NCBI RefSeq assembly: GCF_001570585.1
Contig: NZ_BBXF01000004.1
Location: forward strand, 248,001-312,000
Reading direction: 5' to 3'
Source: Herbidospora daliensis
GTDB lineage: Bacteria > Actinomycetota > Actinomycetes > Streptosporangiales > Streptosporangiaceae
Length of the DNA stretch: 64,000 nucleotides
In this document: positions 1 through 64,000 of the stretch, in pieces
Numbering within the stretch: position 1 is the first letter of the stretch
Layout: each line of letters opens with the position of its first letter
Program-made: the position numbers and the translations under genes
Notes under the pieces: model-generated
What the model was told of the DNA's origin: nothing
Seen by the model: only the letters and a program-made list of their open reading frames with translations
The model's database searches: none

Positions 1-1162
1 GTTCGCGGGGGCGCGAAGCGATGTCGTACAGGAGAGCCTGGAACCGATGCGCGAAGCGCTCGGCCGTCGCGTGGTCGAAGCGGCCCCGGTCGTAGGTGAG
101 GACCAGCCCGGTCTCGGCCGGGCCCTGGTAGACGTCGAGGGACAGGTCGCACTTGGCCGAGGCGAGGCCCGAGTCGTAGATCTCGACGTCGAGGTCGCCC
201 AGGCGGGGGCGTTCGGTGGTGGTCCGGGTGTACTGGAACATCGCCTGGAAGCGCACCCCGCCGGGCACGTCGCCGTGGTCGAACGAGCGCAGCACGGCGC
301 CCCGCGCGCGGCGCAGCGCCTCGGTGAACGGCGGGTCGTCGCCCAGGTCGGCGCGGAGCATGGCCAGGCCGGTGAAGTAGCCGATCAGGGGCTCGGTGTC
401 GACGCGGTCGCGGCCCAGCACCGGCACCGCGACGCAGACGTCGTGCTGGGCGGCGTGCCGGGCCAGGAACACCTGGAAGGCGGCCAGCAGCACCATGAAC
501 AGGGTGCCGCGCTCCGCCCTGGCGAGCGCCGCCAGCCCGCCGACCAGGTCGGACGGCAGGGTCGCGAAGATCTGGCCGCCCTCGCCGGTCGCGCGGGGCC
601 GGTCGCCGGGCAGGTCGAGGACCGGCAGGCAGCGCAGCTCTTCGGCCCAGTAGCCGGGATGGGAACGCTCGCCGCGCGCGACGTGGTCGGCGAAGGTGAT
701 CGGCAGCGGCGGGAGCGTGCCGCCCCGGTAGAGCACGTCGAGCTCGCGCAGCAGCACGTCGACCGACCAGCCGTCGGCCGCGATGTGGTGGACGACCAGG
801 CAGAGCACGTGGTCGTCGGGGGCGACCTTGATCAGGGTGAACCGGGCGACCGGCCCGGCGGCCAGGTCGAACGGCCGGTTGGCGCGTTCGGCCACGGCCG
901 CCAAGGGGTCGCCGGTCTCGATCCGCTCCAGCGCCGGCCCGGCCGGGGTGACCAGCCTGACCGGGTCGCCGTCGTCGTTCTCGGCGTACCGGCCGCGCAG
1001 CACGTCGTGCCGCAGGGTGATCGCGGCGAGCGCGGCCTCCAGCGCCGCGTCGTCGAGGCGGCCCCTGATCCGCAGCGCGACCGGCATGTTGTACGACGCG
1101 TCGGCCGGGTCGAGGCGCTGCAGGAACCAGAGCCGCCGCTGCCCGGCCGACAGCGCAGTCAC
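1..1162 (-). CDS. NRPS condensation-domain protein, cut by the left edge
   Basis: The gene enters leftward and leaves the window, so only its first 387 codons are visible. It starts at a GTG whose GTGA overlaps the TGA stop of the upstream C-A-T gene, which argues for translational coupling. The protein opens directly with a condensation domain: the C1 motif LSAGQRRLWFLQRL lies near residue 4 and the catalytic motif HHIAADG near residue 125. Condensation domains join the upstream carrier-bound acyl or peptidyl group to the next amino acid in the cytoplasm. No docking or adenylation domain is reached before the edge, so its extender amino acid is unknown. The domain type is clear; full length and module count are not. 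Confidence 0.9.
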   Translation of the reverse strand, partial: MTALSAGQRRLWFLQRLDPADASYNMPVALRIRGRLDDAALEAALAAITLRHDVLRGRYAENDDGDPVRLVTPAGPALERIETGDPLAAVAERANRPFDLAAGPVARFTLIKVAPDDHVLCLVVHHIAADGWSVDVLLRELDVLYRGGTLPPLPITFADHVARGERSHPGYWAEELRCLPVLDLPGDRPRATGEGGQIFATLPSDLVGGLAALARAERGTLFMVLLAAFQVFLARHAAQHDVCVAVPVLGRDRVDTEPLIGYFTGLAMLRADLGDDPPFTEALRRARGAVLRSFDHGDVPGGVRFQAMFQYTRTTTERPRLGDLDVEIYDSGLASAKCDLSLDVYQGPAETGLVLTYDRGRFDHATAERFAHRFQALLYDIASRPRE

Positions 1163-4137
1163 AAGTCAGCCCGGCGATCGGCCACGTCGGCGGCGATCCC
1201 GGCCACGGTCGGCACGTCGAAGAACACGTAGAACGGCACGTCGACGCCGAGCCGGTCGTGGATGCGGGCGGCGATCCGGGCGATCGTCAGCGAGTGGCCG
1301 CCGAGCTCGAACAGGCTCTCGTCGTCGCCGATGTGGTCGAGCCCGAGGACCTCCTCCCAGATCTCCCGCACGACCTCGGCCGTCTCGTCCCCCGCTTGGT
1401 GGACCTCCTCCTGCGTGAGCACGGGAGCGGGCAGGGCGGCCCGGTCGAGCTTGCCGTTCGGGGTCAGCGGCATCCGGTCGAGCGCCACGAAGGCGCTCGG
1501 CACCATGTAGGCGGGCAGCACCCGCGCCGCCTCCCGCCGCAGGTCGCCGGCGGCCCCGACCGTGTAGGCGACGAGCTCCTCGTCGTGTACGGCCACCGCC
1601 GCCTCCCTGGCGTGCCCGAGCAGCACGGCCTCGATCTCGCCGAGCTCGATGCGGTGCCCCCGGACCTTGACCTGGTCGTCGGTCCGCCCGAGGAACTCCA
1701 GCCCGCTGTCCCTGACCCTGACCCGGTCGCCGGTCCGGTACATGCGCGCCCCGGCGTCGCCGTACGGGCACGGCAGGAACCGTTCGGCCGTCAGCGCCGG
1801 CCGGCCGAGATAGCCGCGGGCCAGCCCGGCACCGGTGATGTGCAACTCCCCCGGCACCCCGGTCGGCACCGGCCGCAGGTCGTCGTCGAGCACCAGCAGC
1901 CCGGTCGCCGCCAGCGGCCCGCCGATCGAGATCCGCGCGGGGTCGGGCGGCACCTCGGCGATGGCCGACCAGATCGTCGTCTCGGTCGGCCCGTAGACGT
2001 TGAACAACCGCGCCACCTTGGGCCGCAGCCGCGCCGCCAGCGGCAACGGCAGCGCCTCCCCGCCGACCAGGGCGGTGACGGGCGCCTCGAACCCGGCGTC
2101 GGCCAGCAACCGCCAGGTCGACGGCGTGGCCTGGACGTGCGTGACGCCGTGGGCCGACACCAGCGCCCGCAGCGCTTCGCCGTCGCCGGCCTGCGCCTCG
2201 GTCGCCACGACCACCCGGCCGCCGGTGATCAGCGGCAACCACAGTTCGAGCCCGGAGATGTCGAACGACAACGACGTGACGGCCAGCCAGGTCGCCGAAG
2301 GGCCCGACCGGGTCTCGTCGCGGATCGACAGCAGCAGGTTCGTCAGCGCGGCGTGCCCGACCTCGACCCCCTTGGGCCGCCCGGTCGACCCGGAGGTGTA
2401 GATGACATAGGCCCGGTCACCGGGTGGTTCGTTCTCGCGGGTGGCGGGCTCGTTCCCTTCGAGGGGGACTCTGACCGGGCCTCTCAGGTCGGTGTTCGCG
2501 TCGGCCAGCAGGGCGCTCGCGCCGCTGTCGGACAGCACGTAGGCGAGCCGTTCGGCCGGGTAGGCCGGGTCGAGCGGCAGGTAGGAGGCGCCCGCCCGCC
2601 AGATGCCGAGCACGCCCGCGACCAGCCGCTCCGACCGCGCCGCCGAGACGGCCACCAGGTCGCCGGGGCGGACCCCGGCCTTCCCGAGACGGGCCGCGAC
2701 GGCGTCGGCCTCGGCCATCAGCTCGCGGTAGGTGAGCGCCCGGTCGCCGATGACGGCCACGGAGTCCGGGGTCCGGGTGGCCTGGGCCGCCACCAGGTCG
2801 GGCACGGCCGCCGCGTCCGGGTGGGCCCGGGGGGACCACAGGCCCGGCGGGTCCTCGGCCACCGGCAGCGCGGCCAGCGGCGTCGCCGGGTCGTCGGTGA
2901 CGTGCCGGAGCACGTCGAGCAGGTGGGCGGCGACGCGTTCGGCGTCCGGGCGCGGCATCGACGCGGGCGGGAACTGGAGCATCACGCCGAGCCCGTCGGG
3001 CCCGTCGACCAGGTGGAACCGCAGGGCGTTGCGGGCGACGTGGTTGAACGCCACCCATCTCACCTCGGCCCGCAGCCCGGGGAACTCGGGGGGCGCGATG
3101 CGCCGCCGGTAGGTGAGGGAGACCGGGGCCAGCGCGATGCCGGGCCGGGTGCCGGGGGCGGCCCGGCCGAGGGGCACCTCGCGCACCCGGTAGAGCTCGC
3201 GCAGCCCCGCCCGGATCTGGCGGGCGTGGTCGGTGAAGGCCGTCTCGGGCCGGGGGTCCGACGCGAACGGCAGTTCGTTGACGTGGACGCCGATGCGCTC
3301 GCCCGATTCGGCCTGGCGGGTGCCGAGGTCGAGGGCGGTGACCGGTTGACGGTTGCCGTACCGGAACAGGAGCGCGTGCACCGAGGCCACGACCAGCTCG
3401 AACCGGGTCACCCCCAGCTGGGCGGCGGCCTTCTCGAGGATCGGCTCGGTCAGGAGGAACTCGACCGCCTCCCCCGGCTGCACCGCGTCGTCGGGCCGGT
3501 CGAGCCCCGGCAGCACCACGTCGGGGAACTCGGTCGGCCGCCCCGACCAGTAGGCCCGCGCGGCCGGCAACCCTTCGGCGACCCGGCGCGCCTCGGCGGC
3601 GACGTCGAACGGTTCCGGCGCCTCGACCGGGACCGCCTGCCCGTAGAGGCGGGCCAGGTCGGCGACGAAGACGTCGGTCGACTGCCCGTCGAAGACCAGG
3701 TGGTGGGCCACGACCAGCAGCTCGTGCTCGGCCGGGCCGAGCCGGAACAGCGTGATCCGGGTCAGCGGCCCGGCGGCCAGGTCGAACGGCCGCAGGATCG
3801 CCTCCTTCTCGGCCCCGGCTAATCGGTCGGGATCGGTCTCGACGACCTCGAAGGGCACCGGCGGCCCCTCGACCTGGTAGGGAGCGCCGCCCTCCTCGCG
3901 GACGGCCGCCCGCAGGGCGGGATGCAGGGTGACCACGCCCGCGCAGGCGTGGCGCAGCGCGTCCACATCGAGGTCACCGGAGAACCGGATCGCGAAAGGC
4001 ATGTGGTGGACGGCCCCCGCGCCGCCGAGACGTTCGTTGAACCAGATGCCGCTCTGCGGCACCGAAAGTGGTACTCGTGACATTACCTGCCCCAACGCTT
4101 CGCTTATTTCGTGAGTATGACCAGAAATTGCATTCAC
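1159..4137 (-). CDS. Nonribosomal peptide synthetase module C-A-T
   Basis: A 992-residue single module. The condensation domain (about 20-430) carries HHLVFDG at 145-151. The adenylation domain (about 440-900) shows YTSGSTGRPKG, NVYGPTETT, YRTGDR and NGKLDRAALP. The carrier domain carries GGHSL with the phosphopantetheine Ser at 949. There is no epimerase or thioesterase. Aligning the A4-A5 region by eye to GrsA gives a pocket code of roughly D-I-L-A-V-G-V-I-W, closest to glycine-type codes I remember; this is a weak guess. The downstream gene overlaps by 4 bp and begins with a C domain, so this module hands its product on. An ATG at 4083 with GGGGCAGG just upstream is an alternative start close to where the C domain begins. 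Confidence 0.93.
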   Translation of the reverse strand: MNAISGHTHEISEALGQVMSRVPLSVPQSGIWFNERLGGAGAVHHMPFAIRFSGDLDVDALRHACAGVVTLHPALRAAVREEGGAPYQVEGPPVPFEVVETDPDRLAGAEKEAILRPFDLAAGPLTRITLFRLGPAEHELLVVAHHLVFDGQSTDVFVADLARLYGQAVPVEAPEPFDVAAEARRVAEGLPAARAYWSGRPTEFPDVVLPGLDRPDDAVQPGEAVEFLLTEPILEKAAAQLGVTRFELVVASVHALLFRYGNRQPVTALDLGTRQAESGERIGVHVNELPFASDPRPETAFTDHARQIRAGLRELYRVREVPLGRAAPGTRPGIALAPVSLTYRRRIAPPEFPGLRAEVRWVAFNHVARNALRFHLVDGPDGLGVMLQFPPASMPRPDAERVAAHLLDVLRHVTDDPATPLAALPVAEDPPGLWSPRAHPDAAAVPDLVAAQATRTPDSVAVIGDRALTYRELMAEADAVAARLGKAGVRPGDLVAVSAARSERLVAGVLGIWRAGASYLPLDPAYPAERLAYVLSDSGASALLADANTDLRGPVRVPLEGNEPATRENEPPGDRAYVIYTSGSTGRPKGVEVGHAALTNLLLSIRDETRSGPSATWLAVTSLSFDISGLELWLPLITGGRVVVATEAQAGDGEALRALVSAHGVTHVQATPSTWRLLADAGFEAPVTALVGGEALPLPLAARLRPKVARLFNVYGPTETTIWSAIAEVPPDPARISIGGPLAATGLLVLDDDLRPVPTGVPGELHITGAGLARGYLGRPALTAERFLPCPYGDAGARMYRTGDRVRVRDSGLEFLGRTDDQVKVRGHRIELGEIEAVLLGHAREAAVAVHDEELVAYTVGAAGDLRREAARVLPAYMVPSAFVALDRMPLTPNGKLDRAALPAPVLTQEEVHQAGDETAEVVREIWEEVLGLDHIGDDESLFELGGHSLTIARIAARIHDRLGVDVPFYVFFDVPTVAGIAADVADRRADL

Positions 4138-4217
4138 TTGCTAGATACTTGTGAGGATTCGTCTGGTCTGATTTACTCCCCTTCCAGCCGTCTGCCGGAC
4201 GCGGAAGAGGTGGGCCC
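4138..4217. promoter_or_regulatory. Divergent promoter region between two NRPS genes
   Basis: These 80 bp separate the divergent NRPS genes and must hold both promoters unless an alternative start is used on the left gene. The stretch is visibly less GC-rich than its surroundings. A purine-rich GGAAGAGG about 9 nt before the right-hand ATG is a plausible ribosome binding site. I see no clear operator palindrome. Confidence 0.5.
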
Positions 4218-7200
4218 ATGACCGCGACCCTCCCCCACTTACTTCGAGCGAGGGCGGTCGAACAACCGGACAGAACCGCCCTGATCAGCACAGACGGGCG
4301 AGAGCTGACGTTCGGCGAATGGGACGCGAAAGCCGGCTCCGGGGCCTGCGCCCTGCTCGGCAAGGGCTTGCAACGAGGCGATCGGGTCGGCCTGCTCTTC
4401 GATAACGATCGATGGGTCGATTTCGCCATCACGTGCATGGCGGTCTTGCGCGCTGGCGGCGTGGCCGTTCCACTGTCCGCGCGGCAGTCGGCGGCCGCCC
4501 TGAAGGTGATGACCGACGACTGCGGGGCACGGTGGGTGCTGACCGAGGCGCCGTCGGGCGCGGGGGTGCCCGACGTCGACCTCTCCCCTCAGGATCCCGC
4601 CCAGATCCTCTACACCTCGGGCACCACGGGGCAGCCGAAGGGCGTCATGGCCACCCACGCCAACCTGGCCTGGGGCCACGCCGAGCGTCCGCCGTTCCGG
4701 GCGTTCGGCCACTCGGCGCACTTCCTGCACGCGTTCCCGATCGGCACCAACGCCGGGCAGATGATGCTGGTCAACACCCTGACAGCACATCCGACGGCGG
4801 TGGCGGCGGCCCGCTTCGACGCGGCCGAATTCTGCGGCCTGATCGAGAAGTTCCGCGCCGGGACGGTCTTCGTGGTGCCCGCGATGGCGACCGAACTCCT
4901 CGACTCCGGGGCCTGGCGCGCCCACGACCTGTCGAGCGTGATTCTGCTGAGCTCCTCGGCCGACGCGTTGCCGCCGAGGGTGGCGGCCGGCCTGCCGGAC
5001 GTCTTTCCCCGGGCCACGATCGTTAACTACTACACGTCGACCGAGGCGGTCCCCGCGCAGACGACGATGATCGTCGACCCCCGCCGTCCCGACTCGGTCG
5101 GGCGGGCGACCAGCCGCGGCGACCTGATGATCGCCGACGAGGAGGGCACGCCCGTTTCCCCGGGCGAGGTCGGCGAGGTGTGGCTGCGCGCTCCGGCCTC
5201 CGCTCAGCGGACCTACTACGGCGACCCGGGGACCAGCGCGAAGACCTTTCGGGACGGCTGGACCCGGATGGGCGACCTCGGCCGTCTCGACGGTGACGGG
5301 TATCTCTACCTCGTCGGCCGGGAGAGCGACGTCGTGAAGTCGGGCGGGCTCAAGATCTCACTGCCACAGGTGGAGACGGCGATCCGGGAACACCCGTGGG
5401 TCGCCGACGCAGCCGTGATCGGCCTACCCCACGCCACGATGGGGCAGATGATCGCCGCAGCGGTGGTCCGAAAACAGGCACAAACAGAGAAGCCATGTGC
5501 GCGCGACACCGCCGGGGAAACCCTCAAACCCGCCGACCACACGGTGCCAGAGAGTTCCGTCGACACCGCATCAGCATCTTCGACTTTTACCGACACTGCG
5601 GCGGAGACATCAGCGTCTGGCGACACCGCTCTGGAAACCCCGGGATCCGGCGATGACGCCCCCAAAGGTTGGATACTCGGCGACGCCGCACTGGAGGCTT
5701 CTAAGTCTGGTGGCCATGTTTCCGAAGAGCCTGTGTCCGGTGGTGATGTTCTGACCGCCGATCGGTTGCGGGCTTTTCTGCATCAGCGGCTGGCGCGTAA
5801 TGAGGTGCCGTCGCGTTATGTCTTCGTCGACGCGCTGCCGCGGAACGAGCTCGGGAAGGTCGTCAAGGCTGAGGTTCGGGCGTTGTTCGCCGCCGCCAAG
5901 CCTGCCGGGCGGCCGTTGGAGTCCGCGGAGGAGCGGGCCCTTGCCCGGTTGTGGACGGGTGTGCTCGGGGTGCCCATCACCAGCGCGGACGACGACTTCT
6001 TCGCCCTCGGCGGGGACTCCCTCCGGGCCGCCCAGCTCGCCGCGCGGGTGGCCGAGAAGTTCGGGGTTCCCGTCGAGGGGACGTTCGCGTTCGACCGGCC
6101 CTCGCTGGGTCGGCAGGCCGCGCAGATCCGGGACGCGGTCGCCACCGTCTCCAACGGCGGTGACGTGGTGCTGGAGGACGGCGCCCTCTCCGGAGTGCAA
6201 GCCCACTGGTGGCGGTGGATGCACGCCTCCGGAGAGCGGCGCCACATGCCGCCCGTCCATGTCGCGGTGCGGGTCCCGGACGGGCTCGACCTCGGGGTGC
6301 TGAGGCGGGCGGTGGCGGAGCTGGTCCGGCGGCACGACAGCCTGCGGACGGTCTTCCGGCATCCCGGCGTCGGAGTGGTCGCGTCGGTGGAGGTGCCGAT
6401 CGGCGTCCACCAGCGGGAGAACGAGGAGGAGGCGGCGCTGCTGGCGGCCGAGCGGGTGCGGGCGCCGTTCGACGTCGAGGGCGGGCCGCTGCTCCGGGTC
6501 GAGGTCATCGAGTTGCCGACGGGGTGTGTGCTCGTCGTGTCCGTCCACCACCTGGTCTTCGACGGCGGGTCGGCCACGGTGCTGCTGCGGGAGCTCGGCG
6601 TGCTCTACTCGGCCTTCCGGCACGGCGCGCCGTCGCCGCTGCCGCCGGCGGTCTCCTACGGCGACGTCGTCGCATGGGAACGCCTCGAATGGACGCGGCA
6701 CCGCCCCTGGTGGGAGGCCGTCCTGGACGACGCTCCTGCGTCGCTGGAACGGCTCCCCGGTCGGGCCCGGGACGTGCGGCGCTACCTGGCCGACGCGCAT
6801 CGTTTCCCGGTTCCGGACGTCCGGGAACTGGCCCGCTCCCGGGGGGCCACGGTGTCGATGACGCTGGCGGCGGCCTGGGCGCTGACCCTCGGCGCGTGGG
6901 CGCGGGCCCCCGAGCTCGTGCTCGCCACCCCGGTCAGCGGGCGGTCGAAGCCCGGGTTCGAGAACGCGGTCGGCTGCCTGTTCCGGTGGAACCTCATCAC
7001 CGTGCCGGGCACGGGCGCGCTGCCCGACGTGGTCGACCACGTGAGGCGGGAGTCGCTCGCGGCCTCCGAGCGGCAGTTCCACGACTGGGGGCACCTGCAC
7101 GCGGCGGTGCCGTTCCCGGCGTACTTCCGGTTCGAGAGCTGGGGTCACCCGGCCCACCTGCCGGGGGTGCCGTCGGAGGAGTTCGACGTCCCGGCCGGGC

Positions 7201-7373
7201 CGATCATGGAGTGGACGCTGCCCGACGACGACCCCGACCTGCACCCGCCGGAAATCCTGATCAGCGAGTCGCACGACGGGACGCTGCGCGGCCAGCTCAT
7301 CTACAACCGGCACGCCTATGAAGCAGCCGCCATCGCCGACCTGGCCGCCGACTTCGTCCGGCGCGTCACCTGA
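4218..7373 (+). CDS. NRPS A-T-C protein with acyl/aryl-CoA-ligase-like adenylation domain
   Basis: A 1051-residue protein ordered A-T-C, the reverse of a normal extender module. The adenylation domain (1-560) has YTSGTTGQPKGV at 132-143, SGGLKIS near 376-382 and the catalytic lysine in ELGK at 547. The GLKIS/RESDVVK style resembles acyl- or aryl-CoA ligases more than amino-acid A domains. The carrier Ser is 601 in GGDSL, and the condensation domain carries HHLVFDG at 777-783. This suggests a loading protein that activates a carboxylic acid starter and condenses it onto the first module, perhaps the divergent C-A-T gene. An array of about nine 10-residue units (427-514) sits in the small C-terminal lobe of the A domain. 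No thioesterase is present. The substrate is not predictable by eye. Confidence 0.88.
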   Translation: MTATLPHLLRARAVEQPDRTALISTDGRELTFGEWDAKAGSGACALLGKGLQRGDRVGLLFDNDRWVDFAITCMAVLRAGGVAVPLSARQSAAALKVMTDDCGARWVLTEAPSGAGVPDVDLSPQDPAQILYTSGTTGQPKGVMATHANLAWGHAERPPFRAFGHSAHFLHAFPIGTNAGQMMLVNTLTAHPTAVAAARFDAAEFCGLIEKFRAGTVFVVPAMATELLDSGAWRAHDLSSVILLSSSADALPPRVAAGLPDVFPRATIVNYYTSTEAVPAQTTMIVDPRRPDSVGRATSRGDLMIADEEGTPVSPGEVGEVWLRAPASAQRTYYGDPGTSAKTFRDGWTRMGDLGRLDGDGYLYLVGRESDVVKSGGLKISLPQVETAIREHPWVADAAVIGLPHATMGQMIAAAVVRKQAQTEKPCARDTAGETLKPADHTVPESSVDTASASSTFTDTAAETSASGDTALETPGSGDDAPKGWILGDAALEASKSGGHVSEEPVSGGDVLTADRLRAFLHQRLARNEVPSRYVFVDALPRNELGKVVKAEVRALFAAAKPAGRPLESAEERALARLWTGVLGVPITSADDDFFALGGDSLRAAQLAARVAEKFGVPVEGTFAFDRPSLGRQAAQIRDAVATVSNGGDVVLEDGALSGVQAHWWRWMHASGERRHMPPVHVAVRVPDGLDLGVLRRAVAELVRRHDSLRTVFRHPGVGVVASVEVPIGVHQRENEEEAALLAAERVRAPFDVEGGPLLRVEVIELPTGCVLVVSVHHLVFDGGSATVLLRELGVLYSAFRHGAPSPLPPAVSYGDVVAWERLEWTRHRPWWEAVLDDAPASLERLPGRARDVRRYLADAHRFPVPDVRELARSRGATVSMTLAAAWALTLGAWARAPELVLATPVSGRSKPGFENAVGCLFRWNLITVPGTGALPDVVDHVRRESLAASERQFHDWGHLHAAVPFPAYFRFESWGHPAHLPGVPSEEFDVPAGPIMEWTLPDDDPDLHPPEILISESHDGTLRGQLIYNRHAYEAAAIADLAADFVRRVT
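5496..5759 (+). repeat. Degenerate 30-bp tandem repeat coding a decapeptide array
   Basis: About nine in-frame units inside the A-domain gene. Asp residues recur at 430, 440, 449, 459, 469, 479 and 489, in units such as SGDTALETPG, SGDDAPKGWI, LGDAALEASK and SGGHVSEEPV. The last four DNA units are each exactly 30 bp. The stretch is poorer in GC and less codon-biased than the flanking adenylation sequence, so it looks like a late expansion. It separates MIAAAVV (large-lobe side) from LRAFLHQRL of the small lobe. Confidence 0.8.
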
Positions 7374-7510
7374 TCACAGCCGCGCCTCCGGCGTGGCCGG
7401 GCACCCGGCTCTGGTCGTCCAGGCCGGAGGGCGTGGTCCCGGGCGATGGCCTCCAGGCAGGGGCACTCTTCGGACCTTCGCAGAGTTCCTTCTTCGCACT
7501 GGGTGCGGCG

Positions 7511-7785
7511 TCAGAGTGTGAAGAGGAGCACGAAGTATGTGCCTGGAGACAGCGTCCATCCGCACCAGAACGGCAGAGTCGTCGGCGACCGGGTGGTTGT
7601 CGAGACGACGATGACTCTGAGCACGCCGACCACCAGGAACCCCAACGGCACCAGAACATGAGGATCGGTAGCACTCCGAGGCTGAACGTCAGGAAGAAGA
7701 CGGGGATGGCCACGGCAACGTAGAGAGCGAGAGCCGCGCCGGCACCGAGCAGGCCCCGCCACAGATAGCTTGCCGACTGATTCAC
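7511..7785 (-). pseudogene. Frameshifted small membrane protein
   Basis: A GTG start at 7785, with AAGGATGA just upstream, opens a hydrophobic protein (VNQSASYLWRG, then a long membrane segment ending in LGVLPILMF). The hydrophobic reading then continues in another frame (LVPLGFLVVGVLRVIVV) and ends in FVLLFTL followed by a stop. The 275-bp span is not a multiple of three, which fits one indel near 7650. Joined, the product would be about 91 residues with two membrane helices. It may be a real decayed gene or a sequencing error. The family is not recognised. Confidence 0.5.
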
Positions 7786-8113
7786 GATCGGATCATCCTT
7801 GGGCCTGCCGGTGACGACAAGCACAGAGGAAGCATGTGGAGCGCACGGCGACCAGGCGAGCATGGGTGCGGCGGCGGTAAGAGGTGGACGAAATCGGGAT
7901 GATGCACCACCGCCGCACGATCCGGCCTGCACGGTTTTTGCCGACCTGGTGTCAGCGGTGGATCAGGCCCAGGACTGCCATGCGAGGGGCCGTCGTCGCA
8001 GCTCGGCGTTCAGCCGGAGAAGAGGTTCGGTGATGCCGGCATCCGTCACCCAGGTTCACCGTCAGCCGTCGTAACCCGCGGTGCCCCGGTCGGTTGAGAT
8101 CATCCCGCTGGCG
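7786..8113. other. Intergenic stretch, no gene seen
   Basis: About 330 bp between the frameshifted membrane gene and the sigma-factor gene. Short open frames exist but none has a convincing start, codon pattern or family signature. I see no strong hairpin or operator. Confidence 0.4.
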
Positions 8114-9079
8114 TCACCGATGGCCGTGGCAGCATCGGCATGGGACGTTCTCGTTGCGGTGCGGGTGGAACAGCCGGATTTCGCGGACACGATCCGCCTG
8201 CAGGAAGTTCATCCAGATGACGGTGGGCGGGCAGTCATAACGGTCATCAGGCGGGGTGATGAGGCTGTTCTCCCAGATGACCACGTCACGGCCGATCACC
8301 ACGTTCGCGGAATTCTGCCGCACGCCGGCCTCGAGTTCGCGGTCCATCGTCTTCAGCAGCCAGTCGATGCCCTGGACGCGTTTGCGCTTCATCGTGGTGA
8401 CCTCCACCTCGGGCGAGCAGAGGTTCGTCAGCGCCTCCGCGAACCTGCCGCGCCGGGCGGCCCGCAGCGTTTCCTCCGCCTCCTGGCGGCACCTCTTCTC
8501 CTGGACGGCCACGTCGTCGTGAGCCAGGCTCGCCGTCGTCAGCAGCGCCTCCGACAGTTTGGCCCGCGCCTGGCTGAGCCGGCTCCGCACCGTCCCGACC
8601 GGGATGTCGCACAGGTGGGCGATGTGCTCGTAGGCGGAGGCCGCGGTGAAGTAGCGCAACATCGTCACCAGACGCAGGCGGGGCGACAACTCGCCGAGGG
8701 CGTGCCAGACCCAGTCGCGTAGGGCGTGATCATCCAGCAGTTCCTCCACATTGGGCTCGCCGCGGGTCGAGATCAGTACCTCGACGTTCTCGACGGGTAT
8801 CGACGTCGTAGCGCGAAACCGCATCCGGCAGGAGTTGCGCACGATCGCTCTCAGCCACGGCGCCAGGGCGGCGGGATCACGAAGCTCCCCGATACGGCGC
8901 AACACGATCAGAGCGGCGTCCTGAAAGGCGTCATCGGCGTCGGGGCCGCATCCGAGCATGCTCAACGCCACCGCCCGCATGTCCGCCTGGTGCCTGGCCA
9001 GCAGCAGACCGAGCGAGCCGACATCGCCGGATTGGGCTCCATGAACGAGATCGACGTCTGTGACTATGGCGTCCCCCAT
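8114..9079 (-). CDS. ECF-family RNA polymerase sigma factor with NTF2-like C-terminal extension
   Basis: A 321-residue regulator. Sigma region 2 covers about 10-85 (DADDAFQDAALIVLRRIGEL, then WLRAIVRNSCR). Region 4 lies around 130-185 (LSPRLRLVTMLRYF and PVGTVRSRLSQARAKL). A further 130 residues follow, resembling the SnoaL/NTF2-like tails that ECF factors use for self-regulation. The protein ends in a Cys/His cluster, CRCCHGHR, that could bind metal; that is inference. No anti-sigma gene is adjacent. I use the ATG at 9079 because sigma homology begins immediately after it; an in-frame start at 9124 would add 15 residues. Confidence 0.8.
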   Translation of the reverse strand: MGDAIVTDVDLVHGAQSGDVGSLGLLLARHQADMRAVALSMLGCGPDADDAFQDAALIVLRRIGELRDPAALAPWLRAIVRNSCRMRFRATTSIPVENVEVLISTRGEPNVEELLDDHALRDWVWHALGELSPRLRLVTMLRYFTAASAYEHIAHLCDIPVGTVRSRLSQARAKLSEALLTTASLAHDDVAVQEKRCRQEAEETLRAARRGRFAEALTNLCSPEVEVTTMKRKRVQGIDWLLKTMDRELEAGVRQNSANVVIGRDVVIWENSLITPPDDRYDCPPTVIWMNFLQADRVREIRLFHPHRNENVPCRCCHGHR

Positions 9080-9504
9080 GCCATCGAGGCTAATGACACG
9101 AAATGGCCGCGGCGGACGTCCCATAATCCCGCTGCACCGGCGGGGAGACAGGATTCCCAGCCATCACCCCACGTCAGAGGCGATTCTGCGCGCAGGGCAG
9201 GTGACGGGGTTCCTGCCCGAGTAGGGAAAAGTACGCACTCAGGCGACCGAAACCGTGCGAATCGCCATGCACGAGCTCGCCGACTGCGCGGTCGGCATTG
9301 CGGCCTGACCCAAGCTGACACCGCTCTGCACGGCGACCGCTGCGACTGCGGGATTCGCGACGCTCCCCGTACCGACCGAGCAGAGGATCGAACTTTCCGT
9401 CCAGTGGGCGCATCTTGTCTGGGACCCGCGCACGCAGATGAGCGGTACGGGCCACCGGTGGCCGGACGTACAGAGAACAGGAAGATCACAGAAGGCGGGG
9501 ATGG
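9080..9504. other. Intergenic stretch upstream of the sigma factor, no gene seen
   Basis: This 425-bp stretch separates the leftward sigma gene from the rightward secreted-protein remnant and should contain promoters for both. Open frames on the minus strand have unconvincing codon use. I could not identify an ECF-type promoter motif. Confidence 0.4.
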
Positions 9505-9768
9505 ATGAACCTCAGAAACGCCCTCGGCACGGTCGCGCTGATCTCCATGGCGTCGGCGCCCGCCGGTACGGCCTCCGCCTCCGCTTCGAAGCTCGCCGGC
9601 CCCTCCCATCCAGCCCGACTGGAATTACGAGGATGACTCGTGTTCCAGCATCACTCTCAGCGCCCAGAACAGCACCCGGTACGTCTCCGCCGAATGGGCC
9701 TGCTCCGGGCACGCGCCGACTCCGTCGGGGTCTGGGAGAGGTTCTGGGTCGACCGCGCCCTCTACTGA
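9505..9768 (+). pseudogene. Frameshifted small secreted fascin-like (beta-trefoil repeat) protein
   Basis: The ATG at 9505 follows AAGGCGGGG and encodes a signal-peptide-like start (MNLRNALGTVALISMASAP). The frame then hits a stop. The mature sequence continues in a second frame (QPDWNYEDDSCSSITLSAQ, then NSTRYVSAEWACSG) and returns to the first frame for LLRARADSVGVWERFWV and the stop at 9766. The pattern RYVSAEW...LLRARADSVGxWERF is typical of actinobacterial fascin-like repeats. Two compensating frameshifts disrupt it. It is either a pseudogene or an assembly error; restored length would be about 87 residues. Confidence 0.55.
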
Positions 9769-9898
9769 TCACGCCCGCTCACCCGCCGGGCAGCAGGTGA
9801 GAAGTCCTCGTTTCACCTCCTGCCCGGCCGCGGCGCTGGGGCACGTCCGTGCCATCAGCGGCCGCCGATCTGTCTGACCGATACGAAAGCAGGTGACC

Positions 9899-10912
9899 AT
9901 GGCCGAGATGCTCGCAGCCCGGCTCCACATCCCCTCCCGCGAGTTGCGCATGGAGAAGGTACCGGTGCCCGAGCCCGGTCCCGGGCAGGTCAGGGTCGAG
10001 GTGCGTGCGGCGGGTGTGTGCCTGTCCGACGTGCACCTCGCCGACGGCACGCTCACACCCTTGCTGCTGAAAGGCGAGGTGGTGACGCTGGGCCACGAGG
10101 TGGCCGGCGTGGTGGACGCCCTCGGCGCGGGTGTGACCGACTGGGCCGCGGGCGACCGGGTCGTGCTGCAGGCCTTCGACAGGGACCGGCACGGCGTCTC
10201 CCAGACCCGGGGCGTCGACTACGACGGCGGCTACGCCCAGTACACGCTGGCCACCACCCGCTCACTGGTGCCGATCCCCGGCAGCCTGTCGTTCGAGCAG
10301 GCGTGCGTCATCCCCGACGCCGTCTCCACGCCGTGGGCGGCCGTGACCGTCACGGCGGCCACGCGTCCGGGTGACGCGGTGGCGGTCTGGGGCGTCGGCG
10401 GGCTCGGCACGCACGCGGTACAGCTGCTGCGCCTCATCGGCGCGGCCCCGGTGATCGCGATCGATCCTCTTCCGGCGGCCAGGGAGCGGGCGCTCAGGTT
10501 CGGCGCCGACGACGCGCTCGACCCGGCCGACCCCGGGCTGCCCGACACCGTCCGCAGACTGACCGGCGGCCTGGGACTGGACGTCGCCTTCGACTTCGCC
10601 GGCATCGGTCCGGTTCGCGAGCAGGCCCTGTCGCTGCTCGGCAAGGGCGGGCGGCTGATCGTGGCCGGGCTGGCCGGCGAGCCGCTGGCCCTGCCCAGCG
10701 ACATCGCGCTGGCCTACTTCGGCCAGTCGGTGCGCGGCCACTTCGGCTCGCATCCGGAACACGTGCCGCAACTGGTCAAGCTGGCCGTGCGCGGGCGGCT
10801 CGACCTGACCGCGTCGATCAGCGACGTCCTGCCGCTGTCGCAGGCTCCGGCCGCTCTCGACCGGCTGGCTCGCAAGGAAGGCGACCCGATCCGCCTCGTC
10901 CTGCGCCCTTGA
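9899..10912 (+). CDS. Zinc-binding alcohol dehydrogenase (MDR family)
   Basis: A 337-residue medium-chain dehydrogenase/reductase. The N-terminal GroES-like domain keeps catalytic zinc ligands in GVCLSD and GHEVAG. The Rossmann domain has GVGGLGTHAVQ for NAD(P) binding. The four-cysteine loop of the structural zinc is absent, replaced by a Cys-free loop (DRDRHGVSQTRG), which occurs in some subfamilies. It would oxidise an alcohol or reduce an aldehyde/ketone in the cytoplasm. A GTG at 9893 is in frame, but the ATG at 9899 lies better behind AGCAGG. It converges on the ABC exporter and lies near the NRPS locus; a biosynthetic role is possible but unproven. Confidence 0.85.
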   Translation: MAEMLAARLHIPSRELRMEKVPVPEPGPGQVRVEVRAAGVCLSDVHLADGTLTPLLLKGEVVTLGHEVAGVVDALGAGVTDWAAGDRVVLQAFDRDRHGVSQTRGVDYDGGYAQYTLATTRSLVPIPGSLSFEQACVIPDAVSTPWAAVTVTAATRPGDAVAVWGVGGLGTHAVQLLRLIGAAPVIAIDPLPAARERALRFGADDALDPADPGLPDTVRRLTGGLGLDVAFDFAGIGPVREQALSLLGKGGRLIVAGLAGEPLALPSDIALAYFGQSVRGHFGSHPEHVPQLVKLAVRGRLDLTASISDVLPLSQAPAALDRLARKEGDPIRLVLRP

Positions 10913-10940
10913 CCGGTGCGGAGGCGGTGCGCCCCGGGCG

Positions 10941-11717
10941 TCACCTGGCCATCAACGTGGCCCAGCGGGTTTGGGCCACTGCCAGCATCACGCCGCCGAA
11001 CACGGCCAGGTAGGCCGCGTTCAGCAGCAGCCCCGGGCCGACGTCGCCCAACGCCAGGCCCCGGCTGAGTTCGATCGCGTGGTAGAGCGGGAGCGCTTCC
11101 ACCAGCAGTCGCACCCAGTCGGTGTAGACCGTGACGGGGTAGAAGGTCGTCGCGAACAGGAACATGGGCAACATCACGAGCTGGACGTACTGGAAGCTGT
11201 GCCAGCCGCGCGCATAGCCGGCCGCCGCCAGGCCGAAGGCGCCGAACGCGAACGCCGTCAGCAGGCCCGCCGGGACGGCCATGATCGCCCACGGCGAGCT
11301 GACCAGGCCGAACGCGGCGATCACGACCAGGAAGCCGACGCCGGTGACCAGGGCGCGGGCGGCGGCCCAGAGGAGTTCCCCGGCGACCATGCCGCGCACG
11401 GTCATCGGGGTGACCAGCAGCGAGTGGTAGAAGCGGTCGAAGGTGAGTTTTCCGTAGACCGTGTTGGTGGTCTCCTCCAGGGCGCTGTTCATCATGGCCA
11501 CGGCGAGCAGGGCGGGGGCGACGAAGGCGGCGTACGGGACGTCGATCCCCGGGACCTCCCCGACGAGCGCGCCCACGCCGACGCCCAGGGCCAGCAGGTA
11601 GAGGATCGGTTCGTAGACGGAGAACAGGGCCATCGTCCACGGGGTGCCGCCCTTGTGCACCCACACGTTGCGCAGCACGACCAGGTGGGCGCCGCCGGCG
11701 GCCGGGAGCCTAGACAT
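10941..11717 (-). CDS. ABC-2 type transporter permease (DrrB-like), second
   Basis: A 258-residue integral membrane protein with about six hydrophobic segments and the ABC-2 permease pattern (VYEPILYLLALGVGVG early, then a LPMFLFATTFYPV loop). Its start overlaps the stop of the preceding permease by 8 bp. With the ATPase and the other permease it should form a heterodimeric exporter of the daunorubicin-resistance type, pumping drugs, lipids or secondary metabolites out. The cargo is unknown; the NRPS product is one candidate because the exporter lies only a few kilobases away. Confidence 0.88.
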   Translation of the reverse strand: MSRLPAAGGAHLVVLRNVWVHKGGTPWTMALFSVYEPILYLLALGVGVGALVGEVPGIDVPYAAFVAPALLAVAMMNSALEETTNTVYGKLTFDRFYHSLLVTPMTVRGMVAGELLWAAARALVTGVGFLVVIAAFGLVSSPWAIMAVPAGLLTAFAFGAFGLAAAGYARGWHSFQYVQLVMLPMFLFATTFYPVTVYTDWVRLLVEALPLYHAIELSRGLALGDVGPGLLLNAAYLAVFGGVMLAVAQTRWATLMAR

Positions 11718-12462
11718 AGAGCACCTTCCGGAAGGTGACCCGCCCGATCAAAACCCCGGCGACGGCCATGGCGCCCAGGTAGGCGACGTGCAGGAGGGTC
11801 ATGCCGGGGGTGGCGGTGCCGAGGGCCAGGGATCGGCAGAGGTCGGCGCCGTGCCAGAGCGGGAGGGCGTACATGATCGTCTGGAGGGCGGCGGGCAACT
11901 GTTCGACGGAGAAGAACGTGCCGGAGAACAGGTACATGGGCATGACCACGAACCGGAACACGGTGTTCAGGCGCGGGAAGTCGGTCACGGTCACCGCCCA
12001 TGCGGCGACGACGGTCGCGGGCGCGATCCCGGTGAGCGTGGCGGCCAGCACGACGGCGAGGGCCGTACCGAAAGAAGAGAACAGCCCGAACAGGGCCATC
12101 ACCACCACGAACGCGAGCGCTCCCACGAACACCCGCAACGCCACGAACAGCAGGTGCCCGCCCATCACCTCGCCGGACGAGAGCGGTGTGGCGACGGCGG
12201 TCTGGTAGACGCGCTCCCGGCCGCGCGCCGTCGCCACGCCGAACCCGGCGTCGATGAACGCGTTCTGGAACGCGGCCGCGGCCAGCACCCCCGGCGCGAA
12301 GAACTGCAGGTAGGACACGCCTTCGACGTCACCCCGCACCAGGGAGCCGAGCCCGGCGCCGATGGCCAGCAGGAAGAGCAGCGGGTTGGCGATCGAGACG
12401 ACGACCGTACCCTGCCAGGTCCGGCGATAACGGAACAGCCAATAGGCCAGCGAGCGGGTCAT
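11710..12462 (-). CDS. ABC-2 type transporter permease (DrrB-like), first
   Basis: A 250-residue ABC-2 permease with about six membrane segments (FRYRRTWQGTVVVSIANPLL at the start, VVMPMYLFSGTFFSVEQLP in the conserved loop). It is the middle gene of a three-gene exporter operon. Unusually, 209 bp separate it from the ATPase gene, filled by a 57-bp tandem repeat, whereas it overlaps the second permease. The two permeases are related but not near-identical, so a heterodimer is likely. Confidence 0.88.
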   Translation of the reverse strand: MTRSLAYWLFRYRRTWQGTVVVSIANPLLFLLAIGAGLGSLVRGDVEGVSYLQFFAPGVLAAAAFQNAFIDAGFGVATARGRERVYQTAVATPLSSGEVMGGHLLFVALRVFVGALAFVVVMALFGLFSSFGTALAVVLAATLTGIAPATVVAAWAVTVTDFPRLNTVFRFVVMPMYLFSGTFFSVEQLPAALQTIMYALPLWHGADLCRSLALGTATPGMTLLHVAYLGAMAVAGVLIGRVTFRKVLYV

Positions 12463-12514
12463 CGGGCCACCCGCGAGGGCCGGCCCTCAGCCGAAGCGCA
12501 CCGCCCACCGCCGA

Positions 12515-12685
12515 CCACACCGTGAGCCGGACGAGGCCCCTTCACGTGACCGGCCATCGATCCTCCCGCGACCGCGCCATAGACCGTGCGAGGCCCTTTC
12601 ACATGACCGGCCATCAGCCCTCCGGCGACCACGCCATGAACCGTGCGGCGTCGCTTGTCATGGCCGGTCATCAGTCGGTCAGTGA
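12515..12685. repeat. Three-copy 57-bp tandem repeat inside the ABC exporter operon
   Basis: Copies at 12515-12571, 12572-12628 and 12629-12685 align without gaps; all share the core GACCGGCCATC or close variants, and the third is the most divergent. The third copy overlaps the last 15 bp of the ATPase gene. Because 57 is divisible by three, the repeat stays open on both strands; leftward it reads as 19-residue units around AGHVKGPRTVYGAVAGG. It could be a minisatellite or a translated linker reached by frameshift; neither is shown. Confidence 0.75.
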
Positions 12686-13588
12686 TCGGCCGGTGAGGCG
12701 GAGGAAGACGTCCTCCAGCGTGGCGCGGCGCACGAGGGCCGTCAGGGGGCGCAAGCCGACCTCGGTCACCCGAGCCAGGGCCGCGTCGCCGTCGTCGGCG
12801 TAGCAGAGCAACCGGTCGGGGAGGACCTCCACGTCGCCGCCCAGTTTCTCGGCGGCCTGTTCTTGCTCCCCCGGCGGGAAACGCAGTTCGACGACCTCGC
12901 GGGTCACGTGGCGGTCGATGAGGTCGCGGGGGGTGCCCTCGTCGGCGATGCGGCCCTTGTCCATGATGACCAGGCGGTCGCAGAGTTGCTCGGCCTCGTC
13001 CATGTAGTGGGTGGTGAGGATCAGGGTGACGCCGGCGCTCTTCAGGCGGAACAGGCGGTCCCACAGGATGTGCCTGGCCTGCGGGTCGAGGCCGGTGGTC
13101 GGCTCGTCGAGCAGCAGGATCTCCGGGTCGTTGACCAGGGAGCGGGCGATGGTGAGGCGGCGGCGCATGCCGCCAGAGAGGTGTTCGACGCGCTCGCCCG
13201 CCTTGTCTGCCAGTTGGGCGAACTCCAGCAGCTCGGCGCTCTTGGCCCGCATGTGCTTCAGGGAGAGGCCGAAGTACAGGCCGTACACGATGAGGTTCTC
13301 GCGGACGGTCAGCTGCAGGTCGAGTGCGTCGTCCTGCGGGACGACGCCGAGCCGGGCCCGTAACGCGCGGCCGTGGACGACCGGATCGTCGCCGAGGATG
13401 CGCAGGCTGCCCCCGCTGGGCTGCGACACGCACGCCAGCATCCGCATCGTCGACGACTTCCCGGCCCCGTTCGGCCCGAGGAAGCCGAAGGCCTCCCCGC
13501 GCTCGACCCGGAACCCGATCCCGGCCACGGCTGTGAAGTCGGTCCCGGGATAACTCTTCTCCAGCCTCTCGGCCTCGATCAGTGCCAT
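12671..13588 (-). CDS. ABC transporter ATP-binding protein (DrrA/NodI-like)
   Basis: A 305-residue ATPase with Walker A GPNGAGKSST, signature LSGGMRRRL, Walker B EILLLDEPTTGLDP and switch His in ILTTHYMDEAEQL. It has the C-terminal extension of the DrrA/NodI subfamily (RATLEDVFLRLTGRSL). It powers the two ABC-2 permeases encoded downstream. The start is the ATG at 13588, placed behind GGGGG with 8-nt spacing; an in-frame extension to 13633 has no family homology. The operon probably starts here, after the terminator at 13614-13647. Confidence 0.92.
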   Translation of the reverse strand: MALIEAERLEKSYPGTDFTAVAGIGFRVERGEAFGFLGPNGAGKSSTMRMLACVSQPSGGSLRILGDDPVVHGRALRARLGVVPQDDALDLQLTVRENLIVYGLYFGLSLKHMRAKSAELLEFAQLADKAGERVEHLSGGMRRRLTIARSLVNDPEILLLDEPTTGLDPQARHILWDRLFRLKSAGVTLILTTHYMDEAEQLCDRLVIMDKGRIADEGTPRDLIDRHVTREVVELRFPPGEQEQAAEKLGGDVEVLPDRLLCYADDGDAALARVTEVGLRPLTALVRRATLEDVFLRLTGRSLTD

Positions 13589-13613
13589 CGAAATACCCCC
13601 GTTGGTGGCGCGA

Positions 13614-13647
13614 GCCCGTGACCGCCTTCCCACGAGCGGTCACGGGC
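13614..13647 (-). terminator. Rho-independent-type hairpin after the alpha-glucoside operon
   Basis: A perfect 12-bp stem (GCCCGTGACCGC pairing with GCGGTCACGGGC) and a 10-nt loop lie just past the stop of the GH13 gene and before the ABC ATPase start. No long T-run follows, which is common in actinomycetes. Confidence 0.7.
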
Positions 13648-13655
13648 CCGGGTAT

Positions 13656-15191
13656 CTAGCGCAGCCAGACGGCTGTGTCGGAGGGCAGTTCGTCGCCCTC
13701 CAGGGGGCCGCTGGCCAGCAGCACCTCGGTGTGCGGGGGCAGCGGCGCGGGTTCGGCGCCCAGGTTCACGACGCAGACCAGGCCCGAGTCGCGCTGGAAG
13801 GCGAGCACGTCGTCGCGCGACTCGCACCAGGTCAGGGTGCCGTCGCCGAGCAGTTCCCGGCGCAGCTTGAGGCCGGAGCGGTAGAGGCTCAGCATCGAGC
13901 CGAGGTCCTCGTTCTGCGCCTCGACGGTCAGCTTGTTCCAGTCGGCGGGCTGGGGGAGCCACGGCTCGCCGGCGCCGAAGCCGAACGGCTTCTCCTGGCC
14001 CGACCACGGCAGCGGCACCCGGCAGCCGTCGCGGCCCGGCACGGTGTGCCCGGAACGCACCCACATCGGGTCCTGGCGAAGTTCGCCGGGGATGTCGTCG
14101 ACCTCCGGCAGGCCCAGTTCCTCGCCCTGGTAGATGTAGACGCCGCCGGGCAGGGCCATGGCCAGCAGCGCCGCCGCCCTGGCCCGGCGGTAGCCGAGCT
14201 CCAGGTCCGACGGGAAGCCGTCGCGGCGGGCGCCGTGGTCCCAGGAGGTGGTCTCCCGGCCGTAGCGGGTCACCACGCGGGTCACGTCGTGGTTCGACAA
14301 CACCCAGGTGGCCGGCGCGCCCAGCGGGGCGTGCGTCTCCAGCGTCGTGGTGATCGAGGCGCGCAGCGCGGCCGGCTCCCAGGGGGCGGCCAGGAAGTCG
14401 AAGTTGAACGCCGTGTGCAGCTCGTCGGGGCGCAGGTAGCGGGCGAACCGCTCCTGGTCGGGGAACCACACCTCGCCGATGAAGATCCGGTCGGTGTACT
14501 CGGTGTCGGCCAGCCGCCGCCAGCTGCGGTAGACGTCGTGGACCTCGGGCAGGTCGGTGTAGCCGTCGGGGTCGCCGCCCTCGAAGTTCTTGACCAGCAC
14601 GGCCGCCGAGTCGATCCGGATGCCGTCGACGCCGCGGTCGAACCAGAACCGCAGCACGTCGTGGAACTCCTGGTGGACCTCCGGGTTGGTCCAGTTGAAG
14701 TCGGGCTGCTCGGGCGCGAACAGGTGCAGGTACCACTGGCCGTCGGGCACCTGGGTCCACGCCGGGCCGCCGAAGATCGACTTCCAGTCGCCGGGCTCGT
14801 CGCGGAACCAGAAGCGTTCCCGCTCGGGCGAACCGGGACCGGCCGCCAGCGCCGCCTTGAACCACTCGCTCTGGTCGGAGTGGTGGTTCGGGACGACGTC
14901 GATGATCACCTTGATGCCCAGCTCGTGGGCCTCCTCGATGAACCTCTCGGCCTCCGCCAGGTCGCCGAACGACGGCTCGATGGCCCGGTAGTCGGCCACG
15001 TCGTAGCCGCCGTCGGCCATCGGGGACGGATACCACGGCACCAGCCACAGAGCGTTGACACCGAGGTCGGCGAGGTAGGCCAGGCGGCTGCGCAGACCGG
15101 CGAGGTCGCCGATGCCGTCGCCGTTTCCATCGGCGAAGCTGCGCAGGTAGACCTGGTAGATCGCGGCCCCCCGCCACCACGTTTCGGGCAT
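13656..15191 (-). CDS. aglA: Alpha-glucosidase, glycoside hydrolase family 13
   Basis: A 511-residue GH13 enzyme without a signal peptide, so cytoplasmic. Conserved regions are visible: DVVPNH near 98-103, nucleophile Asp194 in GIRIDSA, acid/base Glu240 in FIGEVW and the third acid Asp302 in LSNHD. It hydrolyses terminal alpha-glucosidic bonds of imported maltose, trehalose or oligosaccharides to glucose. It is the last gene of the operon, 44 bp behind the MalG-like permease, and is followed by a terminator. The substrate within alpha-glucosides cannot be fixed from sequence; the symbol follows the usual actinomycete name. Confidence 0.9.
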   Translation of the reverse strand: MPETWWRGAAIYQVYLRSFADGNGDGIGDLAGLRSRLAYLADLGVNALWLVPWYPSPMADGGYDVADYRAIEPSFGDLAEAERFIEEAHELGIKVIIDVVPNHHSDQSEWFKAALAAGPGSPERERFWFRDEPGDWKSIFGGPAWTQVPDGQWYLHLFAPEQPDFNWTNPEVHQEFHDVLRFWFDRGVDGIRIDSAAVLVKNFEGGDPDGYTDLPEVHDVYRSWRRLADTEYTDRIFIGEVWFPDQERFARYLRPDELHTAFNFDFLAAPWEPAALRASITTTLETHAPLGAPATWVLSNHDVTRVVTRYGRETTSWDHGARRDGFPSDLELGYRRARAAALLAMALPGGVYIYQGEELGLPEVDDIPGELRQDPMWVRSGHTVPGRDGCRVPLPWSGQEKPFGFGAGEPWLPQPADWNKLTVEAQNEDLGSMLSLYRSGLKLRRELLGDGTLTWCESRDDVLAFQRDSGLVCVVNLGAEPAPLPPHTEVLLASGPLEGDELPSDTAVWLR

Positions 15192-15235
15192 GCTGGAACA
15201 ACTCCTTAGGCTTTATTGGAGAGTGGTCGGCAGGG

Positions 15236-16210
15236 TCAGCCTTTTAGGCTTCCCGCCGTCAGACCGGCCATGATGCTGCGCTGGAACACCAGGAACACCA
15301 GGATCGCCGGGATGCTCGCGATGACGAGAGCCGCGATCAGGACGTTCTGCGGCATCTGAGCCGAAAGCGAGGAGATGCCGACGCTGATCGACATCTTCTC
15401 GCTGTCCGGCAGCACCAGCAGCGGCCAGACGAAGTCCTTCCAGACGTTGACCACCGCCAGGATGGAGACCACCCCGAGGATCGGCCGGGACACCGGAAGA
15501 ACCACCGACCAGAGGATACGCATCGGCGACGCGCCGTCGATCTGGGCGGCTTCCAGCAGCTCACGCGGGATCGAGTCGAAGAACCGCTTGAGCAGGAAGA
15601 TGAAGAACCCGTTGGCCGCCGCGGGCAACCAGATGGCCCACGGGGTGTTCAGCAGGTTCCATCCGAATATCGGCAGCTCCACCACGCTCAGGTAGGCCGG
15701 CAGCAGGATCACCATCGGGGGGATCATCAGCGTCGACAACACCAGCGCCAGGACCACCTTGCCGAACGCCGGCCGCAGCTTCGACAGCGCGTACGCCGCC
15801 GCCACGTCGAAGGTCAGCGTGAAGAACCAGGCGCCGGCCGCGTAGATCAGGGTGTTCTTCAGGAAGGTGCCGAGGTCGAGCAGGTCCCACGCCTCGGCGT
15901 ACACCGAGAAGTTCAGCTCTTCCGGGAAGAAGGTCGGCGGCACCGCGACGAGTTCGTCGGGCGACTTCATCGCGCCGGTGACCATCCAGTACAGCGGGAA
16001 CACGAAGGCGAGCGTGAAGCCGGTGACCACGAACGTCAGGACGGTCCAGTAGACGATCTTCCCGCGCCGGGTGGTCAAGGTGTGGGGCGACACCAGGCCG
16101 CGGAACTGCTGCGGCCGTTCCTTCGTCTTCCGGCGCCGGCGCGCGTGCTTGGGCGCCGGCGCGGAGTCCTTGACGGCCCTCGGGGGCCGCTGGACGGTGC
16201 TCTGCGACAT
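15236..16210 (-). CDS. aglG: Carbohydrate ABC transporter permease, MalG-like
   Basis: A 324-residue membrane protein with a basic N-terminal tail of about 60 residues, then six membrane segments. The EAA loop that contacts the ATPase is visible as EAAQIDGASPMRILWSVVLP. It pairs with the MalF-like protein encoded 28 bp upstream to form the translocation pore for alpha-glucosides. No ATPase gene is in the operon; actinomycetes commonly supply a shared MsiK-type ATPase from elsewhere. Confidence 0.9.
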   Translation of the reverse strand: MSQSTVQRPPRAVKDSAPAPKHARRRRKTKERPQQFRGLVSPHTLTTRRGKIVYWTVLTFVVTGFTLAFVFPLYWMVTGAMKSPDELVAVPPTFFPEELNFSVYAEAWDLLDLGTFLKNTLIYAAGAWFFTLTFDVAAAYALSKLRPAFGKVVLALVLSTLMIPPMVILLPAYLSVVELPIFGWNLLNTPWAIWLPAAANGFFIFLLKRFFDSIPRELLEAAQIDGASPMRILWSVVLPVSRPILGVVSILAVVNVWKDFVWPLLVLPDSEKMSISVGISSLSAQMPQNVLIAALVIASIPAILVFLVFQRSIMAGLTAGSLKG

Positions 16211-16238
16211 CGGTGTTCCTCCTCTCTGCCGGTCTCGG

Positions 16239-17162
16239 CTAGGTACGGTCGCGCGAGACGCGCAGGTAGAAGGCGGAGAAGACGATGAGGACGAGCATCA
16301 GCATCAGCCCGAGGGCGCCGCCGCCGCCGAAGTTCCCGAAGCTGAACGCGTACTGGTACATGAGGTAGGCCACCGTCACGGTCGCGTTCTCGGGGCCGCC
16401 GCCGGTCAGCAGGAAGGGCTCGATGAAGACCTGCATGGTCGCCACGATCTGGAGCAGCAGCATGACCAGCAGGATCAGCCGCGTCTGCGGGATCGTGATG
16501 TGCCACACGCGCTTGAACAGGCCCGCGCCGTCGAGCTCGGCCGCCTCGTAGAGCTCGCTGGGGATGCTCTGGAGGGCCGCGAGGTAGATCAGCGTGCCGG
16601 TCCCGAGGTTCATCCAGGTGGAGACGATGACGAGCGAGGGCAGGGCGGTCGTGGTCGAGTCGAGCCAGCTCAGCGGGGGGATGCCGACCAGGCCCAGGGC
16701 CTGGTTGAACAGGCCGGCGCCCGGGTCGTAGAACCACTTGAACAGCAGCACCGCCACGGCGGGCGGCAGCATCACCGGCAGGTAGACGATCAGCCGGAGG
16801 TAGCCCTGGGCGTGCCGGAGTTCGTTCAGCACGACCGCGAACACGAACGGCACGACGTAGCCGAAGACCAGCGCCAGCAGGGTGAAGATCGCGGTGTTGA
16901 CCCAGGCCGAGAGGAAGGCCGGGTCGTCGAGCACGGTGCGGAAGTTCTCCAGGCCGACCCACTCCGTGGAGTTCACGAAGTTGGTCTTCTGGAACGAGAG
17001 GATGAACTCCCGGACCATCGGGATCCAGGAGAAGAACGCGAAGCAGATCAGCGCCCCGGAGAGGAAGCTGTAGGCCGTGAGGTTCCGGCTCACCGCGCGC
17101 CGCAGGGCTCCGGGGGGCCGCTGCCGGGGCGGCCGGACGTCCTTCGCGGAGAGAGTCGTCAT
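16239..17162 (-). CDS. aglF: Carbohydrate ABC transporter permease, MalF-like
   Basis: A 307-residue permease with six or seven membrane segments and the EAA loop EAAELDGAGLFKRVWHITIP. It follows the binding-protein gene after a 68-bp gap that contains a hairpin, and precedes the MalG-like gene by 28 bp. Together they import an alpha-glucoside presented by the lipoprotein. Confidence 0.9.
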   Translation of the reverse strand: MTTLSAKDVRPPRQRPPGALRRAVSRNLTAYSFLSGALICFAFFSWIPMVREFILSFQKTNFVNSTEWVGLENFRTVLDDPAFLSAWVNTAIFTLLALVFGYVVPFVFAVVLNELRHAQGYLRLIVYLPVMLPPAVAVLLFKWFYDPGAGLFNQALGLVGIPPLSWLDSTTTALPSLVIVSTWMNLGTGTLIYLAALQSIPSELYEAAELDGAGLFKRVWHITIPQTRLILLVMLLLQIVATMQVFIEPFLLTGGGPENATVTVAYLMYQYAFSFGNFGGGGALGLMLMLVLIVFSAFYLRVSRDRT

Positions 17163-17192
17163 CGGTTTGCGCTCACAATCTCAACGTGTAAA

Positions 17193-17222
17193 TCGGGGGC
17201 CGGCCCTGCGACCGACCCCCGA
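17193..17222 (-). terminator. Intra-operon hairpin between binding protein and permeases
   Basis: A 7-bp GC-rich stem (TCGGGGG with CCCCCGA), extended by a further CGG/CCG pairing past one mismatch, lies between the solute-binding-protein gene and the permease genes. Hairpins here often stabilise the upstream message or attenuate readthrough, keeping the binding protein in excess. That role is inferred. Confidence 0.45.
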
Positions 17223-17230
17223 ACTTCAGG

Positions 17231-18613
17231 TCAGCCCGCTGCCAGCAGCTTGTTGACCTTCTCCTCCGCGTCCGCCAGCAGCTCGTCGATGTTGGCGTCC
17301 TTGCGCGTCAGGACCGCCGACATCGGGGTGTCGAGGATGGCGTAGATCTCCTGGGCCTTCGGCGGCTCCAGCTTGAAGGTCACCGACTTCGTGCCGTCGA
17401 CGTACGGGGCGAAGTGCTCGGTCGGGACGTTGGCGTTGGCCTCACGGTCCGACTGGATCTGCGCGCCGGGGGCGGCCGATCCGTAGAGGTCGGTGAGGGG
17501 CAGGCCGGTGGGCAGGCCGTCGGCCTTGTTGCGGGCGTAGTCGAACTGGCCCTGGCCCGGGGTGAGGAACTTGAACTCCAGCCACTTCAGACCGGCCTTG
17601 ATCTGGTCGGGGGTGGCCTTCGCGTTGAACATGTAGCCGTCGCCGCCGGACAGCGACTGGGTCGACTCGGGGAGCGCGGTCACGCCGTAGTCCTCGAACT
17701 TGCCCTTGAAGTCGTTGTTCACGGCCTGGACGACGTCGGGGGCGCCGATCATCATGCCGAGCTTGCCGGAGCCCATCATCCGCATGAGGTCTTCCCAGCG
17801 GTGCAGCTGCTTGGTGCCCATGCTGTTGTCGTCCCACCGCATCTTGCGGAGGTTCTCCAGCACGGCCTTGCCCTGCTCGCTGTTGAACGCGGCCATCTTG
17901 CCGTCGTCGCTCACCATCGCGCCGCCGCGGGCGTAGATGGAGGAGGTGAAGTGCCAGCCGCCGGTGTTGCCGGCGGAGTACTCGCCGAAGCCGACGTAGC
18001 CGTTGCCGAGCCCGGCGATCTTCTTGGCGGCGTCCTGGACTTCGGCCCAGGTCTTGGGCGGCATGTCCGGGTTGAGGCCCGCCTGGGTGAACAGCGCGCG
18101 GTTGTAGACCAGGCCGGTGGCGTAGTTGGTGCGCGGCACGCCGTAGGTCTTGCCGCCGGACTCGAAGACGCCCTTCACGTCGGGGCGGATCTCCGCGAAG
18201 TGCGGGGCCTCGCTCAGGTAGGGCGTGATGTCGGCGGCCTGACCGGCCCCGATGATGCGGGCGGCGTCGGTGTAGTAGACGTAGAACAGGTCTTCCATCT
18301 GGCCGCCGGCGAGCTTCGCCTGGAAGGTCTCAGGAACGATGCAGGGGAACGCGTCCTTGCTCTCGATCGTGATGTAGGGGAACTTCGCCTGGAACGCGGT
18401 GACGTCCGCGTCCCACTGCGCGCGCTCCTTCGGGTTCGTCTTCGGCGGCTGGCAGCCGACGCTGATCGTCACAGGGGCGTTCTCGGCGGCCGGGGCCGAA
18501 CCACCGGCAGAGGGGTTCGCGGCCGGGGCCGGGGTCTCCTCCGAGCCACACGCCGCAGCGGCGAGGGCGAGCCCCGCCACGGCCAGCAACGTCGCGATTT
18601 TACGGGATTGCAT
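17231..18613 (-). CDS. aglE: Extracellular sugar-binding lipoprotein of the alpha-glucoside ABC transporter
   Basis: A 460-residue family-1 solute-binding protein. The start ATG at 18613 is preceded by GGAGGGA. A lipoprotein signal ends in the lipobox LAAAACG, so the mature Cys is anchored in the outer face of the membrane, followed by an Ala/Pro/Ser linker. The body has the usual two-lobe features. It captures alpha-glucosides and delivers them to the AglF/AglG pore. It is the first gene of the operon and transcribed away from the same-strand LacI gene, with a 400-bp promoter region in front. Confidence 0.9.
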   Translation of the reverse strand: MQSRKIATLLAVAGLALAAAACGSEETPAPAANPSAGGSAPAAENAPVTISVGCQPPKTNPKERAQWDADVTAFQAKFPYITIESKDAFPCIVPETFQAKLAGGQMEDLFYVYYTDAARIIGAGQAADITPYLSEAPHFAEIRPDVKGVFESGGKTYGVPRTNYATGLVYNRALFTQAGLNPDMPPKTWAEVQDAAKKIAGLGNGYVGFGEYSAGNTGGWHFTSSIYARGGAMVSDDGKMAAFNSEQGKAVLENLRKMRWDDNSMGTKQLHRWEDLMRMMGSGKLGMMIGAPDVVQAVNNDFKGKFEDYGVTALPESTQSLSGGDGYMFNAKATPDQIKAGLKWLEFKFLTPGQGQFDYARNKADGLPTGLPLTDLYGSAAPGAQIQSDREANANVPTEHFAPYVDGTKSVTFKLEPPKAQEIYAILDTPMSAVLTRKDANIDELLADAEEKVNKLLAAG

Positions 18614-19015
18614 CAATGATTCCCTCCTGCCGTGGCCAACCACGACACCTTGAGAGCACCTGTCCGTCTGGCAAGTTCCGGAACGAGCCCCCCGAAGGCC
18701 CGATCGATGAAGGTGGAGTTACGAGTCCGCTTCGTGTTACCGGTTGCGAGAAACATACAGAGACGAACAAGGGCTAGCAAGAGTCATGTACTCAAGATGC
18801 AAAAAAGTGACAGTGCGACGCAGCGCACACTAACGAAACACGAACCCGCAGGTCACAGAGATGGCCTGCTTCGACGCTCGTTCTCGCGGCGCTGTCAGGC
18901 TTGAGGGGACGACTGACAGGGGCGTGACCGTTCCAGTCAAACACCGGGGATCAGCCGCAAACAAGCTCCTGCCAGCACGCAGGGAATCGACGATCAGATG
19001 AACCGGAACAACACA
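18614..19015 (-). promoter_or_regulatory. Promoter region of the alpha-glucoside operon
   Basis: About 400 bp without a gene, AT-richer in 18720-18850. It must contain the operon promoter and probably the LacI-type operator. The sequence TTACCGGTTG around 18738 is a weak partial palindrome, and several short AGCAAG/TTGC motifs recur, but no operator stands out enough to call. Confidence 0.4.
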
Positions 19016-19048
19016 GAAGCCCCGCACTTCCGAGGAAGGCGGGGCTTC
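19016..19048 (-). terminator. Terminator after the LacI-type regulator
   Basis: A perfect 10-bp stem (GAAGCCCCGC with GCGGGGCTTC) whose loop itself contains TTCC/GGAA, so the hairpin can extend. It lies 20 bp past the regulator stop. Confidence 0.8.
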
Positions 19049-19067
19049 GGGTGATGGACGGGAGGGG

Positions 19068-20111
19068 TCAGACCGCGACTCCGACGCCGACCCCGGCGCC
19101 GATCCTGGCGGGGCCGGTGGAACCCCGGACGACCAGCTCCGGTTCGTAGAGCAGTTCCTCGGCCGTGACGGGGGTGCCGTCGATCTGGTTCACCAGCAGC
19201 GTGACGGCGGCGCGGCCGATCGCCTCGATCGGCTGGCGGACCGTGGTCAGCGGCGGGTTGGTGCAGTTCATGAAGTTCGAGTCGTCGAAGCCGACCACCG
19301 AGACGTCTTCGGGCACCGACATGCCCATGCGGCGCACCGCCCGGATCGCTCCAAGCGCCAGCGGGTCAGAGGCGCAGATGATGCCGGTGACGCCCAGCCG
19401 GATCAGCCGGTTGGTGACGGCCTGGCCGCCTTCGAGCGAGAACATGGCGTGCTCGACCGCGACCTCGGCCAGGCCGGCCTTCTCGGCGGCGGCGTTGATC
19501 GCGGCCAGCTTGCGGCGCGAGGGGATGTGGTCGTCGGGGCCCAGCACTATCCCGAGCCGCTCGTGGCCGAGCGAGACCAGGTGGCTGAACGCCTGCTCCA
19601 CCGCGACGGCGTCGTCGGTGGACACCCGCGGGAAGTCGAGGTTGTCGCTGGCGGCGTTCACCAGCACGACCGGCAGGCCGATGTCGAGCAGCCGGAGGTA
19701 GTGCTCGTGGGGGGCGTCGGCCTCCATGTAGTGGCCGCCCGCGAAGACCACTCCGGAGACCTGCTGCTCCAGGAGCATCTCGACGTAGTCGGCCTCGGAG
19801 AGGCCGCCCGCCGTGCGGGTGCACAACACCGGGGTGAAGCCGCGCTGCGCCAGGGCGCCGCCGACCACCTCGGCCAGCGCCGGGAATATGGGGTTGCCCA
19901 GTTCGGGCAGGACCAGGCCGACCAGGCGGGCGCGCTCCCCCCGGAGCTGCGTCGGGCGCTCGTAGCCGAGGACATCGAGGGCGGTCAGCACGGCCGCGCG
20001 GGTCGCGTCGGAGACGCCCGGCTTGCCGTTCAGCACGCGGCTGACGGTCGCCTCGCTCACTCCGACTTTCTTCGCCACTTCTGCAAGTCGACGTGTCACA
20101 GCGCAAATCAT
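19068..20111 (-). CDS. aglR: LacI-family transcriptional regulator of the alpha-glucoside operon
   Basis: A repressor of about 347 residues. The N-terminal helix-turn-helix reads RRLAEVAKKVGVSEATVSRV followed by LNGKPGVSD, and a LacI-type hinge and periplasmic-binding-protein-like effector domain follow. It lies directly upstream of, and on the same strand as, the transporter operon, which supports a role as its repressor, released by an alpha-glucoside. The ATG at 20111 or the GTG at 20102 fits the family start; a longer frame to 20297 has no homology. The symbol is inferred from context. Confidence 0.87.
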   Translation of the reverse strand: MICAVTRRLAEVAKKVGVSEATVSRVLNGKPGVSDATRAAVLTALDVLGYERPTQLRGERARLVGLVLPELGNPIFPALAEVVGGALAQRGFTPVLCTRTAGGLSEADYVEMLLEQQVSGVVFAGGHYMEADAPHEHYLRLLDIGLPVVLVNAASDNLDFPRVSTDDAVAVEQAFSHLVSLGHERLGIVLGPDDHIPSRRKLAAINAAAEKAGLAEVAVEHAMFSLEGGQAVTNRLIRLGVTGIICASDPLALGAIRAVRRMGMSVPEDVSVVGFDDSNFMNCTNPPLTTVRQPIEAIGRAAVTLLVNQIDGTPVTAEELLYEPELVVRGSTGPARIGAGVGVGVAV

Positions 20112-20642
20112 ACGCCCAAGGAACGCAACCTGCTTGCATTCCCCCGATGCCATCTCGCCATGAGAGCGTTTTCCACCCATCGACGCACGATCATGGAATG
20201 ACCTCGCATCGGCCAACGCTCCAGGTCGTGACCGGAAAACGATCGTTTGCGAGGAGATACGCGCGCTTACGTGTTCTTTACACCGGGCCCGGGACATATG
20301 AACGTTACAGACGAACGGGCCGTGGGCGGTCGGCCGAAAGTTTGCGTACCGGCCCCTTCGAACTACTCATAAGGCCAGCTCAGCGGGGCTGCGGGAGAGC
20401 AAGCAGGGGCGGGTTGCACGTCCCGGACGCCATGACCGCAGAGGTCAGGCCCTGTCAGACGTCATCAGACCAGTGCTTTTGCGAAATCAAGTTGAAATAT
20501 TGCGGACTTCTGTTGGCCATCCTATGGTGTGCTCATCTCGACACCGCCGATCGCGACGGAGGCGCCGAGCACCCTCAGGCCCGTGTGGCCCGCCGACCCC
20601 CCGGCGGCGGCGCGGGCCCGCACCTGACAGAAGGGTCCGCCG
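20112..20642. promoter_or_regulatory. Divergent promoter region, LacI-type gene and GH87-like gene
   Basis: About 530 bp between divergent genes with no credible coding frame. It contains a perfect 12-bp palindrome AAACGATCGTTT at 20237-20248, a possible regulator site. An AT-rich patch near 20480-20530 (TTGAAATATTGCGG then TATGGT) could hold the promoter of the secreted glucanase. Confidence 0.45.
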
Positions 20643-23504
20643 ATGCCTGAATCGGTAATCCGCTCACGTCGCCTGTCCGCCGCCCTCGCGAGCGCCGCCC
20701 TGATCGCGGCGGGCGTGGTGGCCGTCCCCACCCTCTCCGGCACCGCCTCCGCGGCTGCCTCGGCCGACTCCGTGTGGGGCATCCCCGGTCGCGGCGCGAC
20801 CGTCCCCTTCACCGAGTTCGAGGCCGAGGACGTCGCCCACAACGGCACCCTCATCGGGCCCAGCCGCATCTACACGACGCTGCCCTCCGAGGCCTCCGGC
20901 CGCCGGGCCGTGACGATCGACTCCCCCGGCGAGTACGTCGAGTTCACCCTGACCAAGCCCGCCAACGCGATGACGGTGCGCTACAGCATCCCCGACGCGA
21001 ACGGCGGCCAGGGCCAGACGATCAACGCCGACATCCGCGTCGGCGGCGCCAAGCTCAAGGACCTGTCCCTGACCTCGGTCTACAGCTGGTTCTACGGCGG
21101 CTACCCGTTCAACAACAACCCGGGTGACACCAACCCCCACCACTTCTACGACGAGACCCAGACCCTGCTCGGCCAGACCTACCAGGCCGGGACCAAGATC
21201 CGCGTCCAGGCCCAGTCGAACGTCCCGATCACGGTGGACGTGGCCGACTTCGAGGTCGCCCCCTCGGCGATCCAGAGGCCGGCCGGCTCGCTGTCGGTCG
21301 ACGAGTTCGGCGCCGCCCGCAACTCGTCGACCGACTCCACCGCCGCCTTCCAGGCCGCGGTCGACGCGGGCAGGGCGCAGGGCAAGGAGGTGTACGTCCC
21401 CGAGGGCACGTACACCCTCTGGGACCACGTCGTCGTCGACGGCGTCACGCTGCGCGGCGCCGGCCCCTGGTACACCAAGCTGACCGGCCGCCACCCGACC
21501 CAGCGCAACCGCGCGGTCGGCATCTACGGCAAGTACGTCTCCGGGGGCGGCTACCAGGGCGGCATCCGCTCCCACGAGGCCGGCGGGCCCAGCCGCAACG
21601 TGGTCGTCCGCGACCTGCACATCCTCGGCGACATCCGCGAGCGGGTGGACGACGACCAGGTGAACGCCATGGGCGGCGCGATGACCGACTCGGTCGTCGA
21701 CAACGTCTGGATGGAGAACACCAAGGTCGGGGCCTGGATGGACGGCCCCATGAACAACTTCGTCATCCGCAACAGCAGGATCGTCGACCAGATCGCCGAC
21801 GGCGTGAACTTCCACACCGGCGTGACGAACTCGACGGTGACCAACACCTTCGTCCGCAACAGCGGCGACGACGGCCTGGCCATGTGGCCCGACCGGATGG
21901 CGAACGTCAACAACACCTTCAGCTTCAACACGGTGATCGCGCCGATCCTGGCCAACAACATCGTCACCTACGGCGGCCGCGACATCAAGATCACCGACAA
22001 CGTGGTCTCCGACACGCTGACCAACGGCGGCGGCATCCACATCGCCAACCGCTATCCCGGGGTCAACTCCGGCCAGGGCACCGCGGTCGCGGGCACCCAC
22101 ACGGTCGCCAGGAACACCCTGATCCGGACCGGCAACAACGACTACAACTGGCGCTTCGGCGTCGGCGCGATCTGGTTCTCCGGCCTCAACGAGCCGGTCA
22201 ACGCCACGATCAACGTGACCGACACCGACATCATCGACAGCTCGTACGCCGCCATCCACTTCATCGAGGGCAGCACCCAGACGGTCAACTTCAAGAACGT
22301 CAACATCGCCGGCACGGGCACGTACATGATCCAGGCCCAGTCTGGTGCCCGGACGACGTTCGAGAACGTGCGGGCCAGCTACCTCGGCGCCGGGACGGCG
22401 ATCCACAACTGCGTGGGCGGCTCGTTCACGATGACCGACCTGGGCGGCAACTCGGGCTGGTCGCCGGGCAGCACGACCTGCACCGGCACCTGGCCGAACC
22501 CGAACTACATCTATCCGGGCGGCGGCGGAGGCAACCCCAGCCCCTCGCCCAGCCCGCCCACGAGCCCGTCGCCGTCTCCGTCGCCCAGCCCGTCACCCAG
22601 TCCGTCACCCAGTCCGTCGCCCTGCACCAAGACGGCCACGGCGACCAGCCAGAACCAGTCGTTCACCCCGCAGAACGCGATCGACGGCAGCGCCGACACG
22701 TACTGGGAGAGCGCCAACAACGCCTTCCCGCAGTCGCTGACGGTCGACCTGTGCGCCCCGGTCAACGTGCAGCGGGTGGAACTGAAGCTGCCGCCCGCGT
22801 CGGCCTGGAACACCCGCACCCAGACCATCGCGATCGAGGGTTCGACCAACAACTCGACGTGGACGACGCTGTCGGGCAGCGCGGGCCGCACCTTCAACCC
22901 GGCGACCGGCAACACGGTGTCGATCAACACCACCGCCGCGACGGTCCGCTACCTGCGCGTCGTCGTGACGGGCAACACCGGCTGGCCGGCCGCGCAGCTC
23001 TCGTCGGTCGAGGTCTTCGGCACCCCGGGCACGAACCCGTCGCCGTCCCCCTCGCCGTCGCCCTCGCCCACTCCCAGCCAGCCGGCCGGGAACCTGGCGC
23101 AGGGCCGCCCGGCGACCGCCAGCGGCGTCGCGCAGAACTACGGCCCCGGCAACGCGGTCGACGGCAACGCCAACTCGTACTGGGAGAGCACCAACAACGC
23201 CTTCCCCCAGACGATCACCGTCGACCTCGGCCAGAACCGCACGGTCGGCCGGGTGGTCCTGAAACTGCCCCCCGCCACGGCCTGGGCCACCCGCACCCAG
23301 ACCCTGTCGGTCCTCGGCTCGCAGGACAACGCGACGTGGAGCACCCTCTCGGCCTCGGCCGGCCGGGTCTTCAACCCGTCGAGCGGCAACACGGTGACCA
23401 TCACGTTCACCGCGAGCAGTCAGCGTTACCTGCGCCTGAACGTCACCGGCAACACCGGCTGGCCGGCGGCGCAACTGTCCGAGTTCGAGGTGTACGGCTC
23501 GTAG
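20643..23504 (+). CDS. Secreted multidomain glycoside hydrolase, GH87-like (alpha-1,3-glucanase/mycodextranase)
   Basis: A 953-residue secreted protein. A signal peptide (1-39, ending in TASAAA) is followed by a CBM35/6-like sandwich (about 50-205) and a parallel beta-helix (about 213-620). The helix has the GH87-like stretch IADGVNFHTGVTNSTV followed by GDDGLAMW, where the paired Asp residues are the likely catalytic acids. Two discoidin (F5/8 type C, CBM32-like) domains at about 661-805 and 817-953 follow Pro-Ser linkers built from PSPSPS repeats. It would cleave fungal or bacterial alpha-1,3-glucan outside the cell. The domain layout is clear; GH87 against another beta-helix family is less certain. 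Confidence 0.8.
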   Translation: MPESVIRSRRLSAALASAALIAAGVVAVPTLSGTASAAASADSVWGIPGRGATVPFTEFEAEDVAHNGTLIGPSRIYTTLPSEASGRRAVTIDSPGEYVEFTLTKPANAMTVRYSIPDANGGQGQTINADIRVGGAKLKDLSLTSVYSWFYGGYPFNNNPGDTNPHHFYDETQTLLGQTYQAGTKIRVQAQSNVPITVDVADFEVAPSAIQRPAGSLSVDEFGAARNSSTDSTAAFQAAVDAGRAQGKEVYVPEGTYTLWDHVVVDGVTLRGAGPWYTKLTGRHPTQRNRAVGIYGKYVSGGGYQGGIRSHEAGGPSRNVVVRDLHILGDIRERVDDDQVNAMGGAMTDSVVDNVWMENTKVGAWMDGPMNNFVIRNSRIVDQIADGVNFHTGVTNSTVTNTFVRNSGDDGLAMWPDRMANVNNTFSFNTVIAPILANNIVTYGGRDIKITDNVVSDTLTNGGGIHIANRYPGVNSGQGTAVAGTHTVARNTLIRTGNNDYNWRFGVGAIWFSGLNEPVNATINVTDTDIIDSSYAAIHFIEGSTQTVNFKNVNIAGTGTYMIQAQSGARTTFENVRASYLGAGTAIHNCVGGSFTMTDLGGNSGWSPGSTTCTGTWPNPNYIYPGGGGGNPSPSPSPPTSPSPSPSPSPSPSPSPSPSPCTKTATATSQNQSFTPQNAIDGSADTYWESANNAFPQSLTVDLCAPVNVQRVELKLPPASAWNTRTQTIAIEGSTNNSTWTTLSGSAGRTFNPATGNTVSINTTAATVRYLRVVVTGNTGWPAAQLSSVEVFGTPGTNPSPSPSPSPSPTPSQPAGNLAQGRPATASGVAQNYGPGNAVDGNANSYWESTNNAFPQTITVDLGQNRTVGRVVLKLPPATAWATRTQTLSVLGSQDNATWSTLSASAGRVFNPSSGNTVTITFTASSQRYLRLNVTGNTGWPAAQLSEFEVYGS

Positions 23505-23522
23505 CCCGGACCACGTGACCGG

Positions 23523-23559
23523 CGCCCGGGAGGAGGGAGGACGCCCCTCCCCCCGGGCG
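23523..23559. terminator. Bidirectional hairpin between convergent genes
   Basis: CGCCCGGG pairs with CCCGGGCG, and the stem continues inward with six more pairs past one mismatch. It sits between the stops of the GH87-like gene and the LanC-like gene. Confidence 0.75.
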
Positions 23560-23570
23560 TCAACGTGTGT

Positions 23571-24878
23571 CTAAAGGGAGTCGGCCGGGACCGGGATCGC
23601 CGGGAACGGGTTGTCGGGCAGCAGGATCACCCGGCGGGCGTCGCGCCCCTCGCGGGCGACGGCCAGGTGCAGCAGCGCCGCGCCCACGCCCGCCGCCCCC
23701 ACCATGTAACCGGTGTCGGCGGTGATCTCATGGGGCCGCAGCCGGCGGTACGCCTGGTACCAGCGCATGCCGCGCCCGTCGTCGCGGGTGGCCCGCTCGA
23801 TCAGGTCGTCGCCCAGTTCGGTCGCCACGTCGAGGTATTCGCTGGTGCCCGTCGCCGCCCACAGGCCGACGAAGAACTCGATCAGCCCGGCCGCGCCGCA
23901 ACACTGGCATGCCACGTTCCAGTAGCCCTCGCTGCGGCGTTCGGGCACGCCGCTGTTGATGACGCCGCGGGCCAGGCGCTCGACCCAGTCGAGGTCGCCG
24001 GGGTCGCCGGTCACCCGGTAGAGCTCGTGGAACAGCCGGGCCACCCCGGCCGAGCCGGAGCAGAAGCCCAGGTAGTTGAGCGCCCGCGCGTGGGGCACGT
24101 GGTGGGGCACCAGGGCGCACTTGTCGCTGACCGAGCTGACCATGCGGACGAAGTCGGCCGCCCGGCGGGCCGCCGCGAGGAACATGCCGTCGCCGGTCAC
24201 GCCGTAGAGGCGCGCCATCAGGAAGCCCGATCCGGCGGTGCCGGACAGGAAGCCGGGGGTGACCGCGTCGACCGGGAGGTCGCCGCCCTCGGCGCCGAAC
24301 TGGTGGCCGGGCACGACCTGGCCGGCGATGGTGCGGCCGGTCATGATGGCGACCTCTTCGAGGTCGTCGCGGCCCAGCATGCCGGCGATGTGGAGCAGGC
24401 CGAGAGCGATGCCGCCGTCGCCGCGCTGCGACACGTCGCCGGTCCAGGTCAGTCCTTCTCTGGACGGCCGCTGCGAGGCGAGCACCCGCTCGGCGATGCG
24501 CTCGGCCGCGACCTGATGGGTGGCGTCGCCGGTGGCCCAGTAGGACTCGGTCAGGGCGAAGACCAGGCCCATCAGGCCGTGGTAGAAGGTCGGGTCGGTG
24601 ATGGTGCCGGAGACGGTGACCAGGTGGTCGGCGCCGGCGAGGGCCTCGTCCAGATAAGACTGGTCGCCGGTCGCGGCGGCCAGTTCGAGGTAGAACAAGA
24701 CGATCCCGGCCGCGCCCGAATAGAGGGTGGCCGAGTGGCCGGCGTTGGCCGACCGGCCGCCGGGGTCGGGGTTGGCGAGCCAGTGGTGGCCGTGGTCGTC
24801 GTCGACGGCCGCTTCGCGGATCCACCGGGCGGCGTGGATCGCCGCGGTGACCGGCGTGTCGGCTTCCGTCCGCCCCAT
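23571..24878 (-). CDS. LanC-like (lanthionine cyclase fold) protein with CCG zinc motif
   Basis: A 435-residue alpha/alpha-toroid protein. LanC signatures are visible: GxxG-type repeats (YSGAAGIVLFYLEL, YHGLMGLVFAL, FLSGTAGSGFL), Cys273 in GFCSGSAG and Cys326-Cys327 in CCGAAG. Normal LanC enzymes use Cys-Cys-His as zinc ligands; here the His of CHG is Cys, as in the three-Cys class known from some LanM enzymes such as ProcM. LanC enzymes add Cys thiols to dehydrated Ser/Thr. No dehydratase, precursor peptide or protease is visible nearby, so it is an orphan and may have another role such as glutathione or mycothiol addition. Confidence 0.8.
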   Translation of the reverse strand: MGRTEADTPVTAAIHAARWIREAAVDDDHGHHWLANPDPGGRSANAGHSATLYSGAAGIVLFYLELAAATGDQSYLDEALAGADHLVTVSGTITDPTFYHGLMGLVFALTESYWATGDATHQVAAERIAERVLASQRPSREGLTWTGDVSQRGDGGIALGLLHIAGMLGRDDLEEVAIMTGRTIAGQVVPGHQFGAEGGDLPVDAVTPGFLSGTAGSGFLMARLYGVTGDGMFLAAARRAADFVRMVSSVSDKCALVPHHVPHARALNYLGFCSGSAGVARLFHELYRVTGDPGDLDWVERLARGVINSGVPERRSEGYWNVACQCCGAAGLIEFFVGLWAATGTSEYLDVATELGDDLIERATRDDGRGMRWYQAYRRLRPHEITADTGYMVGAAGVGAALLHLAVAREGRDARRVILLPDNPFPAIPVPADSL

Positions 24879-24910
24879 GTCGCCTCCCGGTATTTCCTAC
24901 AAGGATAGTC

Positions 24911-27025
24911 CTATTTAGCGAGCCCGGCGAGCGGCGGCGGCAGCTCACGCTCATGGATCAGCACCAGGCGGCGGGTCGCCCTGGTCATCGCCACGTAGAG
25001 GTCGCGACCGGCCAGTTCCTCGGGCCACAAGACGATGACGCCGTCGAATTCGAGCCCTTTTGAGGTCGTCACGGTCATCAGCGCCACCGGCGAGTCCAGC
25101 GGATCGAGCGTAACGGCTTCCGGGACCGCCGACGCGACTTCCGCATAGCGTTCACCGGACGTGATGATGGCCAGCCGGCCCTCCCCGTCGGCGAGCAGAT
25201 CGCCGGCCGCGGCGGCGATCTCCGCCCTGAGCACGTCGTTCAGCTCCGCCCCGGTGGCCCGGAGCACGCGGGGCGGCTCCTCGGCGGGCCTGACCGAAAT
25301 CGGGGGTTCCTGGTCGGGGGCGACCTCCTTCAGGACCTCGGCGGCGGCGTCCATGACGTCCTTGGGGGTGCGGTAGTTGACGGTGAGGCGCTCCTCGCGC
25401 CAGGTGACGTACTGGTCGAGCATCTCACCCCAGCTCGTCGCGCCGGCCGGGGAGCCGGTCTGGCCGATGTCGCCGACGATCGTCATCGAGCGGGTCGGGA
25501 TGCGCCGCATGATCATGCGCCAGGCCATCGCCGAGAGCTCCTGGGCCTCGTCGACGATCACGTGGCCGTAGATCCACTTGCGGTCGCGCTCGGCCCGCTG
25601 GGCGGTGGTGACCTCCTCGCCGGGGGTGGCGTTCCAGTCGGCCAGCAGCGCCGCCTCGACCTCCTCGACCCCGGTGACGGTGAGCACCTCGCGGGCGAAC
25701 AGCTCCTGCTCGGCCCGGCCGTCGTCGCGCCGCGCCGGGGCGGGCTCCTCGCCGAGCAGCTCGGCGGCCTCGTCCAGGAGGGGGATGTCGCCGGTCGTCC
25801 ACGGGTCGCCGGGCGACTTGCCGAGCATGCCGCGCACGAGCTCCTGCGGGGTGACGACCGGCCACAGGGCGTCGATGGCCGCCCTGACCGGCGGTTCGTG
25901 CCACAGAACCTTCCTGATGTACGCCAGCTCGTCGGCGTCGGCGGGCCGGTCGAGCTTGGCCGTCTCGTCGATCGCGAGCGCGCGCAGCAGGTCGAGCACC
26001 AGCAGCTTGCGGGCCACGTTGTGGGGGCGGCCCGACCGGCGGGCCCGGTCGCGGGCCTCGACGCAGAGGTGGTGCGGGACCGCCAGGTCGAGGCCGTCGA
26101 CGTGGATCTCCAGGTCGCCCTCGGGCACCCGCTGCCGGTCGGCGACCGCCCGCGCGACCGCCTCGACCATGCCGAGGTCGCCCTTGATGACCGCCTGGAA
26201 CGGCTCGTCGCCGGCGGTGGCGGTGACGCCGGGGAACAGGTCGCCCACGCCGGCCAGCACGACGTCGGTCTCGCCCAGCGAGGGCAGCACCTGGCTGATG
26301 TAGCGCAGGAACGTGGTGTTGGGGCCGACGACCAGGACGCCGCGGCGTTCGAGGGTCTCGCGGTAGGCGTACAGGAGGTAGGCGGCGCGGTGGAGGGCGG
26401 CGACGGTCTTGCCGGTGCCGGGCCCGCCCTCGACGACGAGCGTGCCGTGCAGGCCCGACCGGATCACCCGGTCCTGCTCGGTCTGGATGGTGGCCACGAC
26501 GTCGCCCATCCGGCCGGTGCGCCGGCGGCGCAGGGCGGCCAGCAGGGCGGCCTCGCCGACGAAGCCGCCGTCGACGTCCTCGCGGTCGAGGTCGAAGACC
26601 TCGTCGTCGACGCCGACCACGGTGCGGCCCTTGGTCCGCAGGTGGCGGCGGCGCACCAGGGTGCCCGGGTAGGAGGGGGTGGCGGCGTAGAAGGGCCGGG
26701 CGGCGGGGGCCCGCCAGTCGACCAGGATCGTCTCGTGGTCGTCGTTGCGCAGCCCGACGCGGCCGATGTAGAGGGTCTCCTCCAGGACGTCGTCGATGCG
26801 CCCGAAGCACAGGCCGCGCTCGACGCCGTTGAGCTGGGCGAGCCGGCGGGCGTGCTCCTTGGCCGACACCTCGCGCTCGACCCGCGCCTGGTGGGTGCCG
26901 CCCGAGGCGCCCTTGGCGTACTCGGTCTTGAGGGCCTCGGCCGTCCGGCGCCGGACGGTGTCGAGCCGGTCGTAGAGCTGGGTGATCCGGCTCTGCTCCA
27001 ATTCGAGCACTTGACGATTGGCCAC
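24911..27025 (-). CDS. helR: HelD/HelR-like RNA polymerase-associated SF1 helicase
   Basis: A 704-residue UvrD/Rep-superfamily ATPase with an N-terminal coiled segment (LELEQSRITQLYDRLDTVRR), Walker A GGPGTGKT, motif II VDEAQELS and motif VI-type YVAMTRATRRLVL. This layout is that of HelD/HelR proteins, which pull RNA polymerase off DNA and, for HelR, displace rifamycins. The start is the GTG at 27025 behind GGAGAGGA with 9-nt spacing; an upstream frame to 27088 is probably leader. HelR is one subclass of HelD, so the resistance role is inferred. Confidence 0.82.
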   Translation of the reverse strand: MANRQVLELEQSRITQLYDRLDTVRRRTAEALKTEYAKGASGGTHQARVEREVSAKEHARRLAQLNGVERGLCFGRIDDVLEETLYIGRVGLRNDDHETILVDWRAPAARPFYAATPSYPGTLVRRRHLRTKGRTVVGVDDEVFDLDREDVDGGFVGEAALLAALRRRRTGRMGDVVATIQTEQDRVIRSGLHGTLVVEGGPGTGKTVAALHRAAYLLYAYRETLERRGVLVVGPNTTFLRYISQVLPSLGETDVVLAGVGDLFPGVTATAGDEPFQAVIKGDLGMVEAVARAVADRQRVPEGDLEIHVDGLDLAVPHHLCVEARDRARRSGRPHNVARKLLVLDLLRALAIDETAKLDRPADADELAYIRKVLWHEPPVRAAIDALWPVVTPQELVRGMLGKSPGDPWTTGDIPLLDEAAELLGEEPAPARRDDGRAEQELFAREVLTVTGVEEVEAALLADWNATPGEEVTTAQRAERDRKWIYGHVIVDEAQELSAMAWRMIMRRIPTRSMTIVGDIGQTGSPAGATSWGEMLDQYVTWREERLTVNYRTPKDVMDAAAEVLKEVAPDQEPPISVRPAEEPPRVLRATGAELNDVLRAEIAAAAGDLLADGEGRLAIITSGERYAEVASAVPEAVTLDPLDSPVALMTVTTSKGLEFDGVIVLWPEELAGRDLYVAMTRATRRLVLIHERELPPPLAGLAK

Positions 27026-27056
27026 GCGAGTGCTATCCTCTCCAACGGAGCTATGT

Positions 27057-27080
27057 GATTTGCGCAGCACAAGGGGCCCG
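27057..27080 (-). promoter_or_regulatory. Inverted-repeat element upstream of the HelR-like gene
   Basis: Leftward it reads CCCCTTGTGCTGCGCAAA, with TTG and CAA half-sites about 7 nt apart, 32-55 bp before the GTG start. Rifamycin-associated elements precede helR genes in this position; I cannot confirm the match to that consensus from memory. Confidence 0.35.
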
Positions 27081-27268
27081 CAACTCACCAGGATAGCTCC
27101 TTTTTCTTTGCCCGCATCCGGCGTGACCCGACCGGTGATTTCGCCGATGCGCCGCCCCCGGTTCGCTCCTGACTATGACGCAGTCAGCAATTCCGACAGG
27201 GCCGTCGTGCGGAGCCGGAAACGCGCCCGCAACACAGCGGCTCTTCCGAGAACCGGGAGACACCCCCC

Positions 27269-28204
27269 TTGCGACGTTTCTTCTCGGCAGATTCCGATCG
27301 CGGGACACGGCCGGGCTCCGGCCGCCCGCGTCTCGCTCGCTCGTCCCCGCTGTCCCGTCTCGCCACCACCGCCCTCGCGTTCATCCTGGCGACCGGGACC
27401 GCCGTCACTCTAGCCCCCTCGGCGCACGCCGCCGGGTTCGAGCGCGGCCCGAACCCCACCAGCTCGATCCTCGAAGCCTCGCGCGGCCCGTTCTCCGTCG
27501 CCACCACGAGCGTCTCGTCGCTCGTCTCGGGCTTCGGCGGCGGCACCATCTACTACCCGACCGACACCAGCCAGGGCACCTTCGGCGCGATCGCCATCTC
27601 CCCCGGTTACACCGCCCGGTGGTCGAGCCTCGAATGGTTAGGCCCGCGCATCGCCTCGCACGGCTTCGTCGTCATCGGCATCGAGACCAACTCGACCCTC
27701 GACCAGCCCGCCAGCCGCGGCAACCAGCTTTTGGCCGCCCTCGACTACCTGGTCAACAGCAGCTCCACCACGGTACGCAGCCGCATCGACCGCAACCGCC
27801 TCGCGGTCGCCGGCCACTCGATGGGCGGCGGCGGCACCCTGCACGCCGCAGAAGACCGCCCCTCCCTCAAGGCCGCCGTGCCGATCGCGCCGTGGAACCT
27901 CGACAAGACCTGGGGTTCGGTGCGCGTGCCGACCCTGATCGTGGCCGGTGAGAGCGACAGCGTCGCCTCCCCGACGACGCACGCCAGCCCCTTCTACAAC
28001 AGCATCAGCCAGACGGAGAAGGCGTACCTGGAGCTGAACGGCGCCAGCCACTTCTTCCCGCAGACGACCAACACCCCGTTCGCCAAGCAGTTCGTCGCCT
28101 GGCTCAAGCGCTGGGTCGACGAGGACACCCGCTACAGCCCGTTCATCTGCCCCGGCCCGAGCGGCCTGGCGATCGAGGAGTACCGCAGCACCTGCCCGGT
28201 GTGA
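27269..28204 (+). CDS. cut: Secreted cutinase / polyester hydrolase (PET-hydrolase family)
   Basis: A 311-residue secreted alpha/beta hydrolase closely resembling the Thermobifida cutinases and LCC. The signal peptide ends near SAHA (residue 54) and the mature part begins [11 protein letters not shown]. The triad is Ser184 in GHSMGG, Asp230 in GESDS and His261 in ASHFFP. The oxyanion-loop region SPGYTA is like LCC; TfCut2 has Gly at the last position. The substrate Trp is in APWNLDK, and a C-terminal disulfide is likely between Cys294 and Cys309. It cleaves cutin and aliphatic or aromatic polyesters outside the cell. The TTG start at 27269 follows GGGAGA. A strong terminator follows. Confidence 0.93.
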
Positions 28205-28215
28205 CCGAGCCGGAG

Positions 28216-28243
28216 AAGCCCCATGACGGCGGTCATGGGGCTT
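28216..28243 (+). terminator. Terminator after the cutinase gene
   Basis: A perfect 12-bp stem (AAGCCCCATGAC with GTCATGGGGCTT) with the 4-nt loop GGCG, followed by TTCCCTT. Confidence 0.9.
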
Positions 28244-28308
28244 TTCCCTTCGCGCCGGAACCCGGCGATCGGGCTGCGCCGGACCGTCCCGGGTTGTATG
28301 CCTGTGAC

Positions 28309-28752
28309 GTGATCCGATTACGCGCCCTCGCCCCCGCGGCCACCGTGCTCGCGCTCGCCGCCTGCGGCGCCACCACCCCGCCGGCCCCCCTGCACACCGG
28401 CCTGCGGGCCGCCGACGTCGTCAGGGAGCTGCCCGCGCACGGCGTGAACGCCACCCTGGGCGCGATCTACCAGGAGGAGGGGATCAGCGGCGCCTCGTTC
28501 CAGTCGGACGAGATCGCCGTCACGGGTCCGGGCGGCGGCCCCGGCGACTTCGTGACCGGCGGCCTGATCCAGGTCTTCGCCGACGAGAACGCCGCCGCCG
28601 AGCACGCCAAGGGGATCGCGACGGCCGCGTCGCAGCCCCCGGAGCACACCTACCGGGTGGGCAACGTCCTGCTCCGCATCTCCAAGGGCCTGCCGGAGGT
28701 CGACGCGCGGCGCTACCGGACCGCCGTGGAGGAGATCCTCCGGCAGGACTGA
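28309..28752 (+). CDS. Small putative lipoprotein, function unknown
   Basis: The GTG at 28309 gives a 147-residue protein with a short lipoprotein signal ending in LAAC. The mature part alternates charged and small residues with no recognised domain. A longer frame from 28201 would run through the cutinase terminator and is unlikely. The stop lies 1 bp before the convergent STAS gene stop. It is anchored outside the membrane; role unknown. Confidence 0.65.
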   Translation: MIRLRALAPAATVLALAACGATTPPAPLHTGLRAADVVRELPAHGVNATLGAIYQEEGISGASFQSDEIAVTGPGGGPGDFVTGGLIQVFADENAAAEHAKGIATAASQPPEHTYRVGNVLLRISKGLPEVDARRYRTAVEEILRQD

Positions 28753-28753
28753 G

Positions 28754-29299
28754 CTATCCGGCGAAGGCGGCGTCGACCGAGTCGTAGACCTTCAGGCGGG
28801 TGCGCAGGCCCAGCAGGTCGAACAGGCGGGCCACCCGGGGTGTCAGGGCGCAGTAGGCGGCCGGGCCCCGGCGGTGGGCGTCGAGGAGGACCTGCAGGCC
28901 CGCGCTGTCGATGAACGTCAGGCCCGAGAGGTCGAAGACCACCCGGTCGCCGGAACGCTCCCGGACGTAGTCGTGGAAGGCCGGTTCGGCCAGGGCGTCG
29001 ATCTCGCCCTGGACCACGATGATCACGTCGCCACCACGACGGTGGGCGGTCACCTGGAAGGTGCGGCCCGCCAGACCGGGCTCGCCGTCGTCTTCCGCCG
29101 TCAATTCGCGCTCTCTCTCCAGAACGGCCCGCGCGGCTTCGCGGAGGTCGGCCCCGCCCCGCCACTCCGCCAGATGCGCCAGATGATAGGCGGCGGCGTA
29201 GCGGCGTTCGGCCGGGTGAGCGGCGCGCTGCCGCTGGTCCTGGCGGACACGCTCGGCGGCACGACGATGATCCTCCACATTCCCCACTCTTTCACTCAT
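28754..29299 (-). CDS. STAS-domain protein (anti-sigma factor antagonist-like)
   Basis: A 181-residue protein. The first 75 residues are charged and helical, with no recognised domain. Residues about 78-180 form a STAS domain with VVFDLSGLTFIDSAGLQVLL; Ser132 in DSAGL is the position phosphorylated by RsbW-type kinases. Such proteins bind anti-sigma factors in partner-switching. An RsbW-like kinase (53740-54165) and a SpoIIE-type phosphatase (56117-57280) occur in the window but are 25 kb away, so partnership is only a guess. It is divergent from the histidine-kinase gene. Confidence 0.8.
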   Translation of the reverse strand: MSERVGNVEDHRRAAERVRQDQRQRAAHPAERRYAAAYHLAHLAEWRGGADLREAARAVLERERELTAEDDGEPGLAGRTFQVTAHRRGGDVIIVVQGEIDALAEPAFHDYVRERSGDRVVFDLSGLTFIDSAGLQVLLDAHRRGPAAYCALTPRVARLFDLLGLRTRLKVYDSVDAAFAG

Positions 29300-29410
29300 C
29301 CCCGGCGCCCGCCACATCGACGCCGGGGCCGGGGGTGGTGCCAGCACCACCTTTTTCCCGGGTACCTCGTGGATGGTGGCACCCCCCGCCCGGTCTCTAC
29401 GGTTGTCCCC

Positions 29411-30655
29411 ATGGCCCTCACCCAGACGCTCACCCCCTGGGACCGGCTGCGGTCCCACTGGGCCGCCCCGGCCTGGCTGCGCACCGTCCACGTGGTGACC
29501 GGGGCGCCGGTCGCGCTGCTGGCGCTGGCCGTGATCGGCGGCCTGGCCACCGTCTCGATCATCTTCATCTGGACCATCGTGGTCCCCCTGGTCGCGCTGC
29601 CGCTGATGTTCTGGCTGCTGCCACGCCTGACCGGGCTGCAGCGCGGGCGCTTCGCGGCCTTCCTGTCGGTCGACATCCCGGCGGCCCGGCCCCGGCCCGC
29701 CACCCGGAACCCCATCCGGTTCCTCTACGCCGAGATCCGCGACCCCCGCACCTGGCGGCAGCTGGCCTACCACCTGCTCGCCCCCCTCATCACCGGGATC
29801 GGGCTGTTCGCCATGATCGTCGCCTGGTCGGGGGCGCTGGCCGCCTTCACGGTGGCCATCAACTACTGGACCGACCGGGGCTCCGTCGAGGTCGAGGGCG
29901 GGCTGATGCTGGCGCTCGCCGCGGCGCTGGCCGTGGCCGGGCCCTGGGCGGCCCGGCTGATCTGCTCGGTCGACGAGGTGGCCGCGGTGTCGCTGCTCGG
30001 GCCGAGCGCCGCCGACGTGCTGACCGAGCGCGTCGAGAGCCTGCGCGAGAGCCGCGCCGAGGTGATCGACGCGGCCGACGCCGAGCGCCGCCGGATGGAG
30101 CGCGACCTCCACGACGGCGCCCAGCGCCGGCTCGTGTGGCTGGCGATGAACCTCGGCATGGCCCGCACCACCCTCACCGACCTGCCAGAACCGGCCAGGC
30201 AGGTGATCGCGCAGGCCCACGACGAGGCCAAGCTGGCGCTGAAGGAGCTGCGCGACCTGGTGCGCGGCCTCCACCCGGCGGTGCTCGACGAGCAGGGCCT
30301 CGACGCCGCCCTGTCGGGGGTGGCGGCGCGGTCGCCGGTGCCGGTGCGGCTGACGGTCGACGTCGACCGCAGGCCGTCGCCGACGATCGAGGCGGTGGCG
30401 TTCTTCGTGGTGTCCGAGGCGCTGACCAACGTCGCCAAGCACGCCGAGGCCCACGAGGCGTTCGTGACCGTGCGGCGCGAGGGCGACCGGCTGGTCGTCG
30501 AGGTGCTCGACGACGGCCGGGGCGGCGCCGACCCCGCCGAGGGCTCGGGCCTGCGCGGCCTGATCCAGCGGGCCGGTTCGGTCGACGGCGTGATCACCAT
30601 CCTGAGCCCCGAGGGCGGGCCGACCACGATCCGGGCCGATCTGCCGTGCGGGTAG
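29411..30655 (+). CDS. Sensor histidine kinase, NarL-system type
   Basis: A 414-residue kinase. Four hydrophobic segments lie at about 31-70 and 118-185, forming a membrane sensor region without a large external domain. The DHp domain (HisKA_3 type) has ERDLHDGAQRRL with the phospho-accepting His234. The ATPase domain has EALTNVAKHA and DDGRGG. The start is the ATG at 29411; upstream in-frame codons lie across the divergent STAS gene. The response-regulator gene overlaps its 3' end by 10 bp. Confidence 0.92.
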   Translation: MALTQTLTPWDRLRSHWAAPAWLRTVHVVTGAPVALLALAVIGGLATVSIIFIWTIVVPLVALPLMFWLLPRLTGLQRGRFAAFLSVDIPAARPRPATRNPIRFLYAEIRDPRTWRQLAYHLLAPLITGIGLFAMIVAWSGALAAFTVAINYWTDRGSVEVEGGLMLALAAALAVAGPWAARLICSVDEVAAVSLLGPSAADVLTERVESLRESRAEVIDAADAERRRMERDLHDGAQRRLVWLAMNLGMARTTLTDLPEPARQVIAQAHDEAKLALKELRDLVRGLHPAVLDEQGLDAALSGVAARSPVPVRLTVDVDRRPSPTIEAVAFFVVSEALTNVAKHAEAHEAFVTVRREGDRLVVEVLDDGRGGADPAEGSGLRGLIQRAGSVDGVITILSPEGGPTTIRADLPCG

Positions 30656-31290
30656 TGCTCGCCGAAGACTCCGTGCTGCTCCGCGAGGGCCTCGTCTGGG
30701 TGCTCCGGTCGGCCGGCATGGAGGTCGTGGCGGCCGTCGAAGACGCCGAGGGGCTGCTGCGGGCCGCCGAGGAGCACCGGCCCGACCTGGTCGTGACCGA
30801 CGTGCGCATGCCGCCGTCCCACACCGACGAGGGGCTGCGCGCCGCCCTGGTGCTCCGGCGGCAGTGGCCCGACCTGTCGATCGTGGTGCTCTCGCAGTAC
30901 GTCGAGGAGCGCTACGCCGCCACCCTGCTGTCCACGACCACCACGGGCGTCGGCTACCTGCTGAAAGACCGGGTGGCCGACGTGCCCGAGTTCCTCGACG
31001 CGCTGCGCCGGGTCGCGACCGGCGGCACCGCCCTCGACCCCGAGGTCGTCGCCCAGCTCCTGGTGCGCCGCCACAGCGACCCGCTCGACCGTCTGACCCG
31101 CCGAGAGAAGGAGGTGCTGGCCTTGATCGCCGAAGGTCGCTCCAACACCGGCATCGCCGAGGCCTTGTCGGTCTCGGAGAGCGCCGTGGGCAAGCACATC
31201 AACAACATCTTCGCCAAGCTCGACCTGGCCGGCGACGATAAGGACCACCGGCGTGTGCTGGCCGTGCTGCGATTCCTGAGGGTGTCGTGA
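30646..31290 (+). CDS. Response regulator, NarL/LuxR family
   Basis: A 214-residue regulator starting at a GTG inside the end of the kinase gene. The receiver domain has the phosphorylated Asp52 in VVTDVRMPP and acidic pocket residues in LAEDS. The LuxR-type helix-turn-helix at about 148-205 reads LTRREKEVLALIAEGRSN followed by SESAVGKHI. It acts with the overlapping kinase gene. The next gene overlaps by 4 bp, so the downstream anchored protein belongs to the same transcript. Confidence 0.92.
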   Translation: MRVVLAEDSVLLREGLVWVLRSAGMEVVAAVEDAEGLLRAAEEHRPDLVVTDVRMPPSHTDEGLRAALVLRRQWPDLSIVVLSQYVEERYAATLLSTTTTGVGYLLKDRVADVPEFLDALRRVATGGTALDPEVVAQLLVRRHSDPLDRLTRREKEVLALIAEGRSNTGIAEALSVSESAVGKHINNIFAKLDLAGDDKDHRRVLAVLRFLRVS

Positions 31291-31694
31291 ACGCGGCGGC
31301 GCGGCTGCGCTGGCGCATCGCCGGCGCGGTCTTCACGGCCGGGGTCCTGGTGCTCGGCACGGCGGGCTTCGCCACCGCCGTGCTCGACGAACCGGCCGCC
31401 CCGACGGCCCTGCTGAACACCCGGACCACCGAGACCGTGCGCGACGAATACCTGCTCTACACGTCGCAGTTCGTGCTGGTCGACCACGCCGGCCCGGGTG
31501 TGCCGGTCAGCATCGAGCACGGTCCGGGCGACCGGGTGGTCATCGAGCGCGAGACCACCTGGGGCCGCGACCGGCCCGACCAGTCGCAGTCGTGGAACGG
31601 CCAGACCCTGACCATCGACGCGGGCGGCTGTTCCGACTGCTCGGTGCGCTACCGCATCAGCGTGCCGGAGCACACCGAGGTGATCCGGCGCTGA
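31287..31694 (+). CDS. Membrane-anchored protein in a two-component operon
   Basis: A 135-residue protein with one N-terminal signal or anchor segment and a beta-rich external part with Cys-Cys in GGCSDCSVRYRI. Kinase/regulator pairs of this type often carry a longer DUF4097-like adhesin-fold protein in this slot. This one stops after VPEHTEV, where those proteins would go on with further beta-turns, so it may be a shortened version. GTGA overlap with the regulator supports co-expression. Function unknown. Confidence 0.65.
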   Translation: MNAAARLRWRIAGAVFTAGVLVLGTAGFATAVLDEPAAPTALLNTRTTETVRDEYLLYTSQFVLVDHAGPGVPVSIEHGPGDRVVIERETTWGRDRPDQSQSWNGQTLTIDAGGCSDCSVRYRISVPEHTEVIRR

Positions 31695-31737
31695 TAAACC
31701 AGGTGAAACCGCCTGTCGGGGCGGGTACCGTCACCGG

Positions 31738-32232
31738 GTGATTCCGCTGGTAGAACGAGAGATCCGTGCCTCGTTCGTGAACTGTTCCAAAGGTGAGGCC
31801 TCGCGCCTCAACCTCCCGCGCGACCTGCGTGAGCTCGACTGGGAGTCGCTCGACTTCCTGGGCTGGCGCGACCCGCAGTCCCCCGAGCGGGGCTATCTGG
31901 TCGCCGACCACGGCGGGCGGCCGACGGGGATCGTCATGCGGTTCCCGCAGGGCGTCAAGCGCAGCGTCGTCAAGACCACCGTCTGCTCGGTCTGCGTGAC
32001 CTCCCACGGGGGCACCGGCGTGGCGCTGTTCGTGGCGCCCCGCGTCGGCGCGGCCGGGCGGCAGGGCAACACGGTCGGCGCCTACCTGTGCTCCGACCTG
32101 GCCTGCTCCCTGTACGTCCGGGGCAAGAAGGCCACCGACCGGCTGGCGGGCGGCGAGACGCTGTCGCTCGACGACCGGATCGCCCGGCTGGTCGTGAACC
32201 TCGACGACTTCGTCGCGAAGGTGCTCGCCTAG
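31738..32232 (+). CDS. FBP domain protein (EF-G-binding, treble-clef zinc finger family)
   Basis: A 164-residue protein matching the FBP/FusB-like C-terminal family from the first residues (REIRASFVNCSKGEASRLNL, then LDFLGWRDP). The zinc ligands are in CSVCVTSH and CSDLACSLY. Relatives bind elongation factor G and relieve fusidic acid inhibition; whether actinomycete FBP proteins do so is not settled. The GTG or ATT-type start near 31738 is used because homology begins there. Confidence 0.82.
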   Translation: MIPLVEREIRASFVNCSKGEASRLNLPRDLRELDWESLDFLGWRDPQSPERGYLVADHGGRPTGIVMRFPQGVKRSVVKTTVCSVCVTSHGGTGVALFVAPRVGAAGRQGNTVGAYLCSDLACSLYVRGKKATDRLAGGETLSLDDRIARLVVNLDDFVAKVLA

Positions 32233-32244
32233 GGAGGAGACCCC

Positions 32245-32331
32245 ATGACCAGGCGGACGCCCCGCTTCCAACCCCGGCCCCGGGCAGGCACGACGCCTCC
32301 CGGGGCCTTCTTCGTCCGATTTATTTCTTAG
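32245..32331 (+). CDS. Possible 28-residue peptide overlapping a terminator
   Basis: An ATG 7 nt behind GGGAGGAG opens a 28-codon frame (starting MTRRTPRFQPRPRAG) that ends at 32331. The ribosome binding site is among the better ones in the window, yet the frame runs straight through the hairpin at 32276-32307. It may be a basic small protein or a chance frame. Confidence 0.3.
   Translation: MTRRTPRFQPRPRAGTTPPGAFFVRFIS
32276..32307 (+). terminator. Terminator after the FBP gene
   Basis: A 9-bp GC stem (GGCCCCGGG with CCCGGGGCC) and 14-nt loop followed by TTCTTCG. Confidence 0.75.
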
Positions 32332-32344
32332 GAAACTTTCCTAA
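32328..32344. promoter_or_regulatory. 17-bp perfect palindrome upstream of the alginate-lyase-family gene
   Basis: TTAGGAAACTTTCCTAA, two 8-bp arms around one base, 89 bp before the ATG. This is a typical repressor-site geometry. I associate similar sites with actinomycete carbohydrate regulators but cannot name the protein. Confidence 0.6.
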
Positions 32345-32379
32345 CCAGGTTGACCCGGACTGTCAGGACTGTGTTTGAT

Positions 32380-32397
32380 GAGCGCTCAAGAGCGCTC
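32380..32397. promoter_or_regulatory. Two tandem GAGCGCTC palindromes
   Basis: Two 8-bp perfect palindromes with centres 10 bp apart, one helical turn, 36-53 bp before the ATG. GAGCGCTC is also the core of the CebR/CelR box found twice elsewhere in this window, so a LacI-family regulator may bind here. Confidence 0.5.
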
Positions 32398-32432
32398 GTC
32401 CCACCCGTCTCTTTTCTGTACGGAGTCTGCCG

Positions 32433-33590
32433 ATGGCACGCTCGTTATGCGCACTTCTGGTGCTCTTGTCCGCCCTCGTCGCCACGCCCGCCCAGGCCGC
32501 CCCGGCCGTGTTCGCCCATCCGGGCGTCATGGTCAGCCGGGCCCAGCTCGACTTCGTCAAAGGCCGGGTCGCGGCGAACGCCCAGCCGTGGAAGGCCGCG
32601 TTCGACCAGATGGCGGCCTCGCCGTTCGCGTCGCTGACGCGCAACCCGACGCCCCGCGCGGTCGTCGAGTGCGGCTCCTACTCCAACCCGAACATCGGGT
32701 GCACCGACGAACGGCAGGACGCGCTGGCCGCGTACACGCTGGCGCTGCGCTGGTACATCACCGGTGACGCGCGCTACGCGACCAAGGCCATCTCGATCAT
32801 GGACGCCTGGTCGGCCGTGCTGCGCGACCACACCAACAGCAACGCCCCGCTCCAGTCGGCCTGGGCCGCCTCCACCTGGCCGAGGGCCGCGGAGATCATC
32901 CGCTACACCTACAACGGCGGCTGGCCGAACATGCAGCGCTTCGCCACCATGCTGCGCAACGTCTACCTGCCCGAGGTCGTCAACGGGTCGTCCAGCAACG
33001 GCAACTGGGAGTTGTCGATGATGGAGGCGACGATCGGCATCGCCGTCTTCCTGGAGGACAAGGCCGTCTACGACCGCGCCGTCGCCCGCTTCCGGGCCCG
33101 CGCGGCGGCCTTCCTGTACGTCGCCGCCGACGGCCCCCAGCCGAAGTATCCGCCGGTGGGGAGCGTCGACACCTACGGCGAGCTGGTGAGCTTCTGGCAC
33201 GGCCAGACCACCTTCGTCGACGGCCTGAGCCAGGAGACCTGCCGCGACTTCACCCACACCGGCTACGGCGTCAGCGCCATCTCGCACGTCGCCGAGACCA
33301 GCCGCATCCAGGGCCAGGACCTCTACCCCGAGCTCGCCGACCGGCTCCGGCACGCCCTGGGCTTCCACGCGAAGTACCAGCTCGGCACCGCCGCGCCTTC
33401 ATGGTTGTGCGGCGGCTCGCTCAAGCTGGGCCTCGGCCCGGTGACCGAGGTGGGCTTCAACGCGCTGAACACCCGCATGGGCATCGCGATGACCAACACC
33501 CAGACCCTGACCGAGCGCCAGCGCCCGGCCGGCACGAACTACCTGTTCGTGGCCTGGGAGACGCTCACCCACACGAAGAACCCGAACTAG
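32433..33590 (+). CDS. Secreted alginate lyase-family polysaccharide lyase
   Basis: A 385-residue secreted protein. The signal peptide ends in AQAAPA near residue 23. The body is an alpha/alpha-toroid of the alginate-lyase superfamily, with the conserved stretch NGNWELSMMEATIGIAVFL and a later HGQTTFVDGLSQETCRDFTH; the Asn/His/Tyr residues there are the likely catalytic set. Such enzymes cleave uronic-acid polymers by beta-elimination. The substrate (alginate or glucuronan, PL38-like) is not decided by sequence. Its stop shares the CTAG with the convergent DUF2000 gene. Confidence 0.83.
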   Translation: MARSLCALLVLLSALVATPAQAAPAVFAHPGVMVSRAQLDFVKGRVAANAQPWKAAFDQMAASPFASLTRNPTPRAVVECGSYSNPNIGCTDERQDALAAYTLALRWYITGDARYATKAISIMDAWSAVLRDHTNSNAPLQSAWAASTWPRAAEIIRYTYNGGWPNMQRFATMLRNVYLPEVVNGSSSNGNWELSMMEATIGIAVFLEDKAVYDRAVARFRARAAAFLYVAADGPQPKYPPVGSVDTYGELVSFWHGQTTFVDGLSQETCRDFTHTGYGVSAISHVAETSRIQGQDLYPELADRLRHALGFHAKYQLGTAAPSWLCGGSLKLGLGPVTEVGFNALNTRMGIAMTNTQTLTERQRPAGTNYLFVAWETLTHTKNPN

Positions 33591-33988
33591 CGCATCAGGG
33601 CCAGGCGCTTGGTCAGCTTCGTGACCGGCGCCTTCGGCCCGAAGACGACCAGGCCGACGTAGTCGATCTCGGCCGCCGGGGTCGCCTCCAGGGTCCGCAG
33701 GTACTCGCCGTACTCGCGGGCCTTCCTGGCGACCTCGGTGAAGCCGACCACCCTGACCTCGTCGGGCGCGGCGTCGTGGAGCTCGCGCAGCTCGCCGCCC
33801 GACGCGGTCAGGATCGGCACGGGGTGGGTGTTAAGGCCGGGGTGCAGGTTCCCGTCCGCGTCCTTGCCGTCGGCGCCCAGCCAGCCGACCAGCTCGTCGC
33901 CGAGGCTGAGGGCCAGCACGGCGGCGGCGTTCACCGCCAGGCCGGCGGGCAGGTCGTCGCGGAGCACCATGACGAGTTTGGTCTGCAT
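33587..33988 (-). CDS. DUF2000 family protein
   Basis: A 133-residue cytoplasmic protein beginning MQTKLVMVLRDDLPAGLAVN, the characteristic DUF2000 opening. A central motif around LNTHPVPILTASGGELREL matches the part that aligns with peptidyl-tRNA-hydrolase-like folds. The start ATG at 33988 follows GGAG. It is divergent from an Lrp/AsnC-type regulator 101 bp away, a common pairing in which the regulator controls the neighbour. Function unknown. Confidence 0.78.
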   Translation of the reverse strand: MQTKLVMVLRDDLPAGLAVNAAAVLALSLGDELVGWLGADGKDADGNLHPGLNTHPVPILTASGGELRELHDAAPDEVRVVGFTEVARKAREYGEYLRTLEATPAAEIDYVGLVVFGPKAPVTKLTKRLALMR

Positions 33989-34089
33989 CGGACTCCGATC
34001 AATCGAGTGGTTCTGATGGGCGACTCTAGGCAATCGCGCCATCCGAAACCCCTCTCACCGAACGTTTGATCGGCGATAGCCTCGAATCC

Positions 34090-34560
34090 ATGGATTTGGA
34101 CGACATAGATTCGGCGATCATCGCCCAATTGCAGCTCGACGCACGGCAGTCGAACCGGGAACTGGCCCGCCGGGTCGGCATCGCCGCCTCGACCTGCCTG
34201 GAGCGGGTCCGCGGCCTCCACGAGCGCGGCGTCATCACCGGCTACCACGCCCGGCTCGACCTGTCGAAGATCGGCCGCGGCGTCCAGGCGCTCGTGGCGG
34301 CGCAGGTCAGGCCGTCGAGCCGGACCGTCATCGACGGCTTTCGCGAGTGGGCCCAGTCGCGGACCGAGGTGCTGGAGGTGCTGGTCGTGGCGGGCGGCGA
34401 CGACTTCCTGATCCGGGTGGCCGTCCAGGACAACGAGCGCCTGCACGGCTTCCTCATCGACCACCTGGCCAAGCGCAAGGAGGCGGTCAGCTTCCGGACC
34501 CTGGTCGTCTTCCAGCACTCCGCCACGACCGCGATCACGCCGCTGTTGACCATGACGTAG
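34090..34560 (+). CDS. Lrp/AsnC-family transcriptional regulator
   Basis: A 156-residue regulator. The N-terminal helix-turn-helix reads LDDIDSAIIAQLQLDARQS and RVGIAASTCLERVRGL; the C-terminal RAM-type effector domain includes VLEVLVVAGGDDFLIRVAV. The ATG at 34090 fits the family start; a TTG at 34066 is also in frame. It faces away from the DUF2000 gene and probably controls it, with an amino acid as ligand. Confidence 0.88.
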   Translation: MDLDDIDSAIIAQLQLDARQSNRELARRVGIAASTCLERVRGLHERGVITGYHARLDLSKIGRGVQALVAAQVRPSSRTVIDGFREWAQSRTEVLEVLVVAGGDDFLIRVAVQDNERLHGFLIDHLAKRKEAVSFRTLVVFQHSATTAITPLLTMT

Positions 34561-34583
34561 CGGCAACGTTTCTAATCGGAGGC

Positions 34584-35285
34584 ATGCGGATCGGGGAACT
34601 CGCCGAGATCGCCGGGGTGTCCACCCGGGCCATCCGGCACTACCACCACATGGGCCTGCTGGCCGAGCCCACCCGGCGGGCCAACGGCTACCGCGACTAC
34701 CGGCTGCGCGACGCGGTCGTGCTGGCGCGCATCCGGCGGCTCGCCGAGCTCGGCCTGTCGCTCGACGAGATCCGCGACGTGCTGGCCGACGACGAGGGCC
34801 GGGAACTGCGCGAGGTGCTGCTGGAGCTCGACGCCGACCTGGCCCGCGAGCAGCAGGCGCTGGCGGCGAAACGAGCGCGCCTGTCCAGATTGCTGGCGAT
34901 CGAGGGTGATCTGAGCGCCGACGCGGTGGTCTCTCCGGAGATGGCCGACGTGCTGCGGGCGCTGCCCGGCGAGGGCTTCGCCCGGTTCGACCGCGAGATG
35001 ATGTCGCTGCTCCCGCCCGACGTGCTGGCCGAACTGGGCCCCATGGTCGAGGGCGCGGCCGACCTCTACGCCCGCCTCGACGCCCTCCACGACGCCGCGC
35101 CCGACGACCCCCGGGTGGCCGCGCTGGCCGCCGACGTGCTGCGCACGATGCCCGAGTCGATGCTCGGCGGGCTCGGCGAGGAGGCCGGGGAACGCTGGCT
35201 CGGCGAGCTCGGCGTCGAGGTCTCCCCCGCCCAGGCGGCGGTCTTCCACCAGGTCATGGCGATGGCGAAGGAGCGGAACCGGTGA
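34584..35285 (+). CDS. MerR-family transcriptional regulator
   Basis: A 233-residue protein with the MerR winged helix (MRIGELAEIAGVSTRAIRHY) and a coiled dimer helix near 85-115, followed by about 120 acidic, Leu/Asp-rich residues of unknown ligand class. The start ATG at 34584 is preceded by GGAGGC. It overlaps the next membrane-protein gene by 4 bp (GTGA), so the two are likely co-translated and the membrane protein may be its target. Confidence 0.87.
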   Translation: MRIGELAEIAGVSTRAIRHYHHMGLLAEPTRRANGYRDYRLRDAVVLARIRRLAELGLSLDEIRDVLADDEGRELREVLLELDADLAREQQALAAKRARLSRLLAIEGDLSADAVVSPEMADVLRALPGEGFARFDREMMSLLPPDVLAELGPMVEGAADLYARLDALHDAAPDDPRVAALAADVLRTMPESMLGGLGEEAGERWLGELGVEVSPAQAAVFHQVMAMAKERNR

Positions 35286-35866
35286 TCGTGCGGCTGCTGC
35301 GGTTCGAGGTCGACGGGCTCGTGTCGGTCGGCAGGTGGCTGCTGCGGCGGCCCGACGTGCCGCCCGGGGCGGTGGCGGTGCCCTACGCCAAGGGGCAGAA
35401 CCTGCTCCTCACGGTCTTCCTCGTGGTCCAGGTGATCGAGACGGTCGGCGTGGAGCTGCTGCTGCGGGGGCTCGGCGCGCCCGAGGCGCTGCGCGTCCCG
35501 CTGCTGGCGCTGGGCGTCTACGGGACGGTCATGGTCGGCGGCATGATCGCCTCGGGGGTGGTCCGGCCCCATGTGGTGAGCGACGCCGAGCTCCGCCTCC
35601 GGCTGGGCCACTACCTCGACGTGCGGGTGCCGGCCGGCCTGATCGAGAGCACCGGCCCGGTCCGCGGCTACGAGTCGTCGCTGAAGGTCGACGGCGAGCG
35701 GCTGATCGTGCCGGTCGGCTCGCAGACCAACACCCGCGTCACGCTGCGCGAGCCGATCACCGTCACCCGGCCGCTGGGAAGGCGGGCCCTGGTACGAGTG
35801 ATCGACTTCTATGCGGAGTCGCCGCCGTCGACAGTAGGCCGGGCTCCGTCAGCTCCCGGGCGGTGA
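35282..35866 (+). CDS. Membrane protein coupled to the MerR regulator, function unknown
   Basis: A 194-residue protein starting at a GTG overlapping the MerR stop. Two membrane segments lie near 40-62 and 73-95, followed by a soluble beta-rich C-terminal part (VGSQTNTRVTLREPITVTRP). No family recognised. The last 104 bp overlap the convergent membrane-protein gene on the other strand. Confidence 0.7.
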   Translation: MIVRLLRFEVDGLVSVGRWLLRRPDVPPGAVAVPYAKGQNLLLTVFLVVQVIETVGVELLLRGLGAPEALRVPLLALGVYGTVMVGGMIASGVVRPHVVSDAELRLRLGHYLDVRVPAGLIESTGPVRGYESSLKVDGERLIVPVGSQTNTRVTLREPITVTRPLGRRALVRVIDFYAESPPSTVGRAPSAPGR

Positions 35867-36545
35867 GCGTCATCCAGAGCGCGTCGGCCACGACCGAGGC
35901 CTCCAGCAGCACCTCGTAGGCCGCCCAGTCGGGGTCGCCCTCGACGAGGAAGCCCGGCGGCATCGGCACGACCTGCCCCAGCACGTGCGTCCCCAGGGCG
36001 AGCAGCCCGACGAGCAGCGTGGAGGCGCTCCACCGCCCGTCGCCGAACTGGAGCAGCAGCACCAGCCCGAACCAGACGACGAAGACGATCGCCAGGGGCG
36101 GGCTCAGCAGGAAGCCGACCAGGCCGAAGGCGACCAGCATGTTGCGCACCGCCCGGTCGGGCTCCGTGAACACTCTCGGCAGCAGGATCGCGATGGCCGC
36201 CGCCAGGAAGACCTCCAGCAGCGCGTCGACGGGCTCCGGCAACTCCATCCGGAACGTCCACAGGAAGGTGTTCCCCGCCGCCATGGCGATCAGGGCCAGC
36301 CGCAACTCCCGGTAGGCGGTCAGCGGCGGCATGCGCAGCAGGGTCCAGAACAGCCACGCCTGCAGTGCGCCGACCGCCAGCAGCCCGGGGCGCATCGACC
36401 AGCCGCCGGCGTCGTCGTCCCACCAGCCGTTCACGGTCGCCACGGCGTGCAGGGACCGGAGGTCGCACACGAACGCGAAGTAGACCAGCACCACGCCATA
36501 AATGCCGACAATTGCCGCAACTAACGGTTTCGACATGTCATTCAT
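35763..36545 (-). CDS. Polytopic membrane protein, function unknown
   Basis: A 260-residue protein with six or seven hydrophobic segments (first VAAIVGIYGVVLVYFAF; then LLAVGALQAWLFWTLL and FGLVGFLLSPPLAIVFVVWF). No family signature recognised. The final 35 codons overlap the end of the opposite-strand gene, an unusually long convergent overlap; a stop slightly earlier is not available in frame. Confidence 0.75.
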   Translation of the reverse strand: MNDMSKPLVAAIVGIYGVVLVYFAFVCDLRSLHAVATVNGWWDDDAGGWSMRPGLLAVGALQAWLFWTLLRMPPLTAYRELRLALIAMAAGNTFLWTFRMELPEPVDALLEVFLAAAIAILLPRVFTEPDRAVRNMLVAFGLVGFLLSPPLAIVFVVWFGLVLLLQFGDGRWSASTLLVGLLALGTHVLGQVVPMPPGFLVEGDPDWAAYEVLLEASVVADALWMTLTARELTEPGLLSTAATPHRSRSLVPGPAFPAAG

Positions 36546-36655
36546 CCGTTTTCAGGTCGCAAAGCGACGATCTTAGCGCGGATTATTCGGATGAATGTGG
36601 GTGAAGCGACAAGCGCCTGACCAGGAGCAAAGCGGACTGCGATCCTGTCTCGGTC

Positions 36656-38083
36656 ATGGTGGACCAGACTGCCTCCCTCGAACGGGTCACCGCCATCGTC
36701 GCCGAGCACCACACGGCACTCGATCAGGCGACCCGCCTGGTGCACGCCATCGCCTGGACCGGCGGTGGCGCCTCGGCGTTCGCCGAACTGCTCACCGAGC
36801 AGCGCACCGCACTGCACGCGGCCCTCTCCGAATCGATTTCCCTTTTTTCCGGTACGCCCGAACCCGCGGCCGGAATACCCGAACTCCCCCGGCCGAAGGG
36901 CACGTTCGCGGGTTTCTCCCGGAACGTGCTGCCGACCCTCGCCGGTGAATTGTGCGCCGCCTCCCGCGGGCTGGAGGAAATCGCCGTATTCCTCTCCCAG
37001 GAGTTGAAAACGGCCGGGATGTCCGACCGCCCCGCGCGGGTCATCGCCGACATCGCGTTCTGGTCGGGCGAACAGGCCAGGGACATCCGCGCCCGGCTGC
37101 TCGAACTGCCCCCTGGAACGATCCTGCCCGCCGCCCTGGCCGCCTACGGCGTGTTCGGCGCCCACGCCGGCGACGCCGCCCTGGCCAACCCGCTGCTCAC
37201 CCGGATCGGCGACGGCGACCCCGCTGCGGTCGACAGCCTGCTGGGCCTCCAGCACCGCTGCGCCGACCCCGGCCTCGCGGGCCGGGTGGCCGCCTGGTGG
37301 ACGCTGCAGCACCCGCCGGTCAGGTCCACCTCGCTCGGCCTGCCCGCGTTCGGCGGCCTGCACGGCCTCCCGGCGGTGGTGCGCGACTCCGCCAACCGTG
37401 AGTTCCTCCAGGTCGAGCACGGCCTGCTCACCCACGACCTCCACCGGCTCGGCGCGTCGGTCATGTGGCAGTCCGACCGCGACCTGCCGCGCAGCTGGGA
37501 CCGGGTGAACGTCCAGCTGAAACGCCTGGAGAAGATCCGCACGGTGACGGCGCCGGTGCCCGGCTACCCCGATCCGATGCTGCTCGGCTTCGACGTCACC
37601 GGACAGGGGCGGCTGACCGTCTCGTGGGGCGACCCCGACACCGCGCAGACGACGGTGATCTTCGTCCACGGCCTGAACACCGGCCTCGCCGACGCGACGA
37701 CCAGCGTCACCCGCGCCCAGTTGTTGTGGCGGCAGGCCTCGACCATGGCCGGCACCCCGGTCGCCTGCGTCACCTGGGACGGCTACGACAGCCCGCTGGT
37801 CGACTTCGGCGCCTTCACCCCCGACCGCAACGCCGCGCTCGGCGGCCAGGCGCTGACCGCGTTCTGCCTGGGCCTGCGGGCCGCGCACACCCCGTCGGCG
37901 ACGGCCAGGAACGTGCTGATCGGGCACGGCGACGGGGCGCTGACCGTCCACCGGGCCCTGGCCGGCCGGGGCTGGCTGGCCGACGACGTGATCCTCCTCG
38001 AACAGGGCGACGGTGACTGGCGGCCGGAGTCGGCCGCCCTGCGCGACGTGGCCACCATCGTCAACGGATCGGGGCCCCGATGA
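36656..38083 (+). CDS. DUF1023-like alpha/beta hydrolase with lost nucleophile
   Basis: A 475-residue protein. The N-terminal 270 residues are helical and Ala-rich. From about 318 an alpha/beta-hydrolase fold appears (TVIFVHGLNTGL). The nucleophile elbow, usually GHSYGS in DUF1023, is GHGDGA here, so the catalytic Ser is Gly. Other hydrolase features remain (HGLNTG oxyanion loop). It is probably catalytically dead or uses another mechanism. No signal peptide, so cytoplasmic. It overlaps the downstream lipoprotein gene by 4 bp (ATGA). Confidence 0.75.
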   Translation: MVDQTASLERVTAIVAEHHTALDQATRLVHAIAWTGGGASAFAELLTEQRTALHAALSESISLFSGTPEPAAGIPELPRPKGTFAGFSRNVLPTLAGELCAASRGLEEIAVFLSQELKTAGMSDRPARVIADIAFWSGEQARDIRARLLELPPGTILPAALAAYGVFGAHAGDAALANPLLTRIGDGDPAAVDSLLGLQHRCADPGLAGRVAAWWTLQHPPVRSTSLGLPAFGGLHGLPAVVRDSANREFLQVEHGLLTHDLHRLGASVMWQSDRDLPRSWDRVNVQLKRLEKIRTVTAPVPGYPDPMLLGFDVTGQGRLTVSWGDPDTAQTTVIFVHGLNTGLADATTSVTRAQLLWRQASTMAGTPVACVTWDGYDSPLVDFGAFTPDRNAALGGQALTAFCLGLRAAHTPSATARNVLIGHGDGALTVHRALAGRGWLADDVILLEQGDGDWRPESAALRDVATIVNGSGPR

Positions 38084-38511
38084 AGACCACGCTCGCGCTC
38101 TGCTTCCTTCTCACGCTCACGGGATGTGGCATGTCGGACGACGACGAACTGCGCGAGCTCCGGGCGACCGACCGGGTGGAGAGGCTGGTCCGCGACACGG
38201 CGGGGGCGCTGACGCCCCGGCCGCAGCTCGAACTCATCCCGGTGTCGGTGACCCCGACGGCCTGCCTCGACAAGAGCCAGTCGCTGCAGAAGATCGTGGT
38301 CAGCCGCGCCTACTGGCTGCGCGGCGTCGGCCGCAACCAGCACATGGTGGTCTCCCGCCAGGTCGCCGACTACTGGAAGGACCAGGGTTTCCAGGTCATC
38401 GCCAAGAACGCCCAGCCCGACAACCCCGACCTCAGCGGGGTCACCGAGCCCGACAAGTTCATCCTCGCGCTGACCTGGGGCTCCGGCGACCACATCTATC
38501 TGGCCGCGACC

Positions 38512-39735
<1,224 letters not shown>

Positions 39736-39804
39736 GCGAGGCTCCTCTCCCCTCCCGTAGTCATGGCCCGCGGGCCCGGTCGCGACCCCGATCCGGCCGA
39801 GCCT

Positions 39805-40248
39805 TTACGGGAACCGGTGCGGACCTGGACCTTTCCGGCCCAGGACGTCGCCGGGGTTGGAGTAGGGGCACGACACCAGCGACAGGCAGCCGCAGCCGAT
39901 GCAGTTGGAGAAGTTGTCACGCAGCGCGGTCAGTTCCTCGATGCGGCGGGTCAGGTCGTCGTGCCATTCGCGGCTGATCCTGGCCCAGTCGCGTTTGCCG
40001 GGCACGCCCTCGGCCGGGAGGCGGTCGAGGGCCTCCTTGATGCGGTCGAGCGAGACGCCGACCCGCTGGGCCACCCGGATGAAGGCGATCACCCGCAGTA
40101 CGTCGCGGCGGTATTCGCGCCGGTTGCCCGCGGTGCGGCGGCTCTCGATGAGGCCGAGGCTCTCGTAGTAGTGGAGGGCCGAGACGGCCACCCCGGCGCG
40201 TTCGGCGACCTGGCCGGGCCGGAGCCAGACCGCGTCGGGATCGATCAC
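39805..40248 (-). CDS. soxR: SoxR, redox-sensing MerR-family activator
   Basis: A 147-residue regulator with the MerR winged helix (LRPGQVAERAGVAVSALHYY) and the four-cysteine cluster CIGCGCLSLVSC that ligates a 2Fe-2S cluster. Oxidation of the cluster by redox-active compounds turns on the target promoter. The GTG at 40248 behind GGGGAGACGAGG is the better start; a longer TTG frame reaches 40305 through the operator. The divergent quinone oxidoreductase gene is the evident target, via the box at 40268-40281. Confidence 0.93.
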   Translation of the reverse strand: MIDPDAVWLRPGQVAERAGVAVSALHYYESLGLIESRRTAGNRREYRRDVLRVIAFIRVAQRVGVSLDRIKEALDRLPAEGVPGKRDWARISREWHDDLTRRIEELTALRDNFSNCIGCGCLSLVSCPYSNPGDVLGRKGPGPHRFP

Positions 40249-40267
40249 CCTCGTCTCCCCATTGACG

Positions 40268-40281
40268 TCAAGTGCGCTTGA
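40268..40281. promoter_or_regulatory. SoxR box
   Basis: TCAAGTGCGCTTGA has the 5-4-5 layout of the known SoxR site (TCAAG, four bases, CTTGA). A -35-like TTGACG directly abuts it at 40262-40267. It lies 18 bp before the oxidoreductase ATG and 20 bp from the SoxR GTG. Confidence 0.85.
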
Positions 40282-40298
40282 TGAAGTGGACTCTACCC

Positions 40299-41189
40299 AT
40301 GGCAATCATGCGGGCGGCCGGAGCGGCCGAGTTCGGGCCGGCGGACCGGATCGGGATCGTGGAGGTGCCCCGGCCGGTGCCGGGGCCGGGTGAGGTGCTG
40401 GTCCGGGTGCGGGCGGCCGGGGTGCAGCCGGCCGACGTGGCGGTGCGGTCGGGGTGGCTGCCTCCGGGTGCGCCGCCGGCGGAGTTTCCCGTCGTGCCCG
40501 GCAACGAGTTCGCCGGGGTCGTCGAGGGCACCGGCGAGGAGGTCGTCGGGTTCCGGGTGATGCGCTGCCACGCCGAATACGTGGTGGCGCCGGAGACTCA
40601 GGTCGTGCCGAAACCCGAGGGGGTCGAGTGGGCGTCGGCGGGGGCGCTCTCGGCGTCGGGGCAGACGGCCCACACCGCTCTCGAACAGCTGGGTCTGCGG
40701 AAGGGCGAGACCCTGCTCGTGCACGGCGCGGCCGGCGGGGTCGGCACCATGCTCACCCAGCTGGCCGTGCGGCGGGGCGTGCGGGTCGTCGGCACGGCGA
40801 GCGCCGCCAACCACGACCACCTGCGCGGCCTCGGGGCGGTCCCGGTCGTGTACGGCCGGGGCGAGCTCGACCGGCTGAAGGAGGCCGGGCCGTACGACGC
40901 CGTGCTCGACGCCGCCGGGCACGGGAGCCTGCGCACCTCGGTGGCGCTGGTCGCCGACCGGTCGCGGATCGGCTCGATCGCCGACTGGGAGCTCGCGCGG
41001 GAGCTCGGCTGCCGGTGGATCGGCAGCGACCGGAACCGGGCCCGGCTGGCCGAGCTGCTCGACCTGGTCGCCTCGGGCGAGCTGCGGGTGACCGTCAGGG
41101 CGGCGTACCCGCTGGAGGAGGCGGCGAAGGCGCACGCCGACGTGGAATCGGGGCACGGACGGGGGAAGGTCGTGCTGATTGCCGGGTAG
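40299..41189 (+). CDS. Zinc-independent quinone oxidoreductase (MDR family), SoxR target
   Basis: A 296-residue medium-chain reductase of the NADPH:quinone oxidoreductase type. The GroES-like domain lacks zinc cysteines, and the cofactor site reads VHGAAGGVGTMLTQ. It would reduce quinones or enones with NADPH. The ATG at 40299 follows AAGTGGA; an ATG 9 bp later is possible. Divergent from soxR with the SoxR box between them, so induction by redox-cycling compounds is likely. Confidence 0.88.
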   Translation: MAIMRAAGAAEFGPADRIGIVEVPRPVPGPGEVLVRVRAAGVQPADVAVRSGWLPPGAPPAEFPVVPGNEFAGVVEGTGEEVVGFRVMRCHAEYVVAPETQVVPKPEGVEWASAGALSASGQTAHTALEQLGLRKGETLLVHGAAGGVGTMLTQLAVRRGVRVVGTASAANHDHLRGLGAVPVVYGRGELDRLKEAGPYDAVLDAAGHGSLRTSVALVADRSRIGSIADWELARELGCRWIGSDRNRARLAELLDLVASGELRVTVRAAYPLEEAAKAHADVESGHGRGKVVLIAG

Positions 41190-41198
41190 GGGAGGCCG

Positions 41199-41507
41199 AT
41201 GGACGAAAACGGACTCACCGTGAACCTCATCGGCTATCACGTCGAGGCCGTCGACGGCCGGATCGGCACCGTCGACGCCGTCAGCGACGAGATCGGCGAG
41301 GGCTACCTCGTCGTCGACACCGGACCGTGGATCTTCGGCCACCGCGTCATCCTGCCCGCCAGCGTGATCACGCAGGTGGACGCCTCGCACCGGAAGATCT
41401 ACGTCGACCGGACCCAGAAGGAGATCAGCGACGCGCCCGACTTCATCACGGCCGACGACGCGCCGCAGCGCCCCTACGCCGAGCGGTTCCCCTACGGGAT
41501 CGCGTAG
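41199..41507 (+). CDS. PRC-barrel domain protein
   Basis: A 102-residue cytoplasmic protein. A PRC-barrel covers about 8-70 (LIGYHVEAVDGRIGTVDAV and WIFGHRVILPASVI), the fold of photosynthetic reaction-centre H and RimM. Stand-alone actinomycete copies are linked to stress but have no defined reaction. It is followed by a strong terminator. Confidence 0.85.
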   Translation: MDENGLTVNLIGYHVEAVDGRIGTVDAVSDEIGEGYLVVDTGPWIFGHRVILPASVITQVDASHRKIYVDRTQKEISDAPDFITADDAPQRPYAERFPYGIA

Positions 41508-41512
41508 ACGGC

Positions 41513-41548
41513 GAAGGGCCCCGCCTCCCCATGGGGGCGGGGCCCTTC
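41513..41548. terminator. Bidirectional terminator
   Basis: A perfect 13-bp stem (GAAGGGCCCCGCC with GGCGGGGCCCTTC) followed by TTCCC, between convergent genes ending at 41507 and 41559. Confidence 0.9.
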
Positions 41549-41558
41549 TTCCCGAGGT

Positions 41559-42155
41559 CTAGGGCCAGCGGTCGACCGGCACCGGGGTCGGCTTCTCGAT
41601 CACGCCGAGGCGGTCGAGCAGCACCAGGAACGTCGAGGCGTACGGCGAGGGCTCCACCACGCCCGCCACGCGGTCCCAGTCGACCTGTTCCCGCATCGCC
41701 CTGACCGTCGGCAGCAGGCCCGAGTAGTCGCAGCTGTGCTCCGACAGCGGCAGTATCCACGAGATCACCAGGTCGGTCGCCTCCAGCACCGGCAGGCTCA
41801 GCGCCGCGGTGTTGATCATCGTGGCGCGCCCGATCATCTCGGGGGTGACGGGCCGGTCGGCCAGCTGGAAGATCAGGTCGACCAGCACGCCCTCCTCGTC
41901 GAAGGCCTTGACCAGCCAGTCCTCCGGTGGGCGTTCGGTCCGGAAGCCCATGTTCTCCAGCGTCTTCAGCGCCAGGGGGACGTCCTCTTCGACCAGCGCG
42001 AAGTCGACGTCGTGCAGGGACGGGGCCGCTCCCCTGGCGTATCCGGCGCAGCCGCCGGCCAGGGCGAAGCGCACGCCCACCTCTTTGAGGCCGGACCCCG
42101 CGCGCTTGAGCGTGTCCAGGATGGCGTCGGTTACCTCGTGACTGTGACTACCCAC
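41559..42155 (-). CDS. Nucleotidyltransferase-fold protein
   Basis: A 198-residue protein with the minimal nucleotidyltransferase pattern: a Gly-rich start (FALAGGCAGYARG) followed by the acidic metal motif HDVDFALV, then a third acidic strand GVLVDLIF. Relatives include aminoglycoside nucleotidyltransferases and toxin MNT proteins. No partner HEPN gene is adjacent, so a toxin-antitoxin role is not supported. The GTG at 42155 fits the family length; a start at 42239 would overlap the divergent gene. Confidence 0.72.
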   Translation of the reverse strand: MGSHSHEVTDAILDTLKRAGSGLKEVGVRFALAGGCAGYARGAAPSLHDVDFALVEEDVPLALKTLENMGFRTERPPEDWLVKAFDEEGVLVDLIFQLADRPVTPEMIGRATMINTAALSLPVLEATDLVISWILPLSEHSCDYSGLLPTVRAMREQVDWDRVAGVVEPSPYASTFLVLLDRLGVIEKPTPVPVDRWP

Positions 42156-42213
42156 GCCGCACCGTTTGCCCCGGAACGTTCGACCCAAACAATCCGGGGT
42201 AATACGTCGCGCC

Positions 42214-42708
42214 ATGACCGAGACCCTCAAAGAGATCAACGACGCGTATTCCGAGGAGCGTCCTTTGGCTTCTTACGCCAGGGTCCTCGGTGTGTACGGC
42301 ACGGCCGTCGCCGCCCTCCTGGCCGCCGGGAAGCTGACCGGGCGCCAGGCCCCCGACCGGGTCGCCCCCATGGACCTCGCCCTGATGTCGATGGCCACCC
42401 ACCGCCTGTCCCGGACGATCGCGAAGGACACCGTCACCAGCCCGCTCAGGGCGCCCTTCACGCGGTACGTCGGGGTTTCCGGCCCCTCCGAACTGAAGGA
42501 GGAGGTCCGGGGCGACGGCCACCGCCACGCCGTGGGCGAGCTCCTGAGCTGCCCGTTCTGCCTGGCCCAGTGGATCGCGACCGGCTACGCGGCGGGGATG
42601 GTCTTCGCCCCCCGCGTGACCCGGATGGTGGGCGCGACGATGACGGCCGTCGCCGTGTCCGACTGGTTACAGCTCGCGTACTCGAAAATGATCAAGGTGG
42701 CGAAATGA
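42214..42708 (+). CDS. DUF1360 membrane protein
   Basis: A 164-residue protein with two or three membrane segments. The Cys pair in LSCPFCLAQWIAT and the earlier APMDLALMSMATHRLSR are typical of DUF1360. Bacillus relatives are linked to sporulation, with no defined activity. The ATG at 42214 is chosen from family length. Its stop overlaps the start of the next gene (ATGA). Confidence 0.78.
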   Translation: MTETLKEINDAYSEERPLASYARVLGVYGTAVAALLAAGKLTGRQAPDRVAPMDLALMSMATHRLSRTIAKDTVTSPLRAPFTRYVGVSGPSELKEEVRGDGHRHAVGELLSCPFCLAQWIATGYAAGMVFAPRVTRMVGATMTAVAVSDWLQLAYSKMIKVAK

Positions 42709-43211
42709 GCGAACAAGAGCACCGGATCCTGCTGACCAACCCCGAGGAGAACCCCAAGGAACGGGTCGACCGGGAGCTGAACGAACTCCTCCAAGGTCTG
42801 CGCGTCCAGTCGACCGGGGTGCAGGTGCTGTTCGCGTTCCTGCTGACCCTCCCGTTCTCCGCCGGGTTCAGCCGGGTCGACGAGTTCGGCAAGTGGCTCT
42901 TCTACGCCGCCCTGGTGTCGGCGGCGGTGGCGTCGATCTGCCTGCTGGCCCCGGCCGTGCAGAACCGGATCCTGTTCCGTTCGGGGCTGAAGGAGCTGAT
43001 GCTCCATCGGGCCAACGAACTGGCGGTGGTCGGGGGGATCGCCCTGGCGGTGTCGATGACCTGCTCGACCGGGCTGGTCGTCGAGGTCTACCTGGGCGCC
43101 ACCCCGGCCATCCTGATCGCGGCCGGAGTGGTCTTACTGAGCACCTGGTTGTGGTTCGTGCAGCCGCTGCTGACGCTTCAGCGGAACCGCGACAGGATCG
43201 CCGACTCGTAG
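42705..43211 (+). CDS. DUF6328-like membrane protein
   Basis: A 168-residue protein with an acidic soluble N-terminus (about 1-40) and four membrane segments (GVQVLFAFLLTLPFSAGF, FYAALVSAAVASICLLA and two later). The pattern ELNELLQGLRVQSTGVQVLF is characteristic. ATGA-coupled to the DUF1360 gene. Its last 34 bp overlap the convergent F420 oxidoreductase gene. Confidence 0.78.
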   Translation: MSEQEHRILLTNPEENPKERVDRELNELLQGLRVQSTGVQVLFAFLLTLPFSAGFSRVDEFGKWLFYAALVSAAVASICLLAPAVQNRILFRSGLKELMLHRANELAVVGGIALAVSMTCSTGLVVEVYLGATPAILIAAGVVLLSTWLWFVQPLLTLQRNRDRIADS

Positions 43212-44125
43212 AACTCGAAGAAGCCCTCCTGGTCGGGGCCGATCTGGGAGATGTAGATCTCGTCGTATCCGGCGTCCACGAACTGCTGGATCGCGGCGAC
43301 GTGCACCTCGGGATCGGGGCCGACCGGGAGGGTCAGGTCGTCGGGCCGCACCAGTGTGGCGAGCTGCTCGAAGTGGCGCGGCAGCGGGAGCAGCTGGTTG
43401 GCCTCGCCGTCGATGCCCTCGGTCGGCCACAGGCGGTGGGCCAGCCGGCGGGCGTCGTCCTCGTCGGTCCCCCAGCAGACCTTCAGGCCGGCCTGCGCCG
43501 GCTTCCCCGCACCCCCGGCCTTCCGGTACGCCTCCAGCAGGTCGGCGTCCGGCAGCACCGACACGAAGCCGTCGCCGATCCGGCCCGCGAGCTCGGCCGA
43601 GCCGGGGCCGAAGGCCGACACGTAGATCGGCGGCGGTTCGTCGGGCAGCGTGTAGAGCCGCGCGTTCTCCACGTCGTAGAACTCGCCGTGGTGGGTGACC
43701 AGGCTCCCCTCCCACAACTCGCGGATGATGCCCACGGCCTCCTCCAGCATGCGCTGCCGGTCGCCGGCCGGGGGCCACGGGTCGCCGAAGATGTGCTCGT
43801 TGAGGGCTTCGCCCGTGCCGACGCCCAGATGGAAGCGGCCGTCGAGCAGGACCTGCGCGGTCGCCGCGGCCTGCGCGATGATCGCCGGGTGGATCCGCAC
43901 CAGCGGACAGGTCACCGCCGTCGTCACCGGGAGCGAGACCACCTGCGACAGCGCGCCGATCACCGACCAGACGAACGGGCTCTCCCCCTGCTCGTCGATC
44001 CAGGGGTGGAAGTGGTCGGAGATCCACAGGCCATCGAAACCCGCCTGCTCGGCGAGCACGGCCTGCCTGACCAGGTCTTTCGGGCTGTGCTCCTCGGAGC
44101 TGAGGAAGTAACCAAAACGTGTCAT
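43178..44125 (-). CDS. LLM-class F420-dependent oxidoreductase
   Basis: A 315-residue luciferase-like TIM-barrel oxidoreductase of the F420-dependent glucose-6-phosphate dehydrogenase group (MTRFGYFLSSEEHSPKDLV, DGLWISDHFHPW, GVGTGEALNEH, IYVSAFGPGSAELAG). It moves hydride between coenzyme F420 and an unknown substrate. The start ATG at 44125 has GGGGAGA upstream. A rightward small-membrane-protein gene diverges from it. Confidence 0.9.
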   Translation of the reverse strand: MTRFGYFLSSEEHSPKDLVRQAVLAEQAGFDGLWISDHFHPWIDEQGESPFVWSVIGALSQVVSLPVTTAVTCPLVRIHPAIIAQAAATAQVLLDGRFHLGVGTGEALNEHIFGDPWPPAGDRQRMLEEAVGIIRELWEGSLVTHHGEFYDVENARLYTLPDEPPPIYVSAFGPGSAELAGRIGDGFVSVLPDADLLEAYRKAGGAGKPAQAGLKVCWGTDEDDARRLAHRLWPTEGIDGEANQLLPLPRHFEQLATLVRPDDLTLPVGPDPEVHVAAIQQFVDAGYDEIYISQIGPDQEGFFEFYESAILSRFR

Positions 44126-44187
44126 GAAATCTCCCCTGCCCACGTTCCCTGACGTTAATGACCGCTTCGGGAGGGCAGTCGAGCTTC

Positions 44188-44337
44188 ATGGCTACTTTGC
44201 TCTGGATCATCGCGGTTGTACTCGTCATCGCCGGGATCTACGTGATCCTCGCTCGTAGGGACATCCTCTGGGGGATCGTCCTCATCGTCCTCGGGTTCCT
44301 CGTGGGGCCCGGCGGCGTCAGTATCTTCAACGTATAG
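44188..44337 (+). CDS. Small GPGG-motif membrane protein
   Basis: A 49-residue protein of two membrane helices (LLWIIAVVLVIAGIYVILA, then ILWGIVLIVLGFLVG) ending in GPGGVSIFNV. This short conserved type is widespread in actinomycetes, with no known function. The frame is closed by a TAG just before a terminator hairpin. Confidence 0.75.
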   Translation: MATLLWIIAVVLVIAGIYVILARRDILWGIVLIVLGFLVGPGGVSIFNV

Positions 44338-44355
44338 CGATCATGAAAACACGAA

Positions 44356-44384
44356 AATGGCGGCCGGAAAGCCCGGCCGCCATT
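44356..44384. terminator. Bidirectional terminator
   Basis: A perfect 12-bp stem (AATGGCGGCCGG with CCGGCCGCCATT), extendable by AACACG/CGTGTT, between convergent genes. Confidence 0.85.
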
Positions 44385-44391
44385 ACGTGTT

Positions 44392-45111
44392 CTAACACTC
44401 TTCGGAACCCAGGCAGTAGGTGGCGTAGGCCCGGCGCAGCACCGGCAGCGCCACGTTCCTGACCCGGATCCCGCCCGGGGTCATGCCCTTCTCGGTGCCC
44501 GCGTGGGCGTGGCCGTGGACGATCAGGTCGGCGCCCTCGGCGTCGACCGCCTCGGCGAGCAGATAGCTGCCGAGGAACGGGTAGATCTCCGGCGGCTCCC
44601 CGGCCAGGGTCTCCTTGACCGGCGAGTAGTGGCTGAGCACCACCCGGTATTCGGTGTCGAGGCTCTTCAGCGCGATCCGCCACCGGTCGGCGATCTCCCG
44701 CGTGTGCCGTACGAACGCCTTGGTCTCGGGCTCGCCGAACTCGCTGGCCGACTTGCCGGCGAAGCCGCCGCCGAAGCCCTTGCCGCCGGCGAGGCCGAGC
44801 CGTCCGTCGAGCAGCGTCTGGGCGTCGTCGTCGAGCACGATCCCGCCGGCCTCGCGCAGGACCGCGATGATCTCGTCCTCCACGTCGGAGTGGTAGTCGT
44901 GGTTGCCCAGCACGAAGACGACGGGGATCGGCAGGCCGCGGAACTCCTCCGCGACGATCTTGCCCTCGTCGAGGGTGCCGTGGCGGGTCAGGTCGCCGCC
45001 GACCAGCAGGACGTCGGCACGTTCCTCGATGCCCTCGAGCCGGGGACGGTAGCTGCCCCGCTGGGCCTCTCCCAGGTGGATGTCGGCGACGGCCGCGACA
45101 CGGATGCTCAC
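44392..45111 (-). CDS. Metallophosphoesterase
   Basis: A 239-residue calcineurin-type phosphoesterase. All metal motifs are visible: VADIHLGE, GGDLTRHG, LGNHDYH, LSHYSP and HGHAHAG. The substrate is unknown; related proteins cleave phosphodiesters or monoesters. It starts at a GTG in a GTGA overlap with the BON-domain gene, giving a two-gene operon. Confidence 0.88.
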   Translation of the reverse strand: MSIRVAAVADIHLGEAQRGSYRPRLEGIEERADVLLVGGDLTRHGTLDEGKIVAEEFRGLPIPVVFVLGNHDYHSDVEDEIIAVLREAGGIVLDDDAQTLLDGRLGLAGGKGFGGGFAGKSASEFGEPETKAFVRHTREIADRWRIALKSLDTEYRVVLSHYSPVKETLAGEPPEIYPFLGSYLLAEAVDAEGADLIVHGHAHAGTEKGMTPGGIRVRNVALPVLRRAYATYCLGSEEC

Positions 45112-45353
45112 AGCTGCTCCTCCTCGCCGGGGTCGCGGACCTCCACACACGTCACCTCGTTGTGGACGGTCAGGCCGGGGGCGGCCTCCTGGGCCACCTC
45201 GGTCAGCAGGTGACGCTGGTCGTCGCCGGTCACCTGGCCGCGCAGGAAGACCTGGTCTCCGCGCACGTCGACCCGGATGCCGAGTTCGTTCGTCCGGCCG
45301 TCCTCCGCGATGGCTTGCTGCACGCGGGCGGCCACATAGTGCGGTGTGTCCAT
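45108..45353 (-). CDS. BON-domain protein
   Basis: An 81-residue single BON domain (about 10-72: VAARVQQAIAED, IRVDVRGDQVFLRGQVTG), a fold that binds lipids or anchors to membranes. No signal peptide is seen. An in-frame ATG at 45413 would add 20 residues; the ATG at 45353 is closer to the domain. Coupled to the metallophosphoesterase gene. Confidence 0.8.
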   Translation of the reverse strand: MDTPHYVAARVQQAIAEDGRTNELGIRVDVRGDQVFLRGQVTGDDQRHLLTEVAQEAAPGLTVHNEVTCVEVRDPGEEEQL

Positions 45354-45629
45354 AGAGAAAACGCCTGCCCGCCCCTTTTCCGGCGAAACAGGATGTTTGT
45401 TGGACGACTTCATAGGTTAAAGTGGAGGCAATATTTGTGCCTAGGAAGCAGGCACCTCCCTCGCTGACGCATGCCGTCCCGGAGGTCCCTTGCTCACCGC
45501 ACATTCCCCCCTTTTCGCCGCGTCTAACCGGCGTGCTCTCCTCCCGGCTCCCGTGACCCCGGACTCGGGCTTCCCGTTCGCTCGCGATCCCGCCCGCGAG
45601 CGGGACCAGCCGTTCCCGGAGGTAACCCC

Positions 45630-46826
45630 ATGAAGATCGCCATGATCTCGGAGCACGCCAGCCCGCTCGCCTGCGTCGGCACCACCGACGCCGGAGGCCA
45701 GAACGTCCACGTCGACGCCCTGGCCAGGGCGGTCGCGGCACTGGGTCACGAGGTCGTCGTCTACACCCGGCGCGACGACGAGACGGTGCCCGAGAGGGTG
45801 CGGATCGCGCCGCGCGTCACGGTCGTCCACGTGCCCGCCGGACCGGCGCGGAAGATCCCGAAGGACGACATCCTCCCGTGGGTGCCGCACTTCGCGAAGT
45901 GGTTGCGGGAACAGTGGTTGTTCGACCGGCCCGACGTGGTGCACAGCCACTTCTGGATGAGCGGCCTGGCCGCCCTCGGCGCCGCCCGCGAGCTGGGCGT
46001 CCCGGTCGTGCACACCTACCACGCGCTCGGCTCGGTCAAGCGCCGCCACCAGGGCGCCGAGGACACCAGCCCGGCCGAGCGGATCGCGGCCGAGACCCGG
46101 ATCGGCAACGAGGCCGACGCCATCGTCGCGACCTGCACCGACGAGGTCGACGAACTGCGCCGGATGGGCGTGGCCCGCCGGCAGGCCCGGGTCGTGCCCT
46201 GCGGGGTCGACCTGGCCCGGTTCAACCCGCACGTCGCGGCGCCGCCCACGGCCCGGCCCCGGCTGGTGTCGATCAGCCGCCTGGTGCCGCGCAAGGGCGT
46301 GGCGACGATCATCGAGGCGCTGCGCGGGATCAAGGGCGTCGAGCTGGTGGTGGCCGGCGGGCCGCCGGCCAACGCGCTGCACCACGACCCCGAGGTGACC
46401 CGGCTGCGCTGGCTGGCCCAGCGCAACGGGGTGGCCGACCGGGTGACCTTCACCGGCCAGGTCGCCCGCCAGCACGTGCCCGCGCTGCTGCGCTCGGCCG
46501 CCGCCGTCGTCACGGTGCCCTGGTACGAGCCCTTCGGCATGGTCGCGCTGGAGGCGATGGCCTGCGGCGTGCCGGTGGTCGCCTCGTGCGTGGGCGGCCA
46601 GAAGGAGACCGTGGTCAACGGCATCACCGGCGTGCTGGTGCCGCCGCAGCGGCCCAACGCGCTGGCCAGGGCGGTGCAGCGGCTGCTGGCCGACCCGGTG
46701 CGGATGACCGCGTTCGGCATCGCCGGGGCCGACCGGGCCCGGGCGCGTTACGGCTGGAACAGGATCGCGATGGAGACGGTCGCTGCCTATCGAGAGGTCG
46801 GCGTCCGGTTGGAGGCGACCGCATGA
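45630..46826 (+). CDS. Glycosyltransferase family 4
   Basis: A 398-residue GT-B enzyme. The N-terminal domain has the loop GTTDAGGQNVHVDALARAVA, the catalytic-region HSHFWMSG and a sugar-nucleotide site ending EPFGMVALEAMACGVPVV (EX7E). It transfers a sugar from a nucleotide donor with retention. GGAGGTAA lies just before the ATG. It overlaps the following GT9 gene by 4 bp and starts a sugar-transfer cluster with two GT9 enzymes and an HldE-like protein. Confidence 0.92.
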   Translation: MKIAMISEHASPLACVGTTDAGGQNVHVDALARAVAALGHEVVVYTRRDDETVPERVRIAPRVTVVHVPAGPARKIPKDDILPWVPHFAKWLREQWLFDRPDVVHSHFWMSGLAALGAARELGVPVVHTYHALGSVKRRHQGAEDTSPAERIAAETRIGNEADAIVATCTDEVDELRRMGVARRQARVVPCGVDLARFNPHVAAPPTARPRLVSISRLVPRKGVATIIEALRGIKGVELVVAGGPPANALHHDPEVTRLRWLAQRNGVADRVTFTGQVARQHVPALLRSAAAVVTVPWYEPFGMVALEAMACGVPVVASCVGGQKETVVNGITGVLVPPQRPNALARAVQRLLADPVRMTAFGIAGADRARARYGWNRIAMETVAAYREVGVRLEATA

Positions 46827-47746
46827 CGACCGCACTCGTGCTGCGCGCGCAGGGCATCGGCCATCTGCTGACGGCCGTGCCGGCTCTGCGCGCCCTGCGC
46901 CGCAGTGGCATCAGGATCGCCCTGGCCTGCCCGCCGGAGCTGAGCGAGCTGGCCGCCCTCACCGGGGTGGTCGACCGGCTCATCCCGGCGTACGGCCTGG
47001 AGCCGATCATGTGGCCGGGGCTCACCGACCGCAACTCCGACCTGCCCTTCTTCCCCGAGATCGCGGTGAACCTGCACGGCCGGGGGCCGCGCTCCACGGA
47101 GCTGCTGGCCGACCTGCGGCCCCGGAGGTTGTGGGCGTACGCGGAGGAGGCCTATCCCCCGGGCCCGAAGTGGGACGACGACGAGCACGAGACCCGGCGG
47201 TGGTGCCGCCTGGTCGAGTGGTACGGGCTGAAGGCCGACCCCCGCGACCTGCTGCTGCCCCCGCCGATGATGCCGAGCCCGGCGCCCGGCGCGGTGGTGA
47301 TCCACCCGGGCGGGACCGGCCTGTCGCGGCGCTGGCCGGCCGAGCGGTTCGGCGAGGTCGCGCGGGCGCTGGCCGGGGAGGACCTGCCGGTCGTGGTGAC
47401 CGGGTCGCGCAAGGAGCGCCCGCTGGCGCTGCTGGTGGCGACCCAGGCGGTGCTGCCGCCGCAGATCGTGCTGGCGGGCCGGACCTCGCTCCGCGAGCTC
47501 TGCGCGGTCGTGGCCGGGGCCCGGCTGGTGATCAGCTCCGACACCGGGGTGTCCCAGCTGGCGACGGCCTACGGCACCCCGTCGGTGACGATCTTCGGCC
47601 CGGAGCGCCCCGAGCGGTGGGGCCCGCCCCGGGAACGCCCCCGCCACCAGGCCCTCCGGAACGGGGCCGACCCCGCGAGCGTGACCACCGCCGAGGTGCT
47701 GACGGCCGCCTCGGCGGTGCTCAGCGACGGCCTGGTCAGGCGCTGA
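46823..47746 (+). CDS. Glycosyltransferase family 9 (heptosyltransferase-like), first
   Basis: A 307-residue GT-B enzyme of the ADP-heptose:LPS heptosyltransferase family (LRAQGIGHLLTAVPALRAL, VIHPGGTGLSRRWPAERF, VISSDTGVSQLATAYGTPSV). Actinomycetes have no LPS, so the acceptor is another surface or secreted glycan. ATGA-coupled to the GT4 gene; its end overlaps the convergent second GT9 by 11 bp. Confidence 0.88.
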   Translation: MTTALVLRAQGIGHLLTAVPALRALRRSGIRIALACPPELSELAALTGVVDRLIPAYGLEPIMWPGLTDRNSDLPFFPEIAVNLHGRGPRSTELLADLRPRRLWAYAEEAYPPGPKWDDDEHETRRWCRLVEWYGLKADPRDLLLPPPMMPSPAPGAVVIHPGGTGLSRRWPAERFGEVARALAGEDLPVVVTGSRKERPLALLVATQAVLPPQIVLAGRTSLRELCAVVAGARLVISSDTGVSQLATAYGTPSVTIFGPERPERWGPPRERPRHQALRNGADPASVTTAEVLTAASAVLSDGLVRR

Positions 47747-48743
47747 GCAGTTCGTCGGCCTGGGCGGCCACCGCCTCGGCGCCCACGTCGGTCAGCCACG
47801 ACACCGGGTGGTCGCAGCCGCCCGGTTCGCGCAGGCCCGCGCCGCCGCAGGTCGGGCAGTGCGTCGTCCACGAGATGAGGGGGCGGTGGTGGCTGCGGGT
47901 GAGGGGGCCCGCGTTGATCAGGTCGCCGCACCAGTAGACGCCGACGGTCGGGGTGCCGGTCGCGGCGGCCAGCCTCCGGGGGCCGCTGTCGTTGGCGATC
48001 ACCACGTCGCAGGCGGTGTAGAGGGCGGCCAGGCCGCCCGCCGAGAGCGCCCCGACGACCGGGATCGACCTCGGGATCAGCGCCGCGACCTTCTCCACCA
48101 GATCGCGTTCGTGCTCCCCGCCGGTCACCGCGACCGGCCGCCCCAGACGGGCGGCGGCCTCGGCGAAACAGGCGGCCGGCCAGCGGCGGCGGGCGTCGCG
48201 GCCGCCCGGATGCACGGCGATCAGGCCGCGCGGCAGCTCGCCCAGGACTGATCGCAGCTCGGCGTAGTCGTCACGGGTCACCTGCATGCGCGGTTCGACG
48301 TTCTCGGAGCTCGCGCCCACCAGGCCCGCCACCTCCAGGAACCGCAAAGTCTCGTGCTGGTAGGGGACGTAGGGGACCCAGCGGTCGAGCGGCTGGGCGT
48401 CGTCGCCGCGCAGGCCGGCCGTCACGCGGGCGCCCAGGCCGTTGACGAAGGCGTTGGCGTAGTGGCCGTCGCCATGCATCTGGAGTGCCAGGTCGAAGCG
48501 CCCGACGAGGTCGGGCGGCGCGTCCGGCGACTGCTCCATCGGAGGCACCGGCACGACGTCGTCGACCGGGCCGGGACGTCCGCGCAGGAACGGCACCTGC
48601 CACTCGCGGCCGAGCAGAGTGATTCTGGCGGCCGGATAGGCACGGCGCAGCGCCTCCATGGCTGGGAGGATCAGCAGCAGGTCACCCAGGGCCGTCGCCC
48701 GCAGAACGGCGATCCGCTCGACGCTCTCGACGATGAGGTTCAT
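47736..48743 (-). CDS. Glycosyltransferase family 9 (heptosyltransferase-like), second
   Basis: A 335-residue GT9 enzyme (VLRATALGDLLLILPAMEAL, IAVHPGGRDARRRWP, VIANDSGPRRLAAATGTPTV). The C-terminal part has WTTHCPTCGG, a Cys pair reminiscent of a small metal site seen in some actinomycete GT9s. It is convergent with the first GT9 and divergent from the HldE-like gene. Confidence 0.88.
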   Translation of the reverse strand: MNLIVESVERIAVLRATALGDLLLILPAMEALRRAYPAARITLLGREWQVPFLRGRPGPVDDVVPVPPMEQSPDAPPDLVGRFDLALQMHGDGHYANAFVNGLGARVTAGLRGDDAQPLDRWVPYVPYQHETLRFLEVAGLVGASSENVEPRMQVTRDDYAELRSVLGELPRGLIAVHPGGRDARRRWPAACFAEAAARLGRPVAVTGGEHERDLVEKVAALIPRSIPVVGALSAGGLAALYTACDVVIANDSGPRRLAAATGTPTVGVYWCGDLINAGPLTRSHHRPLISWTTHCPTCGGAGLREPGGCDHPVSWLTDVGAEAVAAQADELLSA

Positions 48744-48800
48744 CGCAGGACCTTCGATCGGTTCGGTTTCGGTACCCCGGCCCGGTTACCCGAGGGGTCC

Positions 48801-50156
48801 ATGAGCAAACACGCTGCGGTTTTCCCGGCACGCCCCCGGGCAGCAGGGATGCCCATGACGGAAGAGACAGTGCGCCGCTTCCCCGGCCTCACGGCCGTGG
48901 TCGTCGGGGACGTGATGCTCGACTCGTGGCTCCAGGGCCAGGCCAGCCGGATGGCGCAGGAGGCGCCGGTCCCGGTGGTCAGCGTCGAGCAGATCGCGGA
49001 CGCCCCCGGCGGCGCCGCCAACACCGCCGCCAATCTCGCCGCGCTGGGTGCCCGCGTGCACCTGCTCGGCGTCGCCGGCGCCGACCCTGCCGGGACGGCG
49101 CTTATCGGAGCCCTCCTCCGCCACGAGGTGGACGGGCCCATCGTCACCCGCAGCCGCCGGACCGCCGTGAAGCGGCGGGTCATGTCGGGCGGGCAGATCG
49201 TGGCACGGTACGACGAGGAGGACCGTTCCCCCATCCCGGCCGCGGTCGAGCGCGAGCTGGTCGCCCAGATCGGCGAGCTCGCCGACGTGGCCCACGTGGT
49301 CATCGTCTGCGACTCCGGCGCGGGCGTCTGCACCGACGAGGTCCGCCAGGCCCTCTCGGGGCTGCCGATGCTGGTCGTGGACGCCTACGACCCCGAACTC
49401 TGGCGCGACGCCGAACCGGCCGCCGTGCTGGCCAGGTACGACGCCTGCGACCTCGTCCCGGACGACTGCGCGCCCATAGTGGTCACCGACGAGGGCGACG
49501 GCGCGGTCGTCCACCGCGACGGCCGCCCGGCCTACCGGACCCGGCCCGGCTCCGGCGACCTCGTGGGCGCCGGGGCCGGCGACACCTTCACGGCGGTCTT
49601 CGCGCTGGCCCTGGCCGCCGGGGCCGACCCGGCCACCGCCGCCGACCTGGCCCAGGCGGGCGCCGACGTCGTCTCCCGCCGCCCCGGCACGGCGGTCTGC
49701 GACGCGGCCGACCTGCTCGCCGAGCTGGGCCCGCGCCCGGCCATGCCGGCCAAGGTGCTGGCCGAGCGGGTCGCCGCCGAACGGGAGCAGGGCCGCCGCA
49801 TCGTCTTCACCGACGGCTGCTTCGACGTCCTGCAGCCCGGCCACGTGACCTGCCTGGAGCAGGCGCGCCGGTTCGGCGACGTGCTGGTCGTGGGGGTGCG
49901 CGACGACCAGAGCGCCGCCCGCAGGAAGGCCCCCGACCGGGTGGTCAACACCGCCGAGGACCGGGCGGCCGTGCTGGCCGGGCTGGGCTCGGTCGACTAC
50001 ATCACGCTGCTCGAGGACGACACCCCGGCGTCTCTGCTGAAGCTCATCCGCCCCGACGTCTACGTCAAGGGCGGCGGCGGCCATCCCGACCTGCTGCCGG
50101 AGGCCCGCCTGGTGCGGGAGCTCGGCGGCGAGGTCCGCGTCGTCGAAAGGCGATAG
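48801..50156 (+). CDS. hldE: HldE-like bifunctional heptose-phosphate kinase / adenylyltransferase
   Basis: A 451-residue fusion. The PfkB-type kinase (about 30-320) has PGGAANTAANLAALGA and VGAGAGDTF; the adenylyltransferase (about 330-451) starts FTDGCFDVLQPGHVTCL. In other organisms these make ADP-heptose from heptose-7-phosphate. Two departures stand out: the kinase segment between DAYDPELW and VVTDEGDG is about 25 residues shorter than E. coli HldE and lacks the usual TPN-E motif, and the first His of the transferase HxGH signature is Gln (QPGH). GmhA and GmhB homologues are not in view. Later ATGs at 48849 and 48855 are possible starts. Confidence 0.82.
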   Translation: MSKHAAVFPARPRAAGMPMTEETVRRFPGLTAVVVGDVMLDSWLQGQASRMAQEAPVPVVSVEQIADAPGGAANTAANLAALGARVHLLGVAGADPAGTALIGALLRHEVDGPIVTRSRRTAVKRRVMSGGQIVARYDEEDRSPIPAAVERELVAQIGELADVAHVVIVCDSGAGVCTDEVRQALSGLPMLVVDAYDPELWRDAEPAAVLARYDACDLVPDDCAPIVVTDEGDGAVVHRDGRPAYRTRPGSGDLVGAGAGDTFTAVFALALAAGADPATAADLAQAGADVVSRRPGTAVCDAADLLAELGPRPAMPAKVLAERVAAEREQGRRIVFTDGCFDVLQPGHVTCLEQARRFGDVLVVGVRDDQSAARRKAPDRVVNTAEDRAAVLAGLGSVDYITLLEDDTPASLLKLIRPDVYVKGGGGHPDLLPEARLVRELGGEVRVVERR

Positions 50157-50186
50157 TGCACGAAATCGGAGGGTAGGGGATAAATC

Positions 50187-50453
50187 ATGACAGAGCCGAG
50201 AAAGACGGAAGAGCAGGTCGACCCCCGGGGCAAGCCCATGGTGCCGGCGACGCCGCGCGACGTCGTCCACGTCAGGCTCGGGTCGTTCGGCCTGGTGATC
50301 GCGGTCGCCGTGGCGGTGATCGCCGGCCTCAGCGGCGTGTGGTGGCTGATGATCGTCGGCATCGTGGCCGCGGTCGCCATCGGCGTCGACATGTACGTCG
50401 CCACCCGCCGCCAGAAGTCGCTGGGAGGCGGGCCGCGCTCCGAAGCCGGCTAG
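50187..50453 (+). CDS. Small membrane protein
   Basis: An 88-residue protein with a charged N-terminus and two membrane helices (LVIAVAVAVIAGLSGVWWLM, IVGIVAAVAIGVDMYVA) and a basic tail. No family recognised. It lies 30 bp after the HldE-like gene with its own GGAGGGTAGGGG, so it may be in the same transcript. Confidence 0.65.
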   Translation: MTEPRKTEEQVDPRGKPMVPATPRDVVHVRLGSFGLVIAVAVAVIAGLSGVWWLMIVGIVAAVAIGVDMYVATRRQKSLGGGPRSEAG

Positions 50454-50470
50454 CCGCGCGGAGCACGACC

Positions 50471-50495
50471 GGGCCGGGACATGGCGTCCCGGCCC
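50471..50495. terminator. Bidirectional hairpin
   Basis: A perfect 10-bp stem (GGGCCGGGAC with GTCCCGGCCC), loop ATGGC, between convergent genes, followed by TTTCCC. Confidence 0.75.
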
Positions 50496-50511
50496 TCGCT
50501 TTCCCTATTGA

Positions 50512-51039
50512 CTATTCGCCGACGGAGAACCGGTCGACCGTGATCGAGCTGCGGGTGAACCCGCCGGTCAGGCAGGCCGCGGCGGCCGCGATGAAGTTGC
50601 CGGCGGCCCGCCCGTCGGCGCGCACCACCCCGCCCTTGAAGACCCCCGCCGCGACGTCGCCCTCGACGTGCAGCGACTTGCCCTCGCGGGTGAACGCCGA
50701 CTCGGTGACCGTGGACCGGGTGCCGTCGTTCCAGGCGATCGTGACCTTGGCCGAGGCGGGGTCGATCGGCCCCGGGCACCTGCCCGTGACGGTGGCCCTG
50801 ACCCTGACCACGCCCCGGGTGATGCGCGGGTGCCGCGCCGACTGGCAGGAGCTCAGGTCGCCGGTGCCGCGCACCCTGATGGTCTTCTCGGTGAACGTCA
50901 GCCCGGGGTTGTAGCGCAGGTGCAGGCTGCCCGACAGGCAGCTGACCCCGCCGATCTCGTCGTCGGCGACGGCCGGCTGGAGCGGCGTGAGGGCGAGGCC
51001 GGCGGCCAGGACGACGGCGGACCACTGGAGTGAACGCAT
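50512..51039 (-). CDS. Secreted protein, function unknown
   Basis: A 175-residue protein with a signal peptide ending in AVADD near residue 25. The mature part is beta-rich with four Cys (SCLSGS, SSCQSA, GRCPGP, ACLTGG), suggesting two disulfides. ATGs at 51039 and 51048 are both possible. No domain recognised. It is divergent from the ricin-type lectin gene. Confidence 0.7.
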   Translation of the reverse strand: MRSLQWSAVVLAAGLALTPLQPAVADDEIGGVSCLSGSLHLRYNPGLTFTEKTIRVRGTGDLSSCQSARHPRITRGVVRVRATVTGRCPGPIDPASAKVTIAWNDGTRSTVTESAFTREGKSLHVEGDVAAGVFKGGVVRADGRAAGNFIAAAAACLTGGFTRSSITVDRFSVGE

Positions 51040-51185
51040 GCGTCCCATGGTCGGCGCGCTCGTCTCAGGAGGCCCTCGGCCACACGCGGGCTTGACGAGG
51101 CGTTTGACCCCAGGTGCTTGATCCACTACGGAGAGTGAGGAATGGTGAGCACGCTTTGACCGACCCTCTCCGAAGGAAACCCACC

Positions 51186-51692
51186 ATGACGATCATTCGC
51201 CGCACGCTGTCGGCCGCCGTCCTCGCCACCACCATCGGCGCGGGCCTGGCTCTGCCGGCCGCGGCCTCGGTCCGGGCCGCGAGCCCCGTCTGCGTCGACA
51301 CGACCAACAGCAGGGCGAACAACACCGAGGTCCGCCTGTGGGCGTGCCTCGACCACCCCAACCAGAAGTTCGTGATCGACGCCGGTCAGATCAAGGTCAA
51401 GGACACCATCGGCACCGCCCGTGAAGTGTGCCTCGACACCACCAACAGCCGCGCCAACAACACCAAGGTCCGCCTCTGGACCTGCCTCGACCACCCCAAC
51501 CAGAAGTTCGTGATCGACGCCGGTCAGATCAAGGTCAAGGACACCATCGGCACCGCCCGCGAGGTCTGCCTCGACACCACCAACAGCCGCGCCAACAACA
51601 CCAAGGTCCGCCTCTGGACCTGCCTCGACCACGTGAACCAGAAGTTCGTCGTGGACGCCGGCCAGATCCAGGTCAAGGACACCCTGTCCTAG
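51186..51692 (+). CDS. Secreted three-fold symmetric ricin B-type beta-trefoil protein
   Basis: A 168-residue secreted protein. The signal peptide ends near residue 31; three 46-residue units begin at Val35, Val81 and Val127, each VCLDTTNSRANNTKVRLWTC-type followed by a NQKF turn that stands in for the ricin QxW motif. Each unit has two Cys that can pair within the lobe. The whole mature protein is the trefoil and nothing else. Ricin-type trefoils bind galactose-like or other sugars. Units 2 and 3 are nearly identical. Carbohydrate binding is inferred; no enzyme domain is attached. Confidence 0.85.
   Translation: MTIIRRTLSAAVLATTIGAGLALPAAASVRAASPVCVDTTNSRANNTEVRLWACLDHPNQKFVIDAGQIKVKDTIGTAREVCLDTTNSRANNTKVRLWTCLDHPNQKFVIDAGQIKVKDTIGTAREVCLDTTNSRANNTKVRLWTCLDHVNQKFVVDAGQIQVKDTLS
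51288..51689 (+). repeat. 138-bp tandem repeat encoding the trefoil lobes
   Basis: Three in-frame copies starting at 51288, 51426 and 51564; the third is cut four codons short by the stop. The second and third copies differ at only a few positions, and long runs match at the DNA level, pointing to recent duplication or ongoing gene conversion. Confidence 0.9.
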
Positions 51693-51704
51693 CAGACAGT
51701 CGAA

Positions 51705-51734
51705 GGCCGTGACCACGTCGTCGTGGTCACGGCC
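51705..51734. terminator. Bidirectional terminator
   Basis: A perfect 13-bp stem (GGCCGTGACCACG with CGTGGTCACGGCC), loop TCGT, between convergent genes. Confidence 0.9.
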
Positions 51735-51746
51735 CTCGAACGCGGC

Positions 51747-52010
51747 TCAGATGGGGTCGTTGTAGCGGCGCTCCTCGTAGACGCGACGCTGGGTGGTGTG
51801 CACGTCGTCGACGGGGGCCACCGGGGTGACGACGGTGGAGGCTCGGCGGACGGCGCTCAGCCGGTAGAGGCCGAACAGCAGCCCCGCCAGGCCGCCCACC
51901 ATGAGAATGACCCCGATGACCTGGATGTCGAGGCCCGCGAGGGTGAAGTCGACCGCCCAGGTGAGAATGGCGCCCAACATGATCAGGATGATGCTTCCGG
52001 CGATGGTCAT
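51747..52010 (-). CDS. DUF6458-like small membrane protein
   Basis: An 87-residue protein with two membrane helices (GSIILIMLGAILTWAV, IGVILMVGGLAGLLFGLY) and a cytoplasmic tail rich in Arg, Val and Tyr (VYEERRYNDPI). This short type is common in actinomycetes and has no known function. Confidence 0.8.
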   Translation of the reverse strand: MTIAGSIILIMLGAILTWAVDFTLAGLDIQVIGVILMVGGLAGLLFGLYRLSAVRRASTVVTPVAPVDDVHTTQRRVYEERRYNDPI

Positions 52011-52100
52011 GGCGTTCCTCCTTCGACCGGTGCACTATCCCGTGAGCGAATCTCAAACGCGTGGGGACCAAAACCGCACCACCCGGGCAGAATGCCCGTC

Positions 52101-52607
52101 ATGAACGAGACCCCCGTCGTGATCATGGGTTTGATGGGCGCCGGCAAGAGCACGGTCGCGCGCCTGGTCGCCGAGGCGCTCGGCCGCGAGATGCGCGACA
52201 GCGACGGCGACCTGGAGGCCCGCTACGGGCAGACAGCCGCCCGTATGAACGAGACGCTCGGCGCCGACGTGCTGCACGACCGCGAGACCGAGGTCCTGCT
52301 CGACGCGGTCGCCGCCCGGCCCGCCGTGGTCGTGGCGGCCGCCGCCAGCACCGTCGAGGACCCGGCCGCGCGCGACGCGCTGACCTCGTCGTTCGTGGTC
52401 TTCCTGGACGGCCCGGTGGAGGTGCTGGCCGAACGCATGTTGTCGGGCAGCCACCGGCCGCACTTCGAGCCCGACCTCGTCCACATGCTGACGACGCAGC
52501 GCGACAAGCGGCGGCCGAAGTTCCTGGAGGTCGCCGACCACGTGGCCGACGCGACGGCGACCCCTCACGAGATCACGACGGCGGTGCTGGCGGCGTTCCG
52601 CCGGTAG
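52101..52607 (+). CDS. Shikimate-kinase-like P-loop kinase
   Basis: A 168-residue nucleoside-kinase-fold protein: P-loop MGLMGAGKST, acidic DSDGDLEARYGQT in place of the shikimate kinase DxD region, and a lid segment SGSHRPHF. Shikimate kinases keep GGG after the substrate loop; here it is AAA (VVAAAAST), so the substrate may differ and this is likely not the housekeeping AroK. ATGs at 52092 and 52101 are both in frame. Confidence 0.7.
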   Translation: MNETPVVIMGLMGAGKSTVARLVAEALGREMRDSDGDLEARYGQTAARMNETLGADVLHDRETEVLLDAVAARPAVVVAAAASTVEDPAARDALTSSFVVFLDGPVEVLAERMLSGSHRPHFEPDLVHMLTTQRDKRRPKFLEVADHVADATATPHEITTAVLAAFRR

Positions 52608-52611
52608 GGCG

Positions 52612-53652
52612 TCAGTCGACGGCGCAGGTCCGGTATCCGCGGCTCACCGTCGTGACGACGCCGTCGACGCCGACCACTTCCAGACGCCACGAGGCCGAGT
52701 CGCCCAACCTCGAACCGACCACCTTGTGCACGGGCGCGCGGCCGCCCGCCGGGGAGGTGATCATGACGTTCTTCCACGGCTCACGCACCCACACGGCGTC
52801 CTCGGTGAAGCGGGACCAGGCGTAGGTGAGCTGTCCGGAGGTGTTGCTCTCGGCGTAGCCCTCCAACCGGTAGGTGAACGGCGTCCACGGAGCGCACGTG
52901 CCGGCGGTGCGGGTCAGGGAGGCGAAGTCGGCGCCGATGCGGTGGTCGCCTGCGCACGTCGTGCGGTAGGCCCCCCAGTCCACCGCGTCGGCGTGGGTCT
53001 CGGGGCCGACGATCCGCACCGAGATCCAGTCGGCCCCCAGCGGATTGGCGACCGGCAGGCGATGGAAGGGAGTGCTCACGCTCTTGGTGCCCGGTTCGGC
53101 GAAGACCACCTCGTGCACCCCTTGGGCGCCCCGCAGGTCCGTGCCGTCGGTGGTGATCCACCGGTAGCGGACGGTCTGCGCGATCGGCGAGGTGATCCGC
53201 GCGGTGGCCGTGTGCACGACGCCGGCTCCGCAGGGGCCGAGGTGCTCGGCCGCCGGCTGGATCTCCGGCGCGTGCGGCATGGGCTCGTCGCAGGCCAGGG
53301 TGTACGCGACGGTCGCCGTGCCGCCGATGCCGACCAGGCGGATGGTCGTGGACGTCGGCCCGTTCCCCCAGTGGTGCGTCTTCGTGGTGGTCACGGTCGC
53401 CGATCCGGCCTCGGCGAAGACCACCTGCTCGACGCGGCCGGTGCCCCACTGGTAGGCGACGGTGCGGGGGCCGTCGACCGTGATCGTGGCGCTGAGGATG
53501 ATGCGCGCCGGCTCGGGATGGCAGGAGCCGGTGTGCGAGGGGGGTTGCGCTCCCACGGCCGCCACCGTGGCGTTCGGGGTCTCCGCCTGAGCGGGCGGCG
53601 CGCCGGCCAGTATCACGGCCGTCAGCGACACCAGGACACTCCATAACCGCAT
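52612..53652 (-). CDS. Secreted protein of three Ig-like repeats
   Basis: A 346-residue protein with a signal peptide ending AQAE near residue 24, then three related beta-sandwich units of about 100 residues. Each starts with a Cys (GSCHPEPARIILS, GPCGAGVVHTAT, GTCAPWTPFTYR) and ends with one (LACDEP, TTCAGD, RTCAVD), a likely conserved disulfide. No catalytic site or cell-wall anchor is seen. Possibly an adhesion or matrix protein. Confidence 0.72.
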   Translation of the reverse strand: MRLWSVLVSLTAVILAGAPPAQAETPNATVAAVGAQPPSHTGSCHPEPARIILSATITVDGPRTVAYQWGTGRVEQVVFAEAGSATVTTTKTHHWGNGPTSTTIRLVGIGGTATVAYTLACDEPMPHAPEIQPAAEHLGPCGAGVVHTATARITSPIAQTVRYRWITTDGTDLRGAQGVHEVVFAEPGTKSVSTPFHRLPVANPLGADWISVRIVGPETHADAVDWGAYRTTCAGDHRIGADFASLTRTAGTCAPWTPFTYRLEGYAESNTSGQLTYAWSRFTEDAVWVREPWKNVMITSPAGGRAPVHKVVGSRLGDSASWRLEVVGVDGVVTTVSRGYRTCAVD

Positions 53653-53739
53653 GTCTCGTCCTTCCGGGAGGGATCGAGATCATCCTGCGGAGGCCGGCTT
53701 GCGGCGCGATGGTGGATGGGTTGGAGCTCGGAGCCGTGC

Positions 53740-54165
53740 CTAGGAGTCCCCCAGCACGAACCAGACGATCTTGCCGCCCCGCGCACCCGGCGCGTGGCCC
53801 CACGACGCCGCCAGGGCGCCGACGATCAGCAGGCCCCGGCCGTCGGTGGCGTCGTCGCGCGGTTCGCGCGGGCGGGGCGGCATCGTGCCGGTGTCGAAGA
53901 CCTCGCCGTAGACCCATTCGCGGGTGCCGCGCAGGCGGAGCGCGAAGGCGGTGCCCGCGTGGCGGACGGCGTTGGTGACGAGCTCGCTGACGATCAGCTG
54001 GCAGTCGTCGACGAAGGAGGCGCAGCCCCGGCTGGTGAGTTCACGTCGCACCAGGCGGCGGGCCTCGGCGACGCTGGCGCCGACGGCGGGGAGCAGGCAC
54101 TCGGCCGACCAGGTCTCGAAGTCGTCGAGCCCGTCGAGCGCCGTGACGGCGAAAGGGACACTCAT
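53740..54165 (-). CDS. RsbW-like serine kinase / anti-sigma regulatory ATPase
   Basis: A 141-residue GHKL-fold ATPase with IVSELVTNAVRHAG (N box), EVFDTG (D box) and GRGLLIVGALAASWG (G box). Proteins of this type bind sigma factors or phosphorylate STAS antagonists. The ATG at 54165 follows AAGGAGG. A perfect CebR/CelR box lies 28 bp upstream, an unexpected sugar-responsive link. Confidence 0.85.
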   Translation of the reverse strand: MSVPFAVTALDGLDDFETWSAECLLPAVGASVAEARRLVRRELTSRGCASFVDDCQLIVSELVTNAVRHAGTAFALRLRGTREWVYGEVFDTGTMPPRPREPRDDATDGRGLLIVGALAASWGHAPGARGGKIVWFVLGDS

Positions 54166-54192
54166 GCCCGCGTCCTCCTTCACCGTCTGATT

Positions 54193-54206
54193 TGGGAGCG
54201 CTCCCA
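54193..54206. promoter_or_regulatory. CebR/CelR operator box
   Basis: TGGGAGCGCTCCCA, a perfect match to the 14-bp palindrome bound by the cellobiose-responsive LacI-family repressors CelR (Thermobifida) and CebR (Streptomyces). It sits 28 bp upstream of the RsbW-like gene and 265 bp before the divergent trypsin-fold gene. Confidence 0.85.
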
Positions 54207-54338
54207 CCTATCTACCACGGTACGACACCACACCTCCCCTGTGAACCACGGGCGTCGAACTTGTTACATGCCGCGATGATCTACCGCTGGACAGGCGAAT
54301 TGGACGGTGTCCAACGAGATCCGGTTCCATGAAAATAA

Positions 54339-54354
54339 TGTGATCTGGGTCACA
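54339..54354. promoter_or_regulatory. Crp/GlxR-type binding site
   Basis: TGTGATCTGGGTCACA fits TGTGA-N6-TCACA exactly, including the central T of the actinobacterial consensus. It lies 117-132 bp before the GTG of the secreted trypsin-fold gene in an AT-richer promoter region. Confidence 0.75.
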
Positions 54355-54470
54355 GTTATAACGACCAGGGGGTTCTATCCGAATCGTCACATGTAACGTC
54401 CTTGCCAATCCATTTACTGACGGATGGGGCGCGAGTGACGTCCCACGGCAGAGCAAGGGAGACCCCCGCA

Positions 54471-56030
54471 GTGCAGCGCACCCTCCTCATCGGCAGCACC
54501 TTCGCCGGATCCATCGGACTGCTGGCCGCCGCGCTGGTCGCGAGCCCCGCCGCAGCCGCCCCCCAGTACATCGAGAAGGAGGTGCTGGCCGGTTCCAGCG
54601 AGGCGCAGGCCATCGCCTACTTCTGGGACAAGGCGCAGCTCCAGGACGCGACCCCCTACAACGTCGAGACGACGGTCGCGGCCAAGCACATCTCCACGGG
54701 CGGCCCCACCGCCGACACCAAGGCGGGCACCGTGCCCGCGATCGGCGACGAGAAGAAGTCGACCTCCACCTCGAAGAACGTGAACCTGCCGCGCACGAGC
54801 GGCAAGGTCTTCTTCATGGGCGCCGACGGCAAGCCCCACTGGTGCTCGGGCACCTCGCTCCAGTCGAAGTACCGCAACCTCGTGGCCACCGCCGGCCAGT
54901 GCGTCTACGACACCGAGAGCAACAAGCCCGTCCTGAACAACTGGGTCTTCGTGCCCGGCTACTACCAGGGCAAGACCCCCTGGGGCATCTACGTCGGCAA
55001 GACCGCCTACACCCACTACGACTACGACGTCTACGAGGACGGCGACCGCAACTACGCGTTCGTCACCGTCTACAACGGCGTCAAGCTCACGGGTGACAAG
55101 GAGGTGGACAAAAAGGCCTATGACGCGTGGAAAGGCCAGAAGAAGATCCTCTCCGAGGTCGTCACCAAGGAGGAGTTCGAGGCCAAGTACACCGAGGGCG
55201 GCCCCTACTGGAAGAAGACCCTCGCGCCCGTGACCTCCCCGGTCGACCCGCCGAAGGCGTCGTTCACCCAGGCCGAGGCCGAGAAGTACTACACCGACGG
55301 CGTCGACGGCGTGAAGCTGACCACCGAATCGGTCAGCCCGGCCGCCTACGCCGCCGCCCCCACCGGCACCAACGCCATGAAGAACGGCGAGAAGTGCCCG
55401 ACCTGGTGCGGGCCGGATTCCGGCAAGGAATACCCGATCGACGAGGCGACCTACAACAAGCTGAAGGCCGACCCCAACTTCAAGGGCGTGCTGCGCAAGA
55501 CCGAGCAGAACCAGTTCTTCAAGAAGGAATGGTTCGTGAAGAAGTGGGTCAAGACCTCGGTGGCCGAGGCCTACTTCAAGGACCACTACATCGTCCGCGG
55601 CGTCGAGAACGTCGGCCGTCTCGGCGACAACGTCGGCGGCCAGGGCCTGGCCTACAACCAGAAGCTCGGCAAGGCCCACTACGTCTTCGGCTACCCGAGC
55701 GGCGCCCACCCCGACGGCAACCGCGTCTTCTCCGGCAACACCCTCAAGTGGTCGTACGGCAAGACCTTCGCCGCGTCGGCGTCGGCGATCAAGGCCCAGG
55801 AACTCGTCGGCATCAAGTCGTCGTTCACCGGCCAGGGCGCCATCGGCTCCTCGTGGCTGGCGGGCTACAAGAACACCCGCCGCCTCGGCTACCTGAACGG
55901 CGTGACCATCGCGGTCTCCGACCGTGACGGCAACAAGCGCATCGACACCTCCGTCTCGGCCTACTTCGACGGCGAGACCTACGGCGTCTACAAGCAGGCG
56001 GCCAACGTCTGGTCGGGCTCGATCCTGTAG
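54471..56030 (+). CDS. Secreted trypsin-fold protein with all catalytic residues replaced
   Basis: A 519-residue secreted protein starting at the GTG at 54471 behind AAGGGAGA. The signal peptide ends near AAAAP. It shares the scaffold of actinomycete chymotrypsin-like proteases: CSGTSLQSKYRNLVATAGQC (His position is Gln), NWVFVPGYYQG, NYAFVTV (Asp position Asn or lost), GGQGLAYN, FGYPSG and TGQGAIGSSWLAGY where GGSSGGPWLAGF is expected (Ser becomes Ile). The family Cys before SG is Phe. About 150 extra residues, rich in Lys, Glu and Tyr, sit between strands (around 215-365). It is a pseudoenzyme; a binding or inhibitor role is inferred. Confidence 0.8.
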   Translation: MQRTLLIGSTFAGSIGLLAAALVASPAAAAPQYIEKEVLAGSSEAQAIAYFWDKAQLQDATPYNVETTVAAKHISTGGPTADTKAGTVPAIGDEKKSTSTSKNVNLPRTSGKVFFMGADGKPHWCSGTSLQSKYRNLVATAGQCVYDTESNKPVLNNWVFVPGYYQGKTPWGIYVGKTAYTHYDYDVYEDGDRNYAFVTVYNGVKLTGDKEVDKKAYDAWKGQKKILSEVVTKEEFEAKYTEGGPYWKKTLAPVTSPVDPPKASFTQAEAEKYYTDGVDGVKLTTESVSPAAYAAAPTGTNAMKNGEKCPTWCGPDSGKEYPIDEATYNKLKADPNFKGVLRKTEQNQFFKKEWFVKKWVKTSVAEAYFKDHYIVRGVENVGRLGDNVGGQGLAYNQKLGKAHYVFGYPSGAHPDGNRVFSGNTLKWSYGKTFAASASAIKAQELVGIKSSFTGQGAIGSSWLAGYKNTRRLGYLNGVTIAVSDRDGNKRIDTSVSAYFDGETYGVYKQAANVWSGSIL

Positions 56031-56045
56031 CCACTGTTTTAGGGA

Positions 56046-56073
56046 GCGCCCGTATCCAGGGGGATGCGGGCGC
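56046..56073 (+). terminator. Terminator after the trypsin-fold gene
   Basis: A 12-bp stem with one G-U pair (GCGCCCGTATCC with GGATGCGGGCGC) and a 4-nt loop; TTTTTG follows at about 56081. Confidence 0.85.
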
Positions 56074-56116
56074 CTCTCGTTTTTGTGACTTCGCATCTCA
56101 GGCGGGATCGTGAAGT

Positions 56117-57280
56117 ATGGTCGCAAGCGCATACCAGACGGGATTAGAGGGGATTCGCCGGATGCCGTTGCGCCTCACCGGAGCGTTCCGTCCGGGCAAG
56201 GGGCGGCGCCGGGCGGCCGGGGCCCGCACGGCGCTCGCTCTGGCGGTGTTGCCGTTCCTGATGATGCTTCTCGTGTCGGTGCTCGATCTGAGCACGGGCC
56301 CCGAGATCGGGTTCCTGCCCCTGCTCGCCGTGGGGCCGGCCTTCGCCTCGCTCACCGGCGGGATCCGGCGGACCATGCTCGTCGGGGTGACCGCGCTGGT
56401 GCTGGCGATGGGGCTGGCGGCGTACAACGACCTGGAGCTGCGCAGGGCGTACATCACCATGGGCTCGATCGCCGGCGTGACGGCGGCGAGCGCCCTGGCG
56501 ACGGTCGGCCGGCGGCGCAGGGAACGCGAACTGGCCCAGGTCAGGTCGGTGGCCGAGGTCGCGCAGCGGGTGCTGCTGCGGCCGGTGCCCCGCCGCGCCG
56601 GGCACATGCGGGTGGCCGTCTCCTACACCTCGGCCATGGCCGAGGCCCACATCGGCGGCGACCTGTACGAGGTCGTCACCGCCCCCACCGGCGTCCGGGT
56701 CATCGTGGGCGACGTGCAGGGCAAGGGCCTGGAGGCGGTCGAGACGGCCGCGCTGGTCCTGGGGGCCTTCCGCGAGGCCGCCCACGACGAGAAGGATCTC
56801 GAAGGGGTCAGCGCCCGGCTGGAGAAGGCGCTCAACCGGCGGTTGTCCGGCGAGGAGTTCGTCACCGCGGTGCTGGCCGAGTTCAGCATCGAGGAGACGA
56901 CCATGACGCTCCTCAACTACGGCCACCCGGCGCCGCTGGTGGTCAGGGCGGGCGGCGAGATCGAGTTCGCCGACCCCGACGACCACGTGCCCCCGCTGGG
57001 GCTGGCGGTCCTGGGGCCCGAGGGGCCGGCGCCTTACTCGATCACCTTCGAACCGGGCGACCAGATCCTCTTCTACACCGACGGTGTCATCGAGGCCCGC
57101 GACGCCCTGGGCCGTTTCTATCCGCTGGCCGACCGGGTCCCGTTGCTCAAGGACGACGACCCGGAGGCGGCGCTGGAGTCCCTGCGCCGCGACCTGATCG
57201 CCCACATCGACGGCCCGCCGACCGACGACGCGGCCATGTTGCTGATGCGCTGCCGGGAACCCGGCATAGATCTGGTGTAG
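56117..57280 (+). CDS. SpoIIE-type PP2C serine phosphatase with membrane region
   Basis: A 387-residue protein. Three or four membrane segments span about 38-130, followed by a PP2C phosphatase (about 165-380) with metal motifs GGDLYEVV, GDVQGKGLE, LNYGHPAP and FYTDGVIEAR. Such phosphatases dephosphorylate STAS antagonists to release sigma factors. Its neighbours offer a RsbW-like kinase 2 kb upstream. Starts at 56117 or 56162 are possible. Confidence 0.88.
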   Translation: MVASAYQTGLEGIRRMPLRLTGAFRPGKGRRRAAGARTALALAVLPFLMMLLVSVLDLSTGPEIGFLPLLAVGPAFASLTGGIRRTMLVGVTALVLAMGLAAYNDLELRRAYITMGSIAGVTAASALATVGRRRRERELAQVRSVAEVAQRVLLRPVPRRAGHMRVAVSYTSAMAEAHIGGDLYEVVTAPTGVRVIVGDVQGKGLEAVETAALVLGAFREAAHDEKDLEGVSARLEKALNRRLSGEEFVTAVLAEFSIEETTMTLLNYGHPAPLVVRAGGEIEFADPDDHVPPLGLAVLGPEGPAPYSITFEPGDQILFYTDGVIEARDALGRFYPLADRVPLLKDDDPEAALESLRRDLIAHIDGPPTDDAAMLLMRCREPGIDLV

Positions 57281-57284
57281 AGCC

Positions 57285-57325
57285 GTGGTCCCGCCGAGGA
57301 GGACCCCCAACCTCGGCGGGACCAC
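57285..57325. terminator. Bidirectional terminator
   Basis: A perfect 15-bp stem (GTGGTCCCGCCGAGG with CCTCGGCGGGACCAC), loop 11 nt, between convergent genes ending at 57280 and 57337. Confidence 0.9.
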
Positions 57326-57336
57326 GACGTTCGGGG

Positions 57337-59703
57337 CTAGCTGAGGGGCGGGTAGGCGTTGGCGAGCAGCTGACGGAACTGGGCCGAGAACCAGTGACCC
57401 GACAGCGGAGCGTTGCCCAGAGCGCCGGTGGCGTTGTTGCCGTTACGGTCGTTGCCGCCGTAGGTCGGGTCGCACATCCGGTCGAAGCCCTTGCCCTCGT
57501 TGTTCGGGATGGCCTCGGAGGAGCCGTCCGACTCGCCCGGAGGCTTGACCCACACGTAGGCGTCGATGCCGGTGGCCGGGTTGGCCCTCGGACGCTCGCC
57601 CAGACCCGCGCCGCTCTGGTTGCACCAGTTGCCGGCGTGGATGCGCCTGTCGACCTTGGACGCGTTGACGAAGGTGTTCAGGTCGGTCGACGTGCTGGGC
57701 CCGGTCGGGCGGGCCGAACCGCCCCAGCCGTTGCGCGAGGTGTCGATCAGCATGCCGATGTTGGAGGAGAAGCCCTCCTGGATCAACCGCGTGCGGAACG
57801 CCTGCGCGAAGGACAACTCGTCGATGTAGAAGTTCCAGTCGACCCACCGCGAGGAGCGGATCTGCTGGCCGTTCACCGAACCGCTGACGGAGAAGTAGGG
57901 CTCGACCAGGGCCGAGTAGTTGGCGGTGTTGGTGATGAAGCCGTGGACGGTGGCCTTGCCGCCGGTGGCCAGGGCCGCGGTGCTGCCGAAGAGCACGGCC
58001 GACGGGCCGAAGTTGGAGTCCCACCCGAGCCAGCCGTGGTGGCCGGCGTCGACGTAGTTGTAGACGTTCGGGATGGCGTACAGCTTGCTCAGGGCGTAGG
58101 CCACGCCCTGCTCGTAGGCGCCGGAGTTCTTGGCCTCCTGGCAGGCGGCCAGGTTGAGGTTGGTGACCAGGTTCGGCAGCGAGTCGATCTCGATGATGGC
58201 GACGATGCGCAGGTTGCGGTACGCGGTGTCGGACATGATCGAGGCGATCGGGTCGATGTACTCGGTCTTGTACCGGTTGAGACCGTCCTGCGCGACCTTG
58301 AGCTCACCGTTCGACGCGAGCGCCGAGCAGTCACGGTTGGGCAGGTTGTAGATCACGACCTGGATGGTCACCGGCGTGGAGCCGTTGGCGGCGTCCTGCG
58401 CGACGGCCAGGTCCAGGTGGTCACGCAGACCCTTGCTGTTGTTGCCGGCCGAACCGCTGGTGATCGCGGCGATGCGGTCGAGCCAGATGGCGGTCGAGGT
58501 GTTGGCCACGGCCGAGCCGCCCGGCTCGGAGGCCGCGCTGGCCGACCAGTCGGGGTTCACGTAGCCGGCCGCGCCCGCGTAGGGGTTGTCGACGCGGCCC
58601 GGGTTGGAGATGTCGTCGTCGCCCTCGGTCGCGGTGACGGTGACGCTGGTCAGGCCGGAGGAGGCGACGACGATCGGCCGGGTGCCGGCCGTCTGGTCGC
58701 TGTCCTGCGCCGCCGCGAGGGTGACGGTCTGCGGGGTCTGCCAGTTCGACGTGGTGAACGTCAGGCTGGCGCCCGAGCTGACGGTGATGTTGCTGTCACC
58801 GGAGCCGGCCGTGTTGGTCACGGTCACGTTGCCGCTCGGCGCGGCCGCGAGGCGGACGGTGTAGGAGGCGGTGCCGCCCTCGGGCACGGTCACGGCGGTC
58901 GACGAGACGACCAGCGACTGGGTCTGCGTGCCGTCGTCGTCGGCCTCGGTGGCGGTGACGTTGACGCTGGTCAGACCGCTGGAGGCGACCGTGAAGGTAC
59001 GCGAGCCGTTGGTCGAGTCGCTGTCCTGCGCCGCAGCCAGGGTCACGTTCTGCGGGGTGTTCCAGTTGCTGCTGGTGAAGGTGAGGCTGGTGCCGGAGGT
59101 CGCGGTCAGGTTGCTGTCACCCGAACCGGCGCTCGTGGTCACGGTCACGTTGGAGCTGGGCTGCGACTGGAGGCGCACCGAGTAGGTGGCGGTGCCGCCC
59201 TCGGGCACGCTCACGCTGGTCGGGGACACGACCAGGGCCTGCTGCGTGGGGCTCGGCGACGCCGACGGCGACGGCGAGGTGATCGGGCCGTTGCAGACCG
59301 TGCCGTTCAGCGAGAACGACGTCGGGTTGGTGTTGGTTCCGCTGACCTGGCCGTTGAAGCCGATCTGCACCGACTGGCCGGAGCCCAGGCTGCCGCCCCA
59401 CGAGGGCGCGACCACGGTCACGTTCTGGCCCGACTGGCTCCAGGTGCCGTTCCATCCCTGCTGGACCGTCTGGTTCCCCGGCCACGTGAACGTGAGCCGC
59501 CACGGGTTCACCGCGTCACCGAGGTTGTTGATCGTGATGTTGGCGCCGAAACCGCTGCCGTTGTCCCACTGCTTGGCATACGTGACCTGGCAGGCGACTG
59601 CGGCGCCCGCCGGGGTTTGCATGACGGCGAGGCCGGTGACGGCCAGCAGCATTGCCGCCGCCGCCATGGCGGCTCTGCGCCAGGAACTCAATCGGGGTCC
59701 CAT
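57337..59703 (-). CDS. Secreted GH6 cellulase with CBM2 and two Calx-beta-like repeats
   Basis: A 788-residue secreted enzyme. Signal peptide to about residue 34; CBM2 (about 37-137) with surface Trp in NPWRLTF, GWNGTW and APSWGG; a Pro-Ser linker; two related Calx-beta-like domains of about 100 residues (160-260, 266-365); then the GH6 catalytic domain. Family motifs are QVVIYNLPNRDCSALAS with the general-acid Asp in RDC, and IIEIDSLPNLV. Long loops and the VKPPGESDG stretch point to a cellobiohydrolase that releases cellobiose. A CebR/CelR box lies 30 bp before the ATG. Confidence 0.9.
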   Translation of the reverse strand: MGPRLSSWRRAAMAAAAMLLAVTGLAVMQTPAGAAVACQVTYAKQWDNGSGFGANITINNLGDAVNPWRLTFTWPGNQTVQQGWNGTWSQSGQNVTVVAPSWGGSLGSGQSVQIGFNGQVSGTNTNPTSFSLNGTVCNGPITSPSPSASPSPTQQALVVSPTSVSVPEGGTATYSVRLQSQPSSNVTVTTSAGSGDSNLTATSGTSLTFTSSNWNTPQNVTLAAAQDSDSTNGSRTFTVASSGLTSVNVTATEADDDGTQTQSLVVSSTAVTVPEGGTASYTVRLAAAPSGNVTVTNTAGSGDSNITVSSGASLTFTTSNWQTPQTVTLAAAQDSDQTAGTRPIVVASSGLTSVTVTATEGDDDISNPGRVDNPYAGAAGYVNPDWSASAASEPGGSAVANTSTAIWLDRIAAITSGSAGNNSKGLRDHLDLAVAQDAANGSTPVTIQVVIYNLPNRDCSALASNGELKVAQDGLNRYKTEYIDPIASIMSDTAYRNLRIVAIIEIDSLPNLVTNLNLAACQEAKNSGAYEQGVAYALSKLYAIPNVYNYVDAGHHGWLGWDSNFGPSAVLFGSTAALATGGKATVHGFITNTANYSALVEPYFSVSGSVNGQQIRSSRWVDWNFYIDELSFAQAFRTRLIQEGFSSNIGMLIDTSRNGWGGSARPTGPSTSTDLNTFVNASKVDRRIHAGNWCNQSGAGLGERPRANPATGIDAYVWVKPPGESDGSSEAIPNNEGKGFDRMCDPTYGGNDRNGNNATGALGNAPLSGHWFSAQFRQLLANAYPPLS

Positions 59704-59732
59704 AGCTTTCTCTTCTCCTCGGCATACACGAT

Positions 59733-59746
59733 TGGGAGCGCTCCCA
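59733..59746. promoter_or_regulatory. CebR/CelR operator box of the GH6 cellulase
   Basis: A second perfect TGGGAGCGCTCCCA, 30 bp upstream of the cellulase ATG, the expected place for repression relieved by cellobiose. Confidence 0.9.
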
Positions 59747-59811
59747 ACATGAGTTCGTTTCGCCGAGGTGTACAGGATGTTTCGTGGTTCGGCGGGATCG
59801 GGCCAGGATGC

Positions 59812-60480
59812 CTATGAAAGATTCAGGGTCCGTGCGGCCAGCCGGTGGAGGTGCCGCCGGAACCGGGCGAGCACCTCGGGGTTCTCGGCCCCCAGACGGT
59901 CGCCTCCCTCGTCGAGCACGCCGCCCTGGACGAACCCGTGGACGCACCAGATCAGCGTCCACACGCAGTACTCCATGTCGGCCGTGGCGTCGATGTACCC
60001 GGCCTCGGCGGCCTGCTCGAGCACCGAGGTCGTCATGGTGATCAGCGGCTGGGAGTACTGCCGCTCCAGGCCGGTGAGGTCGGCCGCGTCGTACAGCCAC
60101 CGGTGGATCCACAGGGCCGGGAACTCGGGATTGGCGACGCAGAAGTCGATGTAGCGGTCGACGATCTCGTGCACGGCCGCCGCGGCCGTGATGTGGTCGG
60201 CCGCCATCATGTCGTTGACGACGCCTTCGAGTGCCTCGGTCTCGATCCGGGAGGCCCGCTCGATGACGGCGAGGTAAAGGTCCCGCTTGGACCCCCCGAA
60301 CCCCTCCTGGGCCGGGTCGATCCCGGTCGCCTCGGCGATCTGCTTCAAGGTCGTGGCGTCGTACCCGAGCGCGGCGAACAGCCGTGTGGCCCCCTGCAGC
60401 AGGCTTTCCATCCAGGGCTCCCGATCCCTCGGCTCCTTACCGTTTCCAAGTCCAACACCTGACCGGTCACGGGAGGGCAA
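59812..60480 (-). CDS. TetR-family transcriptional regulator
   Basis: A regulator of up to 222 residues. The helix-turn-helix reads GATRLFAALGYDATTLKQIA then ATGID; the ligand domain is helical and Trp-rich (ALWIHRWLYDA, YCVWTLIWCVHGF). The TTG at 60480 gives the usual pre-helix arm (PRDREPWMESLL); the ATG at 60411 would begin within helix 1. It faces away from the 3D-domain gene. Ligand unknown. Confidence 0.85.
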   Translation of the reverse strand: MPSRDRSGVGLGNGKEPRDREPWMESLLQGATRLFAALGYDATTLKQIAEATGIDPAQEGFGGSKRDLYLAVIERASRIETEALEGVVNDMMAADHITAAAAVHEIVDRYIDFCVANPEFPALWIHRWLYDAADLTGLERQYSQPLITMTTSVLEQAAEAGYIDATADMEYCVWTLIWCVHGFVQGGVLDEGGDRLGAENPEVLARFRRHLHRLAARTLNLS

Positions 60481-60728
60481 ACGGCACGCGTGACCACGGA
60501 ATCCCCTTATTTATGGGCGTTTCATGGCTATCTGAGATGTTTTACTGTCTTAGGTTTGCCATGTCATGGTTTGGTGGCTAGTGTCGCTTTCGTTGCCAAG
60601 TGCTGACCAACCCACGAGACAGCGCTTGACCTTCGGATCCGGGAGCGGCCCCGCAGGGCCCACCGGACACGCCACCCCTGATGAACGCGTGGCAGTCCTG
60701 TCGTCGTACGGAAAGATCTCCCTTTTTC

Positions 60729-61370
60729 ATGTACGCCCTCAAAGGCATCCTGAAGAACAAGACCGTGACCACCGCGCTCACCGCCGCCGGCCTGGCCGTC
60801 CTTGGACTGGGCACCACCGGCGCCGCCACCGCCCTGGCCGCACCTCCGCACGCGAACCACGTCCGGATCCACCCGCAGACGGCGGCCGTCGTCAAGCCCC
60901 TCGCGAAGGCGCCCGCCGCGGTCAAGCCCGCGATCAAGGAGCCCTCGTTCGTCAAGCCGGCCGTGCTGACCGGCAAGACCACCGCCTCCTACTTCTGGGA
61001 CGACTCCTCCGGCCGCGCCGGCGACACCGGCCTGCCCGCCAGCGGCAAGCCCATGCAGAAGGGCATGGCCGCCTCCCCCAGCTGGCCCCTCGGCACCGAG
61101 GGCTACGTCGTCTACAAGGGCGTGAAGAAGCCGTTCTTCGTCGGCGACCGCGGCCCCGGCAACCCCTCGTCGCGCGGCGTCATGCTCGACCTCGACGGGC
61201 AGACCTTCGCCGAGCTGACCGGCGGCACCTTCGACATGTCGACGCTGGCCGTGAAGGACAACGGCGGCTTCGGCCACATCCCGATCGAATACCACATCAC
61301 CAAGTGGGGCGACGGGATCGGCCTCAAGGCGGCGCCCGTGCCGTTCTCGACCGGCGCGTGGAAGAGCTGA
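60729..61370 (+). CDS. Secreted 3D/RlpA-like double-psi beta-barrel protein
   Basis: A 213-residue secreted protein. Signal peptide to about residue 38 (ATALAAP), a Lys/Pro/Ala-rich linker (40-80), then a double-psi barrel (about 85-213) with TASYFWDDSSGRAGDTGLPA, FVGDRGPG and MLDLDGQTFAEL. 3D/RlpA barrels are found in peptidoglycan lytic enzymes such as resuscitation-promoting factors; the single Asp in GDRGPG is the likely acid. The start ATG at 60729 is chosen from the signal peptide. Confidence 0.78.
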   Translation: MYALKGILKNKTVTTALTAAGLAVLGLGTTGAATALAAPPHANHVRIHPQTAAVVKPLAKAPAAVKPAIKEPSFVKPAVLTGKTTASYFWDDSSGRAGDTGLPASGKPMQKGMAASPSWPLGTEGYVVYKGVKKPFFVGDRGPGNPSSRGVMLDLDGQTFAELTGGTFDMSTLAVKDNGGFGHIPIEYHITKWGDGIGLKAAPVPFSTGAWKS

Positions 61371-61402
61371 GCCTTATCGATGTGCGTAGGGGGGCTCGGA
61401 GC

Positions 61403-61411
61403 TGCTAAAGT
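61403..61411 (+). promoter_or_regulatory. Likely -10 element of the tRNA gene
   Basis: TGCTAAAGT, 11 bp before the mature tRNA 5' end, resembles the -10 region in front of many actinomycete tRNA genes. The -35 is not clear. Confidence 0.5.
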
Positions 61412-61422
61412 CTTCCTCGCGG

Positions 61423-61499
61423 GCGCCGCTAGCTCAGTTGGTTAGAGCAGCTGACTCTTAATCAGCGGGTCCGGGGTTCGAGTCCCTGGCGGCGCACCA
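61423..61499 (+). tRNA. tRNA-Lys (anticodon CTT)
   Basis: A full cloverleaf: acceptor GCGCCGC pairs with GCGGCGC, D arm GCTCAGTTGGTTAGAGC, anticodon stem GCTGA/TCAGC with loop CTCTTAA (anticodon CTT at 61457-61459) and T arm GGGGTTCGAGTCCC. The CCA end is encoded at 61497-61499. It reads AAG codons. tRNA 3' ends are common integration sites; the two unfamiliar genes just downstream make that relevant. Confidence 0.97.
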
Positions 61500-61502
61500 A
61501 GC

Positions 61503-61536
61503 AGAAGCCCAGATCAGGAAACTGATCTGGGCTTCT
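61503..61536 (+). terminator. Terminator after tRNA-Lys
   Basis: A perfect 15-bp stem (AGAAGCCCAGATCAG with CTGATCTGGGCTTCT) with the 4-nt loop GAAA, four bases after the CCA. Confidence 0.93.
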
Positions 61537-61607
61537 TCTGCGTTAGGCCTCGCCCATATTTCCCGCCCGTAATACCGGGTGCCATTCTTGGTGATTCGAA
61601 TATCGTC

Positions 61608-61636
61608 CTGACACGGTCGGGGACGCGTTCTATCCT
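61608..61636 (+). promoter_or_regulatory. Sigma-70-type promoter for the GNAT/transglutaminase-like gene
   Basis: A -35 CTGACA (61608-61613) and -10 TATCCT (61631-61636) separated by exactly 17 bp, 25 bp before the ATG at 61662. Confidence 0.6.
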
Positions 61637-61661
61637 GTGGTCCGGTGGGCGGATACGGGAG

Positions 61662-63107
61662 ATGAATGTGTACATCACCATGAACGCACCATTGGCTGAT
61701 CGCGATATCGAGAATTTCATCGCGGCGATACAGCCACACATCGAAGAGGACGCCGACACGATCGGTGTTCCCGTCCGGACGTTCGAAATCCAGGTGCGAC
61801 TGCACCTGCCTCGCCTCGACCGGGCGGCGCTCGGTTCCCCGGAAAAGGCCTACGAGGCGATTCGCGTGCACGCGATCGTCAGGGCCGCCGAAGAACATCA
61901 ATCAGCGCGCGAGGCCGCGTACCAGGCGCACGCGTCAGTGCTGCTCAACGTCGAGAAGGTGCGCAAGGACCTCAGCCTGTCCTTCTCCGACGACTACGGG
62001 ACCACACTGCGCTTCGACGACGTGAAGCCCGCCGTGGGACACCGGATCCAATCGCGGTTGCACTACCTGCGCAGCGAGCGCGCCGACACCCTCTACCAGT
62101 TCGGGCTCCACCTGCCGGGCGCGACCATGCCCCTGACCTACGTGGCCTTCTCACGCTGCGACCGGCAGTACGTCATGGACGCCCTGACCGGCCACGGCCT
62201 GGCCGCAGCCCCTCACGAGATCCTCGTGCTCACCCGCATGCACGGGCTGGCCGGCATCCCGGCCAATCTGATGAGCCTGACCATCGGCCGGGCCGTCCGC
62301 GCGATAAAGGACAGGTCGGACACCAGATTCGTCATCACGGCCTTCAACCCCATGCTGGGTTTCGACGGCCGTTCGTTCCGGGCCGCCGGATTCCGCGCCA
62401 TCGCGTCGTCACCGGTGACCTACGCCTATGATCAGAGGGGTTTCTTCCAGACCCGGCGCATTTCCCGGAAACTGTTCCCGCAGCGACTCGACACCCCGAA
62501 CAACGTGCTGATGGTCCTGGGCGTGCCGACGGCGGCCAAAGACGAGGTCGCGACGCTGGACGGATTGGTGGAGATTCCGCCCGAGGTCCATTCCCGGGTC
62601 GACCCCATCAATCCGCCCGCGATCGATTTCTCGTCGGCCGGCTGGAGTCAATGGTTGTGCGAACACCGCGCCCTGCTGGAGAACCACTGGTCCGGCGCGA
62701 CCGCCCATCCGAAGTATTTCGAGATCCCCCGGGGAGAGGCCGACCCGCGCGGCCAGTGCGGAGTGGCGTCGGTATGGCTGGCCCGCAGGCTCCGCACCGA
62801 TCTCCGGGTCGAGCCCACCTACTGTTTCGGGCGGCTCAGCTTCGATGCGGCCGGTGTCGGCGACGTCGACCACCACTGCTGGGTCGAGATCGGTGAGGGG
62901 AACGACCCCCGCCGGACGGTCATCGACCTCACCGGCGACCAGGCCGAGGGAAACGCCGAACGGATCATCACGGGCCCCCACGACGAATTACGGGCCCGCG
63001 GAATCCATTACGAGCCGATCTCACGACTGCCGCTCGACGCGTTGCCCACCGATCGGGTATGGCCGCGATTCCTCGATCTCGATGACAGGCTCGGGCCCCG
63101 GCGTTAG
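61662..63107 (+). CDS. Unfamiliar protein: GNAT-like region fused to a transglutaminase-like Cys-His-Asp region
   Basis: A 481-residue cytoplasmic protein that I cannot assign to a named family. Residues 1-140 are mixed, with a helical stretch (EKAYEAIRVHAIVRAAEEHQ). Residues 150-265 resemble a GNAT acyltransferase core, including ILVLTRMHGLAGIPANLMSL and FNPMLGFDGRSFRAAGF, as in Mom-like proteins. Residues 340-440 carry a transglutaminase or cysteine-protease-like triad candidate: Cys366 in RGQCGVASVWLARRL, His404/405 in DHHCWVEIG and Asp422 in VIDLTGDQ. Codon use is slightly less GC-biased than neighbours. It is 41 bp ahead of the next unfamiliar gene, so likely one operon. Confidence 0.6.
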   Translation: MNVYITMNAPLADRDIENFIAAIQPHIEEDADTIGVPVRTFEIQVRLHLPRLDRAALGSPEKAYEAIRVHAIVRAAEEHQSAREAAYQAHASVLLNVEKVRKDLSLSFSDDYGTTLRFDDVKPAVGHRIQSRLHYLRSERADTLYQFGLHLPGATMPLTYVAFSRCDRQYVMDALTGHGLAAAPHEILVLTRMHGLAGIPANLMSLTIGRAVRAIKDRSDTRFVITAFNPMLGFDGRSFRAAGFRAIASSPVTYAYDQRGFFQTRRISRKLFPQRLDTPNNVLMVLGVPTAAKDEVATLDGLVEIPPEVHSRVDPINPPAIDFSSAGWSQWLCEHRALLENHWSGATAHPKYFEIPRGEADPRGQCGVASVWLARRLRTDLRVEPTYCFGRLSFDAAGVGDVDHHCWVEIGEGNDPRRTVIDLTGDQAEGNAERIITGPHDELRARGIHYEPISRLPLDALPTDRVWPRFLDLDDRLGPRR

Positions 63108-63148
63108 GGTGACGCCGCCCGTTCTACGTTCAAATGAGGAAATCGAGC

Positions 63149-64000
63149 ATGCCCGGCGACCGCCCCCAGGTTCTCCTCCTCTCGTCCAACCACAGGCGGA
63201 GGTACGCCGAGGACATCCTCAGCGCCCTGGCCCTGCCGAGAGGCGCCGTCATCCAGTTCCGCTACGACGCCGAATACGTGGCGCCCCGGCTCCGCGAGAA
63301 GATCGCCAACGGCACGGTGGTGACCACCCGCTGCCTGCTCGCGTTCGTGGCCGACGTCGAGACCGACGCCCCGTTCATGGTGCCCGTGCGCTTCGCGACC
63401 GTGGTGAGCGCCGAATCGGTCGCCGACGTCGTGCTCTTCCGGCTGCAGGTGGAGGACTATCCGAGCCTCGATGAGTTTCCGACGACCGAAACCGAGATCC
63501 GCGGAGCGGGCAAGCGGTTCGTCGACACGCTGATCCAGCGCAACGGGCAGCACTACTTCCCGGCGGCGAGCCAGTTCGCCGACCTGCACTGCCACGAGCC
63601 CGTCGGGACCGATCCGCAGTCGTGGCTCGGCGTGGCCCGGCGGCTGGCCCGGCACGACGAGTTCGCCAAGTCCTATTTCGTCCGGGTCGAACCACCCCGG
63701 ACCCCCAGCGGAAAGACGATCAAGTTCGACGCCTCCGGACAACTGAGCGTGAGCGACCGTCAGCCGGTGAAGATCCGGGTGAACTTCTTCTCCGCCGACT
63801 ACTCCGAGAGCCCCAAGCAGCTCACCTGCGCCACCGACGGCACCTACCTGCGGATCTCCTCCGACGACTCCTATGACGTCGCGCTGCGCTACGACTCGGT
63901 GGAGTTCTGGCTCCAGCCGGCGGTGCTCAGTTTCGACGCGCTGGCCCGGGTGACGGTCAAACTCTCGGCCGACCGGCTGACGACCAACGCCGGGTTCCCG
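63149..64000 (+). CDS. Unfamiliar protein, cut by the right edge
   Basis: At least 284 residues, open to the window end. The ATG at 63149 follows GAGGA. The first 110 residues (RPQVLLLSSNHRRRYAEDIL, then VIQFRYDAEYVAPRLREKI) form an alpha/beta region; later parts are beta-rich (VKIRVNFFSADYSESPKQL). No signal peptide or membrane segment. I recognise no domain. It follows the GNAT/transglutaminase-like gene by 41 bp and probably works with it. Confidence 0.65.
   Translation, partial: MPGDRPQVLLLSSNHRRRYAEDILSALALPRGAVIQFRYDAEYVAPRLREKIANGTVVTTRCLLAFVADVETDAPFMVPVRFATVVSAESVADVVLFRLQVEDYPSLDEFPTTETEIRGAGKRFVDTLIQRNGQHYFPAASQFADLHCHEPVGTDPQSWLGVARRLARHDEFAKSYFVRVEPPRTPSGKTIKFDASGQLSVSDRQPVKIRVNFFSADYSESPKQLTCATDGTYLRISSDDSYDVALRYDSVEFWLQPAVLSFDALARVTVKLSADRLTTNAGFP

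What the first reader, a model, noticed from the sequence alone, without database searches (positions are those of the whole stretch)
51186..51692. Near-perfect three-fold symmetric secreted beta-trefoil
Seen: the mature protein is almost only three 46-residue units, with units 2 and 3 differing at few positions and long DNA identity between them. Known: ricin-type trefoils usually have diverged lobes and are appended to enzymes. Inference: a recently amplified, stand-alone, possibly trivalent lectin, a natural counterpart of idealised symmetric trefoils.
Basis: partly seen in the sequence, partly recalled or inferred. Interest (0 to 1): 0.7.

Follow-up and report, generated by a model that had tools for sequence, protein, structure and literature searches.

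The report
Natural near-perfect three-fold symmetric lectin
A soil actinomycete encodes a small, probably secreted and sugar-binding protein made of three almost identical 46-residue pieces, and comparison with relatives suggests that such pieces stay alike less because the triplication is recent than because they overwrite one another.

Summary
Observation confirmed. Window 51186-51692 (+) encodes 168 residues: a signal-like leader and units of 46, 46 and 42. In 34 of 40 compared positions all three units agree; pairs share 86-93% of nucleotides. By homology it is a ricin-type beta-trefoil (PF00652, E 3e-22; profile against 1knl, E 1.5e-15). AlphaFold failed twice (pLDDT 42), so the fold rests on sequence. 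'Recently amplified' is not supported for the array: five of six other genomes of the genus carry the gene, four at the same locus, and 53 family genes, the window's included, were found in two families. Across 17 symmetric genes, units agree far better within a gene than the same unit does between genes, also at synonymous sites; AU tests reject descent by position. Within Herbidospora alone exchange is only partial. The window's middle unit is a clean mosaic of its neighbours. Together this indicates concerted evolution. One relative (L026) has 40 of 40 positions alike, against 26 of 47 in the template of the designed ThreeFoil (PMC5517649). Three of 53 genes have two units, one intact (L037). 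New variant of a known kind; ligand, valency and role are inferred.

The parts
51172..51177 (+). ribosome-binding-like GAAGGA, 8 bases before the ATG
   Evidence: read by eye
51186..51692 (+). CDS, 168 aa, secreted-looking ricin-type beta-trefoil lectin-like protein
51186..51284 (+). signal-peptide-like leader (RR, hydrophobic core, Ala-rich end); exact cleavage site not predicted
   Evidence: sequence inspection; no signal-peptide program was run
51288..51425 (+). unit 1 (46 aa)
51426..51563 (+). unit 2 (46 aa): 5' part like unit 3, 3' part like unit 1; switch within 51483-51506
51564..51689 (+). unit 3 (42 aa, ends at the stop codon)
51345..51421 (+). 77-nt run of unit 1 identical to unit 2 (51483-51559)
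51429..51506 (+). 78-nt run of unit 2 identical to unit 3 (51567-51644)
51700..51739 (+). strong hairpin after the stop codon, terminator-like, between convergent genes
   Evidence: -41.6 kcal/mol for 51687-51760, z -4.8

Best explanation
A secreted, single-domain R-type (ricin-B/CBM13-like) beta-trefoil in which each 46-residue unit is one trefoil lobe. Each lobe most likely keeps a sugar pocket (Asp of C-x-D, Trp of x-W-x-C, Asn-Gln of NQx[FW]) and a lobe disulphide, so the closed domain would offer three equivalent weak sites and bind repetitive glycans by avidity, as actinohivin and CBM13 do. In the symmetric branch of the family the lobes are held alike by concerted evolution: slipped pairing or unequal crossing-over (or gene conversion) between the 138-bp units copies one lobe over another, and the need to close a three-lobed fold filters the products so that nearly all genes keep three units. 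Shown: sequence, homology, unit exchange in the family. Inferred: fold closure, three working sites, the exchange mechanism, and the role (most likely glycan binding on biomass or on neighbouring cells).
For: Homology: PF00652 E 3e-22; 1knl CBM13 E 1.8e-11 with the single sequence and 1.5e-15 with a 29-row profile over positions 3-124. In those 29 rows (of 53 family genes) both Cys, D, W and N of every unit are invariant; Q is invariant in units 2 and 3 and >=90% in unit 1. Exchange: 17 symmetric genes have within-gene pS 0.126/pN 0.046 (51 pairs) against 0.322/0.260 for the same position between genes (408) and 0.327/0.264 for different positions (816), i.e. no memory of position. AU tests reject units-by-position in the diverse symmetric set (dlnL 627, p 8.9e-6), in five genes of the family of G623 (p 9.4e-6) and in Herbidospora (p 4.6e-5); units-by-gene is not rejected in the first two (p 0.063, 0.52). 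Window mosaic: nine u2=u3 sites, then eight u1=u2 sites; pooled polarity over the 17 genes p 1e-4, synonymous sites only p 0.0076. Units: 50 of 53 genes have three, 3 have two, none four or more (five loci settled by eye).
Against: No model supports the fold: pLDDT 41.5 and 42.0, best Foldseek E 0.48 and 1.1; NQxF replaces QxW here. Within Herbidospora the synonymous signal is weak: mean within-gene pS is 0.206 (u1-u2), 0.109 (u2-u3) and 0.193 (u1-u3) against 0.171, 0.206 and 0.167 between species, so only u2-u3 is clearly below; units-by-gene is also rejected (p 0.023). States private to one species and shared by u2 and u3: one in L011, six in L013, none in the other four, the window's included. 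The polarity signal comes mainly from L001, L013, L025 and L053; L023 is reversed, L009, L012 and L039 lean the other way, L022 is neutral, three genes are uninformative. The sets were chosen after seeing the sequences. 24 of 41 tabulated three-unit genes have diverged lobes, so the family does not need symmetry; in long-chain relatives some pocket positions are lost (L058, L060). Repeated independent triplication is not excluded outside Herbidospora. Sugar binding was not tested.
Confidence: 0.64

Rival explanations
1. Recent triplication, or in a weaker form one single homogenising event near the base of the genus, after which the units simply drifted.
For: High identity between units; the single-breakpoint mosaic is also what one duplication inside a two-unit gene would leave. 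In Herbidospora unit divergence within genes is about as large as between species.
Against: Four congeners carry the gene at the same place and a fifth elsewhere or on diverged flanks, and both families sampled have three-unit genes, so the array is not new in this strain. A single event followed by drift predicts units-by-position within the genus, which is rejected (p 4.6e-5), and leaves the other genera unexplained.
Confidence: 0.12
2. No exchange: selection for equal lobes (symmetric ligand, folding) keeps independently evolving units alike.
For: Core and site residues are conserved in symmetric and asymmetric members. Lobe ends that are free in the fold (5' part of unit 1, 3' part of unit 3) differ most in the window.
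Against: Synonymous sites are homogenised too across the 17 genes (pS 0.126 against 0.322). Residues peculiar to one gene recur in all three of its units (e.g. L024, L026, L039). Asymmetric sister genes show that lobes may diverge. Codon bias was not corrected for.
Confidence: 0.07
3. Assembly artefact: short reads collapsed or copied the repeats.
For: Some relatives bear N: L032/L018 inside the repeats (3 N), L061/L021 in and near them (79 and 110 N in the locus). The window lies in an 18-contig draft.
Against: Separate assemblies of five congeners give a three-unit gene, and the window's units are told apart at 18 sites. L023, L066 and L068 lie in contigs of 10.3, 8.5 and 9.8 Mb and have three units.
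Confidence: 0.04
4. Same fold, other job: an inhibitor, a surface-coat protein, or a lectin part of a larger particle, not a free trivalent lectin.
For: Beta-trefoils serve many roles (PMC7734218, passages). Ricin_B domains occur in some UmbA proteins of umbrella toxins (PMC11062931, passages). Six relatives in the family of G623 carry the domain at the end of a longer chain (L055, L057-L060, L062).
Against: No second domain was found in the window protein: other Pfam matches above cut-off overlap the units (RicinB_lectin_2; Cry1Ac_D5 at 26.8 against 25 bits, residues 39-77). UmbA proteins have an N-terminal trypsin-like domain (PMC11062931, passages), absent here. Pocket positions are kept in all units.
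Confidence: 0.13

Closest known systems
CBM13 / ricin-B lectin domain (PF00652; 1knl, domain of a Streptomyces xylanase)
   Same: Three lobes in register over nearly the whole domain, with the C-x-D, W-x-C or Y-x-C, and NQ positions.
   Different: Ordinary domains of this genome have lobe pairs alike at 33-69% and mostly lie in longer open frames; here the lobes are 85-93% alike, the protein stands alone, and NQxF replaces QxW.
Actinohivin (actinomycete anti-HIV lectin; PMC3498932, abstract and passages)
   Same: Actinomycete trefoil made of three tandem repeats, one pocket with an Asp per repeat, trivalent.
   Different: No chain of that name among the 10 matches or the 31. One disulphide, in the second module only (PMC3498932), against a Cys pair in every unit here. 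Unit exchange in actinohivin was not examined.
ThreeFoil (designed; PMC5517649 and PMC7734218, passages; original paper not held)
   Same: Perfect three-fold repeat of a ricin-family lobe of about 47 residues with a site in each.
   Different: Designed, from a natural template with 26 of 47 positions alike in all lobes. The natural proteins here reach 34/40 (window), 40/42 (L051, L054) and 40/40 (L026).
Symfoil and its one- and two-lobe forms (PMC7734218, PMC9062101, passages)
   Same: The two-lobe gene L037 is a natural analogue of the two-lobe construct, which forms a trimer holding two trefoils.
   Different: Symfoil is artificial, derived from FGF-1 and without its natural function; folding of L037 is untested. 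Truncated ThreeFoil did not fold (PMC7734218).
MytiLec-1 / Mitsuba-1 (PMC5517649, passages)
   Same: Trefoil lectin with a site in each lobe.
   Different: MytiLec-1 has 16 residues preserved in all lobes, other motifs (HxDxH, HPxGG), and is a mussel dimer; Mitsuba-1 is designed.

Membership tests
Ricin_B_lectin / CBM13 beta-trefoil | profile match over the domain | tested here: met
   PF00652 79.6 bits against cut-off 29; 1knl across the three lobes
Ricin_B_lectin / CBM13 beta-trefoil | three homologous lobes, each with two Cys | tested here: met
   C5/C23, C51/C69, C97/C115 invariant in 29 of 29 rows
Ricin_B_lectin / CBM13 beta-trefoil | Gln-x-aromatic (QxW, or QxF/QxY as counted in PMC11212257) in each lobe | tested here: met
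   QxF in 3 of 3 units of the window; strict QxW in 0 of 3. PMC11212257 (passages) gives 0-6 strict QxW per CBM13 module, so QxW is usual, not required
Ricin_B_lectin / CBM13 beta-trefoil | beta-trefoil fold | tested here: inconclusive
   AlphaFold pLDDT 41.5 and 42.0, no trefoil among listed PDB matches; the single-sequence model has 12 strands, four per unit, at low confidence
Ricin_B_lectin / CBM13 beta-trefoil | carbohydrate binding | not testable with these tools
   only conservation of pocket positions; their role is recalled from ricin and CBM13 work
Actinohivin-like lectin | sequence kinship to actinohivin | tested here: not met
   no actinohivin chain among matches (E<=1; E<=0.01)
UmbA (umbrella toxin) | N-terminal trypsin-like domain before the lectin | tested here: not met
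   the chain after the leader is the lectin domain only; definition from PMC11062931 passages
Concerted-evolution repeat array | units more alike within a gene than the same unit between species, synonymous sites included | tested here: met
   met over the 17 symmetric genes and in the family-of-G623 set; within Herbidospora alone only for u2-u3

The most novel reading that the evidence does not exclude
A natural protein fold kept in its 'newborn' symmetric state by continuing intragenic exchange: genes cycle between three and two lobes and back, the middle lobe being rebuilt as a hybrid of its neighbours each time, and the two-lobe state (L037) survives because the chain trimerises into two domain-swapped trefoils. 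That would be living evidence for the 'conserved architecture' route of trefoil origin, which the passages I saw support with designed proteins only.
Probability: 0.2. Interest if true: 0.82.

Novelty: new variant of a known kind. Interest (0 to 1): 0.58.

Why it matters
[quoted passage not shown] PMC5517649, passages). Here is a natural family with members from 34/40 (window) to 40/40 (L026), next to sister genes whose middle lobe has diverged and a few genes with two lobes. That makes the question of how trefoils arise from one lobe testable with natural proteins, and offers multivalent lectin scaffolds. It also shows that high internal symmetry need not mean recent origin. In the held library one paper holds both 'beta-trefoil' and 'concerted evolution', and there the second term is a reference title on another subject. 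A broader search (15 of 296 papers listed) listed one trefoil paper, the Mitsuba design paper, with no occurrence of 'concerted evolution'; others (12 of 116 listed; 12 of 26 listed) showed no title or abstract start on unit exchange in trefoils. Most subscription papers are not in that library.

Tried and rejected
Fold prediction: a seven-row alignment (window, L014-L017, L019, L020) gave pLDDT 41.5, the single sequence 42.0; Foldseek against the PDB gave nothing usable. I take these as failures of the method on a shallow alignment and count them neither for nor against the fold.

More rows for that alignment: three scans of viral contigs found no relative. Phage records: no match. Plasmid records: 20 with a match, best identity 51.9%; one region viewed; not used in the tests.

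Rejected as main reading: recent triplication, assembly duplication, pure selection for equal lobes (see rivals). Neighbourhood gave no function: flanking genes look unrelated.

The two-unit form of Streptosporangium minutum (L032 = L018) is not counted as sure, because it has N inside its second unit. L063 has two units and a broken frame in the first; it was only described.

Rows dropped: one search used 41 of 44 genes as trios (L032 and L058 left out, L037 added as a pair); one search used 36 genes; one search used 37 (17 + 20) of the 41 tabulated, leaving out the four long-chain genes L055, L057, L059, L062; the loci L060, L061, L063 and L065-L070 entered the unit count only.

Full report
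WHAT IS THERE. The ORF at 51186-51692 (+) encodes 168 residues. After a leader that looks like a signal peptide (inspection only; no predictor was run) come three tandem units of 46, 46 and 42 residues; the DNA repeats have a period of 138 nt. Over the 40 positions compared, 37 (u1-u2), 37 (u2-u3), 34 (u1-u3) and 34 (all three) are identical; nucleotide identity is 0.92, 0.93 and 0.86. A strong hairpin follows the stop codon (51700-51739). The genome is held as 8.52 Mb in 18 contigs; the nearest named relatives are four Herbidospora species.

FOLD. Pfam Ricin_B_lectin matches at E 3e-22; RicinB_lectin_2 and, just above its cut-off, Cry1Ac_D5 (26.8 against 25 bits) match overlapping stretches; NCBIfam lectin models match below their cut-offs. 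A single-sequence search of the PDB finds the CBM13 of a Streptomyces xylanase (1knl) at E 1.8e-11 over residues 33-154; a profile of 29 family members finds it at 1.5e-15 over positions 3-124 of 138. Two AlphaFold runs failed (mean pLDDT 41.5 with seven rows, 42.0 with one), and Foldseek listed no trefoil (38 of 38 matches shown, 50 of 186). The trefoil is therefore concluded from homology, not from a model. The single-sequence model has 12 strands, four per unit, which fits a trefoil but carries little weight at that confidence.

POCKETS. In the 29-row alignment (29 of the 53 family genes) both Cys, the Asp of C-x-D, the Trp of x-W-x-C and the Asn of NQ are invariant in all three units; the Gln is invariant in units 2 and 3 and kept in at least 90% in unit 1. 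That these are the pocket residues is recalled from ricin and CBM13 work, not tested. Some long-chain relatives outside that alignment have lost such positions (L058, L060). The classical QxW reads QxF in the window.

HOW OLD IS THE ARRAY. Six of seven genomes of the genus, own included, have the gene. Four named Herbidospora loci are collinear with the window on both sides (L014-L017). The fifth congener (L013) matches only across the gene in the 3.5 kb held. In the family 36 of 297 genomes, and in the family of G623 13 of 394, carry a relative at E<=1e-18; in a class-wide draw 8 of 394 at E<=1e-15, one of which (L047) is an ordinary ricin-type domain. Presence is patchy: 7 of 16, 2 of 8 and 1 of 50 genomes in three genera. 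The family of G623 includes proteins identical to those of Kitasatospora sp. CB01950 and Streptomyces sp. MJM8645. together gave 53 genes, the window's included. A loose motif count finds three units in 48, two in 3, one in 2. Reading those five by eye: L023 has three (NL for NQ in unit 1); L061 shows the starts of three, interrupted by N; L032 and L037 have two; L063 has two with a broken frame in the first. That makes 50 with three, 3 with two, none with four or more. In six genes (L055, L057-L060, L062) the domain ends a longer protein.

TWO KINDS OF RELATIVE. Internal identity was tabulated for 41 three-unit genes. Seventeen are symmetric: six of the genus from 27/40 to 35/40, the other eleven from 31/38 (L025) and 34/42 (L053) up to 40/42 (L051, L054) and 40/40 (L026; its units still differ at three nucleotide sites). 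The other 24 have more diverged lobes, 9/40 to 29/41, mostly through a distinct middle unit. The split was made by eye from the middle unit, so L028 (29/41) sits with the asymmetric set. Control: six of seven ordinary ricin-type domains of the same genome could be split into lobes; pairs agree at 33-69% over 29-42 positions, third lobes being cut by the match ends.

UNITS OVERWRITE ONE ANOTHER. In the 17 symmetric genes, units within a gene differ at pS 0.126 and pN 0.046 (51 pairs). The same position between genes differs at 0.322 and 0.260 (408 pairs), and different positions between genes at 0.327 and 0.264 (816 pairs): no memory of position. In 20 asymmetric genes the figures are 0.269/0.266, 0.237/0.182 and 0.296/0.304: clear memory of position. 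By group: five genes of the family of G623 have within-gene pS 0.10, 0.09, 0.13 against 0.33, 0.27, 0.24 between genes; six diverse symmetric genes 0.09, 0.08, 0.12 against 0.35, 0.30, 0.29. In Herbidospora the contrast is weak: 0.206 (u1-u2), 0.109 (u2-u3), 0.193 (u1-u3) within, 0.171, 0.206, 0.167 between. Codon bias was not corrected for.

TREE TESTS on 132 nt. In a diverse symmetric set of seven genes, grouping units by position is rejected (dlnL 627, AU p 8.9e-6) and grouping by gene is not (p 0.063). In five genes of the family of G623 grouping by gene equals the best tree and by position is rejected (p 9.4e-6). In six Herbidospora genes both are rejected (p 4.6e-5 by position, 0.023 by gene), so exchange there is partial. 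In eight asymmetric genes grouping by gene is rejected (p 8.3e-30) and by position more mildly (p 0.005; SH test 0.3). The sets were picked after seeing the sequences, and mosaic units break the assumption of one tree, so the p values are guides. Free trees of 41 genes plus L037 give gene-wise trios as clades in 8 of 41 genes on DNA and 4 of 41 on protein; on DNA 52 of 125 units have a nearest neighbour in their own gene, 68 in the same position of another gene (most genes in it are asymmetric).

THE MOSAIC. In the window, from unit position 7 on, every informative site up to 57 has u2=u3 and every one from 82 to 118 has u1=u2: nine then eight (site 3 is u1=u3). If the 17 sites were independent this order would have a chance of about 1 in 24,000; some are neighbours in a codon, so the true figure is weaker. 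Over the 17 symmetric genes the same polarity holds with permutation p 1e-4, and p 0.0076 on synonymous sites alone. It comes mainly from L001, L013, L025 and L053; L023 runs the other way, L009, L012 and L039 lean the other way, L022 is neutral, and L024, L052 and L056 are uninformative. A middle unit with the 5' end of its right neighbour and the 3' end of its left neighbour is what unequal crossing-over or slippage makes when a two-unit array gains a unit. It would also arise if array ends are simply exchanged less often. The data do not separate these. In Herbidospora, states private to one species and shared by u2 and u3 number one in L011 and six in L013 (two of the six also in u1), none in the other four.

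TWO-UNIT GENES. L037 (re-fetched with flanks as L064) lies in a 4.9-Mb contig, the stretch has no N, and its two units differ from each other. Both its 5' part and its 3' end with some downstream sequence match the three-unit gene L023 of the same genus. L032 (= L018, Streptosporangium minutum M26) has N inside its second unit, so a collapsed assembly is likely. L063 has a broken frame. Passages of PMC7734218 and PMC9062101 report that the two-lobe form of the designed Symfoil makes a trimer holding two trefoils, while truncated ThreeFoil did not fold; what L037 does is open.

WHAT IT DOES. The best-supported reading is a secreted, stand-alone glycan-binding protein with up to three like sites, working by avidity. 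Shown: sequence, kinship, conservation of pocket positions, unit exchange in the family. Inferred: three working sites, ligand, and role outside the cell. The neighbourhood does not help: a secreted-looking protein without a Pfam match, DUF6458, a shikimate-kinase-family protein, and upstream glycosyltransferases.

COMPARISON. Against CBM13 it is a member by profile, with QxF in place of QxW. Against actinohivin it works alike in outline (three repeats, three pockets; PMC3498932, abstract and passages) but no actinohivin chain was matched at the thresholds used. Against ThreeFoil it is the natural counterpart, more symmetric than the template from which ThreeFoil was made (26 of 47; PMC5517649, passages). 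Passages of PMC9062101 cite Broom and co-workers for the view that trefoils keep arising anew; the original paper was not seen. The present family shows another way to stay symmetric: not only new birth but continued exchange.

VERDICT. Observation confirmed; 'recently amplified' replaced by concerted evolution in the symmetric branch, partial in the window's own genus; fold by homology; function inferred. New variant of a known kind.

Noticed in passing
window 45630-50156: A family-4 glycosyltransferase, two family-9 (heptosyltransferase-type) genes and a PfkB+cytidylyltransferase protein lie together, an arrangement like ADP-heptose synthesis and, to my recollection, unusual in an actinomycete.
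   Followed up: partly
window 52628-53729: A stretch holding the gene 52612-53652 (-), which has only a sub-threshold PKD_4 match in Pfam and none in NCBIfam, is missing in three Herbidospora loci that span the place (L014, L016, L017).
   Followed up: partly
L015:4517-6011 and L017:1032-3152: In H. galbida about 1.5 kb lies between the lectin gene and the next matching stretch, and in H. solisilvae about 2.1 kb before it, without a match to the window: the flanks seem prone to insertions.
   Followed up: no
window 54402-56030: A 542-aa secreted-looking protein without a Pfam or NCBIfam family at its cut-off has a stretch reminiscent of trypsin-like proteases with the His position changed (by eye).
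   Followed up: no
L063 (G233:C48): A two-unit relative whose first unit is cut by a frame break; pseudogene or sequencing error.
   Followed up: partly
L036 and L070 (same genome, G263): Two copies on different contigs (9.0 and 0.9 Mb) encode what reads as the same protein, suggesting recent duplication or transfer between replicons.
   Followed up: no
H1-H10 (plasmids), e.g. NZ_CP108284.1:180762-181283: Ten Streptomyces plasmid records hold a match 49-52% identical to the window protein; the one viewed, a linear 898-kb plasmid, has it as a 522-bp gene annotated RICIN domain-containing protein.
   Followed up: partly
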